A stretch of 64,000 nt of DNA from Niebla homalea. Lineage: Eukaryota; Ascomycota; Lecanoromycetes; Lecanorales; Ramalinaceae. A program made the position numbers and the translations under genes. Positions 1 to 64,000 of the stretch are shown one piece after another (within the stretch, counting starts at the first letter, position 1; each line of letters opens with the position of its first letter). Below the pieces are notes generated by a model, which was not told the DNA's origin, ran no database searches, and worked only from the letters and a program-made list of their open reading frames with translations. Location of the stretch: contig JAHGAU010000002.1 in NCBI GenBank assembly GCA_019925105.1, positions 868,001 through 932,000 of the forward strand, read 5' to 3'.

Positions 1-1577
1 AGCCCAGAGAACGGAGACCTTATCATTCGGATGGATCTCGTCCTGGGAGTAATAATCTTTGAAGAATGGCAATTGCTCGGATTGTCCACTGGGAACTCCA
101 TCAGGAGAGGAGACCTGACCTTCCGTATTTGGCGAGCTGTAGTCATCCAGCGCACCGAGAGCCGACTGGCTCGAAAGGGACCCTCCTCTCTTGCCGGCTG
201 CTGGAGCGGCGCCACCACCCCGGGATTCCGGTGTATCGTTGAAGGCATCTGAATCAGATGTGTCCCCATACTTCCTATGGCTCCCAGCAGCACCAGCAAT
301 CGCCACTGTGTTGCCATAAGAGGGCGAGTCGCTCGAATTTCCTTCAAGAGCAGACATCCTGGCTACTCTTCCACCAGGCTGTGGCCCATAGTCAGGTGGT
401 AATGTTTGACTTCCAGAAGGGGGTGCGTAAGCCATGCTGGGCCCACCTTGTCGTTGAGGAGTTGGCTGGTTGAGACTTGCTTGACTACCCCTTCTTCTTC
501 TTCGTAGGCAAACACAACATAAGAGCAGAAGCCCGAGAAGGAGGGCGGCACCAACCACGGTTCCGACGACTATGCCCGCTATCTGACCACCAGAGAGGCC
601 GTTATGATGCCCCATTGCAGGGCTAGCTGAGCTTGTGGCGGAGGGACTGGCCATTGATGTGGATGATGATGGAAACAGGGGAGGCATCGAGGTGGTTGAT
701 GGCAGGGTGACTCCTGGACACCGGCTAGTGACATTCGATGTTTCGCAGCATGAGTCTGTCGCATTAGGAGAGCTTGTCGCGCAGAAGCCGCAAAGACCCT
801 GCAGATTGGTCGAAAAGCCACAATTATCCGACTCATTTACCTCTCCGGTCAAGCAGCCCGTACTGAGAGAATTGGCAGGTAGCGCACAATTGGTGAAGTC
901 AGCTCGAACTTGATCCATGTAACCCTGCCTCGGACTGCTACAGAGCTGTGAATCCATAGCAATACCTTCTTCGCTCGTGGCTTGCTGAGCCTGCACTTTG
1001 TCAGTCGGTACTTCGAATCCGGTTTGCAGCTTCTTACGCATGCTTCTGCACACAGCGGTCGTGAGGCGGCACCTGACAGGGAACAAGGACCAATAGAATT
1101 TTGTACAATAGCATTACAAATTACACTTGTGGTATACCGTGCGTAATAGGAAGTTGTGTTTCGAAGGTTGATATTACTGCAGCCGAGCAATTGCTGATAG
1201 CTGCTCACGGTCAGTGTCTGGTCAGGACGATCAGACTGACGAGACTTACCGCGTCTGGACGTAGCTTCCTTTGACGTAGTCGTTTAGACCTGAGTCGAAT
1301 TGCTCCACCGAAGAGACAAATGCGAGGAAAGGGCTAGGTTGTGTTATCCACGGTCCACACACAAGTAGATATAGGTCGCTACACACTATATCGAAGAAAC
1401 GGCTGAGCCGGTAGAGATAGAGGACTGATTGAATGCTGGGCATTGCGAAGAACCCTTCAGTGAAACGCAGCTTTGCGCCATAGTCGATGGAAGGGTGATA
1501 GCGAGGAGGGTGGTAATGATTGCTAAGGTCCTCGCAGATGCTCTTCTCAGCGTAGCTTGAGACTTCCAAGCAAGCAT
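1..1577 (-). CDS. Fus1-like SH3-domain single-pass membrane protein (3' end outside window)
   Basis: Partial: the gene runs off the left edge. Exons 1577-1387, 1333-1250, 1200-1038 and 990-<1; introns of 53, 49 and 47 nt. From the ATG at 1577 there is an N-terminal signal peptide (about residues 1-31, cleavage near TMA-QSC), then a cysteine-rich extracellular domain with family-typical stretches such as LLGCSNINL, YYARYTTSVICNA and SSPNATDSCC, a Ser/Thr-rich stalk, one membrane segment (about residues 281-304, ending in Cys and Arg runs), a low-complexity cytosolic linker, and the opening of an SH3 domain (NDKVSVLWA) cut by the window edge. This architecture is that of the fungal Fus1-like SH3 membrane proteins, linked to polarity and cell fusion; the exact role here is inferred. 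An upstream in-frame ATG (1631) exists, but its extension lacks signal-peptide character. The first donor is a weak GTGTGT. Confidence 0.8.
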
Positions 1578-2202
1578 GTCAAAGTCGTGATAGACGATCC
1601 ATCTCGAACGAGGCTCTTGCTCTGCTCTCACCGCCTATGTACAGTAGCAATCGGCGGTCCGTGTGGAGGCGAACTCGTGATGTACCACGTTGGGCGCCCC
1701 TGCAGTCCAGCCAATGATCCTTTATTATGCTTCTCGAGGTGTCTCTTGCTTCTACCTCCTCTTCCGTTGTCTCAATTAATTAGCAGCAAGTAAAAACTGT
1801 ACGGAACTAACGCGTGAAAGAATCGAAGATGGTGATCAGGGAGAGAAAGGTAATGAGCGACAGGAGGAACCAGAAGAGGAGTAAGGATTAAGGAAAGAGA
1901 TGCTCAAGTTTCGAGGAAGGAGCGGGCTTTTTGGTTGGACAACAGGAGACGAATTCACCAAAACGTTTAGCGTAGTGGGAGATTAAAGATTCAGCCTCAA
2001 AGGGGAAGGCGTCCGTAATTTTGCAGCTACTATAGAGTAAGCATTTATTGTTTGATCTGTGCCATCGTTTGATCTTCTTGAACCCAATTTGCATGCACAT
2101 TTGACACACGCCAGCCAAGAATTAAGCCGAGGCTTGGACATGCATTGATTGACTCCTTACCGTTTCATCTGCATAATCCAGGCACCTAGTGACTGGGCAA
2201 GT
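1578..2202. promoter_or_regulatory. Divergent intergenic region, SH3 protein / prolyl-tRNA synthetase
   Basis: About 625 bp between two divergent start codons, so it must hold both promoters and 5' UTRs. A pyrimidine-rich stretch lies near 1740-1780 and purine-rich stretches near 1840-1890. The minus-strand open frame at 2118-1888 has no recognisable features and is not called. Confidence 0.5.
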
Positions 2203-4027
2203 ATGTCGTCAGAAGTCAACAACATGGCCGAAGCGGCGGCGGAGAAGACAGGTGCTATTGACATAAATACGGATGCTAAAGAGCCATCAAAGAGCGCGTT
2301 AAAAAAGATTGCAAAGCAGCAAAAGCTGGCGGAAGAGAAGGCCGCAAAGGCCTCAAACCCGAAGGGTGACTCATCCTCAGCCTCAGCTGCGAAAGCGGCT
2401 CAAAAGAAGCCTCCAGCCCAGGGCCCCGCTGCTGGCAAGGAGCTCAAAGCGGTCAACGTCCTGAAAGAATCCGACTTTTCGGGCTGGTACTCGCAGGTCC
2501 TAACCAAGGGAGGCTTCATATCATACACGGATATCTCAGGATGTTATGTGTACCGTCCTGCAAGCTATGCAATTTGGGAAGAAATTACAAAGTGGTTCGA
2601 CACTCGGATCAAGTCTATTGGTGTAAAGAACTGCTATTTTCCCATGTTTGCGACCAAAGAGCAGCTCGAGATTGAGAAAGATCATGTCGAAGGATTTGCT
2701 GCCGAAGTGGCCTGGGTCACCAAGTCAGGCAATACTCCACTCGAGAAGGAAATCGCCATTCGCCCGACCTCGGAAACCGTCATGTACCCTCATTATGCCA
2801 ATTGGATTCGAAGCCATCGAGATCTGCCTCTTCGGCTAAACCAGTGAATGACTCTTTCACCCCTCCACCCTTCGTTGCGCTAACCAGGCCAGGTGGAACT
2901 CGGTGGTCCGATGGGAATTCAAACACCCCCAACCATTTCTACGAACAAGGGAATTCCTATGGCAAGAAGGTCATACAGCCCATCTGACCAAGGCAGGGGC
3001 AGAGGAAGAGGTTTTACAGATCCTAGAATGGTATGCTGGTGTTTACGAGCAGCTACTGGCAGTGCCCGTCGTACGAGGACGGAAAACAGACAAGGAGAAA
3101 TTCGCGGGCGGGGAGTATACCACAACAGTAGAGGGATACATTCCGGAGACTGGTCGTGGTATCCAAGGCGGCACGAGCCATTGTCTCGGTCAAAACTTCA
3201 GCAAGATGTTCAACATTGTTGTTGAAGATCCAGCCAACAAAGAAGGCGCTAAGCTCAATGTCTGGCAAAATTCGTGGGGTCTCAGTACTAGAACGATTGG
3301 CGTCATGGTCATGATCCATGGGGATAACCTGGGACTTGTGCTTCCCCCACGTGTTGCGGAAACACAGGTCGTCATAGTTCCCGTTGGGATCACGGCCAAG
3401 ACGACGGAAGAAGAAAGAATAGCGCTGCATAAAGAAGTCGACGGGCTGGAAGAGATTTTGAAGGCTGTCGGTATCCGCGTCATGTCAGACAAGAGTGAAT
3501 ATTCCCCCGGTTGGAAATTCAACGAATGGGAACAAAAGGGCGTACCGCTCCGCCTAGAATTTGGCCCGGGCGAGTCCAAGGGCCATTATGTCACCACTTC
3601 CCGACGAGACATACCTGGTAGGGATGGTAAGGGTCAGGTCGCTATCACCGAGCTCGGCACAGGAGTCGAAAAGCTCTTGAGCACGATCCAGAAGGATCTG
3701 TACGATCGGGCAGACCACAAGTTCAAAGAACACACCAAGAAGATCACCGCCTGGGCCGAGTTTGTACCATCACTGAATGCTAAGAACATCAACCTCATCC
3801 CGCACTGCCTGACGGAGCCTTGCGAAGACAAGATCAAGGACCTGAGCGCGAGAAGGGAGCAGGACGACAACACTCCCCAAGACGAAAAGGCGCCGAGTAT
3901 GGGTGCCAAGAGTTTGTGCATTCCCTTCGAACAGCCGGAGGCAGGTCTTCCAGAGGGTACCAAATGCTTAAATCCAGAGTGTGATCGGATGGCCGTCAAG
4001 TGGTGCCTGTTCGGCAGGAGCTATTAG
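2203..4027 (+). CDS. Cytoplasmic prolyl-tRNA synthetase
   Basis: Class II aminoacyl-tRNA synthetase that charges tRNA-Pro in the cytosol. Exons 2203-2843 and 2893-4027 (intron 49 nt), 591 aa. A charged N-terminal extension (about residues 25-60, with [12 protein letters not shown], like the tRNA-binding helices of other eukaryotic synthetases) precedes the catalytic core. Motif 2 is visible ([18 protein letters not shown]), as are [13 protein letters not shown], the [13 protein letters not shown] stretch, and an anticodon-binding domain (about residue 350 onward). The C-terminal domain carries CLNPECD and ends in the terminal Tyr typical of the eukaryotic/archaeal ProRS type. I chose the ATG at 2203 because the open frame upstream has no better start and residues after it fit the family; ATG 2224 is an alternative. 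It shares a divergent promoter with the SH3 gene and is convergent with CCT1. Confidence 0.95.
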
Positions 4028-4367
4028 GTCAGCGAAGGAGCTTCATGAGTAACGAGGGCAAGGATGAGACGATGATCAAAGGAGCAGTATCCCGCTATGG
4101 CAGGATTCAGGCTAGGCTGAGCAGTTGCGATTTTGATACCCAGAAGATGCTGCCTTTTCTCTTCAGCGCTAGGACGAGGATGTGAGGCTTGAGCATTCAA
4201 AGTGCACAGGGTCGATCGCGGCAGGTATAGTGTGGGCATTTGATCCTGGATCATAAAAATAAGTCGAGGCTCATGTATAACAGATGATTCGCAAAGGAAA
4301 AGCATCTGATGGCAATATGCCTCTTGAGATTGTCTATACACGCTCTACACAAGTCGTCGCGATTTCA
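4028..4367. other. Convergent intergenic region, ProRS / CCT1
   Basis: 340 bp between two stop codons; expected to contain both 3' UTRs and polyadenylation signals. I see no gene or repeat. Confidence 0.5.
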
Positions 4368-6270
4368 TTAGTGGCCATGTCCGTCGTCCTGTTCCCTCCT
4401 TTCAGGATCCAGCTTGATCAGGGTATCAATTCTCATGATGGCAATGCACGCTTCCACCGCGCTCTTCAATTGCCGCACTTTACTCATACTCGGCTCCAGC
4501 ACACCGCCCTTGATCTGATCGACACATTCACCCTTGCTCAAATCCAACCCGTAATTCTTGTAAGCCTTCTTCTTCGCCGCTAAGCGGGCCTGCTCTGCAT
4601 CCGCTGCCGATTGCTGCTTCCCGGATTTCGACGGACTCGGTGGAGGCGGCACCTCCTGCACACGTTGCGACATTGCATGGCGTTGGCGCAAGAGGGCGAC
4701 CAGGTCCGAGGAGTCCTTTGCAGCATTCACGGCCAGAGTACGCGGTATCACGAGAAGGGTCTGCGCGAATTCGCCAATGGCAAGCTGCTCCCGGCTCCCC
4801 ACGGTGACGGCGAATTCCTCGAGGTAGATGTGCAGAGCGGTTTCGACGGCTCCGCCGCCAGGGACAATTGACCCGCTTTCCAGGGTTCGCTTGACTGCTG
4901 AGAGCGAGTCGTGGACGGAACGCTCCATCTCATCCAGCTGGTAGTCGTTGGAGCCGCGTAGGATTATAGACGCTGAGGTGTGGACTTTGGTGCCCTTGAC
5001 CATGATGCATTCGTCGTCAGATATGCGCTCTTGCACCACCTCCTCCGCGTGGCCCAACGACGAGGCTTCGAACTTCTCATCTCCATTGAGGTCCGATAAT
5101 GTTGAAATCAAGGTCGCGCCTGTTGCCTTTGCAATTCGGCGAAGGTCCTCTTTCTTGCACCGCCGCACGCCCATGGCCCCCTTTTCGATGAATTGCTTCA
5201 AGACCAAGTCATCTATGCCCTTCGTGGTCAGAATGACATTGGCGCCAGCTTTCAAAATCATCTCTACTCGCTCCATAACCATGCCGGCCTCTCGTTGTCG
5301 GATCTGCTCGAGCTGCTTCGGGTCGTCGATTGTGATGTTGACACCAAGCTTCATACGCTCCTTCTGCAGGTTCATGTCAAGGCAGGCGATCTTGGCATCT
5401 GTGATGCGAGTCTTCATGGCTTGCGAGGCAACTGTGCAGTTCAGAGCGTAACCTCTCACCAGGATAGATTCGGTGGCGCTTTTGCCATGTGCCTTGAGTA
5501 TGTTGACGGCCTTGACGGGGTATTTGACTTCGTTCTTGTTGTTAGTAGATTTCACGGACTGCATAGCCCTCACCACCATGTCCGAGAAGAATTCGCTGTC
5601 CGAACCTATTATCTTACTTGACATGGATGTCTTCGCTATGTTTATGAGAGACTCGCGCCCCAGATTCTCGACTTTTGTGCTTATGTTCTCGCTCATATAT
5701 TTCACGGCTTCGCGGAGGGCGAGGCGGTAGCCATTGATGATGGTGGTCGGATGTATGCGGTTCTTCATGAGCTCGTTTGCTCTTCTCAGCAGCTCGGCTG
5801 CAATTATGACAACTGATGTCGTTCCATCGCCGACCTCCTTGTCCTGTTGTTGCGCCAGGTCGACCAATATTTTCCCTGCAGGATGTTCTACATCCAAGAG
5901 ACTTAATATTGTTGCTCCGTCATTGGTGACTGTGATGTCCTACTTCCGTTTAGCAAGGAAGATCTAAGGCTCCGGACGTACCCTACCCCAATGTCATCCA
6001 CCATCATCTTGTCTAAGCCTGATGGACCAAACGAGCTCTTGACGACATTTGCTATCGCCTGTGTCGCCAATACTAGGTCCCCATTAGCGACAGGCTCTTC
6101 TCATGCTTGTCATCATCTTGTTTACCATTCTGATCCCGTATGTCTGATCCACTAATCTTCTGCCCACCAAGGACTGTTGTGCATCTGTCAGCCTACTATA
6201 TGCGAAGGAAAGGGGAGCACCGCTGACATAGTGTCCCAGCATTCCTGGGTTGCTCAAACATGCTACCCAT
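4368..6270 (-). CDS. CCT1: T-complex protein 1 subunit alpha (CCT1)
   Basis: Alpha subunit of the cytosolic TRiC/CCT chaperonin, which folds actin, tubulin and other clients with ATP. Exons 6270-6228, 6173-6126, 6072-5987 and 5939-4368; introns 54, 53 and 47 nt; 582 aa. N-terminal [13 protein letters not shown] and [15 protein letters not shown], then the nucleotide-binding [35 protein letters not shown] (alpha-subunit specific), [19 protein letters not shown], and the C-terminal equatorial motifs VVPGGG-like [10 protein letters not shown] and [10 protein letters not shown]. Subunit identity rests on close agreement with remembered fungal TCP-1 alpha sequence. Between RHAMSQ and YKNYGLDL there is a longer Pro/Ser/Lys/Ala-rich insert than in yeast. 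The ATG at 6270 gives [12 protein letters not shown]; the next ATG, at 6261, also fits. It is divergent from SEN34. Confidence 0.95.
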
Positions 6271-6748
6271 ACTTCTGAAGGTCGTCCTTGGTTCAGATGG
6301 AGAATGTCTTGAAGTGTGGGGGGATGGGGATGTCAATATCTGAGCTTGATGACTTTGTCAAGACTTTGCATAAAACGCTTTGCGTCACGCGTTCTAAGTC
6401 AAGCTTTAGGGTTTGTTTATGTTGTTTTACTAGTTCAACTTTCAAATCACTTAATTTTCTACATTGGCATTTAACGATTTTGCATCAACTTCATTACCTG
6501 AAGCATGGTTCTCAAATATTTAGATGCAGGTCAGTAAGTGATCTTTCATTACTTGAACTTATTGCACATGATTCAATATCTCTTATAATCTGTCAATCCA
6601 CTGAGACCAAAGCGTTCTTGATGTGACATAAGACTCCCAGTGAGCTTTATGATCTGCTCCTTCCCACTCTTTAGACTTTGAAGCCTGACTTCGGCTCAGC
6701 TGATTGCAGGAATGTTAGGCCGGCGCTCTACTGTTGTCGAGCTCAGCC
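6271..6748. promoter_or_regulatory. Divergent intergenic region, CCT1 / SEN34
   Basis: 478 bp between divergent starts. Positions about 6360-6600 are markedly AT-rich compared with the flanks, which fits a nucleosome-poor shared promoter. The short open frame across it has no protein-like features. No repeat recognised. Confidence 0.45.
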
Positions 6749-7708
6749 ATGACCAAACAAGGGACCTCCTTCATCCCGGAGCTTCCCATTCCGATATTTC
6801 AGCTGTCTCCTCAGGTTGAGCGCTACATGCTTTATGATGCCGATATCATATCGTGGCTGCGAAAGTATCACAACATCCTTGGTGTGCTGATCGGCACCAT
6901 TCCCCAGGTCCCACAGCAAAATGTCTTTCTTGGTCTGCCTTTGGAGCTACTACCCGAGGAAGCACGGCTTTTGGTAGCTGATGGTGTCGCTTACATTGTG
7001 GATGATCTGTCGTGGCATCGCAAAAGCATCGCTCAAGGGAAGCAGAACGAGCGAATGCAGGAGGATCTTCGAAGAAAAGGACTTCAATTGGCGCAGGCAT
7101 TTGAAAGAAGGAAACAAGACAAGATGATCGAACACTTCGAGGGTGCCAAAGGCAAGCGCAAAGATCTAATGCAGGATGAGGACGAGCATGATTCTACACA
7201 AACTGAAGAAACACTGTTCCCAGACATGTCGATTCCTGAAGTCCAGTCGTTACCCCTTGCTCGCACGCAGACTGGACCAGAAACTCAGCCATGGATCATC
7301 GTTCCTACCACTGCAGAATCTTTCCTGGGCAATCCAGCCATCAGCTCAGCTTCGAAGGTGCCCTCTGTGAAACCAGCATCGTACGCCTTGTTCGAGCACC
7401 TTCACAGACGCAGCTACTTCATGATTCCCGGCCTTCGCTTTGGCTGTCAATATTCGGTTTACCCTGGGGACCCGTTGCGGTTTCATAGCCACTTTCTTGC
7501 CAGTGGTCTAGATTGGGACGAGGACATGGACCTCTTAGATCTCATCGGAGGAGGTCGATTGAGCACAGGCGTAAAGAAAGGCTGGATGGTTGGTGGTGTG
7601 GAGCCTACGAAAGAGGGCGGTGATCTCCACCATGAAAGCATGCAGACGAAGACTGGTAAGTCCGGGCCAGCTGTACGGACATTCTGTATCGAATGGGGTG
7701 GTATGTGA
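6749..7708 (+). CDS. SEN34: tRNA-splicing endonuclease catalytic subunit Sen34
   Basis: Catalytic subunit that cuts pre-tRNA at the 3' splice site within the Sen2-Sen34-Sen15-Sen54 complex. Single exon, 319 aa. The C-terminal endonuclease fold holds the Tyr-His-Lys triad: Tyr in CQYSVYPGDPLRFHSHF, the His of the same stretch (about residue 245) and Lys in GVKKGWMVGG (about residue 275). The family-typical end VRTFCIEWGGM is intact. The N-terminal half has the degenerate fold (FLGLPLELLPEEARLL) followed by a charged linker. The start is the first ATG in frame; the open frame upstream has no ATG. It is a likely processing enzyme for the intron-bearing tRNA-Thr at 47382-47521. Confidence 0.93.
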   Translation: MTKQGTSFIPELPIPIFQLSPQVERYMLYDADIISWLRKYHNILGVLIGTIPQVPQQNVFLGLPLELLPEEARLLVADGVAYIVDDLSWHRKSIAQGKQNERMQEDLRRKGLQLAQAFERRKQDKMIEHFEGAKGKRKDLMQDEDEHDSTQTEETLFPDMSIPEVQSLPLARTQTGPETQPWIIVPTTAESFLGNPAISSASKVPSVKPASYALFEHLHRRSYFMIPGLRFGCQYSVYPGDPLRFHSHFLASGLDWDEDMDLLDLIGGGRLSTGVKKGWMVGGVEPTKEGGDLHHESMQTKTGKSGPAVRTFCIEWGGM

Positions 7709-8153
7709 AATGCATCCGAGCTCTGCAAAGCGACTCTCCTTGGCAAGAAGTGGATTCTTAACTTTGGTCACGTGTGCGTGGTCTTCCGGCTAGGCTGTCA
7801 ATAGAAGCTGCTCGTCCTATGAGCTTCCATTGTTGATAATGCTTCTGCTTCCCCTTGCTAGTATTGCTTTATGTCTCAGGTCCTATGCACATTATCGATG
7901 ACATCATGATTTCATGTATGGCGTTGATGCCTGATCTACAGTGAGTGGAACCATAGATATAAAGGATGTCGCCACAGTGTGGTCACAATGTTGGGCACGT
8001 AATGCTGTCCTTGTCTCGATACTTCTCTGATATATAGTTGAGTTGGCCGCGTGAGTCTATACTCGTGATGCGTCATTGTCGCTGTTTGTATGCTGTCTAT
8101 GTACAGTGATATTTCATTCACAATGTGTCAATCGCGCTGCGTGCTGGCAGATT
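7709..8153. other. Convergent intergenic region, SEN34 / permease
   Basis: 445 bp between stop codons; 3' UTRs expected. No gene, RNA or repeat recognised. Confidence 0.45.
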
Positions 8154-9810
8154 TCACCTGCCAATCATTTTCAGCTCCAGCCACCTGAGTGGAGCAAATG
8201 TTACACAGGCAAAGGCAACACCTAGCCAGATACCAATATCCGCGCCATAGCCGTCTGCCACGCGGACCGCAACAGGCCCGACATACCAGGCTTGAAACAT
8301 CCCAATGATGGCGCCTGCCCAACCAATCAGGAAGGCAGTCAGGGCCGCGGCACCGATGGGTAGATATTTCTGGTCCTCCCACTTGGTCCAGTCATATCCG
8401 AACCTCCTTCGGAAGATTAAATGCTCTTCAAGGACAATTGTGATCCAGATGGCAATCCAGTATCCCATAAGGGCCAGGAAGTTTGTGAAAATATCAAAAA
8501 GGTAATCACGGCCTGCGACTGAACAGACGAATTCGATAAGTATGATAAAACATACCCAGACCCATCGAGGTATCATCTTCCCGAAACGTCCTAGAACCTG
8601 ACAATCAAGCGCCGCGGCATAGCAACCTGGCACGTTGTTGCTGACGACGCCGAGAGCAACTACGACGGCGCAGAATTTGCCGAAACCACCAACAGACGAA
8701 TAGCCCGCCAGGATGAGTGCGCCTGACGATGTACCATAGGCGGTATTCCAGTCGTCGTTGATGAAGGTTCCACTGCCGAGTCCAATTCCAATGGCATTGA
8801 CGAAGGTGAAAGACACCCAGAGCCCAATGAATGTCATGAGAAAGACAAGTCGTTTGGAGGTTGACTCTGGGTAATAGACGTAGAAGTCGCTCGCAGCACC
8901 AGCCCAAGAGATGGGCACCGACAAGGACAAGGAGAAGAATGATAGGCGATTGGCTGTGATGCTCAGGGGTGTGGCACCCTCAGGGATGACGGAAGGACTG
9001 CTCGTATTAAAATATTTGGCACCGACACCGCAAAGGATGAGGAGGACGATGGTTTGAGGTATGGAGGCGTATCTGCAGTGTCCTGTGAGTGCACGTTCCT
9101 GGAGAAGGCCTCGCAAGTGTCCACATACCTCTCATATGTATGGAAGATCTTCATCCCAAAGACTGCAATCATCCAGCCAATGAGGACAACGATAACTATA
9201 CCGACGATGATTGTCATCGATCCACCGCTAACGGCCGAGAGGATCTGGCCAGCAATGATTGTGCTGAGTGTGCCATAACCGACCATGATTATAATATTCA
9301 GGACGGTGGTGAGCTTTGCGGGCCAGTACCCCATGAAGTATCTCGCGACGATCTGCGGAACAATGGCTTAGCTTTCGCTCTCGCGCAATGAGCGACTGTG
9401 TATAGAGGACGTACCATGGTTCGATTACCGCTCTGTGGACCCCAGATGCTCATGTAGGCAGTGGCAGCAGAGCCGATCAAACAGCCAAATGTGGCCATCA
9501 ACATGCTATCAACAAAGCCAAGATTGAACAGCAACGGCCCCAACATGCCCGTGACCAGATTGTTGGCCGTAATGTTGGCGCTATACCAGAGAAGGCAGAC
9601 CTGGGCATATCTCAGCCAGGAGATGTCATGTCGCTCCTCGGGCAGCACGCGGACGATGCCACGAGCTTCAAGGCCGGCAAGATTTTCGATTTTGTCATTC
9701 AGGACGCGCAGCTTATGAGGCACGGGTATGGGCGGGGATATCTCCTTGTCGGAATCGTTGCTCGATGTTGTCTCCACGACAGGCGCATTTTTCTCAAGAT
9801 CAAGAACCAT
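8154..9810 (-). CDS. NCS1-family purine-cytosine permease (fcyB-like)
   Basis: Plasma-membrane proton symporter for purines/cytosine of the NCS1 family. Exons 9810-9415, 9352-9129 and 9072-8154; introns 62 and 56 nt; 512 aa. After a hydrophilic N-terminus with IENLAGLEARGIVRVLPEERHD in two halves (GLEARGIVRVLPEERHD is the family signature), about 12 hydrophobic segments follow. Family landmarks include WYSANITANNLVTG (helix 1), GPQSGNRTM at the exon 1/2 junction, MGYWPAKLTTVLNII, and GVVSNNVPGCYAAALDCQ. This resembles Aspergillus FcyB rather than the uracil/allantoin NCS1 transporters; exact substrate is inference. It is divergent, across a long 1.65-kb gap, from the rhodopsin-like gene. Confidence 0.92.
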
Positions 9811-11465
9811 ATTGACGTGGAATGAGGCTCTTGCTTATGGGAAAGATCAATGAGATGCAAGACAATGCAAGGCAATCTGCAAGAGCTACGAGGCAACATG
9901 AAATTTGGAGATGAGAGGCGGCTTAAAGACGGTAGCATGAAGAGTAGCTTGCATCAACATGTCGCTTGGCGCATCAAAGGTGCGGCCGATCAAGGACCTA
10001 CAACAATGCTACCCTGGTGGCCACCAAGTAGCACCAACACACACGGAAGCGTTCGCATAGAAGATACGGCACAATTGCGGGGAAGTGATGCTGGATACCC
10101 CAGATACCCAGATAATCAGCCAGAATGCCAGATACTTGCAGCGGAAGGATTCTGGACCCTGCTTATCTTCAGCACGAAGCAACGCGCACCATTGGTCTGT
10201 TGGTTTGTTGCGAAAGAACGCACGTAATTTGGATAAGAGACAGAAATTGGAAAGCTCCTAGTAGATATACTACCTGTCTTAGCTCGTCGGGTTGCGATCC
10301 CGGAGACCAAGTACCTACTACTTGTTAAGTTGTTCCAAGTCCCAAGAGAATAAAAGATCTACTTGAAAGTCTGAAGCCACTTCAAGATAGAGAGCAGATC
10401 AATTGGCTAGCATCAATGATAGTGAGCATCATGATCCATCCAGGCAACCCGGTAGCCCATTTTAGTTCCATCTTCCGACATCCCGGTCCGCTAGTTTTGA
10501 ACCTTTCGACAAGCGAATAGGAACAGTCACGCCATCTTGCATAGCTTGGAACTTGGATTATCATGCTATTGGGAAGATTTATTTTTGCAATTCAGGCCGT
10601 TGCCGTTCGAAAGACCATAGTAATATCGATTCTCGCAAGTAGGATAACAGTTAAAAGCCGGTCTGGCTGCTAGCTGAGATAAGCGCAGACTTTACAATTT
10701 CCGAGATTGACAGCGGCGCACGTCGGGGGAGAATTTCCCACACTTCACCTAGTCTCAAGCCCAATATCGAAGCTAAACATTTTCGGTCTTCGAGCGATGC
10801 CAGTGCATGTATAGCTTATTTTAATGTCCAATGAGACCGTCTGCCTACAGAAGTACAGATCCACCTGATGGGATCTTGCTCAACGCTTCGAGATTCAATT
10901 TTCAAATGCCGACAGTCATGAATCCGGTCTGTCAAAGGCACATGTCAATTGCGGCAAACCCCACGGCCCCACACCATGCTGGATTGTGCCTGGACTCGAA
11001 GGTCGGTCAAAAGTTTCTTCCTCATCTCGGCCTGGGAAATGGGAATCTGGAATGTTTCTGGTCGGTCGGCTATCTGCTGCGCCAAATCCCCCAAGGTCTT
11101 GTCAGTACAGTGAGTTTGGCGCCAGTCATGGGTATGAGGATATGTCGGTCTGGCTTTCTTGGCCCACGGCCCAACAGTCGTTTAAGCTGCCGTTCCATAC
11201 AGATTTGCACATCGTGGCTTGTATCTGCTACTTTGGGACCGCCCTGCGTGATAAGGGGCATCTCAAGTACTGGATACATGTGATGGTATAGCTTCAATGC
11301 AGCTCGCGAAAATGCTTTTTCTATTTCTTTTCACACGTCTTCGCACACAGCATGATTCTATTCATCTAATTCCAGCGTCCTTCTTCTCCTTGCTCATGTC
11401 CATCCTCTCTTAATTTGACTTTTGGTCAACGCTACCATCATTCTGTATATACCGTGGAACCCGGA
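9811..11465. promoter_or_regulatory. Long divergent intergenic region, permease / rhodopsin-like protein
   Basis: 1655 bp. Both flanking genes start outward, so promoters lie at each end. The middle holds short overlapping open frames (for example 10831-11283 +) without start context, domains or splice pattern. A pyrimidine-rich tract lies at about 11320-11400, just upstream of the rhodopsin-like gene. No transposon or RNA gene recognised. Confidence 0.4.
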
Positions 11466-13021
11466 ATGGCTGTCAGCTCAGATGCACAACATTTGCTCAT
11501 CGAGTCATGGACTCTTTATGCAGTCACCATTCTTGTGACAGCAGCCAGAATGTACAACCATATGGTGATCTTGCAACAAGGGAAAAACCGCTGACCTGGA
11601 TCGTAGGATGTCGAGACGATTGCTGTTGGGCTCGTGGAAAAAGCTCCAGATTGATGACTACTTGATGATGATTGTCATTGTAAGTATCATCAACATACAT
11701 TTGACGCCCCTGCAATGTGACATGGGCGGTTAAGGGGGCTTTGAAATGCTGACTGCAAACATAGCTATTCTTCACGGTCGTGATAGTAGGCCTCAACACA
11801 ACGGCCAGAAACCTTAGTAGTTACCTGCCTCCGGGCGTGTACGAAACCTTAACCCCAGCAGAAGTCGCCAATGCAGTCTATGGGAGTAAATGGGTCTTCG
11901 TTACGGAGGAATTCCAACTGGCCACCTTGTGGCTTTCCAAAGCATGCCTCCTAATATTATACTCGTCCATGACGTGAGTCGCCCATACTTTGAATTAATT
12001 CCCATACATGCGCACACTGGAAGCCTTGGCTGACTGAGCGGCATCTCACAGGATCGGCCTTCCAAGACAGCATAGGATTGTGAAATACGTTGGGATTTAC
12101 ACCGCTTTTGGCTACGTGATCACCAATGTCTTTTTTCTCGCTTTTTGGTGTCGGCCAATCCAGCAATATTGGCAGGTGCCTGTTGATAACAGCCAATGTG
12201 CTAGCTATTACCACCACATTATCTTTGTCGGTCGCCTTCTCGGATATCCTGTATCGTCTGAGGCAAGACTGACTCCATGTTTTACCTAGGCTTCCACCTT
12301 CAACATCTCCTCCGACGTCCTCATGCTGCTCATCCCGATTCCGCTCCTCATCAAGGCTCGCCTTCCCCCCCGCCGCAAGGCTGTCCTCTGTGCCGTCTTC
12401 TCCCTTGGTGTCTTCTGCATTTTGGCGGCGATCTTGAATCGCTACTACAATTTCACCTCTCCCTATGGATCGCTCATCTACCTAAATTGGTACGCGGGAG
12501 AAGGAGCTACTGCAGTGATGGTGGCCAACATCCCGCACTGCTGGCCCGTCCTCAGCCGCATCTTTAGGCTCGGCAGCTTCCAAGCCAGCAGCGGCCAGCG
12601 CCACAGTTCAGGATACAATTCAGGAAGCAGGAGCTACGTCCTCACCTCCTCCAAGACCCCCGTTACGGTAAACAGCCGCCGCCGCCCCTTCGATGAGCAC
12701 GGATACATCCGCAGCGAGAGCGAGGAACGTATCGCCAATGCTGGCACAGGCCCGGGATTTGTCAACACTCCCAGGTCGGACACACAGGGCGGGATTGGGA
12801 TCGCACGAGGCGTCAATGATGACCTCGAATTGGGAAACATGAAGCATCAACATGGGGCACCCTCGCAAGAACCACCATACGTAGGGACGGCCGTAACGGC
12901 AGGCGGGAAAAGCGATAATGGGTGGGGGAGGAACGAGAGCGGGACGATCATCAAGACCGTGAGCATGAATCAGACCTACAGCGACCACGACAGTCAGAGT
13001 CCGGAGAGGAAGATGTTTTGA
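11466..13021 (+). CDS. Pth11/rhodopsin-type seven-helix integral membrane protein
   Basis: Fungal 'rhodopsin domain' integral membrane protein related to Pth11-type receptors but without a CFEM domain. Exons 11466-11551, 11607-11679, 11765-11973, 12052-12226 and 12290-13021; introns 55, 85, 78 and 63 nt; 424 aa. Helix 1 starts at LYAVTILVTAA; then WKKLQIDDYLM (the family DDY motif), VTEEFQLATLWLSKACLLILY, VFFLAFWCRPIQQYW with the conserved Cys/WCRP region, FNISSDVLMLLIPIPLL, and LIYLNWYAGEGATAVMVANIPHCWP in two parts. The last about 150 residues are a hydrophilic Ser/Gly-rich tail. Ligand unknown. The last intron ends in the same 20-nt pattern as introns of four other genes here. Its donor GTCGGT is non-standard, so the exon 4/5 junction is the least certain. 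Confidence 0.85.
12227..12289 (+). repeat. Introner-like intron in the rhodopsin-like gene
   Basis: 63-nt intron whose last 20 nt, tgactccatgttttacctag, match in length and pattern the 3' ends of introns in four other genes in this window. The preceding aggcaagac also resembles the internal aggccatgt of the pantothenate synthetase intron. Confidence 0.5.
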
Positions 13022-13630
13022 AACACAGGGGCGGTGCAAAGAGTCGCTCACGCGGCTGGAGCCTCCATGGTGTGGTGGAGTGACAGAAGCTCTTGCTGTT
13101 GGCTTCCGTCATATGGCCTTTTTTACATGATGGTGTGGTGCGAGAAAGCGGCAGCTCGTGACTGATAGACTTATTTTTGGTTTCGTATCTTGTGTGTTTC
13201 TGCATTAGTGCTGCGAGATGAGCGGATATTTCTTTTGGGATAGGGATTTTGTTGTACAGCACATGTACATATAAGCATGTGGGAGGGAAGCTTGGTATTT
13301 ATATCATAATAGAAATGAAGACAGCCTTCGATGACGTTGTAACATGGAGGATTGTTACTGTATGAATTCAAATTCCATGATGTGACTACAGTATGTTAAT
13401 TCTATTATAATGTGGTCATTGTACAATTATCTCGGGTATCAAAAACTATGAATATCGGTTTTTTGAAACGTACCGATTCACTAATACTTTGAAATCTGTT
13501 TGAAATCTGGAGCACCATAGATACATCATATTGACCTGGTCCATCAGATCCGAACAGCGCTGCCGCCATATTCAACAATTGGAAACATTACAAGGAAAAG
13601 GAGAGATCCTCGACCCAGCTCATCCAATGA
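13022..13630. other. Convergent intergenic region, rhodopsin-like / GMC oxidoreductase
   Basis: 609 bp between stop codons, AT-rich around 13300-13500. No gene or structured repeat recognised. Confidence 0.45.
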
Positions 13631-15846
13631 TCAATGAGAAGTCCCATTAGCAGCACCATGGTCATGGACCCCATTCGCCACTCCATTCATCTTCCCCCCA
13701 TTATTCGCCTTCCAATCCTCCTTGACCATATCCGCGCACTTCTCCCCAATCGCATAGCACGTCGCCTGCAAATGCGCCGCGATCTGCAACGGCATGATAC
13801 TCGCATCCGCCACCCTCAACCCCTTCACGCCATAGACCCTCAATCTCGCGTCCACGACGCCACCTTGGATCCCCTCGGCCCCACCCATGGCGCACGTGCC
13901 CATGGGATGCCAGTCCGTGATCGTGGTGTCGCGGATCCACTGCGTGAAGTCGTGGGAGGCCGGGTCGACATCATCGACGGCCGACGCTGCTGGAGGGAAG
14001 ACGCGTTTCCGGATGATCCCGCTGAGAGGTTCCGTGCGGCAGATCTTGTCCGCAAAGGTCTGGCAGAGCACCATGCTCTTGAAGTCGATCTCGCCGCCGG
14101 GGCCTTGGTAGTATTTCGGGTCGATGACCGGTTTGTCCTCTGTCCTCGTTCGTTCCCCGAGGCCTTTGGAGGGAGGAATGTGCATGCACCCCTGAGTAGA
14201 ACGCGGGGTCAGTGTTGCATCATTGAATGATTAAATTCCAGGAAGATTAATGTAGGTTGAGACACATTCGACATATGCCGGGAAGAAAGGAAATGGAAAG
14301 TCGGTATTGCTTTTTGTAAGATAAAGGTTGCGAGACATTTGATAAATTGGAAGGCAATGCCCCCGAGACCCACTTACTTTTGTGAATGGGTACTGGAGCA
14401 TCATCAGCATGGTGGCGTATTTCTTGCCGGGTTCAGAGGCGTAGTAGGGGTTGTAATTGGAGGTATCAAAGTAGTACTCGATCTGGCCGAGATTCTGATC
14501 CGTGGTGAGCCTGTCGACTTTGATCTCGTCATAAAGGCGACCGCCTTTGGACGAGTGGGAGAGGATCGTCTTGGCCCACTCTTGGAGCTGATCATTGGGG
14601 ATGACTCGGCTGAAGGGAAGGTAGCAGACGGAGCTTGGGATGGCCGTCCTTGGTCCAGCGTGCTCCAGTACATACTGTTTGTCTGCCGCTTCTGCCAGAA
14701 CTGGGTCCACACGCAGGTCCTCTGGGGTACTGACTGAGGCGTCTACCTCGAATATCATCGCCGTCACTATCACGAATGTCAATCTTCTGTTGGCCAAAAA
14801 CTACTCGGCTATGGCAACACGTACTCATATGTTCCTGGAAATTCTCACCCACACAGGGGCTTTCCACTTTACATGGAATGTTTGCAGCCTTCAATACGTC
14901 AGGCTGACCGATACCGGAAAGCTCCAGCAGTTGGGGAGATGAAACGCTCCCACCACAGACTAACACTTCCCCCGAGACATTGACGAGATGGTCTTCACCA
15001 CCATGGCTAAATCTGACGCCTTTGACGACCCAGTCGGCTCCCTCTTTGTCCATCAGAATCTCCTGAGCAATGGCATCGGTCAGCAAACTTAGGTTTGGCC
15101 TTTGGGCTGCAGGCCTGTAGTAGGCTGTAGCTGAATAGCACCGCTCCTGCTTGTCGGGTGTGACAGCTGTAATTGTAGTCCAGCATCCAACATTACTACC
15201 GGAGAAGTGGCTGGCATTAGTTTTGATGCCCAGGCTATTCAAAGTCTTATGCCAGTGCTGATGTGAGGCTCCGTACGTCGCTGAGTAAGTGTTGTGCACA
15301 GGCCCTCCGGTCCCGTGGTATGATTTCTCGTAAAGAGATGAGTTAGTGTTCTGATGTTCCTCAGTGGGCTCATTGAAGTTCTCTGCTTTCTTGAAATAAG
15401 GGCTGGGAGAAGGCATCAGCGAAAGGATCTGAGGCAGGTTTAAGGCCTCACGCCTACAGGATGCTGTCCCAGCCCCATCCCTCATTTCCCAGCTTCTGCC
15501 AGGCGTCATAATCCTCTTTGCACCCTCGATTCCAGGTCATGAAGTTCAGCGCACTCGATCCCCCCAAGACCTTGCCTCTTGCGAAGGGAAGGCTCCTGCC
15601 ATTCAAACCAGATTGCTTAGTCGTCTCGAACTGCCAGTCATGTTCAGACCCGAGCGTTTCTCCGAACCGCCCAGGGACGTTGATTCGGGGGTCGTCATAA
15701 GCTGCCACGCCCGCCTCCAATATTCCGACCTTGAGATTGGCTTGCTCAGAAAGGCGAGTTGCAATGACAAGACCCGACGTTCCTCCCCCAACGATGAGAT
15801 GCGTATACTTCTGGGATAGGAATTCTTCGAGGTCGCTTGATGGCAT
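13631..15846 (-). CDS. GMC-family FAD oxidoreductase
   Basis: Flavoprotein of the glucose-methanol-choline family oxidising an unknown alcohol. Exons 15846-15459... more precisely 15846-15458, 15402-14825, 14766-14378 and 14191-13631; introns 55, 58 and 186 nt; 638 aa. The N-terminal dinucleotide fold is LIVGGGTSGLVIATRLSE with the distal acidic residue in ILEAG. GMC signature 1 is GKVLGGSSALNFMTWNRG, signature 2 is GSVSSPQLLELSGIG. The catalytic His sits in TDWHPMGTCAMGG and the second active-site His in AAHLQATCYAIGEK. No signal peptide or peroxisomal tripeptide, so it is probably cytosolic, unlike secreted aryl-alcohol oxidases. Substrate cannot be told from sequence. The 186-nt third intron belongs to the introner-like family. 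Confidence 0.9.
14192..14377 (-). repeat. Introner-like intron in the GMC oxidoreductase gene
   Basis: 186-nt intron, long for this window. It shares atgtctcg (near 14339) followed by a conserved aagcaat..cga..tcca-type core with the GPAT intron, and its last 20 nt, tgaccccgcgttctactcag, align without gaps to the other family members. Confidence 0.65.
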
Positions 15847-16754
15847 GATGCCACTTGTCCTGGCTCCTTGCCAATAAAAGAATGCGTTGCAATGACAGGA
15901 TGCTCAAGAGATATAAAGCGCCGAGAGGACAACGTTCCAGACTTTTCCGAACACGACGGACCGGACAGGTGACAGTCTCAAAAAAATGTGTTTGGAGCAA
16001 GATCTCGCGAAGCAAAGGATTTGCAGGGGATAAGTACCTTTTACATAGGTAGCGGGTTTTTGGAGCGGGACACCCTAAGGTACCTAAGAAGGTACCTAAG
16101 ACAATACCTAAGCCAGGCGACTGAAGGCTATTCTGGCAAGCTAGTATAGCGTGGAGTTTGCGTCTGGGACGAGCCCAATGAACCAAGAGTTGGAACATTG
16201 CCACTGCTCGCCCGCTGACCTAGAGTTGTCGAGAATCCAAAAGACTCGGGATGTCTTCCTCAGATTGGAAGCCATGATTGAGTCAGGAACCATGGAAATC
16301 GGACAATGGTTGCTTTCCTATTTATTGAAGAACTTAGACAAGAAAAGACAATCGAACTTATGAGGAAAGGACTGTGCTTTGGTGATTGTTGGGAGTAAGT
16401 AGGACAACCGCACGCTCAGTGAGGTGAGAGGAGCTTCTATGCAGAGATGGGGGTCTAGAGGAGTTCTTGATGATTAGGATCGAGGCAGGAGCCCACTGAC
16501 CATTTCCGCACCGCACGTCTTGAACAGAAACTCATTGGAAAAGCTTATGTGCGATTTTGGCCGATTTTGGACCACTCTCTGGTCTGTCCTTTGGTTTTTC
16601 TTTCACCTCACGGAGGTCAAGATGCCACTGAGATCAGATGTAGCTGAGGAGCGGGGCGCGATGAAGGACCGCTCGCCTGACTTTTTTTTTTTGGCTTATC
16701 AGAAATAGTTCCGAGTGCTTATTGCAGAGGAGAAAGCAGGATACTTTACTGTGT
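15847..16754. other. Intergenic region upstream of GMC gene and downstream of ELP4
   Basis: 908 bp between two minus-strand genes; it holds the GMC promoter and the ELP4 3' UTR. It contains the TACCTAAG repeats at 16073-16113 and a T run at 16681-16690. Short open frames here show no protein features. Confidence 0.4.
16073..16113. repeat. Three spaced TACCTAAG direct repeats
   Basis: Within about 41 bp the octamer tacctaag occurs three times, twice inside a longer ggtacctaag unit whose ggtacc core is a palindrome. They lie about 230-270 bp upstream of the GMC start codon. A regulatory role is a guess; similar ACCTAAG/GGTACCT strings are common in fungal intergenic DNA. Confidence 0.5.
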
Positions 16755-18029
16755 TCAGAAGTCAATTGCCTTGGCGGCTGCTCCATCCGCTGCTTCCCCT
16801 GTCTGTGCGGACTCGTCACCTTCTACGGGGGGAAGGTGGTAGGGCGCGACGACGAATCTTCGCCTTCCCAGTGAGAATGCTAGGTCGTTGCCGGCTCCAC
16901 CACCTCGACCCTTTTCTGTCAACGCTGGAAGTTTGTGTATCTTCAACATCCCTTGAGGTTTATCATCAGCCTTTGAACCCTTGGAGCTTGATGACCCTGT
17001 TTGCAAAGGAGGCTCAACAACGACGCTTGAGGGGAAAGGAGAAAGCTCTATGACGCCGTCCATAACGTGTTCCGTCCACCTCACAAGGCCTTGTCCTCGT
17101 GAATAAAGGGAAAGGGGAAGCGTAAGAATGGCGGTAAGCTGATGAGAGAAGCAACGTAGAAGCCGTCTGAGACCATGCAAGAAGGGAAACAACGATTTTG
17201 GATCTGACGCATGAGCTGTGTATGATACAGGAGACAAAATAGCCGGCACTATTAGACGGTGAAGGACGTTGGGGGGTGAATTTGTCAGAGCGTCGGACAA
17301 GTCTCTTAACACTGACTCAAATGAGAATGAGGCTGCATCAGCTGGCACTGGCAATTTCAGATGACGAATGGGACGATACGTGCTTGGATCGAGACGCTTC
17401 GTGAGGTCAAAAGAGTGGCAGAAGGCCCCTGGAGCAGCAGTGGGAGAAGAGTCCAGGTTTGGGCCTGGGCTTTGTCGAGGAGAACCTATGTCACACAAGC
17501 ACGTTAGCGAAATCGAAGATTTATTTTTACGAAGTGCAAGAGCTCAGCGATCAGACGGGGCGAGTGCTCTTCTACCTCTAACGCCAGCGCCGATTGTAGC
17601 TAGATTTTCATATCTCCATGCGATCTTCATCCTACGCTGATCTTGTTCTGATGCGTCGGCCTTTATTGGCGATTGGGTAGGGTCCCTTTCGACGACGCCT
17701 GGCAAATCTTTCGACCAGTGATCTGAAAGGCCAAGTAAGTGGAGCTGGTGGCCCTGCACAAGACCTTCAGCAGCGTAAAATCTCAGCAGCGTGCCAGCAA
17801 AGTCGGTGGATCCATTCTCCTCGATCAACAACGAGCTGCCCAGGGGTAATCCCGAGTGACCAGCCATGAGTTCATCCAATGTTTGTGTGCCAGTGGACGT
17901 TGTGAGACGGCCATCAATTGGGGAGGGTCGTACACCAGGAGGCAGCTGGCTAGAAGAGGATGGGACACCACGACGCGGTCCTAGCGTAGTAGAGCTGCTT
18001 ACTCCAACATTGCGCCTGCTGAATGCCAT
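16755..18029 (-). CDS. ELP4: Elongator complex protein 4
   Basis: RecA-like subunit of Elongator; with Elp5 and Elp6 it forms the ring that helps modify wobble uridines in tRNA. Exons 18029-17576 and 17485-16755; intron 90 nt; 394 aa. The N-terminal region matches fungal Elp4/PAXNEB: SRRNVG, GVRPSPIDGRLTTSTGTQTLDELM split in two, GLPLGSSLLIEENGSTDFAGTLLRFYAAEGLV in two, then MKIAWRYENL and, after the intron, FCHSFDLTKRL. The C-terminus has LKIHKLPAL and LAFSLGRRRFVVAPYHLPP. It lacks a canonical Walker A, as expected for this family. Divergent from RPB8 with only 246 bp between the starts. Confidence 0.93.
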
Positions 18030-18275
18030 TGTTCAATGCCTTGCCCGACGTGGGACAGTGGAGTGGGTAGTCAACTAGTCATAGGCGAGAGGCTCATAGG
18101 CTTTAGGGGAGGCGGACTTGACGCGCTAACGTCACTACGGCAGGCTAGACATTCCACACGCAGCCCAAAACAGCCACACAAGCCCCACAATCAAACGTCG
18201 CTACAGATCTTCGTCACCCCCGTCGATACATGATCCAACACCCTTTCAATTCAGCAGCGAGCAATACACGAAGTC

Positions 18276-18771
18276 ATGACTACCGATTCAAATTTATTCT
18301 CTAGCACATTCCGCCTGACTGAAATCAACGACCTCAAATATGATCGTGTGGCCCGTCTGTCTGGAAGTACTGATGATGGCTCCACTATCCTAACTCTCGA
18401 CGTGAATAGCGAGCTCTTTCCATGTACGGTTGGAGACAAGCTACAAGTACTACTTGCTTCCACTCTTTCACTCGATGGGAGCAGAGATGATGGGAAGGGC
18501 TGGAGGGATGTTGGGCGGGGCGAACCTAGTCTCGCGGATGGTTTCGATTACGTCTGTCATGGGAAGCTCTATCAATTTGACGCCGAAAATGACAAGAGAA
18601 TGTAAGTGTGGTCCAATACTACCTATACTCTATTGCTCCACAGCTAAAGGATGGGCCAATTCCAGCAAAGCCTACATCAGTTTCGGCGGCTTGCTCTTGC
18701 TACTCGATGGTCCCTTCAGTAACCTGAGCTCATTGAAGCAGGACTACCTATACCTCTGTCTGAAGAAGTGA
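18276..18771 (+). CDS. RPB8: RNA polymerases I, II and III shared subunit RPABC3 (Rpb8)
   Basis: Small OB-fold subunit common to the three nuclear RNA polymerases. Exons 18276-18601 and 18666-18771; intron 64 nt; 143 aa, the usual length. It starts at MTTDSNLFSSTF and contains FDKVARLS-like YDRVARLSG, LTLDVNSELFPCTVGD, the loop before DGFDYVCHGKLYQF, and the final strand AYISFGGLLLLLDGP ending LYLCLKK. It is convergent with the Nudix gene, only 93 bp from its stop. Confidence 0.95.
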
Positions 18772-18864
18772 TCAGCATTCGATGAATATGCTTTTTGCAA
18801 TCCTTAGCGAGGGCGCTATGGCACAGCTGTTCTAACATTTGGGTTGGCCGATATCGAGTTTCTC

Positions 18865-19872
18865 CTAAGACGGTCCTGTAGGGAAGGGAAGTGGACGGTG
18901 GATTCTAGAGACAATCTCGACGTAATCCACTTCGTTTTCCGCGGTCACCTCGCCATGTCGTATCAGAAAATCCAGCAGTACCAGAGCGCAATTCGGTTTG
19001 AACTCGCCCAACACCAAGACGCTCATCACCTCCTCGACAGACCAGAGGTAGAAGTCCTCCACTTCTGTGTCATTAGGCCTCGGCCTGACATTCGGCCCTA
19101 TTTCCATGTCGTACACATACTCGACTTCAGGCTGGAGAAGTCCCACTTCTCCGCCAGCTTTGTCATCGCGAATGTGGAAATGGGAAGTGGTGCCGCAGGG
19201 AACAGCATTCGAGCGAACGAGCTGTTCTGAGAAGGAGGCCTCTTCGGACGCCTCTCGCACGAGGCACTCAAACGGTTTCTCTCCTGTTGCAAGTCCTCCG
19301 GCGACGGTGTTATCAAGCATGCCGCCATAGGTCTGCTTCGTGCTGGCTCGTCTTGGAACCCAGATCATCATGCCCTTCTCAGTCTTTGTATAGACGGTCA
19401 TGTGGACCCCAAAGGTTGGTATTCCGAACAGAGCGCTTGCCGAACGTTCAATACTGATATCCCTTTCGTGACTGCTGTGTCCGAAAATTGGATAAAGCTC
19501 ATTTCGCCAGCCAGTCAGGATCTTGAATGCCTTCAGCTCTCTGGCCTGCTCGACCGTTTGCTTGATGATTTCGCTCTCTGATCTGCGCTGCACTTGAAAG
19601 GGGCTTGGTGTGACGCGTTTTTTGGTATGATCTATGGACCAGCGATCGCCCCATGGCATGGCTTTTACCACCCATTCTGGAATGAAGCCATGCGGACCCG
19701 TAGTCCCTCTACTGCTCTCTAGGTAAAGTTTGAAGTACGAAGATACGAGCGCGTTGTATTCTTCCGGGCTTCTTTCGTAGTATGGAAAGCTTGTCTAAAT
19801 AAGCATGCGCGAACCTGGAGTGGCTGTTACGTACTCGTCACAATCATCTACCAAGTCTAGGAAAGTCTTCAT
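18865..19872 (-). CDS. Nudix hydrolase with N-terminal DUF4743 (thiamine pyrophosphokinase-related type)
   Basis: Exons 19872-19831 and 19794-18865, 323 aa. The N-terminal domain (MKTFLDLVDDCDEY, FPYYERSPEEY, FIPEWVVKAMPW) matches DUF4743, found before Nudix domains in fungal YJR142W-like proteins and plant Nudix20/24. The Nudix domain runs from about residue 130: the box is GGLATGEKPFECLVREASEEAS, seen as GGLATGE, then REASEEAS, so it is close to canonical. YJR142W-like enzymes are reported to hydrolyse oxidised thiamine diphosphate derivatives; that role here is inference. The deduced intron is only 36 nt (gtaaca to tttag) and contains an in-frame TAG, so it must be removed for a full-length protein. 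Confidence 0.85.
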
Positions 19873-20289
19873 CTCAGACAAATTATGACTGTAGAGGCCA
19901 GTGACTTCAAAACGCAAAATTGTCTACGAAGTACACATAACGCAAATCACTCTTTGCAACCCATTCCAAGGATTGTCACCTTCACACCTCAATGCAAATG
20001 AGAATCTTGAGTCACAGAGGTATCTTGTAGTTATGATTACGTTTTGTAGAAACACAAGTGAATCGGAATGAGTTTCGTGCTGCATGACGTTGTGTTTTAA
20101 TTGCTGTGTAGGAAAGCTCTCGCTTATGATCTCGTCAACTCTTGCCCGAGGGGCCGCAAGCTCACAATCTTCAACACTTCCATCAAACTACGGTTTCCAT
20201 CCCTCGTTGCACGCGCATTTCGAATCAAGAAGCTGCCTTCTTGTTGGAGGATTGGAATGGGCTTCAGGCCTCAATAAGATCTGGTGGTC
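19873..20289. promoter_or_regulatory. Divergent intergenic region, Nudix / Hikeshi
   Basis: 417 bp between divergent starts, presumed shared promoter region. Overlapping open frames extend into the Hikeshi gene on the plus strand but have no family support. Confidence 0.4.
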
Positions 20290-20946
20290 ATGGCGGCCAC
20301 TTCTCCATTTGGCCTTATACTCCCCTCGCGGCCTGTTCTCACTGAACCTCAATGCATTTCGCCTACCCAATTTGCCTTTGTCTGCCCCGCTGCACCTCAG
20401 TTCTCTCATATCATCGTCTTCATTCTGCCAGGCTACACCTTGCCCGAAGGAGCGTTGGCTGGAGTCTACTTCCAATGGTCAGGATCAAGTTCGGGATTTA
20501 GCCTTCTTGGGGCCATTGGGAATGACAAGCAAAGTGCCGTATTCCAAGTCAAAGACAGCAGAGCTCCCGACGCACTTGACGACCCAAGTGCGAGACCAGA
20601 GGAAATGATGCTCAATGAATCTACAGACGTGACAGTTGGGATCTCGATTGAGCAAACCGCCGACTTAGCAGTCCAACTCGAAGCGCTTCAAGCCTCCCAA
20701 TCGACCTTGCAATCGGCGGCTTTAATACCGACCAAGAATGTGCAGTCTAAAGCCTCGACTGTGTCAACAAAGTTGTTAGCACAGAGGATAATCAAGAACG
20801 CATTCAACTTTCTAGCCAGCTTTGCAGGCTCTGGCAGCGGAGCTGGACCAGAGATGGTCCCCTTGAAAAGCTTTCAAGAATGGTGGAGCAAATTTGAGCG
20901 CAGAATCGAGAACGATCCTGGATTCCTGGAGAGGGATGATGTCTGA
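20290..20946 (+). CDS. Hikeshi/OPI10-family nuclear import carrier
   Basis: Homologue of human Hikeshi, which carries Hsp70 into the nucleus during heat stress, and of yeast Opi10. Single exon, 218 aa. The N-terminal domain is well matched: FGLILPSRPVLTEPQCISP, TQFAF, FSHIIVFILPGYTLPEGALA, VYFQW, FSLLGAIGNDKQSAVFQV, and TVGISIEQ. The C-terminal domain has AQRIIKNAFNFLASFAG, VPLKSFQEWWSKFERRI and a short acidic tail. The start is the first ATG in the family frame (MAATSPFG). Confidence 0.93.
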   Translation: MAATSPFGLILPSRPVLTEPQCISPTQFAFVCPAAPQFSHIIVFILPGYTLPEGALAGVYFQWSGSSSGFSLLGAIGNDKQSAVFQVKDSRAPDALDDPSARPEEMMLNESTDVTVGISIEQTADLAVQLEALQASQSTLQSAALIPTKNVQSKASTVSTKLLAQRIIKNAFNFLASFAGSGSGAGPEMVPLKSFQEWWSKFERRIENDPGFLERDDV

Positions 20947-22182
20947 AAGCCACCAGGAACAGTCAAAACTCAAATCTGTGACCTCCGTATTGGCAGGAGC
21001 AGGATCAACAGATCGGGATGCATATGAATTGGCTAGCTCATAGCCCGAAGGAACACAGTCTTACCCCTTTAAGTGACATGGCCTGCGGAGGTACAGCATG
21101 CAAGGAATTTCCGTTCTCTTGCCTGAGGAGTTCTATAAAATTGCAGGTTCCTGAATCTCAAGCGAGCTTCGTCGCTACGGCACGTGCGTCCCCTCGAATC
21201 CAGGATACGCGAGAGAAACTGAAAGCGTGAAAGATGTCTGAACCATGTGAGTCGAGGGGTCCTTGCTGGTCATAGAGACGAAACCAGGCAAGTATAAATG
21301 CGAGCTCGGAGCCCCAAATGTGCAATTTGGTGCCGTGGGAACGGTGAGCGGTACTAGTGCAACTGCCAACATCCAAGAGCTTGAGCTCCAGCACTGCTTG
21401 GCATGATTCCAACAGCTGTCAAAAAGGATCCACTATTGCATTCATTGGTCAGGGCAACCATTGGTCCGCTTCGAACCGTGCAAACCTTCATACTCTAAAT
21501 GATGCCAATATTGGCCACTTTACCTCGACGACAACTTTTCGATCGGCAGAAACTCACACATCACCATCCTTCGATCCTGCAACCGAGCTTGTTTAGCCCA
21601 CTGTCATCGTGAGGACTGTCCCTGTTCATTTAATCCCTGAGATGTCAGATACCTTGTTTGGGACCTGGTCGAACTCAAAATTTCGCTATCATCATATCAT
21701 GCCTGCCTGGGATCCCAGGTGTGGTTTAGTGAAACAACCGTTGGCGCCATGACGTTTGAATCTCAGGCGCCACTCTTCAGTCCTCACATCTGGCACTTCC
21801 TGGGCGCTCTCGGTACAAGCCTTAAAACGAATGGGATCGTAAGCCAATTTAGTGGGGACAGACCTTGTGCTTGATCCCTATGGGCATGTCTCAACCATTG
21901 ACCTCGTCTACGCGCCTGTCATGCTCTCCAGTACATCATTCGTCCTATCTCTTACTCCAACCATCCATTGCTTTTCCATTTGAGGTGCACGGGCTCGCCC
22001 TGTCTTTTCTTTCGCAGTCCAAGAGTGAGAAAAGCTGTGGCCTTCTTCCTACAGCTCTGCCTCATCAAGCAACTTACCAGACGGTACATTGACAGTCGAA
22101 ATTGTCCACCTTTACATCAGGTCACTGCTAGCGTTCCAGCACGGTCCATTGTAGCTGCAATCTACGTTCCAGGGCAACGACG
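20947..22182. other. Intergenic region between Hikeshi and the broken DUF3445 gene
   Basis: 1236 bp with many short, overlapping open frames on both strands (for example 21018-21230, 21357-21596 and 21865-22092 on +), none with recognisable domains or plausible splicing into a longer protein. Given the decayed gene just downstream, part of this could be older decayed coding sequence, but I cannot identify a parent. Confidence 0.35.
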
Positions 22183-23466
22183 ATGTACCAACTTGCGCGC
22201 TTACTAACCGCGACAGTCGCATACTGTACACTGGTGGCCATTCACGAAAGTGCTCTCACTTTCGTCTGTTTGTATATCGGTAGAAGACACACAGAGGCCT
22301 TTGAGATCCCTCAATCACAAAATCCACCTCAGCAGGAAATCAAGGTCGTGGACCCCAGGATGTCACGCCATTGCCCGACTTCGACTACAGCAAACAAGAA
22401 CCAAACCGATATCGACCTTTTGTGGCCAATGGACACTTAGTGATGGGTAGGTTTACCCGAATTAGAAAATAGCTCCATTGTGCCTTGGTTCACGTGTCAC
22501 ACTTTAGGCATCAAGAAGTCAAAGAAGGAAGACTGCATCAGGATAGACAACAAATACAGGGAGCGTGTTGACTTACGGAAACAGCTGATTGCAGACAATC
22601 TTAACATTTGTGTTGGAGCTGGAAGTGTGGCGAGTGCTGCCGTGCAAGAATTATACGAAGAGGTGATATTAGATGTGTTGCCCAAACGGTTTCCATCCGT
22701 ATTTAGCGTTTCGGGGGGGAGGTCTTCCAACACCATGTTACTGGATCCGTAGCACTCCATCTCGAAAGTTCGCTCGAATCCTTTGGCGATGTTGCGCGAG
22801 CTAGGCGAAAATATCAAGGAGGATTTCTATCTCGTGTGCCCTAGCGACTTCGGCGAATACATACTGCAAGGCTTTGTTTCATGCTTTCTTCAAGGTCTCC
22901 TGCCCTCAGCCAAGGTGGGCTTGACCGTCAGTCAAAAACATGAGCCGGTTCCAGGCTATGAGGGTAGGCTCGGGAAGGGTGTCAACCTGTGCTTTCAAAG
23001 GATGGCTCGTGGAGAAGCTGTTGGCTGGCTCAATGTATGTGCCGCTATCGTTCGTCCTCATATGAGGGGCTAATCATGGACAGTGGGCGATCCAGATGAA
23101 TCATCCGACATTGTTCCTCTCGTTTGACGGGGCAAATACCGAGAAAGGTTTTCTAAGGGGAGCTTCCAGTCCGACCCCATGGCATCTTTCCTCAGATGTG
23201 AACACCATACTCTCACTTGTCTGCCAAAGACCGGTGTGATTGTGTTTTCCGTCCGCAGCTATCTGACTCCACTGGCCACGGTGAAAGAAGAGTGCTTGGC
23301 ACCAGACTTGGCTGAAGCTTGCCAATCCATGCCTGAGAAATTCGCCATGTGCAAGAATCGTCCTACTTGGGGGACAAGTCTAATCACTTGGCTACGAGAT
23401 GGCCTATCAACAGCCAACACTACTTCCATTGCTTTGTCACCGATGATGACGATTGCCGGTTTATGA
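22183..23466 (+). pseudogene. Broken DUF3445 (heme-dependent oxidative N-demethylase-like) gene
   Basis: The translation follows the fungal DUF3445/HDOD family, related to the alpha subunit of bacterial dimethylamine monooxygenase-type enzymes. Pieces in order: N-terminal membrane segment (22183 onward), LPDFDYSKQEPNRYRPF, intron 22447-22507, VMGIKKSKKEDCIRIDN, LYEEVILDVLPKRFPSVF, LRELGENIKEDFYLV, SQKHEPVPGYEGRLGK, intron 23035-23083, WAIQMNHPTLFLSFDG, FLRCEHHTLTCLPKTG, VRSYLTPL and EKFAMCKNRPTWG. The reading frame is broken by a one-base shift at the C run 22353-22356, an in-frame TAG at 22750-22752, and another frame change at about 23160-23190. Both introns still look functional, so the decay appears recent. 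Two of the breaks lie near short homopolymers, so sequencing error cannot be excluded for them. Confidence 0.75.
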
Positions 23467-24547
23467 CCGGACGCTTTGGACGAGATGGCATCAACATAAG
23501 GCATATACTCGCTGGTAGTCCTCACGATTCTCACGACCAGACTGCCAATCAAAAAACCTCCTTCGTGTTAAACGCTTCATACCTTCGCCGGAACTTCGAT
23601 TCGCAGATGGAATCGCGACGACCACCAGCCTCCACATTCCATGTGGATCAGGGTCAAGCATGTCAAATCCTCCGACAAAAATCGATCAAGCCCCTGCATG
23701 ATGCATGGACGATCGGCTGGATTCGCTTCGCATGGCTCGAGCCTGCATGTCTCCGGGCGCCTACCGCCTTTTACTGGTCCGCCGGCCCCGTAGGGCGTGG
23801 GAGGCGATCCATTATCTTAGGTTCATCTATCTCTAGGAATAATTCGTACATTTGACATGCACTAGCGATTTAGCGGCATTAGCAAAGCTGGTGGCTCAGT
23901 TTTTGACCTTTTTTTCCAGCTCCAGGAACATGCAATCTTGATCTGCTACGCTGTTGATCCTACAAAGGTATAAAGCATGGAGCACTATATTCCTACAGGA
24001 GGTCTGTTCTTGAACCTATTTGACAGACCTGGGATGGATAGATACACTAGACTCGAAGGACGTCTTTCAAGTTGTACGTGGAGCGCCGCGCTAAGCCGGC
24101 CGCCTGCTTCGAGCCATTGTGCAAAAATCGGATTTCAGGTTGCTTCACCAGATGGAAAGCTCCCACAAGTGGATCAAGTGCTGAATCAGTATTGCTTAAT
24201 AAGGGGAATAGCCCCCTGAACCATTGATAAATACAGAGAAATGTCCCCGAGATTTACTGACCTTGAACGGAATGCAGAGTCATGACTGCTCTATGGATTG
24301 AAAAACCCATAGGACATTGATAGGTTTGGGAAAGACCACGTCTGACATCTGTTCACAGGCAGGGACTGTTACATGGGGAGACGCGTTGATACAAGTTCTC
24401 CGGATATCCTCCAGAAGTGGATGATGCTGCGGAACCACCGTTCAAGCAATCGCGCGACAGCAGCATGGAAACCCCTGATTAGCTATACATTATTCATACC
24501 TGCAAAGATAATGTACAATCATGAGGCATGAGTAGCACGACTCATCG
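23467..24547. other. Intergenic region, broken DUF3445 gene / MDV1
   Basis: 1081 bp. Short open frames (such as 23349-23855 +, partly overlapping the pseudogene) show no recognisable protein features. No RNA gene or mobile element seen. Confidence 0.35.
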
Positions 24548-26716
24548 TCAGCAGCTCCACACTCCAACCATCCCGTCCTTCCTCCCTTCCACCAGATAGC
24601 CGTCCCTCACCCTGACCCGTTCCACCACACTCGGGTTCCCATCCTGCCCGACCCCTGCGCCGCAGTCCCAATGCCTCCCGTCCGCCTTGTCGTAGACCTT
24701 GACGACGTTCTCCCCGGCCGCGGTGACGATACGGCGAGCGTCGAACATCATGCTCGTGATCGGTGCGTCGTAGGCGTAGGCGTCGCGGATGGATCCCGTG
24801 CGGAGGTCCCAGATCTGTTGCCGGTGGAGAAAACTTCCTGTCAGCTTGATTTTCCAAAAAAAAAAAAGAGTGCGTCGATTAATTCCAAAACCAAAAAAGG
24901 AAACAAAAAAATACACAGGAAAGGTCGTGGTCTTTTTTACCCTGATGCTTCGATCCGCACTCCCCGTCACCAGCACCCGCTCATCGAACTGCAAGCTCGT
25001 CACTGCCCCGGTATGCCCCACCAAGTTCCGATGCACCTGCCCGCTCCGCAGATCCCACAGCCTCACCATCCCGTCCGCCGTCCCACAAGCCAGCGCGGCG
25101 TCAAAACATTGGAGAGCGCCCACAAAGTCCGCCGAAGGGTCTGGGGCGCGGGAGCCAGTGCTCCGCCATTCCGATGCGGTGGGGTTATGGCCGGCTTTGG
25201 ATGATACCGTGGCGTCGATGGATGCGGAAGCTTGAGCGGCTGCCCAGAGGACGTCGAGGGTCTGAACGCAGCGGCCCTTTTCCAGGTCCCATTGGCGGAG
25301 CGTCTTGTCCGCGGAGCCGGAGACGAGGGTGTCGCCACGGAAGTGCATGGCGGTGATTTCGGCGACGTGGGCGGAGAGGGTGTGGACGTGGCAGTCGGCC
25401 GTGCTGGAGTGCGCTGGATGCTCTGGCACGATCTCTGAGGCGTCTTGTTGTCCGTCTCCATCGTCCTCTTCAGGGTCTAGGGCTTTGGTGGCCCGGCTCT
25501 GTCGGGGCACGTACTCGATTTGGTTGAGATCCCAAAGCCGGATGGATGCATCCATGGATCCTGTCGCGACCATGTTCTCGTCGACTTGCAAGCACCGCAC
25601 GGACGCTTGATGGCCTTCAAGCAGGCCTATACATCTCCCAAGATTGAGGTCCCAGACACGCACGGTATCGTCGAAAGCGGAGGAGACCATGGTGCCGAAG
25701 GGAGCGTCAAAGTCGAGTGCGGTGATGAGGTCGTTGTGTGCTTGGAATTCCGCAATGGCTGATCCAGGCTCGAAGTGCTCATGCCGTATCGCTGTCGATT
25801 TCCGTCGGCCTGGTTTGTGCCTCTTCGTCTTGGGGGAAGGGAGCTTTTCGTAGATGGAAGCCGACATGAAGGTGGTGTCGGCGTCTGTAACAGTGTCTTC
25901 GGTTTCAAGCTCTGTGGGTGGTGTCGGGCTTAGAGCTAGAGTAGTGGGCTCGTCTGCTTCCTCGAGTATCTCCTCCAGCTTGTTATCGACGTCCAACAAG
26001 TCCTGCTCCATCTGTACCTCCTCCTGCTCCAGACCCTCCAGCCTGTCCAAGACAATCTTTCGCATACCATTCAAGTTGGCAATCTTGGCGTCGATTTCTC
26101 GAATCTCAGCAGAGCACATATTCTTTCTCACCCCCATCATCTCGAGCCGGTGATTTAACCGATGCCTCTCCTGTTTCGTTTTTGCCAGAGGCGTTTCATC
26201 GTCTTTGGCGTCCAGTAGAAGCTGGCCTTTGCTACCTTGCCGTCGATGCCTCTTCCTGTGTTCGCTCTCTTCTGTCTCTGGCAGTGTGGCTCGGAAGCCT
26301 TGGAACAACGAATAGTCATTTGCATCTTCAGGGATGTTGGCAAGGATTTCGTCGGGTAGACGGGTGATGGCTCGATGTTGGATCTCGGTAGTAAACAGCT
26401 TGGAGCGGACCAGCTCCGTAGGCGAAGCTTTTGCGTATGAGAAGACACTTCTCTGCGGGCCCGGCCGGCGCAGCTCGCGCTGCAATTCGCTCATGGCATG
26501 TTGATAGTGGATGCTGCTACTCGGATCCCCAATAAGGTGGCTGGCGGTGCTTGTGACTTTGCGACCAAAGGCTTCGATACGTCTTGTCTATACTTACTCA
26601 GTACATTCAATATGATATCAAGGGTCTCGTACGGTCAGTGCGGTCGTGAGGATGGAATTATCCTCCGATGACCCAGGCCCATGACGCGCCGCAGGAGGGC
26701 CATTTGGGCTTGTCAT
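24548..26716 (-). CDS. MDV1: Mitochondrial division WD-repeat protein Mdv1
   Basis: Adaptor that links Fis1 to the dynamin Dnm1 on the mitochondrial outer membrane. Exons 26716-26633, 26587-24941 and 24814-24548; introns 45 and 126 nt; 665 aa, close to Aspergillus MdvA. The Fis1-binding N-terminal region has [19 protein letters not shown] and [16 protein letters not shown]; these conserved residues lie upstream of the ATG at 26494, so I extended the gene to 26716. A coiled coil follows (about residues 190-270, [19 protein letters not shown]), then a WD40 propeller from [18 protein letters not shown] with [42 protein letters not shown] and MVGVWSC. The 126-nt intron is a multiple of three without a stop, so its retention would still be translatable. 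Confidence 0.93.
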
Positions 26717-27221
26717 CCGGGGTTTCGATCGCGATCTGCGATTCTGTCTGCAACTTCAAGACAATCACTGTGACCCTGCGGACAAGGAGGGGCGATTACA
26801 TGCAACAGGTACGGAATAATTGCTTTAACCGCGAGTGTCACACGAGCTTGGTCACAATCCCTGCTTGCCCTGCCTTGCCCCTCGGAGCATCACTAATAGT
26901 TTTATGCATCATAGGGCTGAAGCTCATAGCTTGAGTTCTCGCCCCTTATCCCAAAGAGCAACATCGTTCCGACACCCATTGCTCATTCATTGGCATTGGA
27001 CCTTGCCCACCTGCAATGTTGAGGGGTGTGAAAAGTTCAAGTCTTTGACACCATCTAGGAGAACGGTCGTTTTTATAGAGACTCGGTGCAGCACCCAAAA
27101 CTTGAAATCCATCATTCCCATCTTAACTCAAACCGAGCCTGTTCATTGTAATTGTTCTTTGATCTTGCTATATCCATCAAGCGGTCATTTCGAGTAACCG
27201 GAGATCTTCGTCCGAGCAAGC
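26717..27221. promoter_or_regulatory. Divergent intergenic region, MDV1 / chorismate mutase
   Basis: 505 bp between divergent starts; presumed promoters of both genes. Nothing else recognised. Confidence 0.45.
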
Positions 27222-28124
27222 ATGGATGCTGCCATCGATCTGTCAGATGCATCTCGAGCCCTTGACTTGGCTAATATTCGGTTTCAATTGATGTATGCTT
27301 ATGTACAGAGTATACTGAACAGCCAGCTGAATTTGTAACAGCCGACTTGAGGATACAATCACTTTTCATCTGATAGAGCGAGCTCAATTTCCCCTCAACC
27401 AGACTATCTATAAAGCAGGAGGTATAGATGTTCCAGGCAGCGACCTCAGCTTCTTTGACTGGATGCTCCGAGAGCAAGAACGCTTTCAATCACTCGTCCG
27501 TCGCTATGAGTCTCCAGATGAATATCCTTTCTTCCCCGACTCCTTGCAAAAGCCCATCCTCCAGCCTTTGAATTACCCCCAGATCCTGCATCCAAATGAT
27601 GTCGATGTCAATCCCGAGATTAAGCGCAAATACATCCATCTGATCTTGCCCCAAGTCTGTAGACAGTTCGGTCGGGAAGATCGTGGGGAGCGACAGGAGA
27701 ATTATGGCTCTGCCGCTACCTGCGACGTCGTCTGCCTACAGTCGCTGTCCAGGCGCATTCACTTCGGGAAGTTTGTCGCAGAATCGAAATTCCAGCAGGA
27801 ATCGGATCGCTTCGTACAGTTGATCAAAGCCGAAGACCGCAAAGGTATCGATGAAGCCATTACCAACGCCAAGGTCGAAAAGAAAGTCCTGGAGCGTCTC
27901 AGACTGAAGGCCAGAACCTATGGGACAGATCCCAGCATCGGAGCTGAAAGTGAGGGCAAGATCAATATTGACGCTGTCGTAGCTATGTACGAGGTCAGTA
28001 ACTTCTCCCGCTAAAGTTGAGAATGCTCTAGTCTGAGATAGAACAGGAGACGGTCATACCTTTGACGAAGGAGGTTGAGATAGAGTATCTGATGCAACGT
28101 CTCAAAGGTACCAAATGGGAATGA
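27222..28124 (+). CDS. ARO7: Chorismate mutase (AroQ, yeast Aro7 type)
   Basis: Converts chorismate to prephenate, the first step toward Phe and Tyr. Exons 27222-27292, 27342-27993 and 28047-28124; introns 49 and 53 nt; 266 aa, the usual length for allosteric fungal enzymes. Visible family stretches: [20 protein letters not shown] (the active-site Arg and Glu region), [25 protein letters not shown] in two parts with the DE(H/Y)PFFP motif, [38 protein letters not shown] in parts, [18 protein letters not shown], and, after the last intron, [17 protein letters not shown]. The yeast-type Trp/Tyr allosteric regulation is expected from the family. It is convergent with BCP1 at 80 bp. Confidence 0.95.
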
Positions 28125-28204
28125 CACAGCTCGCTATAAAGCCTCTGGTGACCAGTCACACCCGGTGGAATCGATTCAAACCCCACGTCCTCGACTGGGA
28201 AGGC

Positions 28205-29191
28205 TCAAGATTGCCCAAAACTCTCCAGCATCGCTTTCACAGCAGGTTGAAACTTTGCCGCCTCAATGAGGATCATGTGGCCCTGAGGCTTGATACCGAG
28301 TTCTTGAAAGGCGCGCTTCGAATCGGATTGATTCGCCTCAGTCTTGAAGGCGAAGTCGCCGTAAGTAGCTGCAAAGTTGTGCAGGATCTGATCTTCGGGA
28401 TGGAAAAAGAGGCTTTCCAAAGCACTTCTTTGCTCGGCTTTCTTTGCCTTCTTCTGCTTCCGCGTCGTCTCGTCTGCATCACCCAAGGCTGAAGCTATTT
28501 CAAGGTAGGTCTTTGATAGAATGAGATAATGCGTGAAATGATATGGTTCTCCTTCATCCTGCGCCCACGTGATTTCTTCCAAGAGCATTTTATACATGGG
28601 GGGAGTCACTTCTGTGGGTATGTTGATCAGCCTCTCTGTCAGCACCAGACCTACTCGTGCATTTCCACCCCCTCGTACAAGCAACGGCACCACTTCGGTC
28701 TTCTCGCTAGGGAGACATCTACTGCATATGTAATCTACTAGGTCCGCGATCGCCGGGTTATTCTGCGGGGATATCAGTAACGATATGGTTTTGTTTAGGA
28801 TCAACATACCCTGTGCTCGTAGAGATTCAACACAGACAAAAATGCGTAGGGATCCGTTTCGTTTCCATCAATTTTGACCGTGGACCCGAGCAGCGGCTGG
28901 GCCAAAATGATATCAGTCAGTGCGCTCAGATCTAGCAATTGCGCATCTGCATCGAAAAGCTGCCTGAGGAGAGTTTTGATTCCGTGAAAGTCGACTTGAG
29001 GTTGCGGATCAAACCACTCGAAGTCAATGTCTAGCATATTGGTATCCTACAAATCATGAGCAGGTATTAGCAAGTAGCAAGTAGCACGTAGACGGCTGCT
29101 GCACATCTTCACTACTGCTTTCCTCCGAGGCGCTCTCTTCTTCGTCACTCCGCTCGACTGGCTCCTTTTCTGGCTCTTTCCGCTTCGGCAT
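28205..29191 (-). CDS. BCP1: Bcp1/BCCIP-family protein
   Basis: Homologue of yeast Bcp1, a nuclear chaperone/export factor needed for ribosomal protein Rpl23 handling and Mss4 export, and of human BCCIP. Exons 29191-29105, 29046-28810 and 28762-28205; introns 58 and 47 nt; 293 aa. The N-terminus is a short Lys/Glu/Ser-rich acidic segment, then the family core: [98 protein letters not shown] and [12 protein letters not shown]. The acidic first exon is a small entry exon with a weak GTGCAG donor. Divergent from CLR2. Confidence 0.92.
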
Positions 29192-29742
29192 TTTAGTAGT
29201 GCACTGATCTGTTTGACAACGTCGACTCGTTGGTGGCCTCCAGTGTCCTCGGTCGCCTCGGTCATAATTTTGTGTCTCGAAAGAAACCCTAATCTAATCA
29301 TCCCTGATCACCACTCTTACCCGGCTGAAACGCATGCAACTAGTACGGTAGCGTGGGGCTCGTTACATTTTATATTAGGCTGAGGATCCTGTACATCAAC
29401 AGCAAGCAGGATCTAAGACTATAGTCTGGACTAGTAGTCAAAGGACAAGATCGGCTTCGAATGATTCTGACTCCGTCTCCATAAGACTTGCCAATCAAGG
29501 CTTTGTCATTTGAGCTCTTTCGTGAGGGCTTCAGCGAGAGCTTGGAGTTCGTCCTCATGTCGATATTGTGAAGGGTCGACTGAAATTAGTTTGGAAAGAA
29601 CAGCGTCACTGGTGGCTCTCGAAAGACTAATCCCACTAGTATTTGATTCGTAAAATCATTTTAGGTAGCATCTACTATTGAGGGTAGGCGTCTATTGGGA
29701 TAATCAGTGTCGTATAGCCTATTTGCCGGTTTTCGGGCCATC
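29192..29742. promoter_or_regulatory. Divergent intergenic region, BCP1 / CLR2
   Basis: 551 bp between divergent starts. No gene, repeat or RNA recognised. Confidence 0.4.
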
Positions 29743-31692
29743 ATGACGCTCGTAAATTTCACACCGATCTACTGTGGACGTTCGGACGGAGAAACCGAGA
29801 TCAGATCGAAAAAGTACGGCAAGGAATACAACGGCCCGAGCAACGATCAGCTAGATAAAGTTGCCAATCCAGACGATTATTACGAAACCCTGGATCATGA
29901 CCATCCCATCACTGTTGAGTGGAAGAGGCAATTAGGCGTCATGTTGCAACGGGAGATGAGGGCGCAGACGCAGGATCCCTGGTTTCTTATGTTCTTTCCT
30001 GAGAATTATCGTCTCTACAAGCACCACAAGGGCGTTCGAGATAACACGGATGCCTACCTCTATGGATACCCGCAAGGACGTAAGAAGCGTTTCAAGACCG
30101 CTCAAGAGTTCTTCCCGCACTTCTTATGGCTAATGGAGGGCAAAAGTGAGGATTACGGCGATTGTCCTTGCAGAAATTGTGCCGGCGATTGGGTGCACAA
30201 GATCGAACCTTTGCCCGGCAGAGGTGGCTACGTGCCTCCTTTGAAAGAATTTGCGGCCCCCAGCAAGGATCCCTTGCCGTTGAAGAAGGAGGCCGTACAG
30301 GTCAAGAGAGACCCATCCTTACCCCAACCAAAAGTTGTTGTGCAGCAAAGAGCCCCACAGCAGAGCAGCACTTTGCCCAGACTGCCGTCGAAGACACCGA
30401 CAGGAAACAGTGCTCCTGCCACCGCGAACAAGCCGCTCAGTCAGCCGGTCATAGCACCAAACCCACTTCCACCAATGAAGTCTAGGGAACAGCAGCTCGA
30501 TGCGGAATTCCGTCGTTATATCTATCGCATCGGCGAGCTGGTATGGTTCAACAGGGGGACCGCTTGGGGCTTGGCCATCATCATCAAGCGAGACACCACC
30601 AGAGAAACCGGGCCTCAGAGCAATGGGCCTCGAGCTCGGTATCTCGTCCAGCCTCTATCGCACCCCTATCGTCACCCAGAACCAAAGCTGATGACGTCCA
30701 ACGACATGCTGCGGCCATGGCTCGCCTGGTCTGCACCAGGTCCAACACACAGAGCGCTCACAGGTAAATCGTTCGCTACCGTGGACTGGAAAACCGTCAT
30801 CGCCGGCCATTGCGGGCCGGGAGACGCAGAGGTGGATGGCAGTATTTTTGCAGCCAAGCAATTGGACGAAAGCTTCTCCCTTCTATCACCATTGGCCAAT
30901 AACACCATCACTACCGGGGAGCGAACATATTTGGCAATGTATTTGGGTGGCGAAAAGATTTACGTCGGTGATCCAGTGCGGTTGCGCATCAACCAAGGGC
31001 AAGACATCATGGTGGTTCATCAGATCATTGAGAAGTTAAAGCCTAACAGCACCAATATCAATCTTGCTTCAGTGTATCTCATCGGTGATATCTACCGTTT
31101 CGCGTCGATTCCGATTGATCCGGCAAACGCAACCAATCTCGTCAGTCCTCATCTACCGGCCAGAATGAAGACGGATTTGGAGTTTCGAAATAGCGTCACC
31201 GGTCCTGCGAAAGGGGTTCAATCGTTTTGGAGGATCATACAGTCCTCGGCGCGTCTCACAGTATCAGACCTAAAGGGACGGTGGTATGAGTCCAGCATCC
31301 TTCTGCCAATCCTACGAACCAGCAACGTCTTCGCTTCGGACATCCAACGAGGCGAGATCACGGACGTTGGAGACTGGATCAATGGACGGGGTGACGCCAA
31401 TGCCGCAGCGGGGAAGATAGGAACGAGATTCAGGGAGCGATTGGAGGCGCTTGGAAAAGCTGTGCCTTCAACACTGCGACTTGGCGATGGCAGCGACAAC
31501 GGCGAGGGAGGCATCGAAGCCTTTACAGGCAATGGCACCCCAAATGCTTCGACTGGAGGACCAAGTCCAAAACCTGGGGCAGCGACGACATCTACGTATC
31601 CCGAGCCTAGTAGCCTCGGTCAGCATAGCGGACAGCGTCCCCATGAGACCAAGCTATCCCAGTATATGGATCTGGACAAAGCAGGGGGTTAG
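29743..31692 (+). CDS. Cryptic loci regulator 2 (Clr2)-like silencing protein
   Basis: Homologue of S. pombe Clr2, a subunit of the SHREC histone deacetylase/remodeller complex that silences heterochromatin. Single exon, 649 aa. The N-terminal part contains the Clr2 silencing-domain pattern: GYPQGRKKRFKTAQEFFPH, LWLMEGKSEDYGDCPCRNC (Cys-rich, possible metal site), followed by a Pro/Lys-rich linker, and the larger C-terminal Clr2 domain with IGELVWFNRGTAWGLAII, HPEPKLMTSNDMLRPWLAW, YLAMYLGGEKIYVGDPVRL and VYLIGDIYRFASIP. The tail is Gly/Ser/Pro-rich. The start is the first ATG in frame (MTLVNFTPIYCG). SHREC also needs an SNF2 ATPase (Mit1 in yeast); an SNF2-PHD protein lies 20 kb away, but linkage of function is only a thought. 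Confidence 0.88.
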   Translation: MTLVNFTPIYCGRSDGETEIRSKKYGKEYNGPSNDQLDKVANPDDYYETLDHDHPITVEWKRQLGVMLQREMRAQTQDPWFLMFFPENYRLYKHHKGVRDNTDAYLYGYPQGRKKRFKTAQEFFPHFLWLMEGKSEDYGDCPCRNCAGDWVHKIEPLPGRGGYVPPLKEFAAPSKDPLPLKKEAVQVKRDPSLPQPKVVVQQRAPQQSSTLPRLPSKTPTGNSAPATANKPLSQPVIAPNPLPPMKSREQQLDAEFRRYIYRIGELVWFNRGTAWGLAIIIKRDTTRETGPQSNGPRARYLVQPLSHPYRHPEPKLMTSNDMLRPWLAWSAPGPTHRALTGKSFATVDWKTVIAGHCGPGDAEVDGSIFAAKQLDESFSLLSPLANNTITTGERTYLAMYLGGEKIYVGDPVRLRINQGQDIMVVHQIIEKLKPNSTNINLASVYLIGDIYRFASIPIDPANATNLVSPHLPARMKTDLEFRNSVTGPAKGVQSFWRIIQSSARLTVSDLKGRWYESSILLPILRTSNVFASDIQRGEITDVGDWINGRGDANAAAGKIGTRFRERLEALGKAVPSTLRLGDGSDNGEGGIEAFTGNGTPNASTGGPSPKPGAATTSTYPEPSSLGQHSGQRPHETKLSQYMDLDKAGG

Positions 31693-33205
31693 GTTGGCAT
31701 AATCTTGGACAGCGGGATCTCTAAGGAATTGCACGCAGTTGAATATGTGTTATTAGGCGGTGGCTTGCGCCAGTTCAGGTATGCGTAGCTAGCTACTCGT
31801 GATTCCACCATTTAGCGAACCGTCAGACAGATATTACAAGAGCATGAGTATCGAGTCTTGAGATGCAATAGCTCTACATGGTTTCAGCTTTGCTCTGCAT
31901 GAATATCTTGAGGCTTCTCTCAATGCTGAATGAGATCACGCCCCTGTAAAAGTGGGGGAACTCCGAAATATCTACATGGCTACGAGAGGAGTATACAGGC
32001 TTTGCCACCCGACCTTTTGTTTCCTTTCAAGATTAATGACAATCGCTACATGTTTAATAGCGCTCAATCGCCAGTGAAATAGTACAATGTCCTCGCAATG
32101 TCATCTCGGTTCCCCATTCACCCTACTGCACAAGAAGTGAAGAATCTAGATTTTGACACTTTTAAGGTTTGAAATGTTTTGGGAGAGCAAAGCCGTCTTC
32201 TGCTCAGATGCTCTTCTTTAGCACGGCTGCTTATGGAGCCGAAAACGCTGCAGAAGTGAAGGGGGTATGTATGGTGGCATTGATAGATCAGGTAGAGGCA
32301 ACTTTTAACTACCCTCCGGTGCGAGGCTTCAGCTTAAGTACTGTAGTCCTCGTCACAACCTCGCTACCCCGAAGAGTCTACATCGTGCGCATACAAGTTC
32401 AATATGAAGGACGAAGCTTGACGTTGATATGTTGTGTGGTCGTTCATCGGTGGCGGAGGTTCGAAGAGAACTCGTGATTGGCAAGTTTGATGTTGGTTTG
32501 ATACTCGTCAATTGTAGTCTTGTTATGGTTGTTATGACCTGTCACTGTTATGGTCTTTCCCCACTTCGGTAGTTGGATATCGAATGAAGGCAGTAGTAGC
32601 TCCTAGGGCGAGATCGTCGTGTAATATTATAGACATGATTACACGGGCGAAAAGTACCAATGAACAGAAGATCGGGGGTTTCAGTAGTACCGCAGTACAA
32701 TGATACAGAATCTACGTGAAACGTGAACTCCAGTGTTGCCTAACACGATCCAAGGGCTTAAAGACATGAAAAGGAATGGAGAAAACGCTTCTGGGAATTC
32801 CTTTTTGTTTCCAAGAGATACTGGAGGTAGAATATGCTCAAAGTCTTATGTTTCTCCGCCCAGGCAACCTCCTAGTTGTGCTATGAATAGGTATGCAGCT
32901 GTTGCCGTTTTTATTCCGAACAGAAAGAAAAAGAATCCTGCATGTTAGCAATGTCCTCCGCACAGCAGAGTCAACCTCGATACTCGTTTCGGCAGGTTTA
33001 CCTCACCTTCTCAAAGATGTTGATCCCAAATGCCTGTGCAACTCCGACAAAGATAATTGATAACGCCTTGCTACATGTTCTCATAAGTCATGGACAAGAC
33101 GAAGCCCATCACATTGCTCCTCCCTAGAGGACAGATCCGAAAAGAATTGAATGAGGAAAAAAAAATGGTCAAGGATGACGGGAAAAAGCCCCCCTCCAGG
33201 ATCTG
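31693..33205. other. Long convergent intergenic region, CLR2 / Zn2Cys6 factor
   Basis: 1513 bp between stop codons, longer than other convergent gaps here. Open frames such as 32169-32477 (+) have no domain, no intron pattern and poor composition. I looked for tRNA A/B boxes, 5S-like sequence and transposon ends and found none. Confidence 0.35.
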
Positions 33206-35325
33206 TTATTGAAAATGACCATAGGGGTGGCCAATAGTCTGCTGTATTTGCGGAACATAGTAATTCTGATATGGGTGCTCTGGCTGATTGAAATCGGCTT
33301 TGGCAAATTGAGGATTGACGATACCCCCGGGAGGTAACTTGGGCGGCGGCGGAAGTGAGCTGCCTGACGAGCTGTAGCCATGATTCGCCTGCTGGATCAA
33401 CTGGTCGTTGTTGTGGCCCCATTTCCTCCTGAGGCCGTCAAAGATGAAGTCGATGCGCCATCCGGTCTCCTTGCGGATTTTGTCGAAGATACCCAGTACT
33501 TCGTCTTGCTCGGCCCGATCGGTGAGACATTCGCACGATGTTGCCAGCGAACGCAGTGCTACACTAGCGACACCCCTGGACGGCATCAGTCCGAGTGCAA
33601 TCCAACGCGGGGGAAGGAGAGTCTCTTACCGGTCTTTGACATGCGCTACAATCCCACAGAGCTCCCGCGCGTTGCTCATTTCCCAATCGAGCATCTGATG
33701 CATCACTTGGGGGTTGGACGCCGAGAGTGGGTTCGTCTGAGCTAGCAAGCAGATGCCGGTGTGATAGAACAATCGAGCAATGATTGAACATCGCTTGATC
33801 AGCCTGCTCGTGTTAGCGCAGCAGCGAGAATCCTTTTTTGAGAAGATGACCTACCAAACCTCGGGGAAGAGCGACTTGGACGTTGTTCTGTAAGAGGGCA
33901 ATTGACCCAATGGTCGCATGGTCTTGGGGATGCGCATGTTCCATGATTCGATCCAGCTTCTCCACCTTTGCCATTCCTCAAATTTGTTTTGAAAGAAAAC
34001 CTGGTCTCGGGGACCATCGCCCGGTCGGGGAGTCATGGAAGCTCGGAAGTTGTTGATTTTGGCAACGATCCAGACGATTCGGTGTGTCCAAACCTCCTCT
34101 CGACCTGGCTCAGCGTCGTGGTCGAAGTTCATGTCCACCCCCCATTCATCGGGGTTCCACGCCACTTGCCAATTGAAGTACAAGCAGCTCAGGAGCTCCA
34201 TTCCCACATTCAGCCAAAAACAAGCGAGACCAATGCCGTTGGAAGTCGCGTTCCACTTGACTTCTTTGATCAGCGCTCGAGCACCCGCAATGTGATTCAT
34301 CCTTTGCAACGCGCGCTCCGTCATGATTTCGTAAACATTCAGGATGACTGCTGTCGTGGCGCAGATTGTGTTATCGCGGTACGGGTTTTGCAAGGTCCGG
34401 AGAAGTAGATTACTGGAAGTCTGATAGTAGTTGGATGATATCTTGTCATCGTAGGCCGGATTGACGAGCGTCAAATGACGAGAACCACAAGCGAGGAAGG
34501 CATTCAAAAGCATGGGTTCATGCAGGGAATCGAAGGGCAGAAGACGAGAGAACTGCGTCGGTTAGTGCTGGGCTCGGAAAGCTCTGCACGTTGGCTTACG
34601 TGTTTGTATGGATCCATACTATCCATCCAAATGCCGACTTCTTCGACGAAGACCTGCATGAACAGCAGTTCTTGCGGGTCGGTCAGAAGATCGCGCGTCT
34701 CGCCGGCCGAGTTAAGCGAGTGGTCGCCATTCGAGAAGGAAGACATGGCTCCCAAAGTGTGAGAGGAGAAGGTTGAGTCGGATGTTGTCGAACCATGCCG
34801 CTGATGCTGATCATGCGATTGAAGTGCCATTGCCTGCAGAGACGTCTGATATGGATCCATCCCTGTCGTGACGAAAGCCTGAGATGGCAGTTGTTGGTGC
34901 GCCAGGACAGGCGCATCCATGATAGGGTCGGTCATGCCACCAGTGAAGTCGTACGCTTGCTGCTCCTCTTTCAACGTGACGTGCTCCATACCGTCGGACA
35001 GGGTGGAGTAACGTCCTAAGCCTCCTCGGTACTCGGATGCAATGTCTCGCGATTCGTCCTGGAAGATCAGATTCCACTCCTCGGTGGGCGGAGCGATTGG
35101 CGGTCCTTTCACCTGGGTATCTATGAAGTTTAGTCTCACGCCCCTCTTGCACTCTCTGCTCGATTTCTTGCAGTTCTGACAATCGGGCAGACCCTCGTCG
35201 CATTTAAGGTGCCTTTCACGGCAGGTCAGGCAGCCGGTGCGGACTCGCTTGGGTTTTGCTGCAGCTACGGCGGCGGCTGCGACGTCTGCAGGGACACTGG
35301 AAAGTATGCGATCATTCGTAGCCAT
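33206..35325 (-). CDS. Zn2Cys6 fungal transcription factor
   Basis: Exons 35325-34600, 34552-33855, 33803-33630 and 33575-33206; introns 47, 51 and 54 nt; 655 aa. The N-terminal Gal4-type cluster has six cysteines at residues 32, 35, 42, 49, 52 and 59 (spacing 2-6-6-2-6), preceded by the basic AKPKRVRTG. The middle region is Ser/Gln-rich. The C-terminal regulatory domain starts at FVEEVGIWMDSMDPYKH and includes HEPMLLNAFLACGSRHLTL, then SSNLLLRTLQNP, as in the PF11951-type fungal-specific domain. The end is Pro/Gln/Tyr-rich. Target genes unknown. It is divergent from ASA1 across nearly 2 kb, so it probably has a long regulated promoter or 5' UTR. Confidence 0.9.
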
Positions 35326-37322
35326 TGAAATCGCTACCGGTGCCGGTCAACACATGTAGGGCCAGGTCGTTATCAGCAGCCTGGGCGCACCGGATGGATC
35401 AGTCTGGTCCGCAGAGGGAGGCGGATGATATAGACCGACCTTGTTCAAAAGCGCAATGACCTGGCCTGCTCGAAACTCAGTGGAGTCGGAGCGGCTCTGG
35501 CCAGCGGCATAGAGTGTTGAGAAGCGAATGATCTGTAGGTGGTTGAAACGGGGCACAGGGGTTGTATTGGTTGTAGAATTCTACGAGGTCCAGGCCGGTT
35601 GCACTCCCCGTATCATCCACCTGGCTCAACGAACGATGCACCGTATGCACTACGAGTAGACTTCTAATCCTGGTATGGACGAGCCACTTGATCATTTCAT
35701 TTTGATATGCGGTTGAATAGAATCTCCATTGACGTAGATCGCAAGACAGGGGTAGCCGACACGAGATGCAACGGCAGCAAAGCGAGGCCCAAGGAGGCAA
35801 GTTTAGGCAAACAATTCACGAAGTGACGGTGGGAAAAATGGACATAGGTACAGAAAGTGGAAGAGGGTTCAGCTCTTGGTCTGTTTGGTTCTGGCTCAGG
35901 GTGGTCCTCGTGGGAGAAATTAGGAACTGGCTAGGGGGATGGCGCGAGGGGCGTTTTTGGCGTCTGGGGACTGGGCTGCAGGGCCTCCCCCCTCCAGCGG
36001 AAATCTCACCGGCGCGTCGCCTTCCCCCCCTTTCCCCTCCCAAAAAAACATATCGACAATGTATCGGCACTCGGTATCTTGGAGCATGGCAGGGTCACCA
36101 AGCCGATGATGCTGATGGGCAGTAGGGCATTGCATATTGACGTGGGGCTGTCTCTCGCCTATCCCACTGGCTCTCCAGCTCCACAGCTCCAGAGCTCCAC
36201 AGCTCCACTCTGCAGCAGTCCGGCAAACACCCGGAGCCAAAGCACAAATACTCTTCTCTCCTTGCCTTTTAAGCTTACGCGAAAGGTACAATGGAGGTAC
36301 ACTGACACAGGGACAAGTCGGCGGGTAGGCCATGCGTCAGGTAGATCCTCAAAGGAGATAGAATCCTACATACGGAATATGCCGACTTGAGCTCCTGTCT
36401 GCTTATCCGCCGGGCCTCTCCTTTTGTACAATTATGCTGCTGTAGAGCGGTAGAGGTGCATGCCGCGGTATGATTATTTGTATTTCCGGAGATGCACGGG
36501 CGTTGACGCAGATTTGGCCACATGCGAGCCAAAGATTGACCAAGTTTTGATGTAAGTCTAGTAATCGTCTAGAACAGGGCGTCCGGCATTTGTCTGCAGG
36601 ATTAAGGTGCTCGCAGCTCTAGAGGGACTCTAGGGACTCTAATAATGCTATGTCACCATGTTCCATCACAACGTCAATTGACCACCCTGCCTGACATCCG
36701 TTTCATCCTTCTCCCCTCCGTTTACAGAATACATGTATCACTGCGGATCCCTTTTGGTTATTAATTCCCAAGTGATAACTTGCTATGATGATAGCTTTGC
36801 TATGATTCTACCATTCAAGCTTGATAATCCTGCACTAGTAAACCAGACCGAGGTCCGTCCTGAGTGATTCGTAGTAGTAGTAAAGCTACGGAACTATGTC
36901 AGTCGGGGGCAATTACAACCTTCAACGCAATTTCTCAACAAATCAAATATACACCACACCTCTACCGAGGTTTCGGCTCCCGTCTCAGTTGAGTCAGTGT
37001 CCACTGTGTGCACGAATGTCTGTCTCGCTGGAGGAGCTGTCGCTTGTGCCTCTTCGGCTCTCAAAGCAGTCTGGTCTGTGTCCACTCAGGCATGCCCTGG
37101 TGTGGTGGTGGTGCTGCTGCTGCTGGCATTGCTCGTATTGGTGACTTCTTTTGTGTGACACCCCAGCAGGCTACAGCGCACACATACTTGACCCCTTTGC
37201 TTTTCATGCTCCGTCGTTGTTGTTCCGCATCCGTTGGAAAATTGCCTTCTTCCATCTTTTGTGAAAATCCGAACGCTTCAATTCCAGCTTTTTGAATCAT
37301 ACGAGTGAACAAGATCTAAGAC
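35326..37322. promoter_or_regulatory. Long divergent intergenic region, Zn2Cys6 factor / ASA1
   Basis: 1997 bp, the longest gap in the window. It includes a CAGCTCCA-type low-complexity run (36173-36208), a C-rich/A-rich stretch near 36015-36055, and CTG/TGG triplet runs near 37095-37130. No open frame is convincing. The length before a regulatory gene suggests an extended promoter or 5' leader for the transcription factor. Confidence 0.4.
36173..36208. repeat. CAGCTCCA/GAGCTCCA short tandem repeat
   Basis: About four imperfect tandem copies of an 8-9 bp unit (agctccac / agctccag). Low-complexity tract inside the transcription-factor upstream region. Confidence 0.6.
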
Positions 37323-38762
37323 ATGACCATGGACATTTTACCACCAGCTCAGCCAACCTTTATCCTCAGAGGTCACTCTGCCCAGATTCATGCCTTACAC
37401 TTCACCCCAGGCAATGAGAGACTTCTCTCGGCCGATGCTGATGGTTGGGTCGTCTCATGGAATTTATCGTACAAACGACCAGCAGCCGTATGGAAGGCAC
37501 ACACCAATACCATACTTGCTCTGGGATCATGGGGACCCGATCGTGTCATCACGTAGGATCGCCGCCGAATCGTGGTAATCAGAATAACGCTAATGATAAG
37601 TCTCCAAAAGGCATGGCAGGGACAACAGACTCCTCGTGTGGCAGCTAGCACCGTCCGACGAGATCGGATTGGATCAAAAATTACCTGTAGATGGGGACTC
37701 AGCTATTCAGAAGCTGCCGTGGCTATTGCATGCTATGCCCGTCAACGCTCTGAACTTTTGTTCTTTCGCCATGTGCTACGACGGCATGCCTCACCCATCT
37801 ACGTCGTCTAGAGCATTGCGAAGTGCCGATACCATTAAGCCGATCTTGTTCGCTGTCCCAAACGCCATGGACTCTGGAGGTGTAAGTCCAGTCTGTGAAG
37901 ATGCAACGATACACTTCCTTATCTATCCTAGGTTGACATCTTTGAGCTTCCGTCTCGGAGGCGGGCGGCTACCATCAATGCAGACAGATCTATTACGACC
38001 GGTGCGTCAATGTTGCCGCTTCATCCGTCATTCAAGCTAATCCTTGACCAGGAATGGTTATGTGTCTGAGCATCCTGGCCGAGACCACCAGGATTCAAGT
38101 CGCCGTCGGATATGAAAGCGGACACACCATGGTATTCGTACAGGCTGATCCTGGGGCCTCCTTTGAAAGGCTCTACTCTGCCCAACCTCACACCCAGCCA
38201 GGTACACTCAAACATCCGATTTTTCTCTGACCAAATCCAAAAATTGACCTTGCTGCTAGTTCTATCCCTAGCTATATCCCCGTGCAAAGACCACTACATC
38301 ACATCCTCCGCCGACGCCACAATCGCAAAACACCCCCTGCCATGCGACCGGAGCATCTTCAAGACCGCCTTCAAACCCATCAAGATATCCAACACCAAGC
38401 ACGCCGGCCAACAAGGCCTGTCCTACCGTTCCGATGGCCGCATATTCGCTACTGCTGGATGGGACTCTGCCTTGCGGGTCTATTCCGGCAAGACTTCGAA
38501 AGAGGTCGCTGTACTTAAATGGCACAAGGAAGGCTGCTATAGTACCGCGTTTGCTTCTGTGCACACGCAGTCCATTCGAAGCGTTGCCACCGAGTCTGCC
38601 AACAATGGAGCCAGCCGTTCTGTCTCCTCACCTCAGGGTGACACCTTGGCAACCAGTAGGACTAGCGTTCAAGAGAGACGGGATCAAGCAGCTCGATCAA
38701 CACACTGGCTTGCAGCAGGCTCCAAAGATGGCAAGATCTCGCTGTGGGATATCTTTCCATAA
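37323..38762 (+). CDS. ASA1: ASTRA-associated protein Asa1 (WD repeats)
   Basis: Component of the ASTRA/TTT-linked assembly complex for PIKK proteins and chromatin factors. Exons 37323-37552, 37611-37881, 37932-38001, 38052-38201 and 38260-38762; introns 58, 50, 50 and 58 nt; 407 aa. WD repeats begin at FILRGHSAQIHALHF with LLSADADGWVVSWNL, then TIHGRDNRLLVWQL, VAVGYESGHTMVFVQ, VLSLAISPCKDHYITSSAD, FATAGWDSALRVYSGKTSKE in two parts and the C-terminal LAAGSKDGKISLWDIFP. The segment between blades (about 85-150) with VNALNFCSF is typical of fungal Asa1. Two starts are six bases apart (37323 and 37329). The stop lies only 34 bp from the DBP7 stop on the other strand. Confidence 0.92.
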
Positions 38763-38796
38763 TACATTGCATGATGGGGGTATCATATCAAACCAA

Positions 38797-41361
38797 CTAT
38801 CCGATGTTAAATTCGCTAGCGCCAGCCATGTGCTCCTTCATCTTCGCTCTCATCTTCCTCAAGGCATCCTTGCCATCTGTCACGGAGGACTCAGGATCTC
38901 CCCTCCAACCTGGTCTCACCTTTTCACGCCTTGTGGCACTATGTTCCGAATCCCCATTGGCCTTCTCTCTCGACACATTCGAGCCTTTTTGATTGGCTTT
39001 GGCCCTTTTACCCGCGCTGCTGTTTTCCATCTGGCCACGGCCCATATGACCAGGCCTCTCTCGGAGCGCGAACGCCTTCGCCAGGTGCCCTAGGTGCAAT
39101 TCTTTGACATCAAACATGCCTCGCTCCTTTACGACATGGGTTGCATAAGCCCTCACGTGACTCACATATGCCTTTCTCGCCTTCTCAGCTACCTTCTCGT
39201 CATTAAGGACCCACCGCTCAACATCAAGTTGCCAATCCGTGGCGCGCTCGTCCCACTTCTTCTTTTCTGCGTTTTCGGCATGGCCCAATATTGAAGCTTT
39301 GTCGATATAGCTGGCAAAGCCCTTTCTTAGTATCTCCTCGGTCACTTCTGCCTTCACCACGCCTTTGCCAGCTCCGGCTTCCAGCACCTCCACATACCCT
39401 TCTTCGGGACCGGGCATCAGGAAACAAATCGCTCTACCCTCTCGTCCAGCGCGGGCCGTTCGACCTACACGATGCAGATGGTCGTCGGATGAGAAGGGCG
39501 GATCATATTCGATCACGAGATCGATGTTGGGGAGGTCTAAGCCACGAGAGATGACATCTGTACAGAACAGGATAGCAGGATTAGTGGTTTTTGTGAACGC
39601 TGCTAGTGTGGACGTGCGAAGGCTTTGAGGAAGTGAGCCATGGAGTTTGAAGACCTGGAGATCGGGGTTCTGCTGCGACGAGAGAGTCGGACTGGAGGTC
39701 GTCGTGGGTAGTGTAAGCGACTCTTTTACCAAGGGCTGTGGATGTGAAGCTTTCATGGGCGCTCCTTGGCCGGGAGATTCGGATGTCCTGGCATGCTCCT
39801 TTGGGCTTTTCTGAGAGATATAGGACCCTTTGCGTTCCAGACGAGACGGGCCAGGCTTTGATACGATGGTCTCCTCATCAGCTTTGCCACCCTTGTCCTT
39901 GTTCCCAAAGATTTCGAAGTGAAAGTCGACGCTATCGGCACAGGATAAAAAGATAATGGCCTTCATGACAGACCCTCTCCGCGCAAATGTCCATCGGAGT
40001 AATGCCGTAAGAGCCACCAATCGCTGCTTTGCCGGCACTATCAAAGACGATTGTTTCAGCTGAGCTGGCGCCAGAAAAGGCCTCTCTTTTTCTCCGTCTT
40101 CAATGACGCCATACGTTGCTACAGGTGCGGTAGCTTGCGATTGATCGCTGTTCTCAGGGGTGGGCTTAGATATTGCGAGTGCTGGATCCACCTTGATCAA
40201 GACTGCGTCTTTGAGACTGATCTCGCCTAGTCTTTGGACTCCCATCTTCATGGTTGCACTACAAAGCACTGTCGTTCTTTTCTTCGGCAAGCCCGCAATC
40301 GCCAGTTCGTTGTTTCCATTCTCCTGTCTCAACCTTGCGTCATCTTCCTTGTGGCCGTTGCCAATGACTGCTCCATGACTTTTGTCCAAGGCCGTCACGA
40401 GCGTCCTAATCTCATCTTCGAATCCCAATTCCACCAACCGGTCCCCCTCATCAAGAACCACCCATCGTACATTCCTCACATCCAACACCTTCGTATTGTC
40501 CAAATGATCCGCAAGTCTCCCCGGTGTAGCCACCAGGACATTCAAACCCTTCCGTAACTTCGCCTTCTCATGATTCTTCGTCGCCCCTCCCGTCACAGTC
40601 CCATGCACGATCCACGGCACCCTCCTCAACAACGCCGCAAGCGTCGCGTCGATCTGCTTAGCGAGCTCGCGCGTCGGCGATAGGATGATGGCGAAGAGAC
40701 CGGATGTCCGATCAATGGCTTTCCCTCCCCTGACTCTCAATGCCAGGAGGCGCTGGATGATGGGGAGGCAGTAGGCGAGGGTCTTGCCAGACCCGGTTTC
40801 GGCTTGGATGAAGGCATCGGTGTCATCTTTCAGCAGCTGGGTGATGGCTTCTTTTTGGATCGCCGTGGGCGTCTTGAGGTGGAGGGACGTGAGCAGGTGG
40901 GATGCGATTTTCGGATCGAGGCCGAGGGACGTGAAGTGCGATGCTCCTTCGGGCAGGGGTGCGTTTGATGGTGGCACATCGGGAGGGGCTTGTTTGGGCT
41001 CTGGCTCGGTGGTGGCTTTGGCAGCGGGGTTAGATGTGAAGAGAGAGGAGATGACATCGGTGTTGGTGTTTGATGGTCGTGCGAGGTGGTTTACCGATGC
41101 GTTGGGCTTTTGGCGTTTGGCCGGCGGAGACTCAAAGCTTTCATCCCTCTGTTCATCAGTACGAACAATCTGTGCCTGTTCTTTGGTTCGTGTAGCGTTC
41201 GCGTCACTCAGTTCCTTGAATCGTTGAGTCTTTCGTCTTTGCCCCTCGAGGGTTCTTTTGGCTTGGAGGCGGTCCTTCCAATGGCCACCCTTGAACACTG
41301 GCTTATGATTTGAGGATAATTCATCGGTTGCAAAGTTCAGTAAGAGGCCATCGTCAGCCAT
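38797..41361 (-). CDS. DBP7: DEAD-box ATP-dependent RNA helicase Dbp7
   Basis: Nucleolar helicase for early 60S ribosomal subunit maturation. Single exon, 854 aa. The N-terminus is family-typical (FKGGHWKDRLQAKR). The Q motif region is FTSLGLDPKIASHLL with TPTAIQ (to residue 169), Walker A AETGSGKT (187-194), PTRELA (229-234), TPGRL (279-283), the DEGD variant of motif II (304-307) and SAT near 370. In the helicase C domain, VISRGLDLPNIDLVIEYDPP in two halves and HRVGRTARAGREG are present. A low-complexity segment, rich in Ser/Pro/Lys, lies between the domains. The DEGD spelling is usual for Dbp7. It is divergent from the pantothenate synthetase gene. Confidence 0.95.
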   Translation of the reverse strand: MADDGLLLNFATDELSSNHKPVFKGGHWKDRLQAKRTLEGQRRKTQRFKELSDANATRTKEQAQIVRTDEQRDESFESPPAKRQKPNASVNHLARPSNTNTDVISSLFTSNPAAKATTEPEPKQAPPDVPPSNAPLPEGASHFTSLGLDPKIASHLLTSLHLKTPTAIQKEAITQLLKDDTDAFIQAETGSGKTLAYCLPIIQRLLALRVRGGKAIDRTSGLFAIILSPTRELAKQIDATLAALLRRVPWIVHGTVTGGATKNHEKAKLRKGLNVLVATPGRLADHLDNTKVLDVRNVRWVVLDEGDRLVELGFEDEIRTLVTALDKSHGAVIGNGHKEDDARLRQENGNNELAIAGLPKKRTTVLCSATMKMGVQRLGEISLKDAVLIKVDPALAISKPTPENSDQSQATAPVATYGVIEDGEKERPFLAPAQLKQSSLIVPAKQRLVALTALLRWTFARRGSVMKAIIFLSCADSVDFHFEIFGNKDKGGKADEETIVSKPGPSRLERKGSYISQKSPKEHARTSESPGQGAPMKASHPQPLVKESLTLPTTTSSPTLSSQQNPDLQVFKLHGSLPQSLRTSTLAAFTKTTNPAILFCTDVISRGLDLPNIDLVIEYDPPFSSDDHLHRVGRTARAGREGRAICFLMPGPEEGYVEVLEAGAGKGVVKAEVTEEILRKGFASYIDKASILGHAENAEKKKWDERATDWQLDVERWVLNDEKVAEKARKAYVSHVRAYATHVVKERGMFDVKELHLGHLAKAFALRERPGHMGRGQMENSSAGKRAKANQKGSNVSREKANGDSEHSATRREKVRPGWRGDPESSVTDGKDALRKMRAKMKEHMAGASEFNIG

Positions 41362-41970
41362 TATGAAGACCGCGGACTTCTGAAGGAAATCCCCTGTACC
41401 TGATACTGGTTCCTTCTATTCTGTTTTGTTTCAGTGGGACATCCTGACATGCAAAACTTTTGGGGGATTTTGCACCATCACTTTCCACTCAATATCAAAA
41501 TCACAATATCCTCAATAACACACAGACAAGACAACTTGAGATCCAAAAAGTCTAGAGCATTTCCATCTACCATGCGCCAATATATTGAGGTTTCGAGACA
41601 TAGTATTTAGGAAATCCTAGTTTTCACAGAGTAAATGGGCATTAGGAATTCCTAATTGCCCCACTAATGCATTGAACCCCACTCGATTCAACATTTTTGC
41701 AGAGAGGAGCACGGCGATAGGCCTGCGGAGTTTAGGCGCAAATCCCTGAGAAAAGCGATGGTATCCTAGGTACACGGCATGTTTCTTCACGTTAACCACG
41801 GTGGGTTTTCCTTTTCTTTGGATTGTCATCTCAGTCATCATGTCTTTATCTATGTATAAGGTTATAGGGGGGAACTGGCTTGCTGATCATAGCGCTACGC
41901 CTTTGCTTTTTGGCGTCGTCAAGCCTCTAGCGAGAGGTCCTTTCGGCGCTCATCGCCTCTCTTATCGGCC
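41362..41970. promoter_or_regulatory. Divergent intergenic region, DBP7 / pantothenate synthetase
   Basis: 609 bp between divergent starts. Nothing else recognised; the minus-strand open frame at 41841-41617 has no known features. Confidence 0.4.
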
Positions 41971-43204
41971 ATGCCCCGGCTTAGGATAAAAGGCGTCTCT
42001 TCTCTGAGGTTGCGTCCGTATCTTTCAAGCGCCCCAGGTCCATTGAAGCCGTCGTTTCGAGTCTTCAAGACAGTCCCTCTCTTGCGCAATGACCGATACG
42101 AGGCGCTCGTCCGGCGGCAGGTCGTGGGCTTTGTCCCCACCATGGGCGCCCTCCATGAAGGCCATCTTGCTCTAATAAGACAAGCTGCCCAAGAAACCGA
42201 TCAAATCTATGTATCAATATACGTCAATCCCACCCAATTTGGCGTCAACGAGGATTTGAACTCTTACCCACAAACATGGCCCGCCGATTATCAGAAGCTA
42301 GCCGCAATGGAGCGGGAGCTTCTGCGTGAGAACACCAGAGGTCGAATACAAGCCATCTTCATGCCAAACACATCCACCATGTATCCTGGCCTACCACCAA
42401 GCTCAGAGATCGAAGCCGACGGGTCATTTGTCACCATTACCCCGTTGGCCAAGAAACTGGAGGGCGCCTCACGTCCGGTCTTTTTTCGAGGTGTTGCGAC
42501 GGTCGTGATGAAGTTGCTGAATATCGTCCAGCCAGAAAAGGTCTACTTCGGTCAGAAAGACGTACAGCAGACATTTGTGGTGAAGCGAATGGTCCGAGAC
42601 TTCCACATCAATACCAAGGTTATCGTAGCCCCAACAGTAAGGGAGCACGACGGGCTCGCAATGAGCTCTAGGAACATATATCTTGGAGAGCGTCGCCGCC
42701 GAGTCGCGCTCGTTTTGTTGAATGCCCTGAAAGAAATACAGAAAGTGTTCGCGCGAGGCGCAAGGAAGAGGATGTATCTTCAAAGGGCCGCCACGGAACT
42801 TTTGACCAAGGTACAAAGGCAGCAGCAAGCACTGCCCGCTTCTCAGCGGGCAAGATTCGAAATCGACTATATCTCAATTGCCGACATTGAGACACTGGAT
42901 GAACTGGATGAGGTAGCCTCGGAGAATGGCGCCATCGTGAGTGGAGCGATCAAGATGCTACCAATCGAAGAGCCAAGGAGGGAAGAAGAACTGGGTAAGT
43001 AATTCTCAGAGACGTTTCACCCAATCTTGTCGCTGTCTCGGGAGTCATGTATTGTATCAGGCCATGTTGACTCCATATTTTACCGGAAATCGCGATGCTG
43101 ACTTGACTTTTTACCTAGGTGTTGGTGGTGATGCTTCTGCCGTCCGTTTGATCGACAACATACGGCTTGACTTGCTGTCTGCAAAACTAGACTTTCTCAT
43201 ATAA
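41971..43204 (+). CDS. Pantoate-beta-alanine ligase (pantothenate synthetase)
   Basis: Joins pantoate and beta-alanine with ATP, the last step to pantothenate (vitamin B5) for CoA. Exons 41971-42994 and 43119-43204; intron 124 nt; 369 aa. PanC motifs: VGFVPTMGALHEGHLALIR (HIGH-like ATP site), SIYVNPTQFGVNEDLNSYP, RPVFFRGVATVVMKLLNI, PEKVYFGQKDVQQTFVVKRM in part, and REHDGLAMSSRN (KMSKS-equivalent region). The C-terminal VRLIDNI lies in exon 2. The first 35 residues are Arg/Ser/Leu-rich with few acids and could be a mitochondrial targeting peptide (inference). The intron is an introner-like element. The stop is 30 bp from the POP4 stop. Confidence 0.93.
42995..43118 (+). repeat. Introner-like intron in the pantothenate synthetase gene
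   Basis: 124-nt intron. It shares with the GPAT intron the start gtaag.aa.t.tcag, then tgtctcg.gag, then cca..tga.tcca at equivalent spacing. Last 20 nt: tgacttgactttttacctag. A second, internal copy of the end motif (gttgactccatattttacc, 43067-43084) precedes the real 3' end. Confidence 0.7.
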
Positions 43205-43234
43205 ATAGACAGACCGGTAGGTGCCGATAGATCT

Positions 43235-44029
43235 TCATATGTCTTTCAAAGCCTTCTGCTTAAACTTTTTTGTCGCTCGGTCCGGAGCCCGATTCTCAAA
43301 TTGCGATCCATGCAATTCGAAGATGAGGGCAGAACGCTGTGTTGAGCTCCCGCGAGTAATGTCCGCTTTTCGCTCGTCGTCGTCTGTCCGATCTGCCGTG
43401 GGTTGAGGTATCTCGAACCGAAACACGGTATATCTCTTAGGGATGACTGTTGTTCATCAGTCTTACTGAGACGGACGTTGTTGCTCAAACTCACTCTTGA
43501 GCTCATTTTGTTTGGTCACTATTTGCAAGGTAAACTTGGTGTCCCGAACCACGATGCCAGAAAGCCCGACGTGACTGGCGCATCTGCTCTTTACAACTGA
43601 GATCAAGGCTCCATGATAGTCCGCACTCGCCAAGATGCTCCCTTTGCTTTGGGGGGTGACGAAGGCGCCTTGTTCTGCATCCATGCCTAAAATCTCCCAC
43701 ATATAGCCGAGCCACATATTGTGTAGCGGTTCGTAAAGTTCGTATCTCCTGGCCTTGTCGGGTATGTCATAAATACCAAGTACTCGCTTTTCTTTTGCGG
43801 ACAGTGGCTTGACTTTGTCTTTCTTCTTCGACTTGCTATCTTTGCGCAGTCTTTTTAAGCGGCGCTGCGATCTGGCATCCTTTGAGCTTGGATCTGGTGA
43901 TGTCGGTCTCAGGTGCAATGGTTTGTGGAGGACCTTGTCAGTAAAGATTGTGGAAGCCGTATCAGGGCTATGAGCCCTTTGTAATAGACTCTGTGCTATG
44001 TGAGTTGAGTGTGACATGTTCATGTGCAC
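43235..44029 (-). CDS. POP4: Ribonuclease P/MRP subunit Pop4 (Rpp29)
   Basis: Protein subunit of RNase P (tRNA 5' processing) and RNase MRP (rRNA processing). Exons 44029-43495 and 43446-43235; intron 48 nt; 248 aa. An N-terminal region with FTDKVLHKPLHLRPTSP and a basic Lys/Arg tract precedes the Sm-like Rpp29 fold: YELYEPLHNMWLGYM, ADYHGALISVVKSRCASHVG, LSGIVVRDTKFTLQIVTK, and, after the intron, IIPKRYTVFRFEIP. The C-terminal IFELHGSQFENRAPDRATKK matches the family end in two parts. Several closely spaced ATGs (44029, 44023, 44017) leave the exact start open. Divergent from SHE9. Confidence 0.93.
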
Positions 44030-44248
44030 GCTTTCAAGTCAGGGAAAGCCATGGTATTGCAGTGATTGATGGATTGTCCTGGTGACCAGAATGATGAGTT
44101 GAAGCCATTTAACGTGGGTAAATAAAACCCCATCGAGCCCCTCCCGCCAATCCCGCTGCCACTCCATCGGCCTCTTTGATTTTCCGGCCGATCCGATTAT
44201 GGGATTGCCGGAAGTGCATAAACGTTTCAATGAGGAAAAAGGCCAGCA

Positions 44249-45579
44249 ATGCATGGGGCCATCGGCGTAAGTAATGTCCTGCTCAGATCTCCACTGAGCT
44301 TGCCTCGCCAATCTCCAGCTTCAAAGTTGCGGTCTCTCCGAACCCCGAGAGCATGGACCTGTGATCAATGCTTTCATAGAACGATAAGTTCAAGGGAATC
44401 CTCCGCATGCGCATCCAAACCTACGATCACGAGTGCGGAAGACAAGAGTGGAAACCCCCGAGTTCGGTCTGTTACTCGATCCAGAGTGAGGACATACTCT
44501 ACCCGTAATGGAGATGGCTCTCGCAGTGCCCGGGAGGAGCTTCCTTCGCATGAGGAAAGCCGGCAATCTCACTTCTATAAACGCTTTTCAAGCATGATGG
44601 ATCATGCGCAATCCAACATCTTCATAGCAGGTCAGCGGCTCAACGACCTGACCGGATACTCCGGCATCGAAGCCCTGAAGAAGGACATCGAGGAGCAAGG
44701 TTAGCCATGTTACCTTCTTCCAGCCTTCAAAGGCACTCACCAGAACCAGAGCTTGCGCTCAATTCCACCCGCTCCGCGCTCCAGGCAGCTCGTTCCGCAT
44801 ACTCAAACGCAATATCCAATCGATCTTCCTCGCAACGAGAAGTCAACACACTCCTGCAGCGCAAACACGAATGGACCCCTGTCGACCTGGAACGATTCAC
44901 GGCTTTATATCGGTCCGACCATGCAAATGAGCAAGCCGAAGCCTCAGCAAGAGACACGCTGACTCGAGTGGAGAAAGAGTCGGAAGAAGCGGCGGCGAAG
45001 CTCAGCGCGAGCATACTTGCAAGGTATCACGAGGAGCAAATATGGAGCGACAAAATCAGGCGCATGAGTACATGGGGAACATGGGGCTTGATGGGCGTGA
45101 ACGTTCTACTGTTCGTCATCTTTCAGATTGGAGTCGAGCCGTGGAGGAGGAAACGTCTCGTCAAGGGGTTTGAGGAGAAGGTAGCTCAGGCGTTGGAAAG
45201 AGGGGGGGCTCCTGAAGGCATCGGCAGATCTAAAGCAGAGGAGACCGTCACCGAGGCGGCAGCAGCCGACATGGTGCTAGCAGTGGAGCCTGCAACCGAA
45301 GAGGTAGCTGTCGAAACTGAGCAGGCTTTTGCGGATGATGCCCTGCCAGCTACCGTGGATGTCGCGACGTTGATAGAAAGTGACCAAATACCACATACGT
45401 CCGCCACCCTGGAACGAGGATCGATGCTAGACATGGTAAGAAACATGTTCCACGATGTGTTCAGCGAGCGGCAAATTGTCCTTCGCCGTGTGGATTTGAC
45501 TGCAGCTATCCTTGAGAGTGCTGCGGCAGGAGTCGTATTCGCTGGAGCGCTTGTTCTGCTCTTGCGGCGACTGCGATGA
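44249..45579 (+). CDS. SHE9: Mitochondrial inner-membrane protein She9/Mdm33
   Basis: Inner-membrane protein that affects mitochondrial shape and fission from inside. Exons 44249-44699 and 44744-45579; intron 44 nt; 428 aa. The first about 85 residues are Arg/Ser-rich with no acidic cluster, as in a mitochondrial presequence. The core begins at [29 protein letters not shown] in two parts, followed by a long coiled-coil domain (about residues 150-260) with [19 protein letters not shown] and [13 protein letters not shown]. There are two membrane segments, [19 protein letters not shown] followed by [17 protein letters not shown], and [15 protein letters not shown] at the C-terminus. This two-membrane-segment, coiled-coil layout is the family's. 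Confidence 0.92.
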
Positions 45580-45953
45580 TCTTGCAGACGTTCGATGCAC
45601 ATAGATAGAGTACTGATGGAGTAGAATTAGATACCCAAGATTCCTAGTACAGAGGCGTCTTCTCCAAGTTCATCCATGTCCGGGGAGCTTTATAAGTCAT
45701 GAAGTAATGCTCAACTCCCGTTTTGATTAAGGTCGATGAATCTCAGGAATATTTCCTCACTATGTCTTCATAGGTCTCGGGACTTTGTCTCCTTGAAGGT
45801 AAATTAAAATCCCGCATTTTATTTTGGTAGGGAGATATTGTAGACCTTTCTCTATTTTGGCCAATATCTTAAGAGGTTTGTAACGTCGAAAGCAGTTCTG
45901 GCTTCACGTTACACTCATGAACCACACCTCTACACCGTCAATGATCCGCCTGG
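45580..45953. other. Convergent intergenic region, SHE9 / glutamine amidotransferase-like
   Basis: 374 bp between stop codons, AT-rich near 45800-45880. No gene or repeat recognised. Confidence 0.4.
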
Positions 45954-46967
45954 CTATTCTTTAAGCATCCTGAGAAAGGCCTGCGCAACCACAACCCCAT
46001 CATGCTGATCCCCAGCTCGACGTTTCGCATCGCGAAATGTATCATCATCAAATATCCCCTGCTCATGCCTGGCCTCGAGTAATTCTTTCATGATCTTCTC
46101 GTCGAATTCAGGATGTCCCTGTACCGTAATGAGTTTCGCCATCATGTACATCCCTTGCACCTGACATGTGCCCGACACGCCTAAATCGTCCACATCGGGC
46201 GGGTACTCATAGACTATGTCTTTGTGCATTTGGTGTATGTTCTAGCTCGCAAATGTATCAGCAGGCGTCTAATTTTCATTTACTCGTGCTTCATGACGAC
46301 AGCCACTTACCAAAACGTCCTTGCCCCCAAACAGATTCTTTCCCTTGGATGTCTGTTGGACCTGGCACACACTGATTTCCCAAGTCTCGTGCTCGTGCCT
46401 GGCAACTCTTGCTCCTAGAGCACGACCAACAATTTGGTGGCCGTAGCACACACCAATGACCCGTACGTGAGGATGCGCTAGTGCTTGCCGAGTATATTCC
46501 ACGAGTCGTACGATCCAGGGATCGTTATCGAAAGAGTTGTGTCCTAGGGCGAGCATTAAGGATCAGCCCAGAATCCTTGGCTACGATTCGCATCACATTG
46601 ACGCAGACTCTCCGCTTCCCAACTCCTCCCCCATCGTAAGGAAATGACAAGCCAGGAAAACCCACGCACGACTCCCCGTAATCAACACCGCATCGACATC
46701 TCCCAACCTCGGATAACCCCGCCGCCTCGTCCAAGCATAGATCCCTCCCATTTTCTCCTCTTCGCCCTCTGGTCTCTTGTCAGCGTTCACGACATCCCAC
46801 CCGGATAGTTCGAGAGACTCTCTCTGGACGTTGGATGCGTCAGCGGCTTTGTGTAACAATGAGGTGAAGACGCCGCCATAGCTGCCGTAGTCTACACGCG
46901 TTTGCGAAAGTGGGACGTCGGCTTCTAGTATGGCTATCCGGAAGGGACGATTGTCGCTCGAGCCCAT
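45954..46967 (-). CDS. Class I glutamine amidotransferase-like protein
   Basis: Stand-alone GATase1-fold protein of the type found in fungi next to no fixed partner. Exons 46967-46670, 46543-46311 and 46241-45954; introns 126 and 69 nt; 272 aa. N-terminus FRIAILEADVPLSQTRVDYG; then VDAVLITGSR-HNSFDNDPWIVRLV across the first intron; the nucleophile elbow VIGVCYGHQIVGRALGARV with Cys; and the C-terminal TVQGHPEFDEKI with the catalytic His and Glu. So the Cys-His-Glu triad is complete. Substrate is unknown; related yeast proteins include YLR126C-like GATases, some gamma-glutamyl peptidases. The first intron has a weaker GTGCGT donor and is the least certain boundary. Confidence 0.88.
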
Positions 46968-47381
46968 ATCTTGCAGGAGGGAACGTCAATCTTCTTTCAA
47001 GTACTTTCCATATGAGGGGATCTCGGCAGTGACAGGAACGATTGCAACGTGGGCAGGGCAATGGGACCCAACACAACGATCCCTTGAAATAGTTGTCCGC
47101 TGTGGTTCATTACTGGATCATTGAGATCACTGGATTAGGAATGGCTCTAATACGAAGGATAGCTGACATCATGCAATACGGCTCTTTAGGCTTGATTCGT
47201 CCAGCGAAACGGGTGTGGTCACTGACTGCAACTGTTTGATAAGCCTGAAGCGTCTTATCGATAAGAGGCAGATATTCCCGTCACCCACGCACAACCACGC
47301 TCTTTTCCTCTGTTGAAACGCCAGATATGCTCAACCATGAAAAGATCCGAAGTCTTCGAATGGCAAAAAGAAGAACGCTTG
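46968..47381. other. Intergenic region between amidotransferase-like gene and tRNA-Thr
   Basis: 414 bp containing the promoter of the amidotransferase-like gene and, next to the tRNA, its presumed Pol III terminator. Nothing else recognised. Confidence 0.4.
47365..47369 (-). terminator. Pol III T-run terminator for tRNA-Thr
   Basis: Five consecutive T on the minus strand, 13 nt past the tRNA 3' end, the usual position and length for an RNA polymerase III stop in fungi. Confidence 0.6.
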
Positions 47382-47521
47382 TGCCTCCTGGCGGAATTGA
47401 ACCGCCGATCTTCGCATGACACCGTACAATCTACGAGTGCGACGCATTACTATCAAAATTCAGTTAATATGGATTCGTTGGCCTCAGAGGACCAACGACT
47501 TACCCACTGTGCCAAGAAGGC
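47382..47521 (-). tRNA. tRNA-Thr(CGT) with anticodon-loop intron and a D-loop insertion
   Basis: Acceptor arms GCCTTCT (from 47521) and AGGAGGC plus discriminator A (ends 47382) pair over 7 bp, one of them G-T. T arm: GGCGG/CCGCC around TTCAATT, which is also box B. Anticodon stem TCGCA/TGCGA closes a CTCGTAA loop, anticodon CGT (47435-47433). A 14-nt intron (47431-47418) sits one base 3' of the anticodon, the canonical place. The D arm is GCAC..ATGC (13-22 unpaired), and its loop is broken after AGTGG by 54 nt (47503-47450), starting GTAAGT and ending GATAG. Without both inserts the molecule is a regular 72-nt tRNA. Box A (TGGCACAGTGG) is complete before the insertion, so Pol III transcription is plausible. 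Alternatives: a pseudogene, or a very unusual second intron. Confidence 0.82.
47450..47503 (-). other. 54-nt intron-like insertion in the D-loop of tRNA-Thr
   Basis: Begins GTAAGT, contains TTAAC about 14 nt before the end and ends TAG, so it carries all three spliceosomal intron signals at the length usual for this genome. It also holds a stable hairpin (CGTTGG..CCAACG). Removing exactly these bases restores AGTGGTA as the D-loop. Whether it is spliced, and by what machinery, cannot be told from DNA. Confidence 0.7.
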
Positions 47522-47881
47522 CGCATTAGCACCACGAGCTCTATTTAATACTATATCTTTTTTCAATGTGGCTGAGAAGGGACTTTTGTTGCTAAATATG
47601 GTGGGGGTGGAGCTCTGTAGTGGCGTTGATTGGCGGAGACAGGCGCCCAGGCTTGTACCTGCATGTGTCATTGTTTTGTGCATGTTTGTTCAATTCACTA
47701 CCATCCACCTGTCTCATGGTGCGCCGACCTGATACAAAGGGCTTTCGCCTTTTTATGGGCGTCATCATTGTCCGCTTTGTTCAATACCTTCCCTAGGCCA
47801 AACCTACGAGCGCTATTAAACAATCACCTTGTGCCACCCTGCTGGGGCAGTCAATCAGTTGCACATACACGAGCGCCCAGC
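47522..47881. promoter_or_regulatory. Upstream region of tRNA-Thr and of the 363-residue hypothetical gene
   Basis: 360 bp between divergently oriented genes; must contain the promoter of the plus-strand gene. An open frame runs through (from 47630) in frame with the gene start but lacks a good earlier ATG context. Confidence 0.4.
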
Positions 47882-49037
47882 ATGTCACTTCTCACAACCA
47901 TCACCAACTTCATGACGCCATTCAGGAGATTCTCAAACCCTACAAATGCAGCTTCAACCCGCTCTAGACACGCGGCAGTGGGTGATGTTCCTACTCACCT
48001 CCACAAAGTCCAATCAGGCAAAATCGTCAAGAAGCGCGAGCAGGATCAGCACAAGAGCACTCGGAATGGTTCGATTTTGAACAAGTTCTTGGACTCGCTT
48101 GACCTAGCCGAAGCCCGCGCTGGTCAAAACAGCCTGGAAGGCGACACTTTGGTGCACGAAGAGCTTCTTGACGACCCTGCAGATCAGACGCTGGTTGATC
48201 AAGATGATCAACTCCTCCGTCCCGATGATATAAGATTCAAGGACTTTTCCGACGAAGAGATCTGGCTGTTCAATAAGCTCTCTAGAAGAGGCACAGAGCC
48301 ACTTCTGCCTGCTAGTTGGCAACTGGATTTTGGCAGCTTCCCTGACGACTTGTTCAGCCGGGATGAGACGGCCGTGTTCATCACCAACCTGAATACCAAC
48401 ATCGTTCATGGTGAGTCGTTATCCTTCCATGTCCTGCAAGGGTCAATCATGAGGCTGACGATCGTGCGAACTAGCTACACGGGAGTTTGCGGCACTCATC
48501 GACGCCGGTCCTCGCTGCCGAGATGCATTGTCACAGAATCAAGTCCCAGAGCGACATCTCAAGAGGGGTATCGAGAGATACAACAAGTGGGCTTTGCGCG
48601 ATGCGCAACTCCACCCCAAGTCATACATCGATCTCATATCCGTTGTCGCTGCCAACCCTGGTGAGACTGTCCCAGTAGCGCTTGATCGGCTCACTCGAAA
48701 GCTCCACAAGCGTGCCCAGGAGTGGCGTGACAAACTGCGTCATCCTGACTGCAACAAAGACGATACAAAGCAGGCGTACACTCAAGCGCCGCCAACTTTG
48801 TACGGCTTCTTGATCAAATACAGTGTGGTGGCTATCGTAACGCACGATGCTCGCAAGCCAGACGCGCCTGTGAGGAACCTTGTGACCTCGAATCTCCAGA
48901 TGTTGGGGTACGACGTGTGGGCTGCGCTGGCCATCGCGATTGTGTGTGTTCGAGCCAGGAACATGTTGCTGAATATAGATGATCAAGCCAAGCTAGATGT
49001 CGAGATGCCAGAAGAGGAGGACGATCCTGATGCTTGA
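47882..49037 (+). CDS. Conserved-looking fungal hypothetical protein
   Basis: I do not recognise a named family. Exons 47882-48410 and 48475-49037; intron 64 nt with clean GTGAGT and CTAG; 363 aa. It is hydrophilic: a basic Ser/Thr/Arg-rich N-terminus (could target mitochondrion or nucleus), an acidic middle (DDPADQTLVDQDD), then a core with FKDFSDEEIWLFNKLSRRG, PLLPASWQLDFGSFPDDLF, and EFAALIDAGPRCRDAL. The helical C-terminal part has YNKWALRDAQLHP and RLTRKLHKRAQEWRDKL, ending in an acidic tail. A hydrophobic stretch WAALAIAIVCVRA (about residue 330) is too short to call a membrane helix. Splicing and composition argue it is real. Confidence 0.7.
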
Positions 49038-49263
49038 TGATGACAATAGGTCATAAGAGGCCCGAGATTAGCTTTTTCACATCCACATCAAGTTGGTGGT
49101 GCCTCTCGAAGTAGTGAGCCAAGCAGGTTGGGAGAACCTGACATGGTAAGAGTTGGGCTCTTTGCAATTCGGGTTGCTTTTTGTGATACCCTTTCTAGCG
49201 GAGGCGTTGGACCAGGAGGATTGTGAGTACTTACGCTAGTTCAACAACTTGACAATTAGACTT

Positions 49264-49755
49264 TCAGAATGGGATACCTCCTTTTTCACAGTTGCTGTCT
49301 GTTGTATATTTACGTTTCAACATTACATCAAAACTTTCATCATAATGCTCGAGCATGATCCCTTTCCAGTTCGAAATGGCGTAAGCCTGGCTGCCTAGCT
49401 TCCTCTGCTTGGCGAACTCTCTCAGCATGCAAGTCTGAACGTAGATGCTTTTGAGGATGAATTGCCTTGAGTATGACCTCTGGCAAATACCACTCAGACA
49501 TCTTGCATCCTCCTTGTTCTTTTCCTTCCACAGCTTGATTTCCTTGTTTTGGACCCTCCTTTGCCTTATCAATATGTGGTCTACATCTCGAGCTTTGGCT
49601 TCCGCTGACCTTGTATCTACTACCGGAAGGTTGTCTCTAACAATAGTGCGGAGCTGCCTAATCCTCTTTCGATGCTTATCGGCTTCAACTTCTGGGTTCG
49701 CAGCTTTGCTTCTAGCCAAGAAGCTTCTATTGAGTTCATCTTTCTTTGCATAGAA
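49264..49755 (-). pseudogene. Charged coiled-coil ORF without a start codon, possible gene fragment
   Basis: The open frame reads about 160 codons with a strongly charged helical composition (HRKRIRQLRTIVRDNLPVVD, then AEAKARDVDHILIRQRRV, NKEIKLWKEKNKEDA) and ends in KGGIPF. No ATG occurs before about two thirds of the frame. Upstream on the same strand is another charged open piece, read as YKEMRVAQHLELKRIDGIKAE in a different frame, separated by gtatgt..cctaac..caaag, which looks like a 39-nt intron, but the join does not keep the frame. So this is either a mis-read exon structure or a decayed gene. I know no family for it. Confidence 0.35.
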
Positions 49756-51020
49756 TCATGTTAGGTTGCCAGCCCTACATACTTCTCTGCTTTAATGCCA
49801 TCGATCCTTTTCAACTCCAGATGCTGTGCTACACGCATTTCCTTGTAGCGCTACAGGTTACCTCGGCGAGATATTTAAGTCTCCGAGCGCTCGTTGAATG
49901 ATGGGGTGGTGGTGGTGCAAAGTCCAGCATGTTCTGAATCTTCGCTGGCTTACGGACATAGTGATAACATTCCCTAGGTGCAATCAGTCTTACTGGCTAA
50001 AGACCAGAATGTGAATGCGCCTAGAGCTTCGAGTGCGAAAAAAGAAGCAGCGTAGGACCCAAAGATGCGGGAGGTGTGGGTCCGACAGTGCTTTTGCGAC
50101 GAAGGCAAGCATCATAGTCGGACCTTGCTGTCGTTTGATCTTCATCGTCAAAGGATGCTGCCTGTTAGCACTTTGATCGTGGTTTATTATGTTACGATCA
50201 CTTTTCCTTAGTCAATAGATTGAAGTTACGTTCTGTTACTCTTATCATATATTCCAATTCTATTTCACCAAAAAATCCTTGAACGTACCTACACTCCTCT
50301 TGTTAAGCGGACATGTAAGCATTATTAGAAGTTTTACACTGTTTAGCTTGCGCCCATTTCAATGGCCCATTAAATAACCGATACTTCTTGTCAACCAAAC
50401 AGACAGGCAGCCTTACCGAGATCTCGTGCCGGCGGCAATAGTGCGCGATGGAATGGTCGTTGAAGTTGTGGACAAATGAGCTGTTGCCCGAGGGCCGTTG
50501 GGAACGTCGAATACTGAACACGCTAGTGGTTCTTATCTTATCTAAAGCTGAATCTCGACGCGTCGTGAGCGCGTCGTCCGTCACCGTTGAATTTTTTGTT
50601 TGCTACAACCATTTCTCTAAGGATTTTCAAGCTGCTGAAACCGATTCATCGTCTCCTCGCCTGTTGCATTATACTACTAAGAGAGTAGCGCTGCTTACAT
50701 ACTGATTTGAAGTGCAATGGATCCTTGTGCGCTTGAATACGCGATTTCACTGCCGGCATCAAAGGCTGTCGATGAGCGTCTCGGGCGCAGTGCAGGCCCA
50801 ATTGTAAAACAAACGACGGTGCGATAGGTCCTGAATCGCGATACCAAGCTCTCCGATTGCAAAATACAGCCACTTGGATGGGATTCTCAACTCTCATCAT
50901 TCACTCCACAAAATAGCCTTTGGAACCCCTCATTTGCAGAGATCCACCTCGCCGAAAGTCGTTATTCAAGAATCTCTTCCTGCACTTACCTCTCCAATAC
51001 CATTTAGGGTCGCGGGAAAA
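49756..51020. promoter_or_regulatory. Intergenic region upstream of the SNF2-PHD gene
   Basis: About 1.27 kb. The open frame of the SNF2 gene extends upstream of the chosen ATG to about 50874 without an earlier in-frame ATG, so an upstream first exon is possible. The frame 50584-50303 (-) has no family support. Confidence 0.35.
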
Positions 51021-54000
51021 ATGGAGGACTCGAAGCGTTCTACAAGGGTGAAGCCCGTGATATCGTATGAGATATCCTCTGACTCGGAGAATGACGATTC
51101 CTCATCCGTACATGAATCTTCTTTCTCAAGTCCGGAACGAAAGGGTGGAAAATTTCAGGAGCCGATCAGCGTGGATACGGATGAAACGGAGACCGAGGAA
51201 GAGGTAATTGCACCTGCAAATACAGAGCCTCGCCGTTCATCCGGGGGACACTCACTCCGTCAGCCCCCCGAGTTGCACAAGCCGTCTCGTGTGCTCGAGA
51301 ATGGGGACAATCACAAGAAGAGGGTAAGTAACAAGCGGCGAGGTAAGCCAAAGCCCAAGGGTAGACCTCCTGCTGCGCGCTCTTCTGAGCGCAGTGAGAT
51401 ACGACGAGATATCTCGACAATCACGGCCAGAAAAAGGGCCAATTTTTTCGTTGCTAACAAAGACTTCTTCCTTCCACTTCTACCTGATAACAATCACGTT
51501 CAGCGATTGGTGGATCAGGGTAAAGCATTAGATCAGGATGGGCATGATCTAAGTCTTCCCTACAAGGCTCTCGACAAACAGCCTTCAGGTGTCTGTGCAG
51601 AAATGAAGCCTTATCAGCTCCTTGGGCTATCGTTCTTGGTGTACTTGAACCAGAATGGCATGGGAGGAGTCCTAGGTGATGAGATGGGCTTGGGCAAAAC
51701 CCTGCAGACCCTTTCACTCATCCAACACCTCAAGGAGACCAAGAAACAGAGCACCTCGGCTCAATTGCGACCTTCCCTCGTCGTATGCCCACTAAGCGTG
51801 CTCAACTCGTGGATGACTGAAGCCAAAAAATGGACCCCTGGTCTGAAGGTGTTGAGGTTCCACGGCCCCATCAATGAACGCATGCGCCTCAAGCAGATAG
51901 CTACTGGCGAAATCGATTTTTTTGGCAATGCAACCAGAGCTTCACGGGACAAGAAGAAAGCTCGCCTGACTGCCAAGGGAACACAAATTATTGATCTGGA
52001 ATCGGAAGACGAATTGCTTAGTGACGAATTTGGTGTCGACCTAATAGTCACTACGTATGAAGGGTTCTTAGCTGAGCAAAAATGGTTCAAAAGAGCCTTT
52101 GTGTGGAATTATGTGATCTTGGATGAGGGACACAAGATCAAGAATGACCTGAGTCATATCTCAAGAGCGCTCCAAGGCCTCGGTGCCGAATATCGTCTGA
52201 TCCTTACAGGAACACCGTTACAGAACAACTTGCTCGAGTTGTGGGCGCTTCTCCACTGGCTCTATCCGGAAGTCTTCACCGAGAGGACCCAGGACCTATT
52301 CAAAAAATCGTTCGACCTTACGAAAGGCCAGGTCTCCACTAAGGTCATGGATAGTGCTCGGCTGTTGCTCGAGCTTATTATGCTAAGGCGGATGAAGAAC
52401 AGCCCTGGGGTCAATCTCAATCTACCGCCAAAGACCGACGTGATGCTCTTCGTGCCGCTCACGCCTATGCAGCGATTTTGGTACATGAGACTGTTGACCA
52501 GAGCAGATAAGGGGCTCCTGGACGAGTTATTCCAAGACGCCGGGGAAAAGGAGTCTATCTTCCAGCAAGAAGAAGCCGAGAAGGAGGAAACGCTTGGTGG
52601 CAAAAGCCTCGTCGAGCTACAAGCTCTGGATCAATCCTCAGATTTGACTGCATGGAGCGAGTCAAAAGCTATCATGCAACAAGCCATTGAACGTGAGCAG
52701 CAAGATGATAGCCAAAAGAATGCATGGCGGAAGCTTATGAATCTTCTCATGCAACTTAGAAAGGTCAGTCTGATCAGGAACCCAAGTCGTTTCCTTCTGA
52801 GCGAGAGGTATTTTCGGCATCTTTGTGTTTCCAAATCCCAAAGTCTAGCTGTTGTTACATTGTGGTTATCAGCTATAATGTCTTTTGAGAGCGAAAAGTT
52901 TCCAGTTTCTTGATTATTCATTCTGAAATTTATCCTTCAATCACCTAACTGAATTTGAGCATCAACTGACAAGCCTGCAGTGCTGTAATCATCCGTACAT
53001 CCTACCTCAGGCGGAGCCAGACCCATATTACCTAGGAGAGCATGTCATCAACGCCTCTGCTAAATTCATAGTCCTCGACAAAATTGTCAACGAGCTGGTC
53101 GTCAAGCAGAAACGGAAAATCATCATTTTCTCCGGATTTACACGCATGCTGGATTGCTGTGAAGATTTTCTGGCCCTTCGTGGCGGGACTGGGGATCTTT
53201 TCAAGTATGTCCGACTGGATGGAGGAACATGTCGAGCGCGGAGGAACCTAGGCATCCGCCTCTTCAACCAGGAGACGAACGACTACCGCGTGATCTTGAT
53301 CTCGACCCGGGCTGGCGGGTTAGGTATCAATCTTGCTACTGCTTCCGATGTGATCATTCTGGATCAGGATTGGAACCCACAGATAATGTTGCAGGCTGAG
53401 GCCAGAGCTCATCGAATTGGGCAGACCAAACCTGTGACTGTATACAAACTTTGCACACAGGGTACTGTCGAAGAGCAAATGATGGGCAGAATCCAAAAGA
53501 AGCTCTACCTCTCCGCCAAGGTCACAGAGTCCATGAGAGACATTCGCAACTCAAACCCACAGAAGCGAGGGGGCAAGGCTTCCGAAGCTGAGGAGGATAT
53601 GCCCCAGCTTAACATAGGCCAGCTCATGTCTCTCGTTCGCCGAGGAGCACAGACATTGGCACGTCCGGAAGTCGACGTGAACGATATGCTGCGTTGGGAT
53701 TGGGACACCATGCTGGAAAAGTGCAAAGATAAGCCATCAGATTCTTTGGTGTCGGAAGAAACGAATATTGGCTCCGTCAAAGAAGAGGACGAAAAGCAAT
53801 GGCTGTCGCAGATCGAACAGGTCCAGTCGCGGCTTTTTGACGGCATGAAACATAAGACGTCAGCGTCCACAACGGAAATCGCTCAAGAATTGACCAGGGA
53901 AGAGCGCCGCATCGGCAAGAACACGACTGTGATGGTGGACGGATATGCTGTCAGTAAGGAGAGCATTGGCTGTGGTGAATGGGAGGCCGTAGCTACTTTG

Positions 54001-54945
54001 GCCGGTAAAGATCCGCGCCTGGCCGAGCCCATTCGAGAGAAGAAAGCCCATGTCGTCAACCAAGAGCATTGCCAAGTCTGCTGGGATGGTGGAGATCTCG
54101 TTTGTTGCACGCTTTGTCCCCGAAGCTATCATTTCGCCTGCCTAGATCCGGACACTAAGAAACGCTCCAAGGGCAAGATGCAGTTCTCGTGCCCTCAGCA
54201 TCAATGCGTTGACTGTCAGCAGAAGACGACAGATGCTGGAGGGATGCTCTATCGTTGCCGATGGTGCGAGCGAGCATATTGTGAGGACTGCCTTGACTGG
54301 GATAAGACGGATCTCGTGGGTGAAAGTCTAAAGGAATACCAACTTCTGGAATTCCCTGCCGTGGCCCAGGCTTATTACATCAAATGCCCCGACTGCACCG
54401 AGCAGTATAATGAGGTATGTAAATCTCAAGAGGAATTTGCCAATTCCGTCCGTATTCCAGGGGTATTATATTATCGAAAGCATTGTTGGCTCCCTATTTT
54501 ACTTGTTTCGGTCAATGTCTTACCACATTTTCATCGATCTTGCTAATGTCTTCGGACCTTTGTATTGAAAGACGCAGTACTGATTTCGCATTCTACTTAG
54601 GACCAATCCACTCGTGAATTTTGCCAGTCTCGGGCGCAGGAGATTGACGACCAGTACGACGAACATGTCCAGCAGCAAGAGTTGCTCGCAGCGGCAGCAG
54701 AGGTCACCAATGACGGTGTCGACCCGTCGTCCAGCCCTGGAGAATTGACAGAGGGTCCGACCCTCAATAGCTCGGGTCTAAGTACACCCCAATTCGTTCC
54801 CCCGCGAGGATCGTCGGCAGCCAAGTCAAAACGCAAACGGGAATCCATGGCCGTCGATGACGACTCTCCTGGACAACGATCCAGCAAGCGTGCCGCACTT
54901 GCAGCCCAGTCTGGTGCAGAGATTGCCAACGCTTACGGGATGTGA
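51021..54945 (+). CDS. SNF2-family chromatin-remodelling ATPase with C-terminal PHD-type zinc finger
   Basis: Exons 51021-52763, 52981-54414 and 54601-54945; introns 217 and 186 nt; 1173 aa. A charged, low-complexity N-terminus precedes the SNF2 helicase: GDEMGLGKTLQTLSL (motif I), VVCPLSVLNSWMTEAKKW (Ia), LDEGHKIKN (motif II, DEGH), LILTGTPLQNNLLELWALLH in part (III), LRKCCNHPYIL across intron 1, KIIIFSGFTRML (IV), STRAGGLGINLATASDVII (V) and QAEARAHRIGQTKPVTVY (VI). After it come DMLRWDWDTMLEK and a Cys-rich region, CQVCWDGGDLVCC, CPRSYHFACL, CVDCQQKT, CRWCERAYCEDC, a PHD finger with an extra cluster. The domain order and DEGH box resemble ISWI/HELLS-type remodellers fused to PHD, seen in filamentous fungi; specific complex unknown. 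The start is uncertain (see upstream region). Confidence 0.88.
54415..54600 (+). repeat. Introner-like intron in the SNF2-PHD gene
   Basis: 186-nt intron. Start gtatgtaaatctcaag matches the PanC and GPAT intron starts; an internal aaagcattgttggctccc plus tattttac matches the PanC intron core; last 20 nt are tgatttcgcattctacttag. Confidence 0.65.
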
Positions 54946-55664
54946 AACACATCTTCTTCAATCAAACTGTATTAGCATCGAAGCAACAATCTCTTCTTGA
55001 CATTTTTCATGTTTGACAGAAGATCGCGGCGCAAGTCGGAAAGGAGATCAAAGTTTCAAGCAAATGAAGCTTGTGTGATCATATAGGAAGGATTCACATT
55101 GATCAAGTGTCGAAGAAAAGCGCTGTTGTGTAACGTTGTCCACAATCTTCATGTATTCGAATGGAAAGCGCGGCGCCCGAGGGAACTTGCATCGCTTGTC
55201 ACAAAGCGGAAATGAAGAAGAGAACGTTGAGTGCGATACTGAGATTTGCTTCGAACTGAGGCATTGAAAGAGAAAAGCACAAGCTATGAGACGCTAATCA
55301 AATCAAACAATTTTCCAACTGCCACTTGACCCTGTCGTTGCCCTTGCTTCTGTTATGAATCATTGAGCCTGATGAGCTTCACGAGCCAGGATTATAAGGA
55401 ATTTTTGGTTTTCTCACAGGGAATTGCTTGTACAGCTAGCTGCGGGACGCTGGTTCTTAAGAGCGGTGACGTTGGAGTCTCGTTTCCAGATTGAGCATGG
55501 AGCTGCTGTTCCAAATTGAAGGTATCTATCCGTAAAAGAGGAAGATTCATGAAAAGGCAAGTGGATTTCAAAGGCGTTGATCCAGTTACATGCAAGTCTT
55601 AGGAACCTTGTAAGGTGGAAAGCAATACTGACTCCACATTTTACAAAGGGTCGGACGCACCATC
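54946..55664. other. Convergent intergenic region, SNF2-PHD / DUF202 protein
   Basis: 719 bp between stop codons. The DUF202 proximal end contains a fragment related to the introner-like introns (55608-55648). Otherwise nothing recognised. Confidence 0.4.
55608..55648 (+). repeat. Introner-like fragment outside any predicted intron
   Basis: The sequence ttgtaaggtggaaagcaat followed by actgactccacattttac resembles the GPAT intron core ttgtaatgtatgaagccat plus tctgattccacgttt. It lies just beyond the DUF202 stop codon, on the opposite strand, where no plus-strand gene is predicted. Confidence 0.5.
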
Positions 55665-56263
55665 TCATCGGCTCGAGCGAGCATTCGTGGACAGGAAGAG
55701 GACACAGATGGCCACGATGGCGACTGAAACGATGGTGAAAAGCTAGGACTTGCATATCAGCCTCGTTTCCCAAGACAAGATAATCGATTCCCCCTGACTG
55801 GTCCACCTACCACTTGCGTCTTCCATCCACTCTGCACCAACGCCCTCCTTTGAGCATACTGCCTGACGGTCTTCAAGTAGTTCCCCAATCCATTGATCAA
55901 GCACCCTAAACTCAGAAGCCAGAACACCAGGCCCACAGGCAAGGAGATCCGTTTCTCGATGCCGGTGGCCTCACTTTTCAGGTGGAAGGAAAGGATGATG
56001 GCGACGCTGACGACGGACATGTAGACACTAAGACGGAGCCAGGAGAGAAAAGTACGCTCGTTGGCGCAATGATCACGGGCATCGGAGGACTCGTTGGGGA
56101 AGAGGAGTGGGGCGAGGATAGGCTGCCTGTAGAGAGGGTTCTCGTAAGAGGAGCTGGAGGGCGTGGATCAGTACCTGGGTGGGAAGTGTGTTGAGGTGTC
56201 AACAGAAACCTACCGGTCAATATCGATTGCTCTGGATCCCCAAGGATCCAAAATGAAGGCCAT
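55665..56263 (-). CDS. DUF202 family small membrane protein
   Basis: Exons 56263-56214, 56153-55811 and 55742-55665; introns 60 and 68 nt; 156 aa. The family signature is complete: DARDHCANERTFLSWLR followed by the first membrane helix (MSVVSVAIILSFHL), the second (LPVGLVFWLLSLGCLINGLG), YLKTVRQYAQRRALVQSGWK and a third helix after intron 2 (LFTIVSVAIVAICVLFL). This three-helix DUF202 domain is related to Vtc1 and bacterial YidH; molecular function is unknown. The first 50-nt exon (MAFILDPWGSRAIDID) was placed because an in-frame TGA lies between it and exon 2; its acceptor could be another nearby AG. Divergent from the acyltransferase gene. Confidence 0.85.
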
Positions 56264-56604
56264 GAGCTTTGATGAGATCGAAGTGCAGGATCGTGGGGAT
56301 TAAGTTGCGGAGAGTCCAAGCGGTACGGGGATATGTACGGGGATGTACATTGGGGGGGGGGAGGCCCCGGCGGGGCGGAGCTTTCTGGCGACACTCCGCT
56401 CTTCAGATGCTCCAGACCTCCCTTCTCGCGCTCTATGCGAGTTAGATCAATCACGACCTATCATGGAATCAGTGTTCCCAGCACACTGCACTTGCTGGAA
56501 AACCAGGAGGGAGCTTCAGTACAAGGCAAGAAGATAAAGAGAATCCAAGTCCAACATGCCTTCATCATTGCAAACCCAACCATAACCTCAACCCGCTATA
56601 TAGA
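56264..56604. promoter_or_regulatory. Divergent intergenic region, DUF202 protein / GNPAT-like acyltransferase
   Basis: 341 bp with a run of ten G at about 56349-56358 followed by a GC-rich stretch. Presumed shared promoter. No gene recognised. Confidence 0.4.
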
Positions 56605-59423
56605 ATGACTTCCACCAAGGCCCAAATACCCCCGGCTCCTTCAGCCCCTGATCTGGACATTTTGGGAGACCAGGTGACACTTCACCCTGGCGGCTATGTC
56701 GCTGCTCCGACCAGACCTGGTGAAGATGGAGAGCGCAACCTAGTTGAGCACATGGCTCGCTTCCGCGAGTCCCCCCTCGACTTCCTGCGAGAGGTCTCCC
56801 TGCATGTTTCAGGCCAGGGTTGGCGTGCCTACGACGATGTGCTCGGCCAGCCCATCTTCTACAGCGGTTTCTCCGACAACATGAAAGGCATGGTCATGCA
56901 AACTCCCCTGTTAAGACGCAAGATCGCCGAGCTGGCGGCACGCAGGGTCAAGATTGAGGAGAGTGAGGGATTGCTGGGTGCGAGCAACGGACCAGTGGTA
57001 GACAGAAGGTCGAAAAGGGCAGCTGAGATCGAGGAGAGCCTGAGAGAGGTGGCATTGGAGATGACTGACGCTATGATCTGCAAGATGGAGAGCAAAAGGT
57101 TCATACGAGGCGCCTACTATCTCTGCACCCAGCTCCTGACCAGAACGTACCATCAAGGAATCCATGTGTCAAGTGAAGAGGTGCTCAGATTGAGGTCAGT
57201 AGCAGAGGCAGCCGCCAAAAAGAAGCAGTCAATCATCTTTTTGCCCTGTCATCGAAGCCATGTGGACTATGTTAGCCTGCAGATTATTTGCTATCGCTTG
57301 GGCATCGCACTTCCCACCGTCGTCGCAGGCGATAACTTGAACTTTCCTGTCGTCGGATCTTTCCTGCAGCACGCCGGCGCCATGTGGATCAGGAGAAGTT
57401 TCGGGGATGATGCTCTGTACACAACGTTGGTGCAATCCTACATCGACACCCTCCTGCAGAATGGTTTCAATTTCGAGTGTTTCATCGAAGGAGGCAGATC
57501 ACGGACGGGAAAGCTGCTGCCTCCCAAGTTTGGCATTCTGAGCTTCCTCCTCGACAGCGTAATCTCCGGCCGCGTCGAGGATGCCATCATCTGTCCTGTC
57601 AGCACTCAATATGACAAGGTCATTGAGACCGAGTCCTACATCAGCGAGCTTCTTGGCCAGCCCAAGCCCAAAGAGAACCTGCAGGACTTTCTCTCTGCCT
57701 CCTCTGTCCTGTCTTTCAAGCTTGGCCGGGTTGATGTCCGCTTCCATGAGCCATGGAGTCTGAAACAGTTCATCAGGGAGCAAAGATCCAGGACCCATGA
57801 ACTCTCATCACAGAACCTGGGCTACCCAAGCAACTCGCCCAATCCAAGTGATCGGACCCGCCTTCTTCGCACTCTGGGTTTCAAAGTACTCTCCGACATT
57901 AATGCGGTATCTGTCGTTATGCCTACTGCGCTCATCGGTAAGCAAATTTCAGAAGCGTTCTCTGCTCTTCCGTCAATGTCTCGAGAGCTTTGTAATGTAT
58001 GAAGCCATTCTGATTCCACGTTTCCCCTGATTTCATAATTTTTGGAGGCGTCTTCTCCCTTTTCTCCACCTTTTCGGAGCTTTGCATGATGTAAAATATC
58101 CTTGACTCTATATTCCACTCGGCTCGTCAAATTCTAGACACATCATTCTAATTCGATCTATCTCTTGGGGATCGGTGCATCGCATAAGGTAATGCTGACT
58201 TCGCGTTTTACTTAGGGACTATCCTCCTGACGCTTCGTGGTCGTGGAGTTGGCAAGAGCGAGCTCATACGGAGGGTGGAATGGCTCAGTGACCGCGTTCG
58301 CAGCAAAGGTGGACGGGTAGCCCACTTTGCTAGGGCTCCAACTGAAGTGGTAGTCGATCGTGGCCTTGAAGTCCTGGGCTCAGGTCTAGTCGGCACAGTC
58401 AGTGGGCTACCGGAGACGACCTACTTCGCGGTCGACAGATTCCAATTATCATTCTACAGAAACATGACCATCCATCTCTTCATCTCCGAGGCTCTTGTCT
58501 CGGCTGCGATGTACACCAAGGTGAAACAGGGAGGTGGGCCAGAAAACCAGCGGATCTCTTTCACCGCACTGTACGAGCAAGTCTCGTTCCTCTCGCAGCT
58601 ATTCAGGGGTGAATTCATCTATCCAACTGCAGGGCTCATGACCAACATCGACACCACTTTGCGCGGATTGGAGAGCGACGGTGTCATCACCCTCACGCAC
58701 GACCCCAAAACCAACCGAGTCCATTTCATCGAGCTTTCCCGCCCAGAACGAGCGAGCGGTAGAGAGAACTTCGACTTCTACTGCTTCCTCATCTGGCCGT
58801 TCATAGAATCCACCTGGCTCGGCTCCGTTTTCCTCATGGGACTCACGCCACCCTCCCCAAAAGCCAACGACCACCTCCAAGCGCCAGTGCAACCGAGAGC
58901 ATCATCAGCCTGGCTCGACCTCACCGCCGTTCAAGACACCGCCCAACTCCTCGGCAAAACCCTCTACCACCAGGGCGACCTCTCCTACTTCGAGGCCGTC
59001 AACAAGGAGACCCTGAAGAACGCCTTCCAGCTCTTCGGCGAGGAGGGGATCGTGCACTTCCGCAAAGGCGATGGCACTGCAAAGGGGAAGCAAAGCACCC
59101 TGATCAGGCTTGCGGATGAGTGGACCCCGCAACGGGATTTCCAGAGCGGTGGAGCCATCGTACCCGAGGGAAAACTCTGGACGTTCATCGAGATGATCGC
59201 CAGCTCGCGGCGTGAGGGCAAGAATCGGAGGGATGGAGCGACCGTGAGTACGAGGGTTCTGGGGCTGGCGGACAGGCTCGGTAGTGCGCTGTTCGAAGAT
59301 GATGGCGTTCTGCAGCAGGGAGGCTTGGATGGAGATGGATTGACGGGGAGCGCGGCGGAGCAGGGAAGCTCGAGGAAGCGGAAACGGCGGAGGGATATCC
59401 TTGGGGTGAGGGCACGCCTGTGA
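56605..59423 (+). CDS. PlsB/GNPAT-family acyltransferase, probably peroxisomal dihydroxyacetone-phosphate acyltransferase
   Basis: Exons 56605-57937 and 58216-59423; intron 278 nt; 846 aa. The acyltransferase blocks are in order: HXXXXD in FLPCHRSHVDYVSLQ (about residues 210-224), GAMWIRRSFGDDALY, FIEGGRSRTGKLLPPKFG (about 292-309) and the block-IV region IICPVSTQYDKVIE. This is the PlsB/GNPAT branch, not the small Gat1/Gat2 type, and the long C-terminal half is also family-typical. The last three residues are ARL, a match to the peroxisomal PTS1 consensus; human GNPAT ends in AKL. A role in the first step of ether-lipid synthesis in peroxisomes is therefore likely, though a glycerol-3-phosphate substrate is possible. 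The intron is the longest in the window and is introner-like. Confidence 0.9.
57938..58215 (+). repeat. Introner-like intron in the GNPAT-like gene
   Basis: 278-nt intron. It shares gtaag.aa.t.tcag, tgtctcgagag and gaagccattctgattcca with the PanC and GMC introns and ends tgacttcgcgttttacttag. It also has an internal tccttgactctatattcc (near 58101-58118), resembling a second copy of the core. Confidence 0.7.
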
Positions 59424-59674
59424 TGAATTTCTGTATACCTCTATAAAGATACCCTGGCTGCAATTTGAAAAAGGGTTTGAATCATGTTATCCTCTACCGC
59501 AAGTCTCTCCCCTGTTCGCTGTCCATGAAACGCTTGACAACCCTAATGGAGAACGCTCGCAAAAGCGTAGTCGAAACGTCAGCGGGCGGTCTAATACACC
59601 CTGTCCATCCCCAGAGAACGCCTCCCAATGAGATTCATTCCCAAACCCTTACACCGTCATTATTGTATACAGAT

Positions 59675-62134
59675 CTACCACCCCGGACCCTTTTCGTCCG
59701 CGGGCTTGGGCGTTTCTTCATCGAATGCTCCACGTTTAGATTCCCGAGGAGACTCAGTTGATGAGTCTCCCGTGGCAGGCGTGCCTTGCTCCATGGCCTT
59801 CTTCGTCCCAGCTTCGCGGTCAGCAGCTTCCTTAGGCTCCTCAGGATCAGTCGCCGTCATGTTGGGCATTTCTGTGTCCTTGTCATCACTTTTCTTCCCT
59901 GATGTAGCAGAATTCGAGTCAGCATTTCCTGATTGCCTATTAAGATGGTGTGCAGCTTCTGCCTTGGCAAATTCGGCATCCTCGGGTTTTAATACGTCCA
60001 TATCTGTCATCCCGTCTTTCCTTACGGGTAGGGAGGAAGCAGGCTTTGATTTGGCCGCTGCTGCGGGTGGTACTTCATCAGGGACATAGAAATCATACGG
60101 TTCGCCAACATGACAGAAGAGGTCAATGGCTTGGAAGTTCTTGTGTGCAGGAGGCGTCTCAGACCCCTGACAGCCTCCCACGGTACCCAAGAACTGCTTC
60201 GTAAAGGAGACCGCCTCGGCAAAGGAAGAGTCACGGTCGACTGGCTTTCCTTCAAACGTGATGTGAGGAACGTTGAGTAGTGCTGGAAAGTCGCCTTGGT
60301 TGGGGAGAAGAGATGTCAACGATGATTCTAGGAGAGGACGTTCGTCATTAGGAGGCGGCTTGCGAGACCCACTTGAGGGATTAGCTTCTAGAGGCTCGTC
60401 TGGTGAGATCTCAGGTACGGGAGGGTCTGAAGGCTCTGGGTCTTTTGAGAATTCCTCGGGGACTTGGTAGAGCTCATCATGGACTGTGCTAAGAGCGGAC
60501 TCGTTCGCCCACTCGCCGGGATACAAGAGCGAATAACCCCTCGCCCGCATGAGCTCAGACATGTACTCAAGCCAGGCAGGATGCTTGCTGCTCACAGCTT
60601 TCGGTGATCTGGAAGGAGGCTTCGTCAACCGCCCTGCCAGAAAAGAATGAAATTCTTTCCATTTGTCCCCAAAGTAGAGAGCAGCATTATTATTGGGTGA
60701 CTGCCACCGAAAGGGCGCCCCCTCTTCTTGCGCCCTTGACTTCAACTTGTCTTGTACGGGCGGAGTGAAGGGGGTAGTATCATTAAGGTATACCGTGGGC
60801 AGGTCGAGGCTGATGCCTATTAAACTATCGTCGTCTTTCGCTGCCTTCACGGCATGACTGGAGTATCTGAATTCCAAAACGCCGTAGAGAAGATAATGGT
60901 AATACAAAGGTGAAAGCTCGACTTGCGGCGAGAGCAAAAGTACATGCGAGTTGACAATTCTCTTTGGGTAGAAGGCTTCGACGAGCCTTGCAGACGCCTC
61001 CTCGGCCGATGTGGTCTTTCTCCGAACTCGGTGTCTGATGGTGACTTGAGAGGCATGCTGCGAGCCAGACCAGTCAATTGGCGGCCATACTATATTTTCA
61101 AGGTATTTCAATGTGGCAGCATCAGGGTCTTCAGGAAGCTCAATGGTCAAGTGGGGATAGTTTGCACCAAAGTAATCAGCATTCTCCAGAGATCTGAGAA
61201 GCCTCACGATTGAAGCCGACGAGCCCGAGGGCGGCTGTATGAGCACGTTGATGTTGATCATCGGCCATGCTGCAAGTGATGCGCTATCGAGCCGGGTGAT
61301 CCACATCAAGTTTTCCATTGCATTTGTGGGGAGCTCGATCAGAGACTTTGACATCTGAATCGTCGTGGATCTGACAGCATCGATGAAGAAGTCGTCCTCT
61401 CTATCGGGAGCGTCCACGAGAATGACTTGGGGATGGATGAAGTTTTGAATATGGTCCAAGCCTGCAGCGACACTGGATTGCATCCTTGAATCGGTGCTCC
61501 ACCGTGAGTAGTCCGGACGAGCGTCATGCCAATGGAGGGGGCACGCGTCCTCGGAGACGCCATTGAGCTGCCTGATCTCCTGTAGCTCCATCTCATCACG
61601 GCCCATGATTGCCATATGTACCTCATTCCGTTCCCACCTTACCATTTCGCACGCCAATGGCAGTATTTCTGACAGGCTCTTGAGGCTTGATGCAGCAAAC
61701 AGCACATTCTTGTTGAACTCTTTGGTCCCCCTTAGCTTAGCGGCGGCATGCAAGGTCATAGCCAGCTTGTAGAACTTAATTGGGCCATCGAAGTAGTGCT
61801 CTTCTGCTTCGGTGGGAGCAGCAGGCTTGGGGGGCTTCTTCCTGAGAGGGTCTGTCTGAGGTTTGACGAGCTTCGAATCGGGAGGCGTGAGTGGCTGAAT
61901 TCTCTTATCTGCCATCCGATAATGTGGGCCTACATCTGTAGGAATGTTTTTGATGAACAAGACGGCGAAGAGGAGCAAACCGATAAGGTACAGTATCCTC
62001 CTTTTTCTGACGGCGGGCGCAGGTTTTCGGACAGACCACGGCGCGGGCTGAGAAGAGCCATTGGGTCTGTGGTCATCATTCTTCTTGCCCATTTCTTCGT
62101 CGTCGGCAAAGAATCGCCCAGGCCAAGAAGACAT
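59675..62134 (-). CDS. Glycosyltransferase-2-like type II membrane protein, fungal
   Basis: Single exon, 819 aa. A short cytosolic N-terminus (residues 1-45, basic before the membrane) is followed by one membrane anchor (ILYLIGLLLFAVLFI, about 47-62) and a large luminal domain, a Golgi-type type II layout. The catalytic-like core has FNKNVLFAASSLKSLSEILPLACEM in two parts, EVHMAIMGRDEM, VILVDAPDREDDFF with an acidic DxE-like cluster, and MENLMWITRLDSASLAAWP. Later YFGANYPHLTIELPED and LLLSPQVELSPLYYHYLLYG match what I recall of proteins annotated 'glycosyltransferase 2' in filamentous fungi. The C-terminal 150 residues are Pro/Ser/Glu/Lys-rich and probably disordered. Sugar and acceptor are unknown. 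Divergent from MLH1. Confidence 0.75.
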   Translation of the reverse strand: MSSWPGRFFADDEEMGKKNDDHRPNGSSQPAPWSVRKPAPAVRKRRILYLIGLLLFAVLFIKNIPTDVGPHYRMADKRIQPLTPPDSKLVKPQTDPLRKKPPKPAAPTEAEEHYFDGPIKFYKLAMTLHAAAKLRGTKEFNKNVLFAASSLKSLSEILPLACEMVRWERNEVHMAIMGRDEMELQEIRQLNGVSEDACPLHWHDARPDYSRWSTDSRMQSSVAAGLDHIQNFIHPQVILVDAPDREDDFFIDAVRSTTIQMSKSLIELPTNAMENLMWITRLDSASLAAWPMININVLIQPPSGSSASIVRLLRSLENADYFGANYPHLTIELPEDPDAATLKYLENIVWPPIDWSGSQHASQVTIRHRVRRKTTSAEEASARLVEAFYPKRIVNSHVLLLSPQVELSPLYYHYLLYGVLEFRYSSHAVKAAKDDDSLIGISLDLPTVYLNDTTPFTPPVQDKLKSRAQEEGAPFRWQSPNNNAALYFGDKWKEFHSFLAGRLTKPPSRSPKAVSSKHPAWLEYMSELMRARGYSLLYPGEWANESALSTVHDELYQVPEEFSKDPEPSDPPVPEISPDEPLEANPSSGSRKPPPNDERPLLESSLTSLLPNQGDFPALLNVPHITFEGKPVDRDSSFAEAVSFTKQFLGTVGGCQGSETPPAHKNFQAIDLFCHVGEPYDFYVPDEVPPAAAAKSKPASSLPVRKDGMTDMDVLKPEDAEFAKAEAAHHLNRQSGNADSNSATSGKKSDDKDTEMPNMTATDPEEPKEAADREAGTKKAMEQGTPATGDSSTESPRESKRGAFDEETPKPADEKGPGW

Positions 62135-62569
62135 GCCTACTTGCCTACTTGCTACTTGTTCAGGGTGGTGTGACGAAAGGCTGTTCGGACTTTGGAATAC
62201 ATCGAGGCGACTTAGGGAAGCGCAGCTCAGCAGGCGCTGACATCCCTATCCAGTGGAGATGGCGTGCCTCAAGCTGGCGATTGTATGCGACAGAGCTCCC
62301 ATGATTGAAGGATGAGATTAAGCCAAGTCTTTTGCTTGACAGCATGGGATGATTTTAAGCCGCAACCCCCGCTTGGCATTTTGCTTTGGCTTTTCCTGGC
62401 AGGTGCCATAGGTATTCTAACAGGCACCATCCGCCCGAACCTAAGCAAGCGAGGAGGTCCCCACGGGCCCAGAATTGGGCGGAAGGGGCGTATCATCCCC
62501 TCCAAGACGCTTCCCCTTTTCCAACACCACTCGTCTCATGGAATTCCTGGAGCTTGTTTCATCGATATC
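62135..62569. promoter_or_regulatory. Divergent intergenic region, glycosyltransferase-like / MLH1
   Basis: 435 bp between divergent starts, presumed shared promoter. An open frame extends upstream from the MLH1 start (to 62312) but adds no family residues. Confidence 0.4.
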
Positions 62570-64000
62570 ATGGATCATGCAGTGGTGGAGACACCGCTAA
62601 GGGGCAGCAAAAGGAAAGCTGAAGAAGCTCTTCCTCAGGCCCCAAAGCGTATCAAGGTAGAATGCCATCTCATCATGCAAAGCCCCAGAAAAAGAAAAAA
62701 ATAACTCATAGTGGTCTCGGCAATACCTAGGCTCTTGACCAGGATGTCGTCAACAAGATTGCCGCCGGCGAGATCATTGTCGCTCCTGTGCATGCACTCA
62801 AGGAACTCATTGAAAACGCCGTCGACGCTGGTTCTACCTCCCTGGAAATAGTCGTCAAAGAAGGAGGTTTGAAGTTGCTCCAAATCACTGATAATGGCCA
62901 TGGCATCAATGTAGGTTTTCAACATTTTGACTTGGAACGCCAGGGAGAAGGCATGAAAACGTTCTGTTGACTTTGACAGCGGGATGACATGGCTATCCTC
63001 TGCGAGAGGTTCACTACTTCAAAGCTTAAGACCTTTGAGGATTTGACCACCATCGGTACATACGGCTTCAGGGGCGAAGCCTTAGCTAGTATCAGTCACA
63101 TCGCTCATCTCACAATAACCACCAAGACAAGCGACTCCAGCTGTGCTTGGCGGGCTCATTACGCGGACGGAAAATTGACTCCAGCAAAGCCAGGCCAAAA
63201 CTCGGATCCGAAGCCAATCGCCGGGCGAGGAGGCACCCAAATAACGGTCAGGCGCCGCTCAATTCTAGTGTCCCATGAAATTGATTGATAGTAAGCTATA
63301 TAGGTTGAGGACTTGTTCTACAACGTCCCATCCCGGAAGCGAGCCTTTCGATCACCAAGCGAGGAGTATGCAAAGATTCTGGACGTAGTAGGCCGCTACG
63401 CCGTGCACTGTACCGGCGTTGCCTTCTCGTGCAAGAAGCATGCGGATTCTGCTACCAGCATCTCAATCCCTGCGAATGCTACCACAGTCGACAGCATCCG
63501 CCAAATCTACGGCAGTGCTGTGGCGAATGAGCTCCTTGAATTTGCCGTCAGCGACCAGAAATGGGGCTTCAAAGCATCCGGCTGGGCCAGCAACGCCAAT
63601 TACCACGTCAAGAAGACGACCATTCTCCTCTTCATCAATCATCGCTCCGTCGAATCTTCCGCTGTCAAGAAGGCAATGGAGCAGCTGTACTCAGCCTTTC
63701 TTCCAAAGGGAGGCCATCCGTTCATCTACCTCAGTCTCGACATTGACCCCCAGCGGGTGGATGTAAATGTACACCCTACGAAACGCGAAGTCAACTTCCT
63801 GAATGAGGACGAGGTCATTGAGAGTATTTGCACTGCTATTCACCAAAAGCTCACACAAGTCGACACCAGTCGAACTTTCATCACACAGTCGCTACTCCCT
63901 AGCAGCACACGACCCTCAGGTTCAACGTATTCTCCATCCACAGCCAAATTAGCCCAGGCGAAGGGTAAGAGCCAAACTCCCGCCAGACCTTATGAGAACA
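62570..64000 (+). CDS. MLH1: DNA mismatch repair protein Mlh1 (5' part; 3' end outside window)
   Basis: MutL homologue that pairs with Pms1 in nuclear mismatch repair. Exons 62570-62656, 62731-62910, 62980-63246 and 63304->64000; introns 74, 69 and 57 nt. The GHKL ATPase motifs are present: [26 protein letters not shown] in two parts (motif I with E and N), ITDNGHGI (II), [12 protein letters not shown] (III) and [20 protein letters not shown] in two parts across intron 3. Then the transducer domain: [34 protein letters not shown]. The first exon is a Lys/Arg-rich extension ending KRIK before [10 protein letters not shown], as in other fungal Mlh1. The C-terminal Pms1-binding domain is beyond the window. 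Confidence 0.95.

Follow-up and report, generated by a model that had tools for sequence, protein, structure and literature searches.

How could a tRNA be made from a gene whose D-loop is interrupted by 54 nt that begin and end like a spliceosomal intron? The gene in question, tRNA-Thr(CGT), is the sole Rfam match at gathering thresholds in the 64-kb stretch of DNA analyzed here (the window). It matches the tRNA family RF00005 (cut-off 29 bits) over the full model, 1–71, with an E-value of 6.4e-5, and the surplus letters fall in the D-loop and the anticodon loop (Table 1). ARAGORN reported no tRNA at this locus, either in the window with the bacterial code or when the locus by itself (L001) was run under the standard code with introns permitted. 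The preliminary description had read this locus as a Thr(CGT) gene with a D-loop insert running from GTAAGT through TTAAC to TAG, and had predicted that a regular tRNA would remain once this insert and a 14-nt intron were taken out. Both points are confirmed: the two inserts lie where they were placed, and joining the exons yields a 72-nt molecule. The 14-nt intron contains ACG, complementary to the anticodon; introns of the endonuclease type usually hold such a triplet. A protein encoded at 59678-62245 of the window has Ramalina farinacea as its best named relative (84%), followed by Psora, Protoblastenia and Bacidia (52–55%). Judged by this one protein, the fungus is probably a lichen-forming ascomycete near Ramalina.

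The reading that we put forward is that the Thr insert is very probably a U2-type intron in a nuclear Pol III tRNA gene, one of at least three such genes together with tRNA-Ser(TGA) and tRNA-Cys(GCA), and that it would be removed by the spliceosome.

Table 1. Positions of features in the window (rows with a strand) and at other loci of the same genome.
Feature	Position	Strand	Basis or remark
tRNA-Thr(CGT) gene, three exons	47382..47521	-	RF00005, 39.8 bits
Exon 1: 5' strands of the acceptor and the D-stem, and the D-loop up to G19	47504..47521	-	RF00005 and exon joining
D-loop insert of 54 nt (GTAAGT..TTAAC..TAG), a putative U2-type spliceosomal intron	47450..47503	-	sequence
Putative 5' splice site GTAAGT	47498..47503	-	sequence
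22-nt inverted repeat, hairpin CGTTGGTCC..GGCCAACG, within the Thr insert	47476..47497	-	sequence
Putative branch site TTAAC; its branch A, at 47464, precedes the intron end by 14 nt	47463..47467	-	motif scan
Putative 3' splice site TAG	47450..47452	-	sequence
Exon 2: remainder of D-arm, 5' strand of the anticodon stem, CGT anticodon, A37	47432..47449	-	RF00005 and exon joining
14-nt canonical anticodon-loop intron (tRNA endonuclease type)	47418..47431	-	RF00005 and exon joining
Exon 3: 3' strand of the anticodon stem, T arm, 3' strand of the acceptor	47382..47417	-	RF00005 and exon joining
A box TGGCACAGTGG, immediately upstream of the Thr insert	47504..47514	-	pattern and sequence
B box GGTTCAATTCC of the Thr gene	47393..47403	-	pattern
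T5 run, Pol III terminator-like, after 12 nt of 3' flank	47365..47369	-	sequence
TATTAAATA, TATA-like element, 21–29 nt upstream of the Thr gene	47542..47550	-	sequence; function inferred
tRNA-Ser(TGA) gene	G000:C1:1343713-1343875		51-nt D-loop insert and 31-nt anticodon-loop intron
Ser(TGA) insert GTACGC..CTAAC..CAG, 51 nt, after G15	G000:C1:1343728-1343778		
tRNA-Cys(GCA) gene	G000:C29:687297-687433		52-nt D-loop insert and 12-nt anticodon-loop intron
Cys(GCA) insert GTAAGC..GCTAAAC..CAG, 52 nt, after G18	G000:C29:687314-687365		
tRNA-shaped loci L077; L189	C1:476318-476538; C24:838356-838576		near copies of each other
tRNA-shaped locus L109	C3:1165760-1165980		
tRNA-shaped locus L140	C7:54460-54680		
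tRNA-shaped loci L164, L165	C9:1648685-1649468		
tRNA-shaped locus L167	C9:1848203-1848423		
tRNA-shaped locus L196	C31:449898-450118		
tRNA-shaped loci L199, L200	C36:73910-79029		

Cutting the Thr insert at its GT-AG boundaries leaves AGTGGTA as the D-loop, exactly the sequence that tRNA-Thr(AGT) of the same genome has there; over their whole length, the intron-free Thr(CGT) and Thr(AGT) agree in 51 of 72 columns. A cut one base upstream gives the identical product, making two product-equivalent cut pairs. The relaxed motif GTRNGY..YTRAH..YAG, at lengths of 48–57 nt, occurs 23 times in 1,278,950 in the window, the insert itself included, a rate of 1.8e-5 per position and length that serves as a guide, the motif class having been set post hoc after the three cases were seen. 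At this rate, the presence of the motif at one of the two equivalent cut pairs is not due to chance. The motif scan alone is powerless, however, since splice-like sets of 47–60 nt are no commoner in the window than in its reversed sequence (11 versus 12; the mean in shuffles is 8.4). The weight of the evidence lies in the position of the insert inside a tRNA and in its repetition in two other tRNA genes.

Indeed, the Ser(TGA) and Cys(GCA) genes carry D-loop inserts of the same kind. In standard numbering, as assigned here, the inserts follow position 19 in Thr, 15 in Ser, and 18 in Cys. Their 5' hexamers, GTAAGT, GTACGC, and GTAAGC, respectively, resemble GTRNGY, the general fungal consensus, which may not be the host's own. 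Each insert has a branch-like site, TTAAC, CTAAC, and CTAAA(C), at a distance of 14, 12, and 27 nt from its end, although the first and the last of these depart from the textbook form. The 3' sites (TAG, CAG, and CAG) and lengths (54, 51, and 52 nt) resemble those of the host's short introns. GT-AG removal leaves the D-loops AGTGGTTA in Ser and AGCGGTTA in Cys, and over its first 37 nt the insert-free Ser(TGA) shares 34 positions with Ser(AGA), including a stretch of 29 consecutive matches that spans the junction. With two, three, and four product-equivalent cuts for Thr, Ser, and Cys, the chance that all three inserts fit the motif is about 1e-13 at the rate above, again only a guide for a motif set post hoc. 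All three genes also have a canonical anticodon-loop intron, and many introns of this endonuclease kind are present in the host genome. Two other tRNA genes (L037 and L218, with anticodons that read TAT and CAC) have long introns of about 52–54 nt at the canonical position, near the length of the D-loop introns.

The genome searched comprises 50.57 Mb in 52 contigs, with the window at G000:C2:868001-932000. Of 2585 candidates in the RF00005 search of the genome, 63 were scored, and the Thr gene itself was not picked up; the tRNA census is thus incomplete. Rfam gives the Cys(GCA) gene 40.9 bits, while the Ser(TGA) gene is absent from the Rfam matches even at E-values up to 5; the regular tRNA-Glu of locus L132 was also left out by Rfam. 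We also scanned 170 B-box loci from a pattern listing for acceptor and T-arm pairing, and it was here that the Ser(TGA) and Cys(GCA) genes came to light; in this listing, the GGTTCAANYCC class is covered up to contig C8 only. Among 37 nuclear tRNA genes picked by eye, 34 have D-loops of 7–10 nt and three have D-loops of 59–61 nt; two of the 37 (L041 and L082) were read by eye as the script's first fit was wrong. Dropped from this count were contig C49, which holds a dense set of tRNAs and appears to be mitochondrial, the SINE-like loci L039, L045, and L047–L051, the tRNA-Trp-like L046 (with a D-loop of normal appearance), and the fragment L150, as were the ten tRNA-shaped loci of Table 1, in which 80–133 nt replace the anticodon arm and variable loop. 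To look for inserts at the Thr site in other tRNAs, a genome-wide pattern of an A box followed by GTRAGT was used; it gave six matches versus eight for the control, and the five loci other than Thr(CGT) could not be parsed as tRNAs.

How do these inserts compare with pre-mRNA introns of the same genome? An automatic intron finder based on reading frames returned a noisy set and was replaced by introns checked by homology. For the ProRS and TCP-1 alpha genes, alignment of the spliced exons to homologues of solved structure runs through the junction with no gap; the ProRS intron is 49 nt (2844-2892, GTGAAT..CTAAC..CAG) and the TCP-1 alpha intron is 47 nt (5986-5940, GTAGGG..GCTAAAC..TAG). The branch-like site of the Cys insert resembles the GCTAAAC of the latter. 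An intron in a SNF2-family gene is about 210 nt long and starts GTCAGT. This genome therefore does contain short introns that end in YAG and have a branch-like CTAAC or CTAAAC, although not all of its introns are short. None of the three 5' sites (GTGAAT, GTAGGG, and GTCAGT) fits GTRNGY, which slightly lowers our confidence in the spliceosomal reading. The comparison supports that reading; the host's own splice consensus and length range are not fixed by it.

The preliminary description had left three options open: a spliceosomal-type intron, an ectopic endonuclease-type intron, or a dead gene. The two additional GT-AG genes and the restoration of paralogue D-arms strongly favor the spliceosomal type. 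If the Sen complex instead cut the D-loop insert at a bulge-helix-bulge (BHB) motif, as in red-algal and nucleomorph tRNAs, there would be precedent in the D-arm introns known from Cyanidioschyzon merolae and nucleomorphs (PMC4090602), and the host's many anticodon-loop introns are of the endonuclease kind. Yet the D-loop inserts are not at 37/38, the canonical position for endonuclease introns, where the 14-nt Thr intron does sit. We checked the insert boundaries for a BHB fold, as had been proposed, and found no complete core at the cuts examined. Three of four central pairs form at the Thr cut displaced by -1 and at the unshifted (0) Ser cut, the best central score among the nine product-equivalent cuts of the three genes; the GT-AG cut of the Thr insert forms none of four, and a full central helix of four pairs is found at none of the 44 Thr cut pairs that leave a readable D-arm. 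A 53-nt Thr cut (TAAGTC..TAG, leaving the D-loop AGTGGGTA) does form three of four central and four of four inner pairs, but it lacks an outer helix and is equalled by 330 of 2000 shuffled inserts; the best relaxed BHB is at chance level. Moreover, endonuclease cleavage leaves the GTANGY starts, branch-like sites, YAG ends, and lengths of 51–54 nt unexplained. We consider this route highly unlikely. Still less credible, to the point of being barely tenable, is a DNA insertion that only mimics an intron, which the cell would either tolerate or eliminate by some unspecified route. GTAA does stand at both ends of the Thr insert, as in a target-site duplication of 4 nt flanking 49 nt. This parse, however, leaves the 8-nt D-loop AGTGGGTA, unlike that of the Thr(AGT) paralogue, the end repeats of the Ser and Cys inserts are merely 2 and 3 nt (AG and GGT), and the hairpin in the Thr insert is not a repeat family. 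An introner-like element was likewise rejected: the hairpin has no other copy in the genome at up to three mismatches, the 140-nt Thr locus matches itself alone at an E-value of 1e-3, and by eye the three inserts have no common sequence beyond the splice-like motifs.

Did the insertions simply inactivate the Thr, Ser, and Cys loci? Several points allow for it: tRNA debris does occur in this genome, in the form of a tRNA-Glu 3' fragment, and a tRNA-Thr(TGT), if present, could read ACG codons by wobble, so that the Thr(CGT) gene is not proven essential; no Thr(TGT) was found in the incomplete census. The debris is locus L150 (G000:C7:1283507-1283727), a tRNA-Glu(CTC)-like 3' fragment with its 5' half replaced, probably a tRNA pseudogene. 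Against inactivation, the stems, B boxes, and T-runs of the three D-loop-interrupted genes are intact; all cloverleaf arms are present along with A and B boxes, the A box being interrupted in Ser; the T-runs (T5, T6, and T6 in Thr, Ser, and Cys) begin 12, 21, and 3 nt after the gene; and AT-rich stretches lie upstream of all three. Restoration by a GT-AG cut in three of three insertions is unlike random damage. Cysteine has a single isoacceptor, GCA, so that if the assembly is complete and holds no diverged copy, the Cys gene must work and its insert must be removed. An intact, intron-free Thr(CGT) elsewhere, which together with a lack of reads from this locus had been named as the sign of a pseudogene, was not found by BLAST and two pattern searches of limited sensitivity. 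BLAST with the intron-free query found only the locus itself and missed even Thr(AGT); a 29-place pattern with three mismatches found Thr(AGT) in the genome and no other Thr(CGT); and a 14-place anticodon-arm pattern matched eight places in the genome, where only the window locus parsed as a tRNA. A joint query with intron-free Cys and Ser(TGA) turned up neither another Cys gene nor an intact copy of Ser(TGA), at a sensitivity that recovered the positive controls Ser(CGA), Ser(AGA), and Ser(GCT) at 79–85% identity and that more distant copies would escape. Short insertions in eukaryotic D- and T-arms are usually read as pseudogenes where synonymous copies exist (PMC4090602); here, searches of limited sensitivity found no synonymous intact copy, and the sole Cys gene found has the same feature. 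From the sequences, then, a dead gene is unlikely, and for all three loci to have been inactivated seems very improbable.

We favor removal of the D-loop inserts by the spliceosome, and a two-step pathway can be envisaged for the Thr precursor. Pol III would transcribe it from the A and B boxes to the T-run. The spliceosome would excise the D-loop intron (GTAAGT / TTAAC / TAG), leaving the D-loop AGTGGTA, and would so restore a D-arm that is needed both for the tRNA fold and by the Sen complex, in which Sen54 is reported to touch this arm (PMC4090602). Removal of the 14-nt anticodon-loop intron by the tRNA splicing endonuclease and ligase would then follow. Transcription, spliceosomal excision, the order of the two steps, and an origin by intron gain are all what we infer from the gene sequences. 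The suggestion that the insert sits where it preserves box A holds in part: in Thr the A box is intact and runs right up to the 5' splice site, and in Cys it is completed by the first G of the intron; in Ser, however, it is split after G15, such that there is no general rule.

To our knowledge, tRNA introns are held to be removed by the endonuclease and ligase pathway alone, and we know of no spliceosomal route for tRNA. Spliceosomal introns were reportedly described in ascomycete rDNA by Bhattacharya et al. in 2000. Like the D-loop inserts, they are short GT-AG introns in a non-mRNA gene of a lichen-forming lineage; unlike them, they lie in a Pol I transcript. Lichen fungi are reported to have an unusually high number of rDNA introns (PMC6652019). 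For a spliceosomal intron in a Pol III transcript, there is precedent in the U6 and U3 RNAs of fungi, which according to a 2017 paper are alone among small structured RNAs in being known to carry canonical GT-AG introns frequently (PMC5832005). The D-loop inserts resemble these fungal U6 snRNA and U3 snoRNA introns in being GT-AG introns of small structured Pol III RNAs, but here the host is a tRNA, and the same precursor also has an endonuclease-type intron. Both U6 copies of this genome are intronless, providing no parallel here. The D-arm introns of C. merolae and nucleomorphs share the site and often the presence of further introns in the same gene; those of C. merolae depend on a BHB, and those of G. 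theta are 3–24 nt long, with splicing given as unknown (PMC4090602). In contrast to both, the inserts of the lichen fungus have GT-AG ends and showed no complete BHB at the cuts examined. Canonical anticodon-loop introns differ from the D-loop inserts in lying at position 37/38 and in following no GT-AG rule. Among the open-access titles and abstract openings listed, a scope that leaves most of the subscription literature outside, there was no report of a spliceosomal intron in a tRNA gene.

If the spliceosomal reading is correct, tRNAs that depend on the spliceosome would extend the kinds of intron found in eukaryotic tRNA by one more, and a strongly self-folding Pol III precursor could serve as a spliceosome substrate. 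Intron gain would have occurred in genes of about 75 nt, where the fold of the tRNA allows the exact junction to be checked. The reading would also go some way to account for tRNAs overlooked by standard finders in such genomes (ARAGORN missed Thr, and Rfam omitted Ser), although Rfam left out the regular tRNA-Glu of L132 as well. We think it probable that this Ramalina-like lichen fungus cannot do without its spliceosome in tRNA maturation, that the only Cys gene found and at least two others would depend on it, with two unrelated splicing systems acting on each precursor, and that introns have spread into Pol III genes in parallel with those of lichen rDNA.

The search also brought up other tRNA-like loci. 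Ten tRNA-shaped genes have 80–133 nt in place of the anticodon arm and variable loop. They have B boxes, T-runs, D arms of 3–4 pairs, and T arms with five of five pairs; the acceptor has all seven pairs in seven of them, six in L167, and five in L165, and is out of register in L200. By eye, the sequences of the arms differ while the pairing is kept, and these genes may represent a new family of Pol III non-coding RNAs; at the gathering level, Rfam calls L109, L199, and L167 tRNA. The loci L039, L045, and L047–L051, on several contigs, form a degenerate tRNA-like family (AGGCTGTTAGTGTAACATGCAGCACGCCGGGCTCATAACCCGG...) with many differences of the C-to-T type, suggesting a SINE-like element, perhaps mutated by RIP. 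Six loci (L108, L130, L146, L169, L188, and L197) have near-identical GGTTCGATTCCTATTGGCGCT ends without a recognizable tRNA body, and are probably the tails of another tRNA-derived repeat. Finally, L222, L223, L225, and L228 are dispersed sequences that contain the tandem motif GGTTCGAGACCGGTTCGAGCCCGGTTCG.
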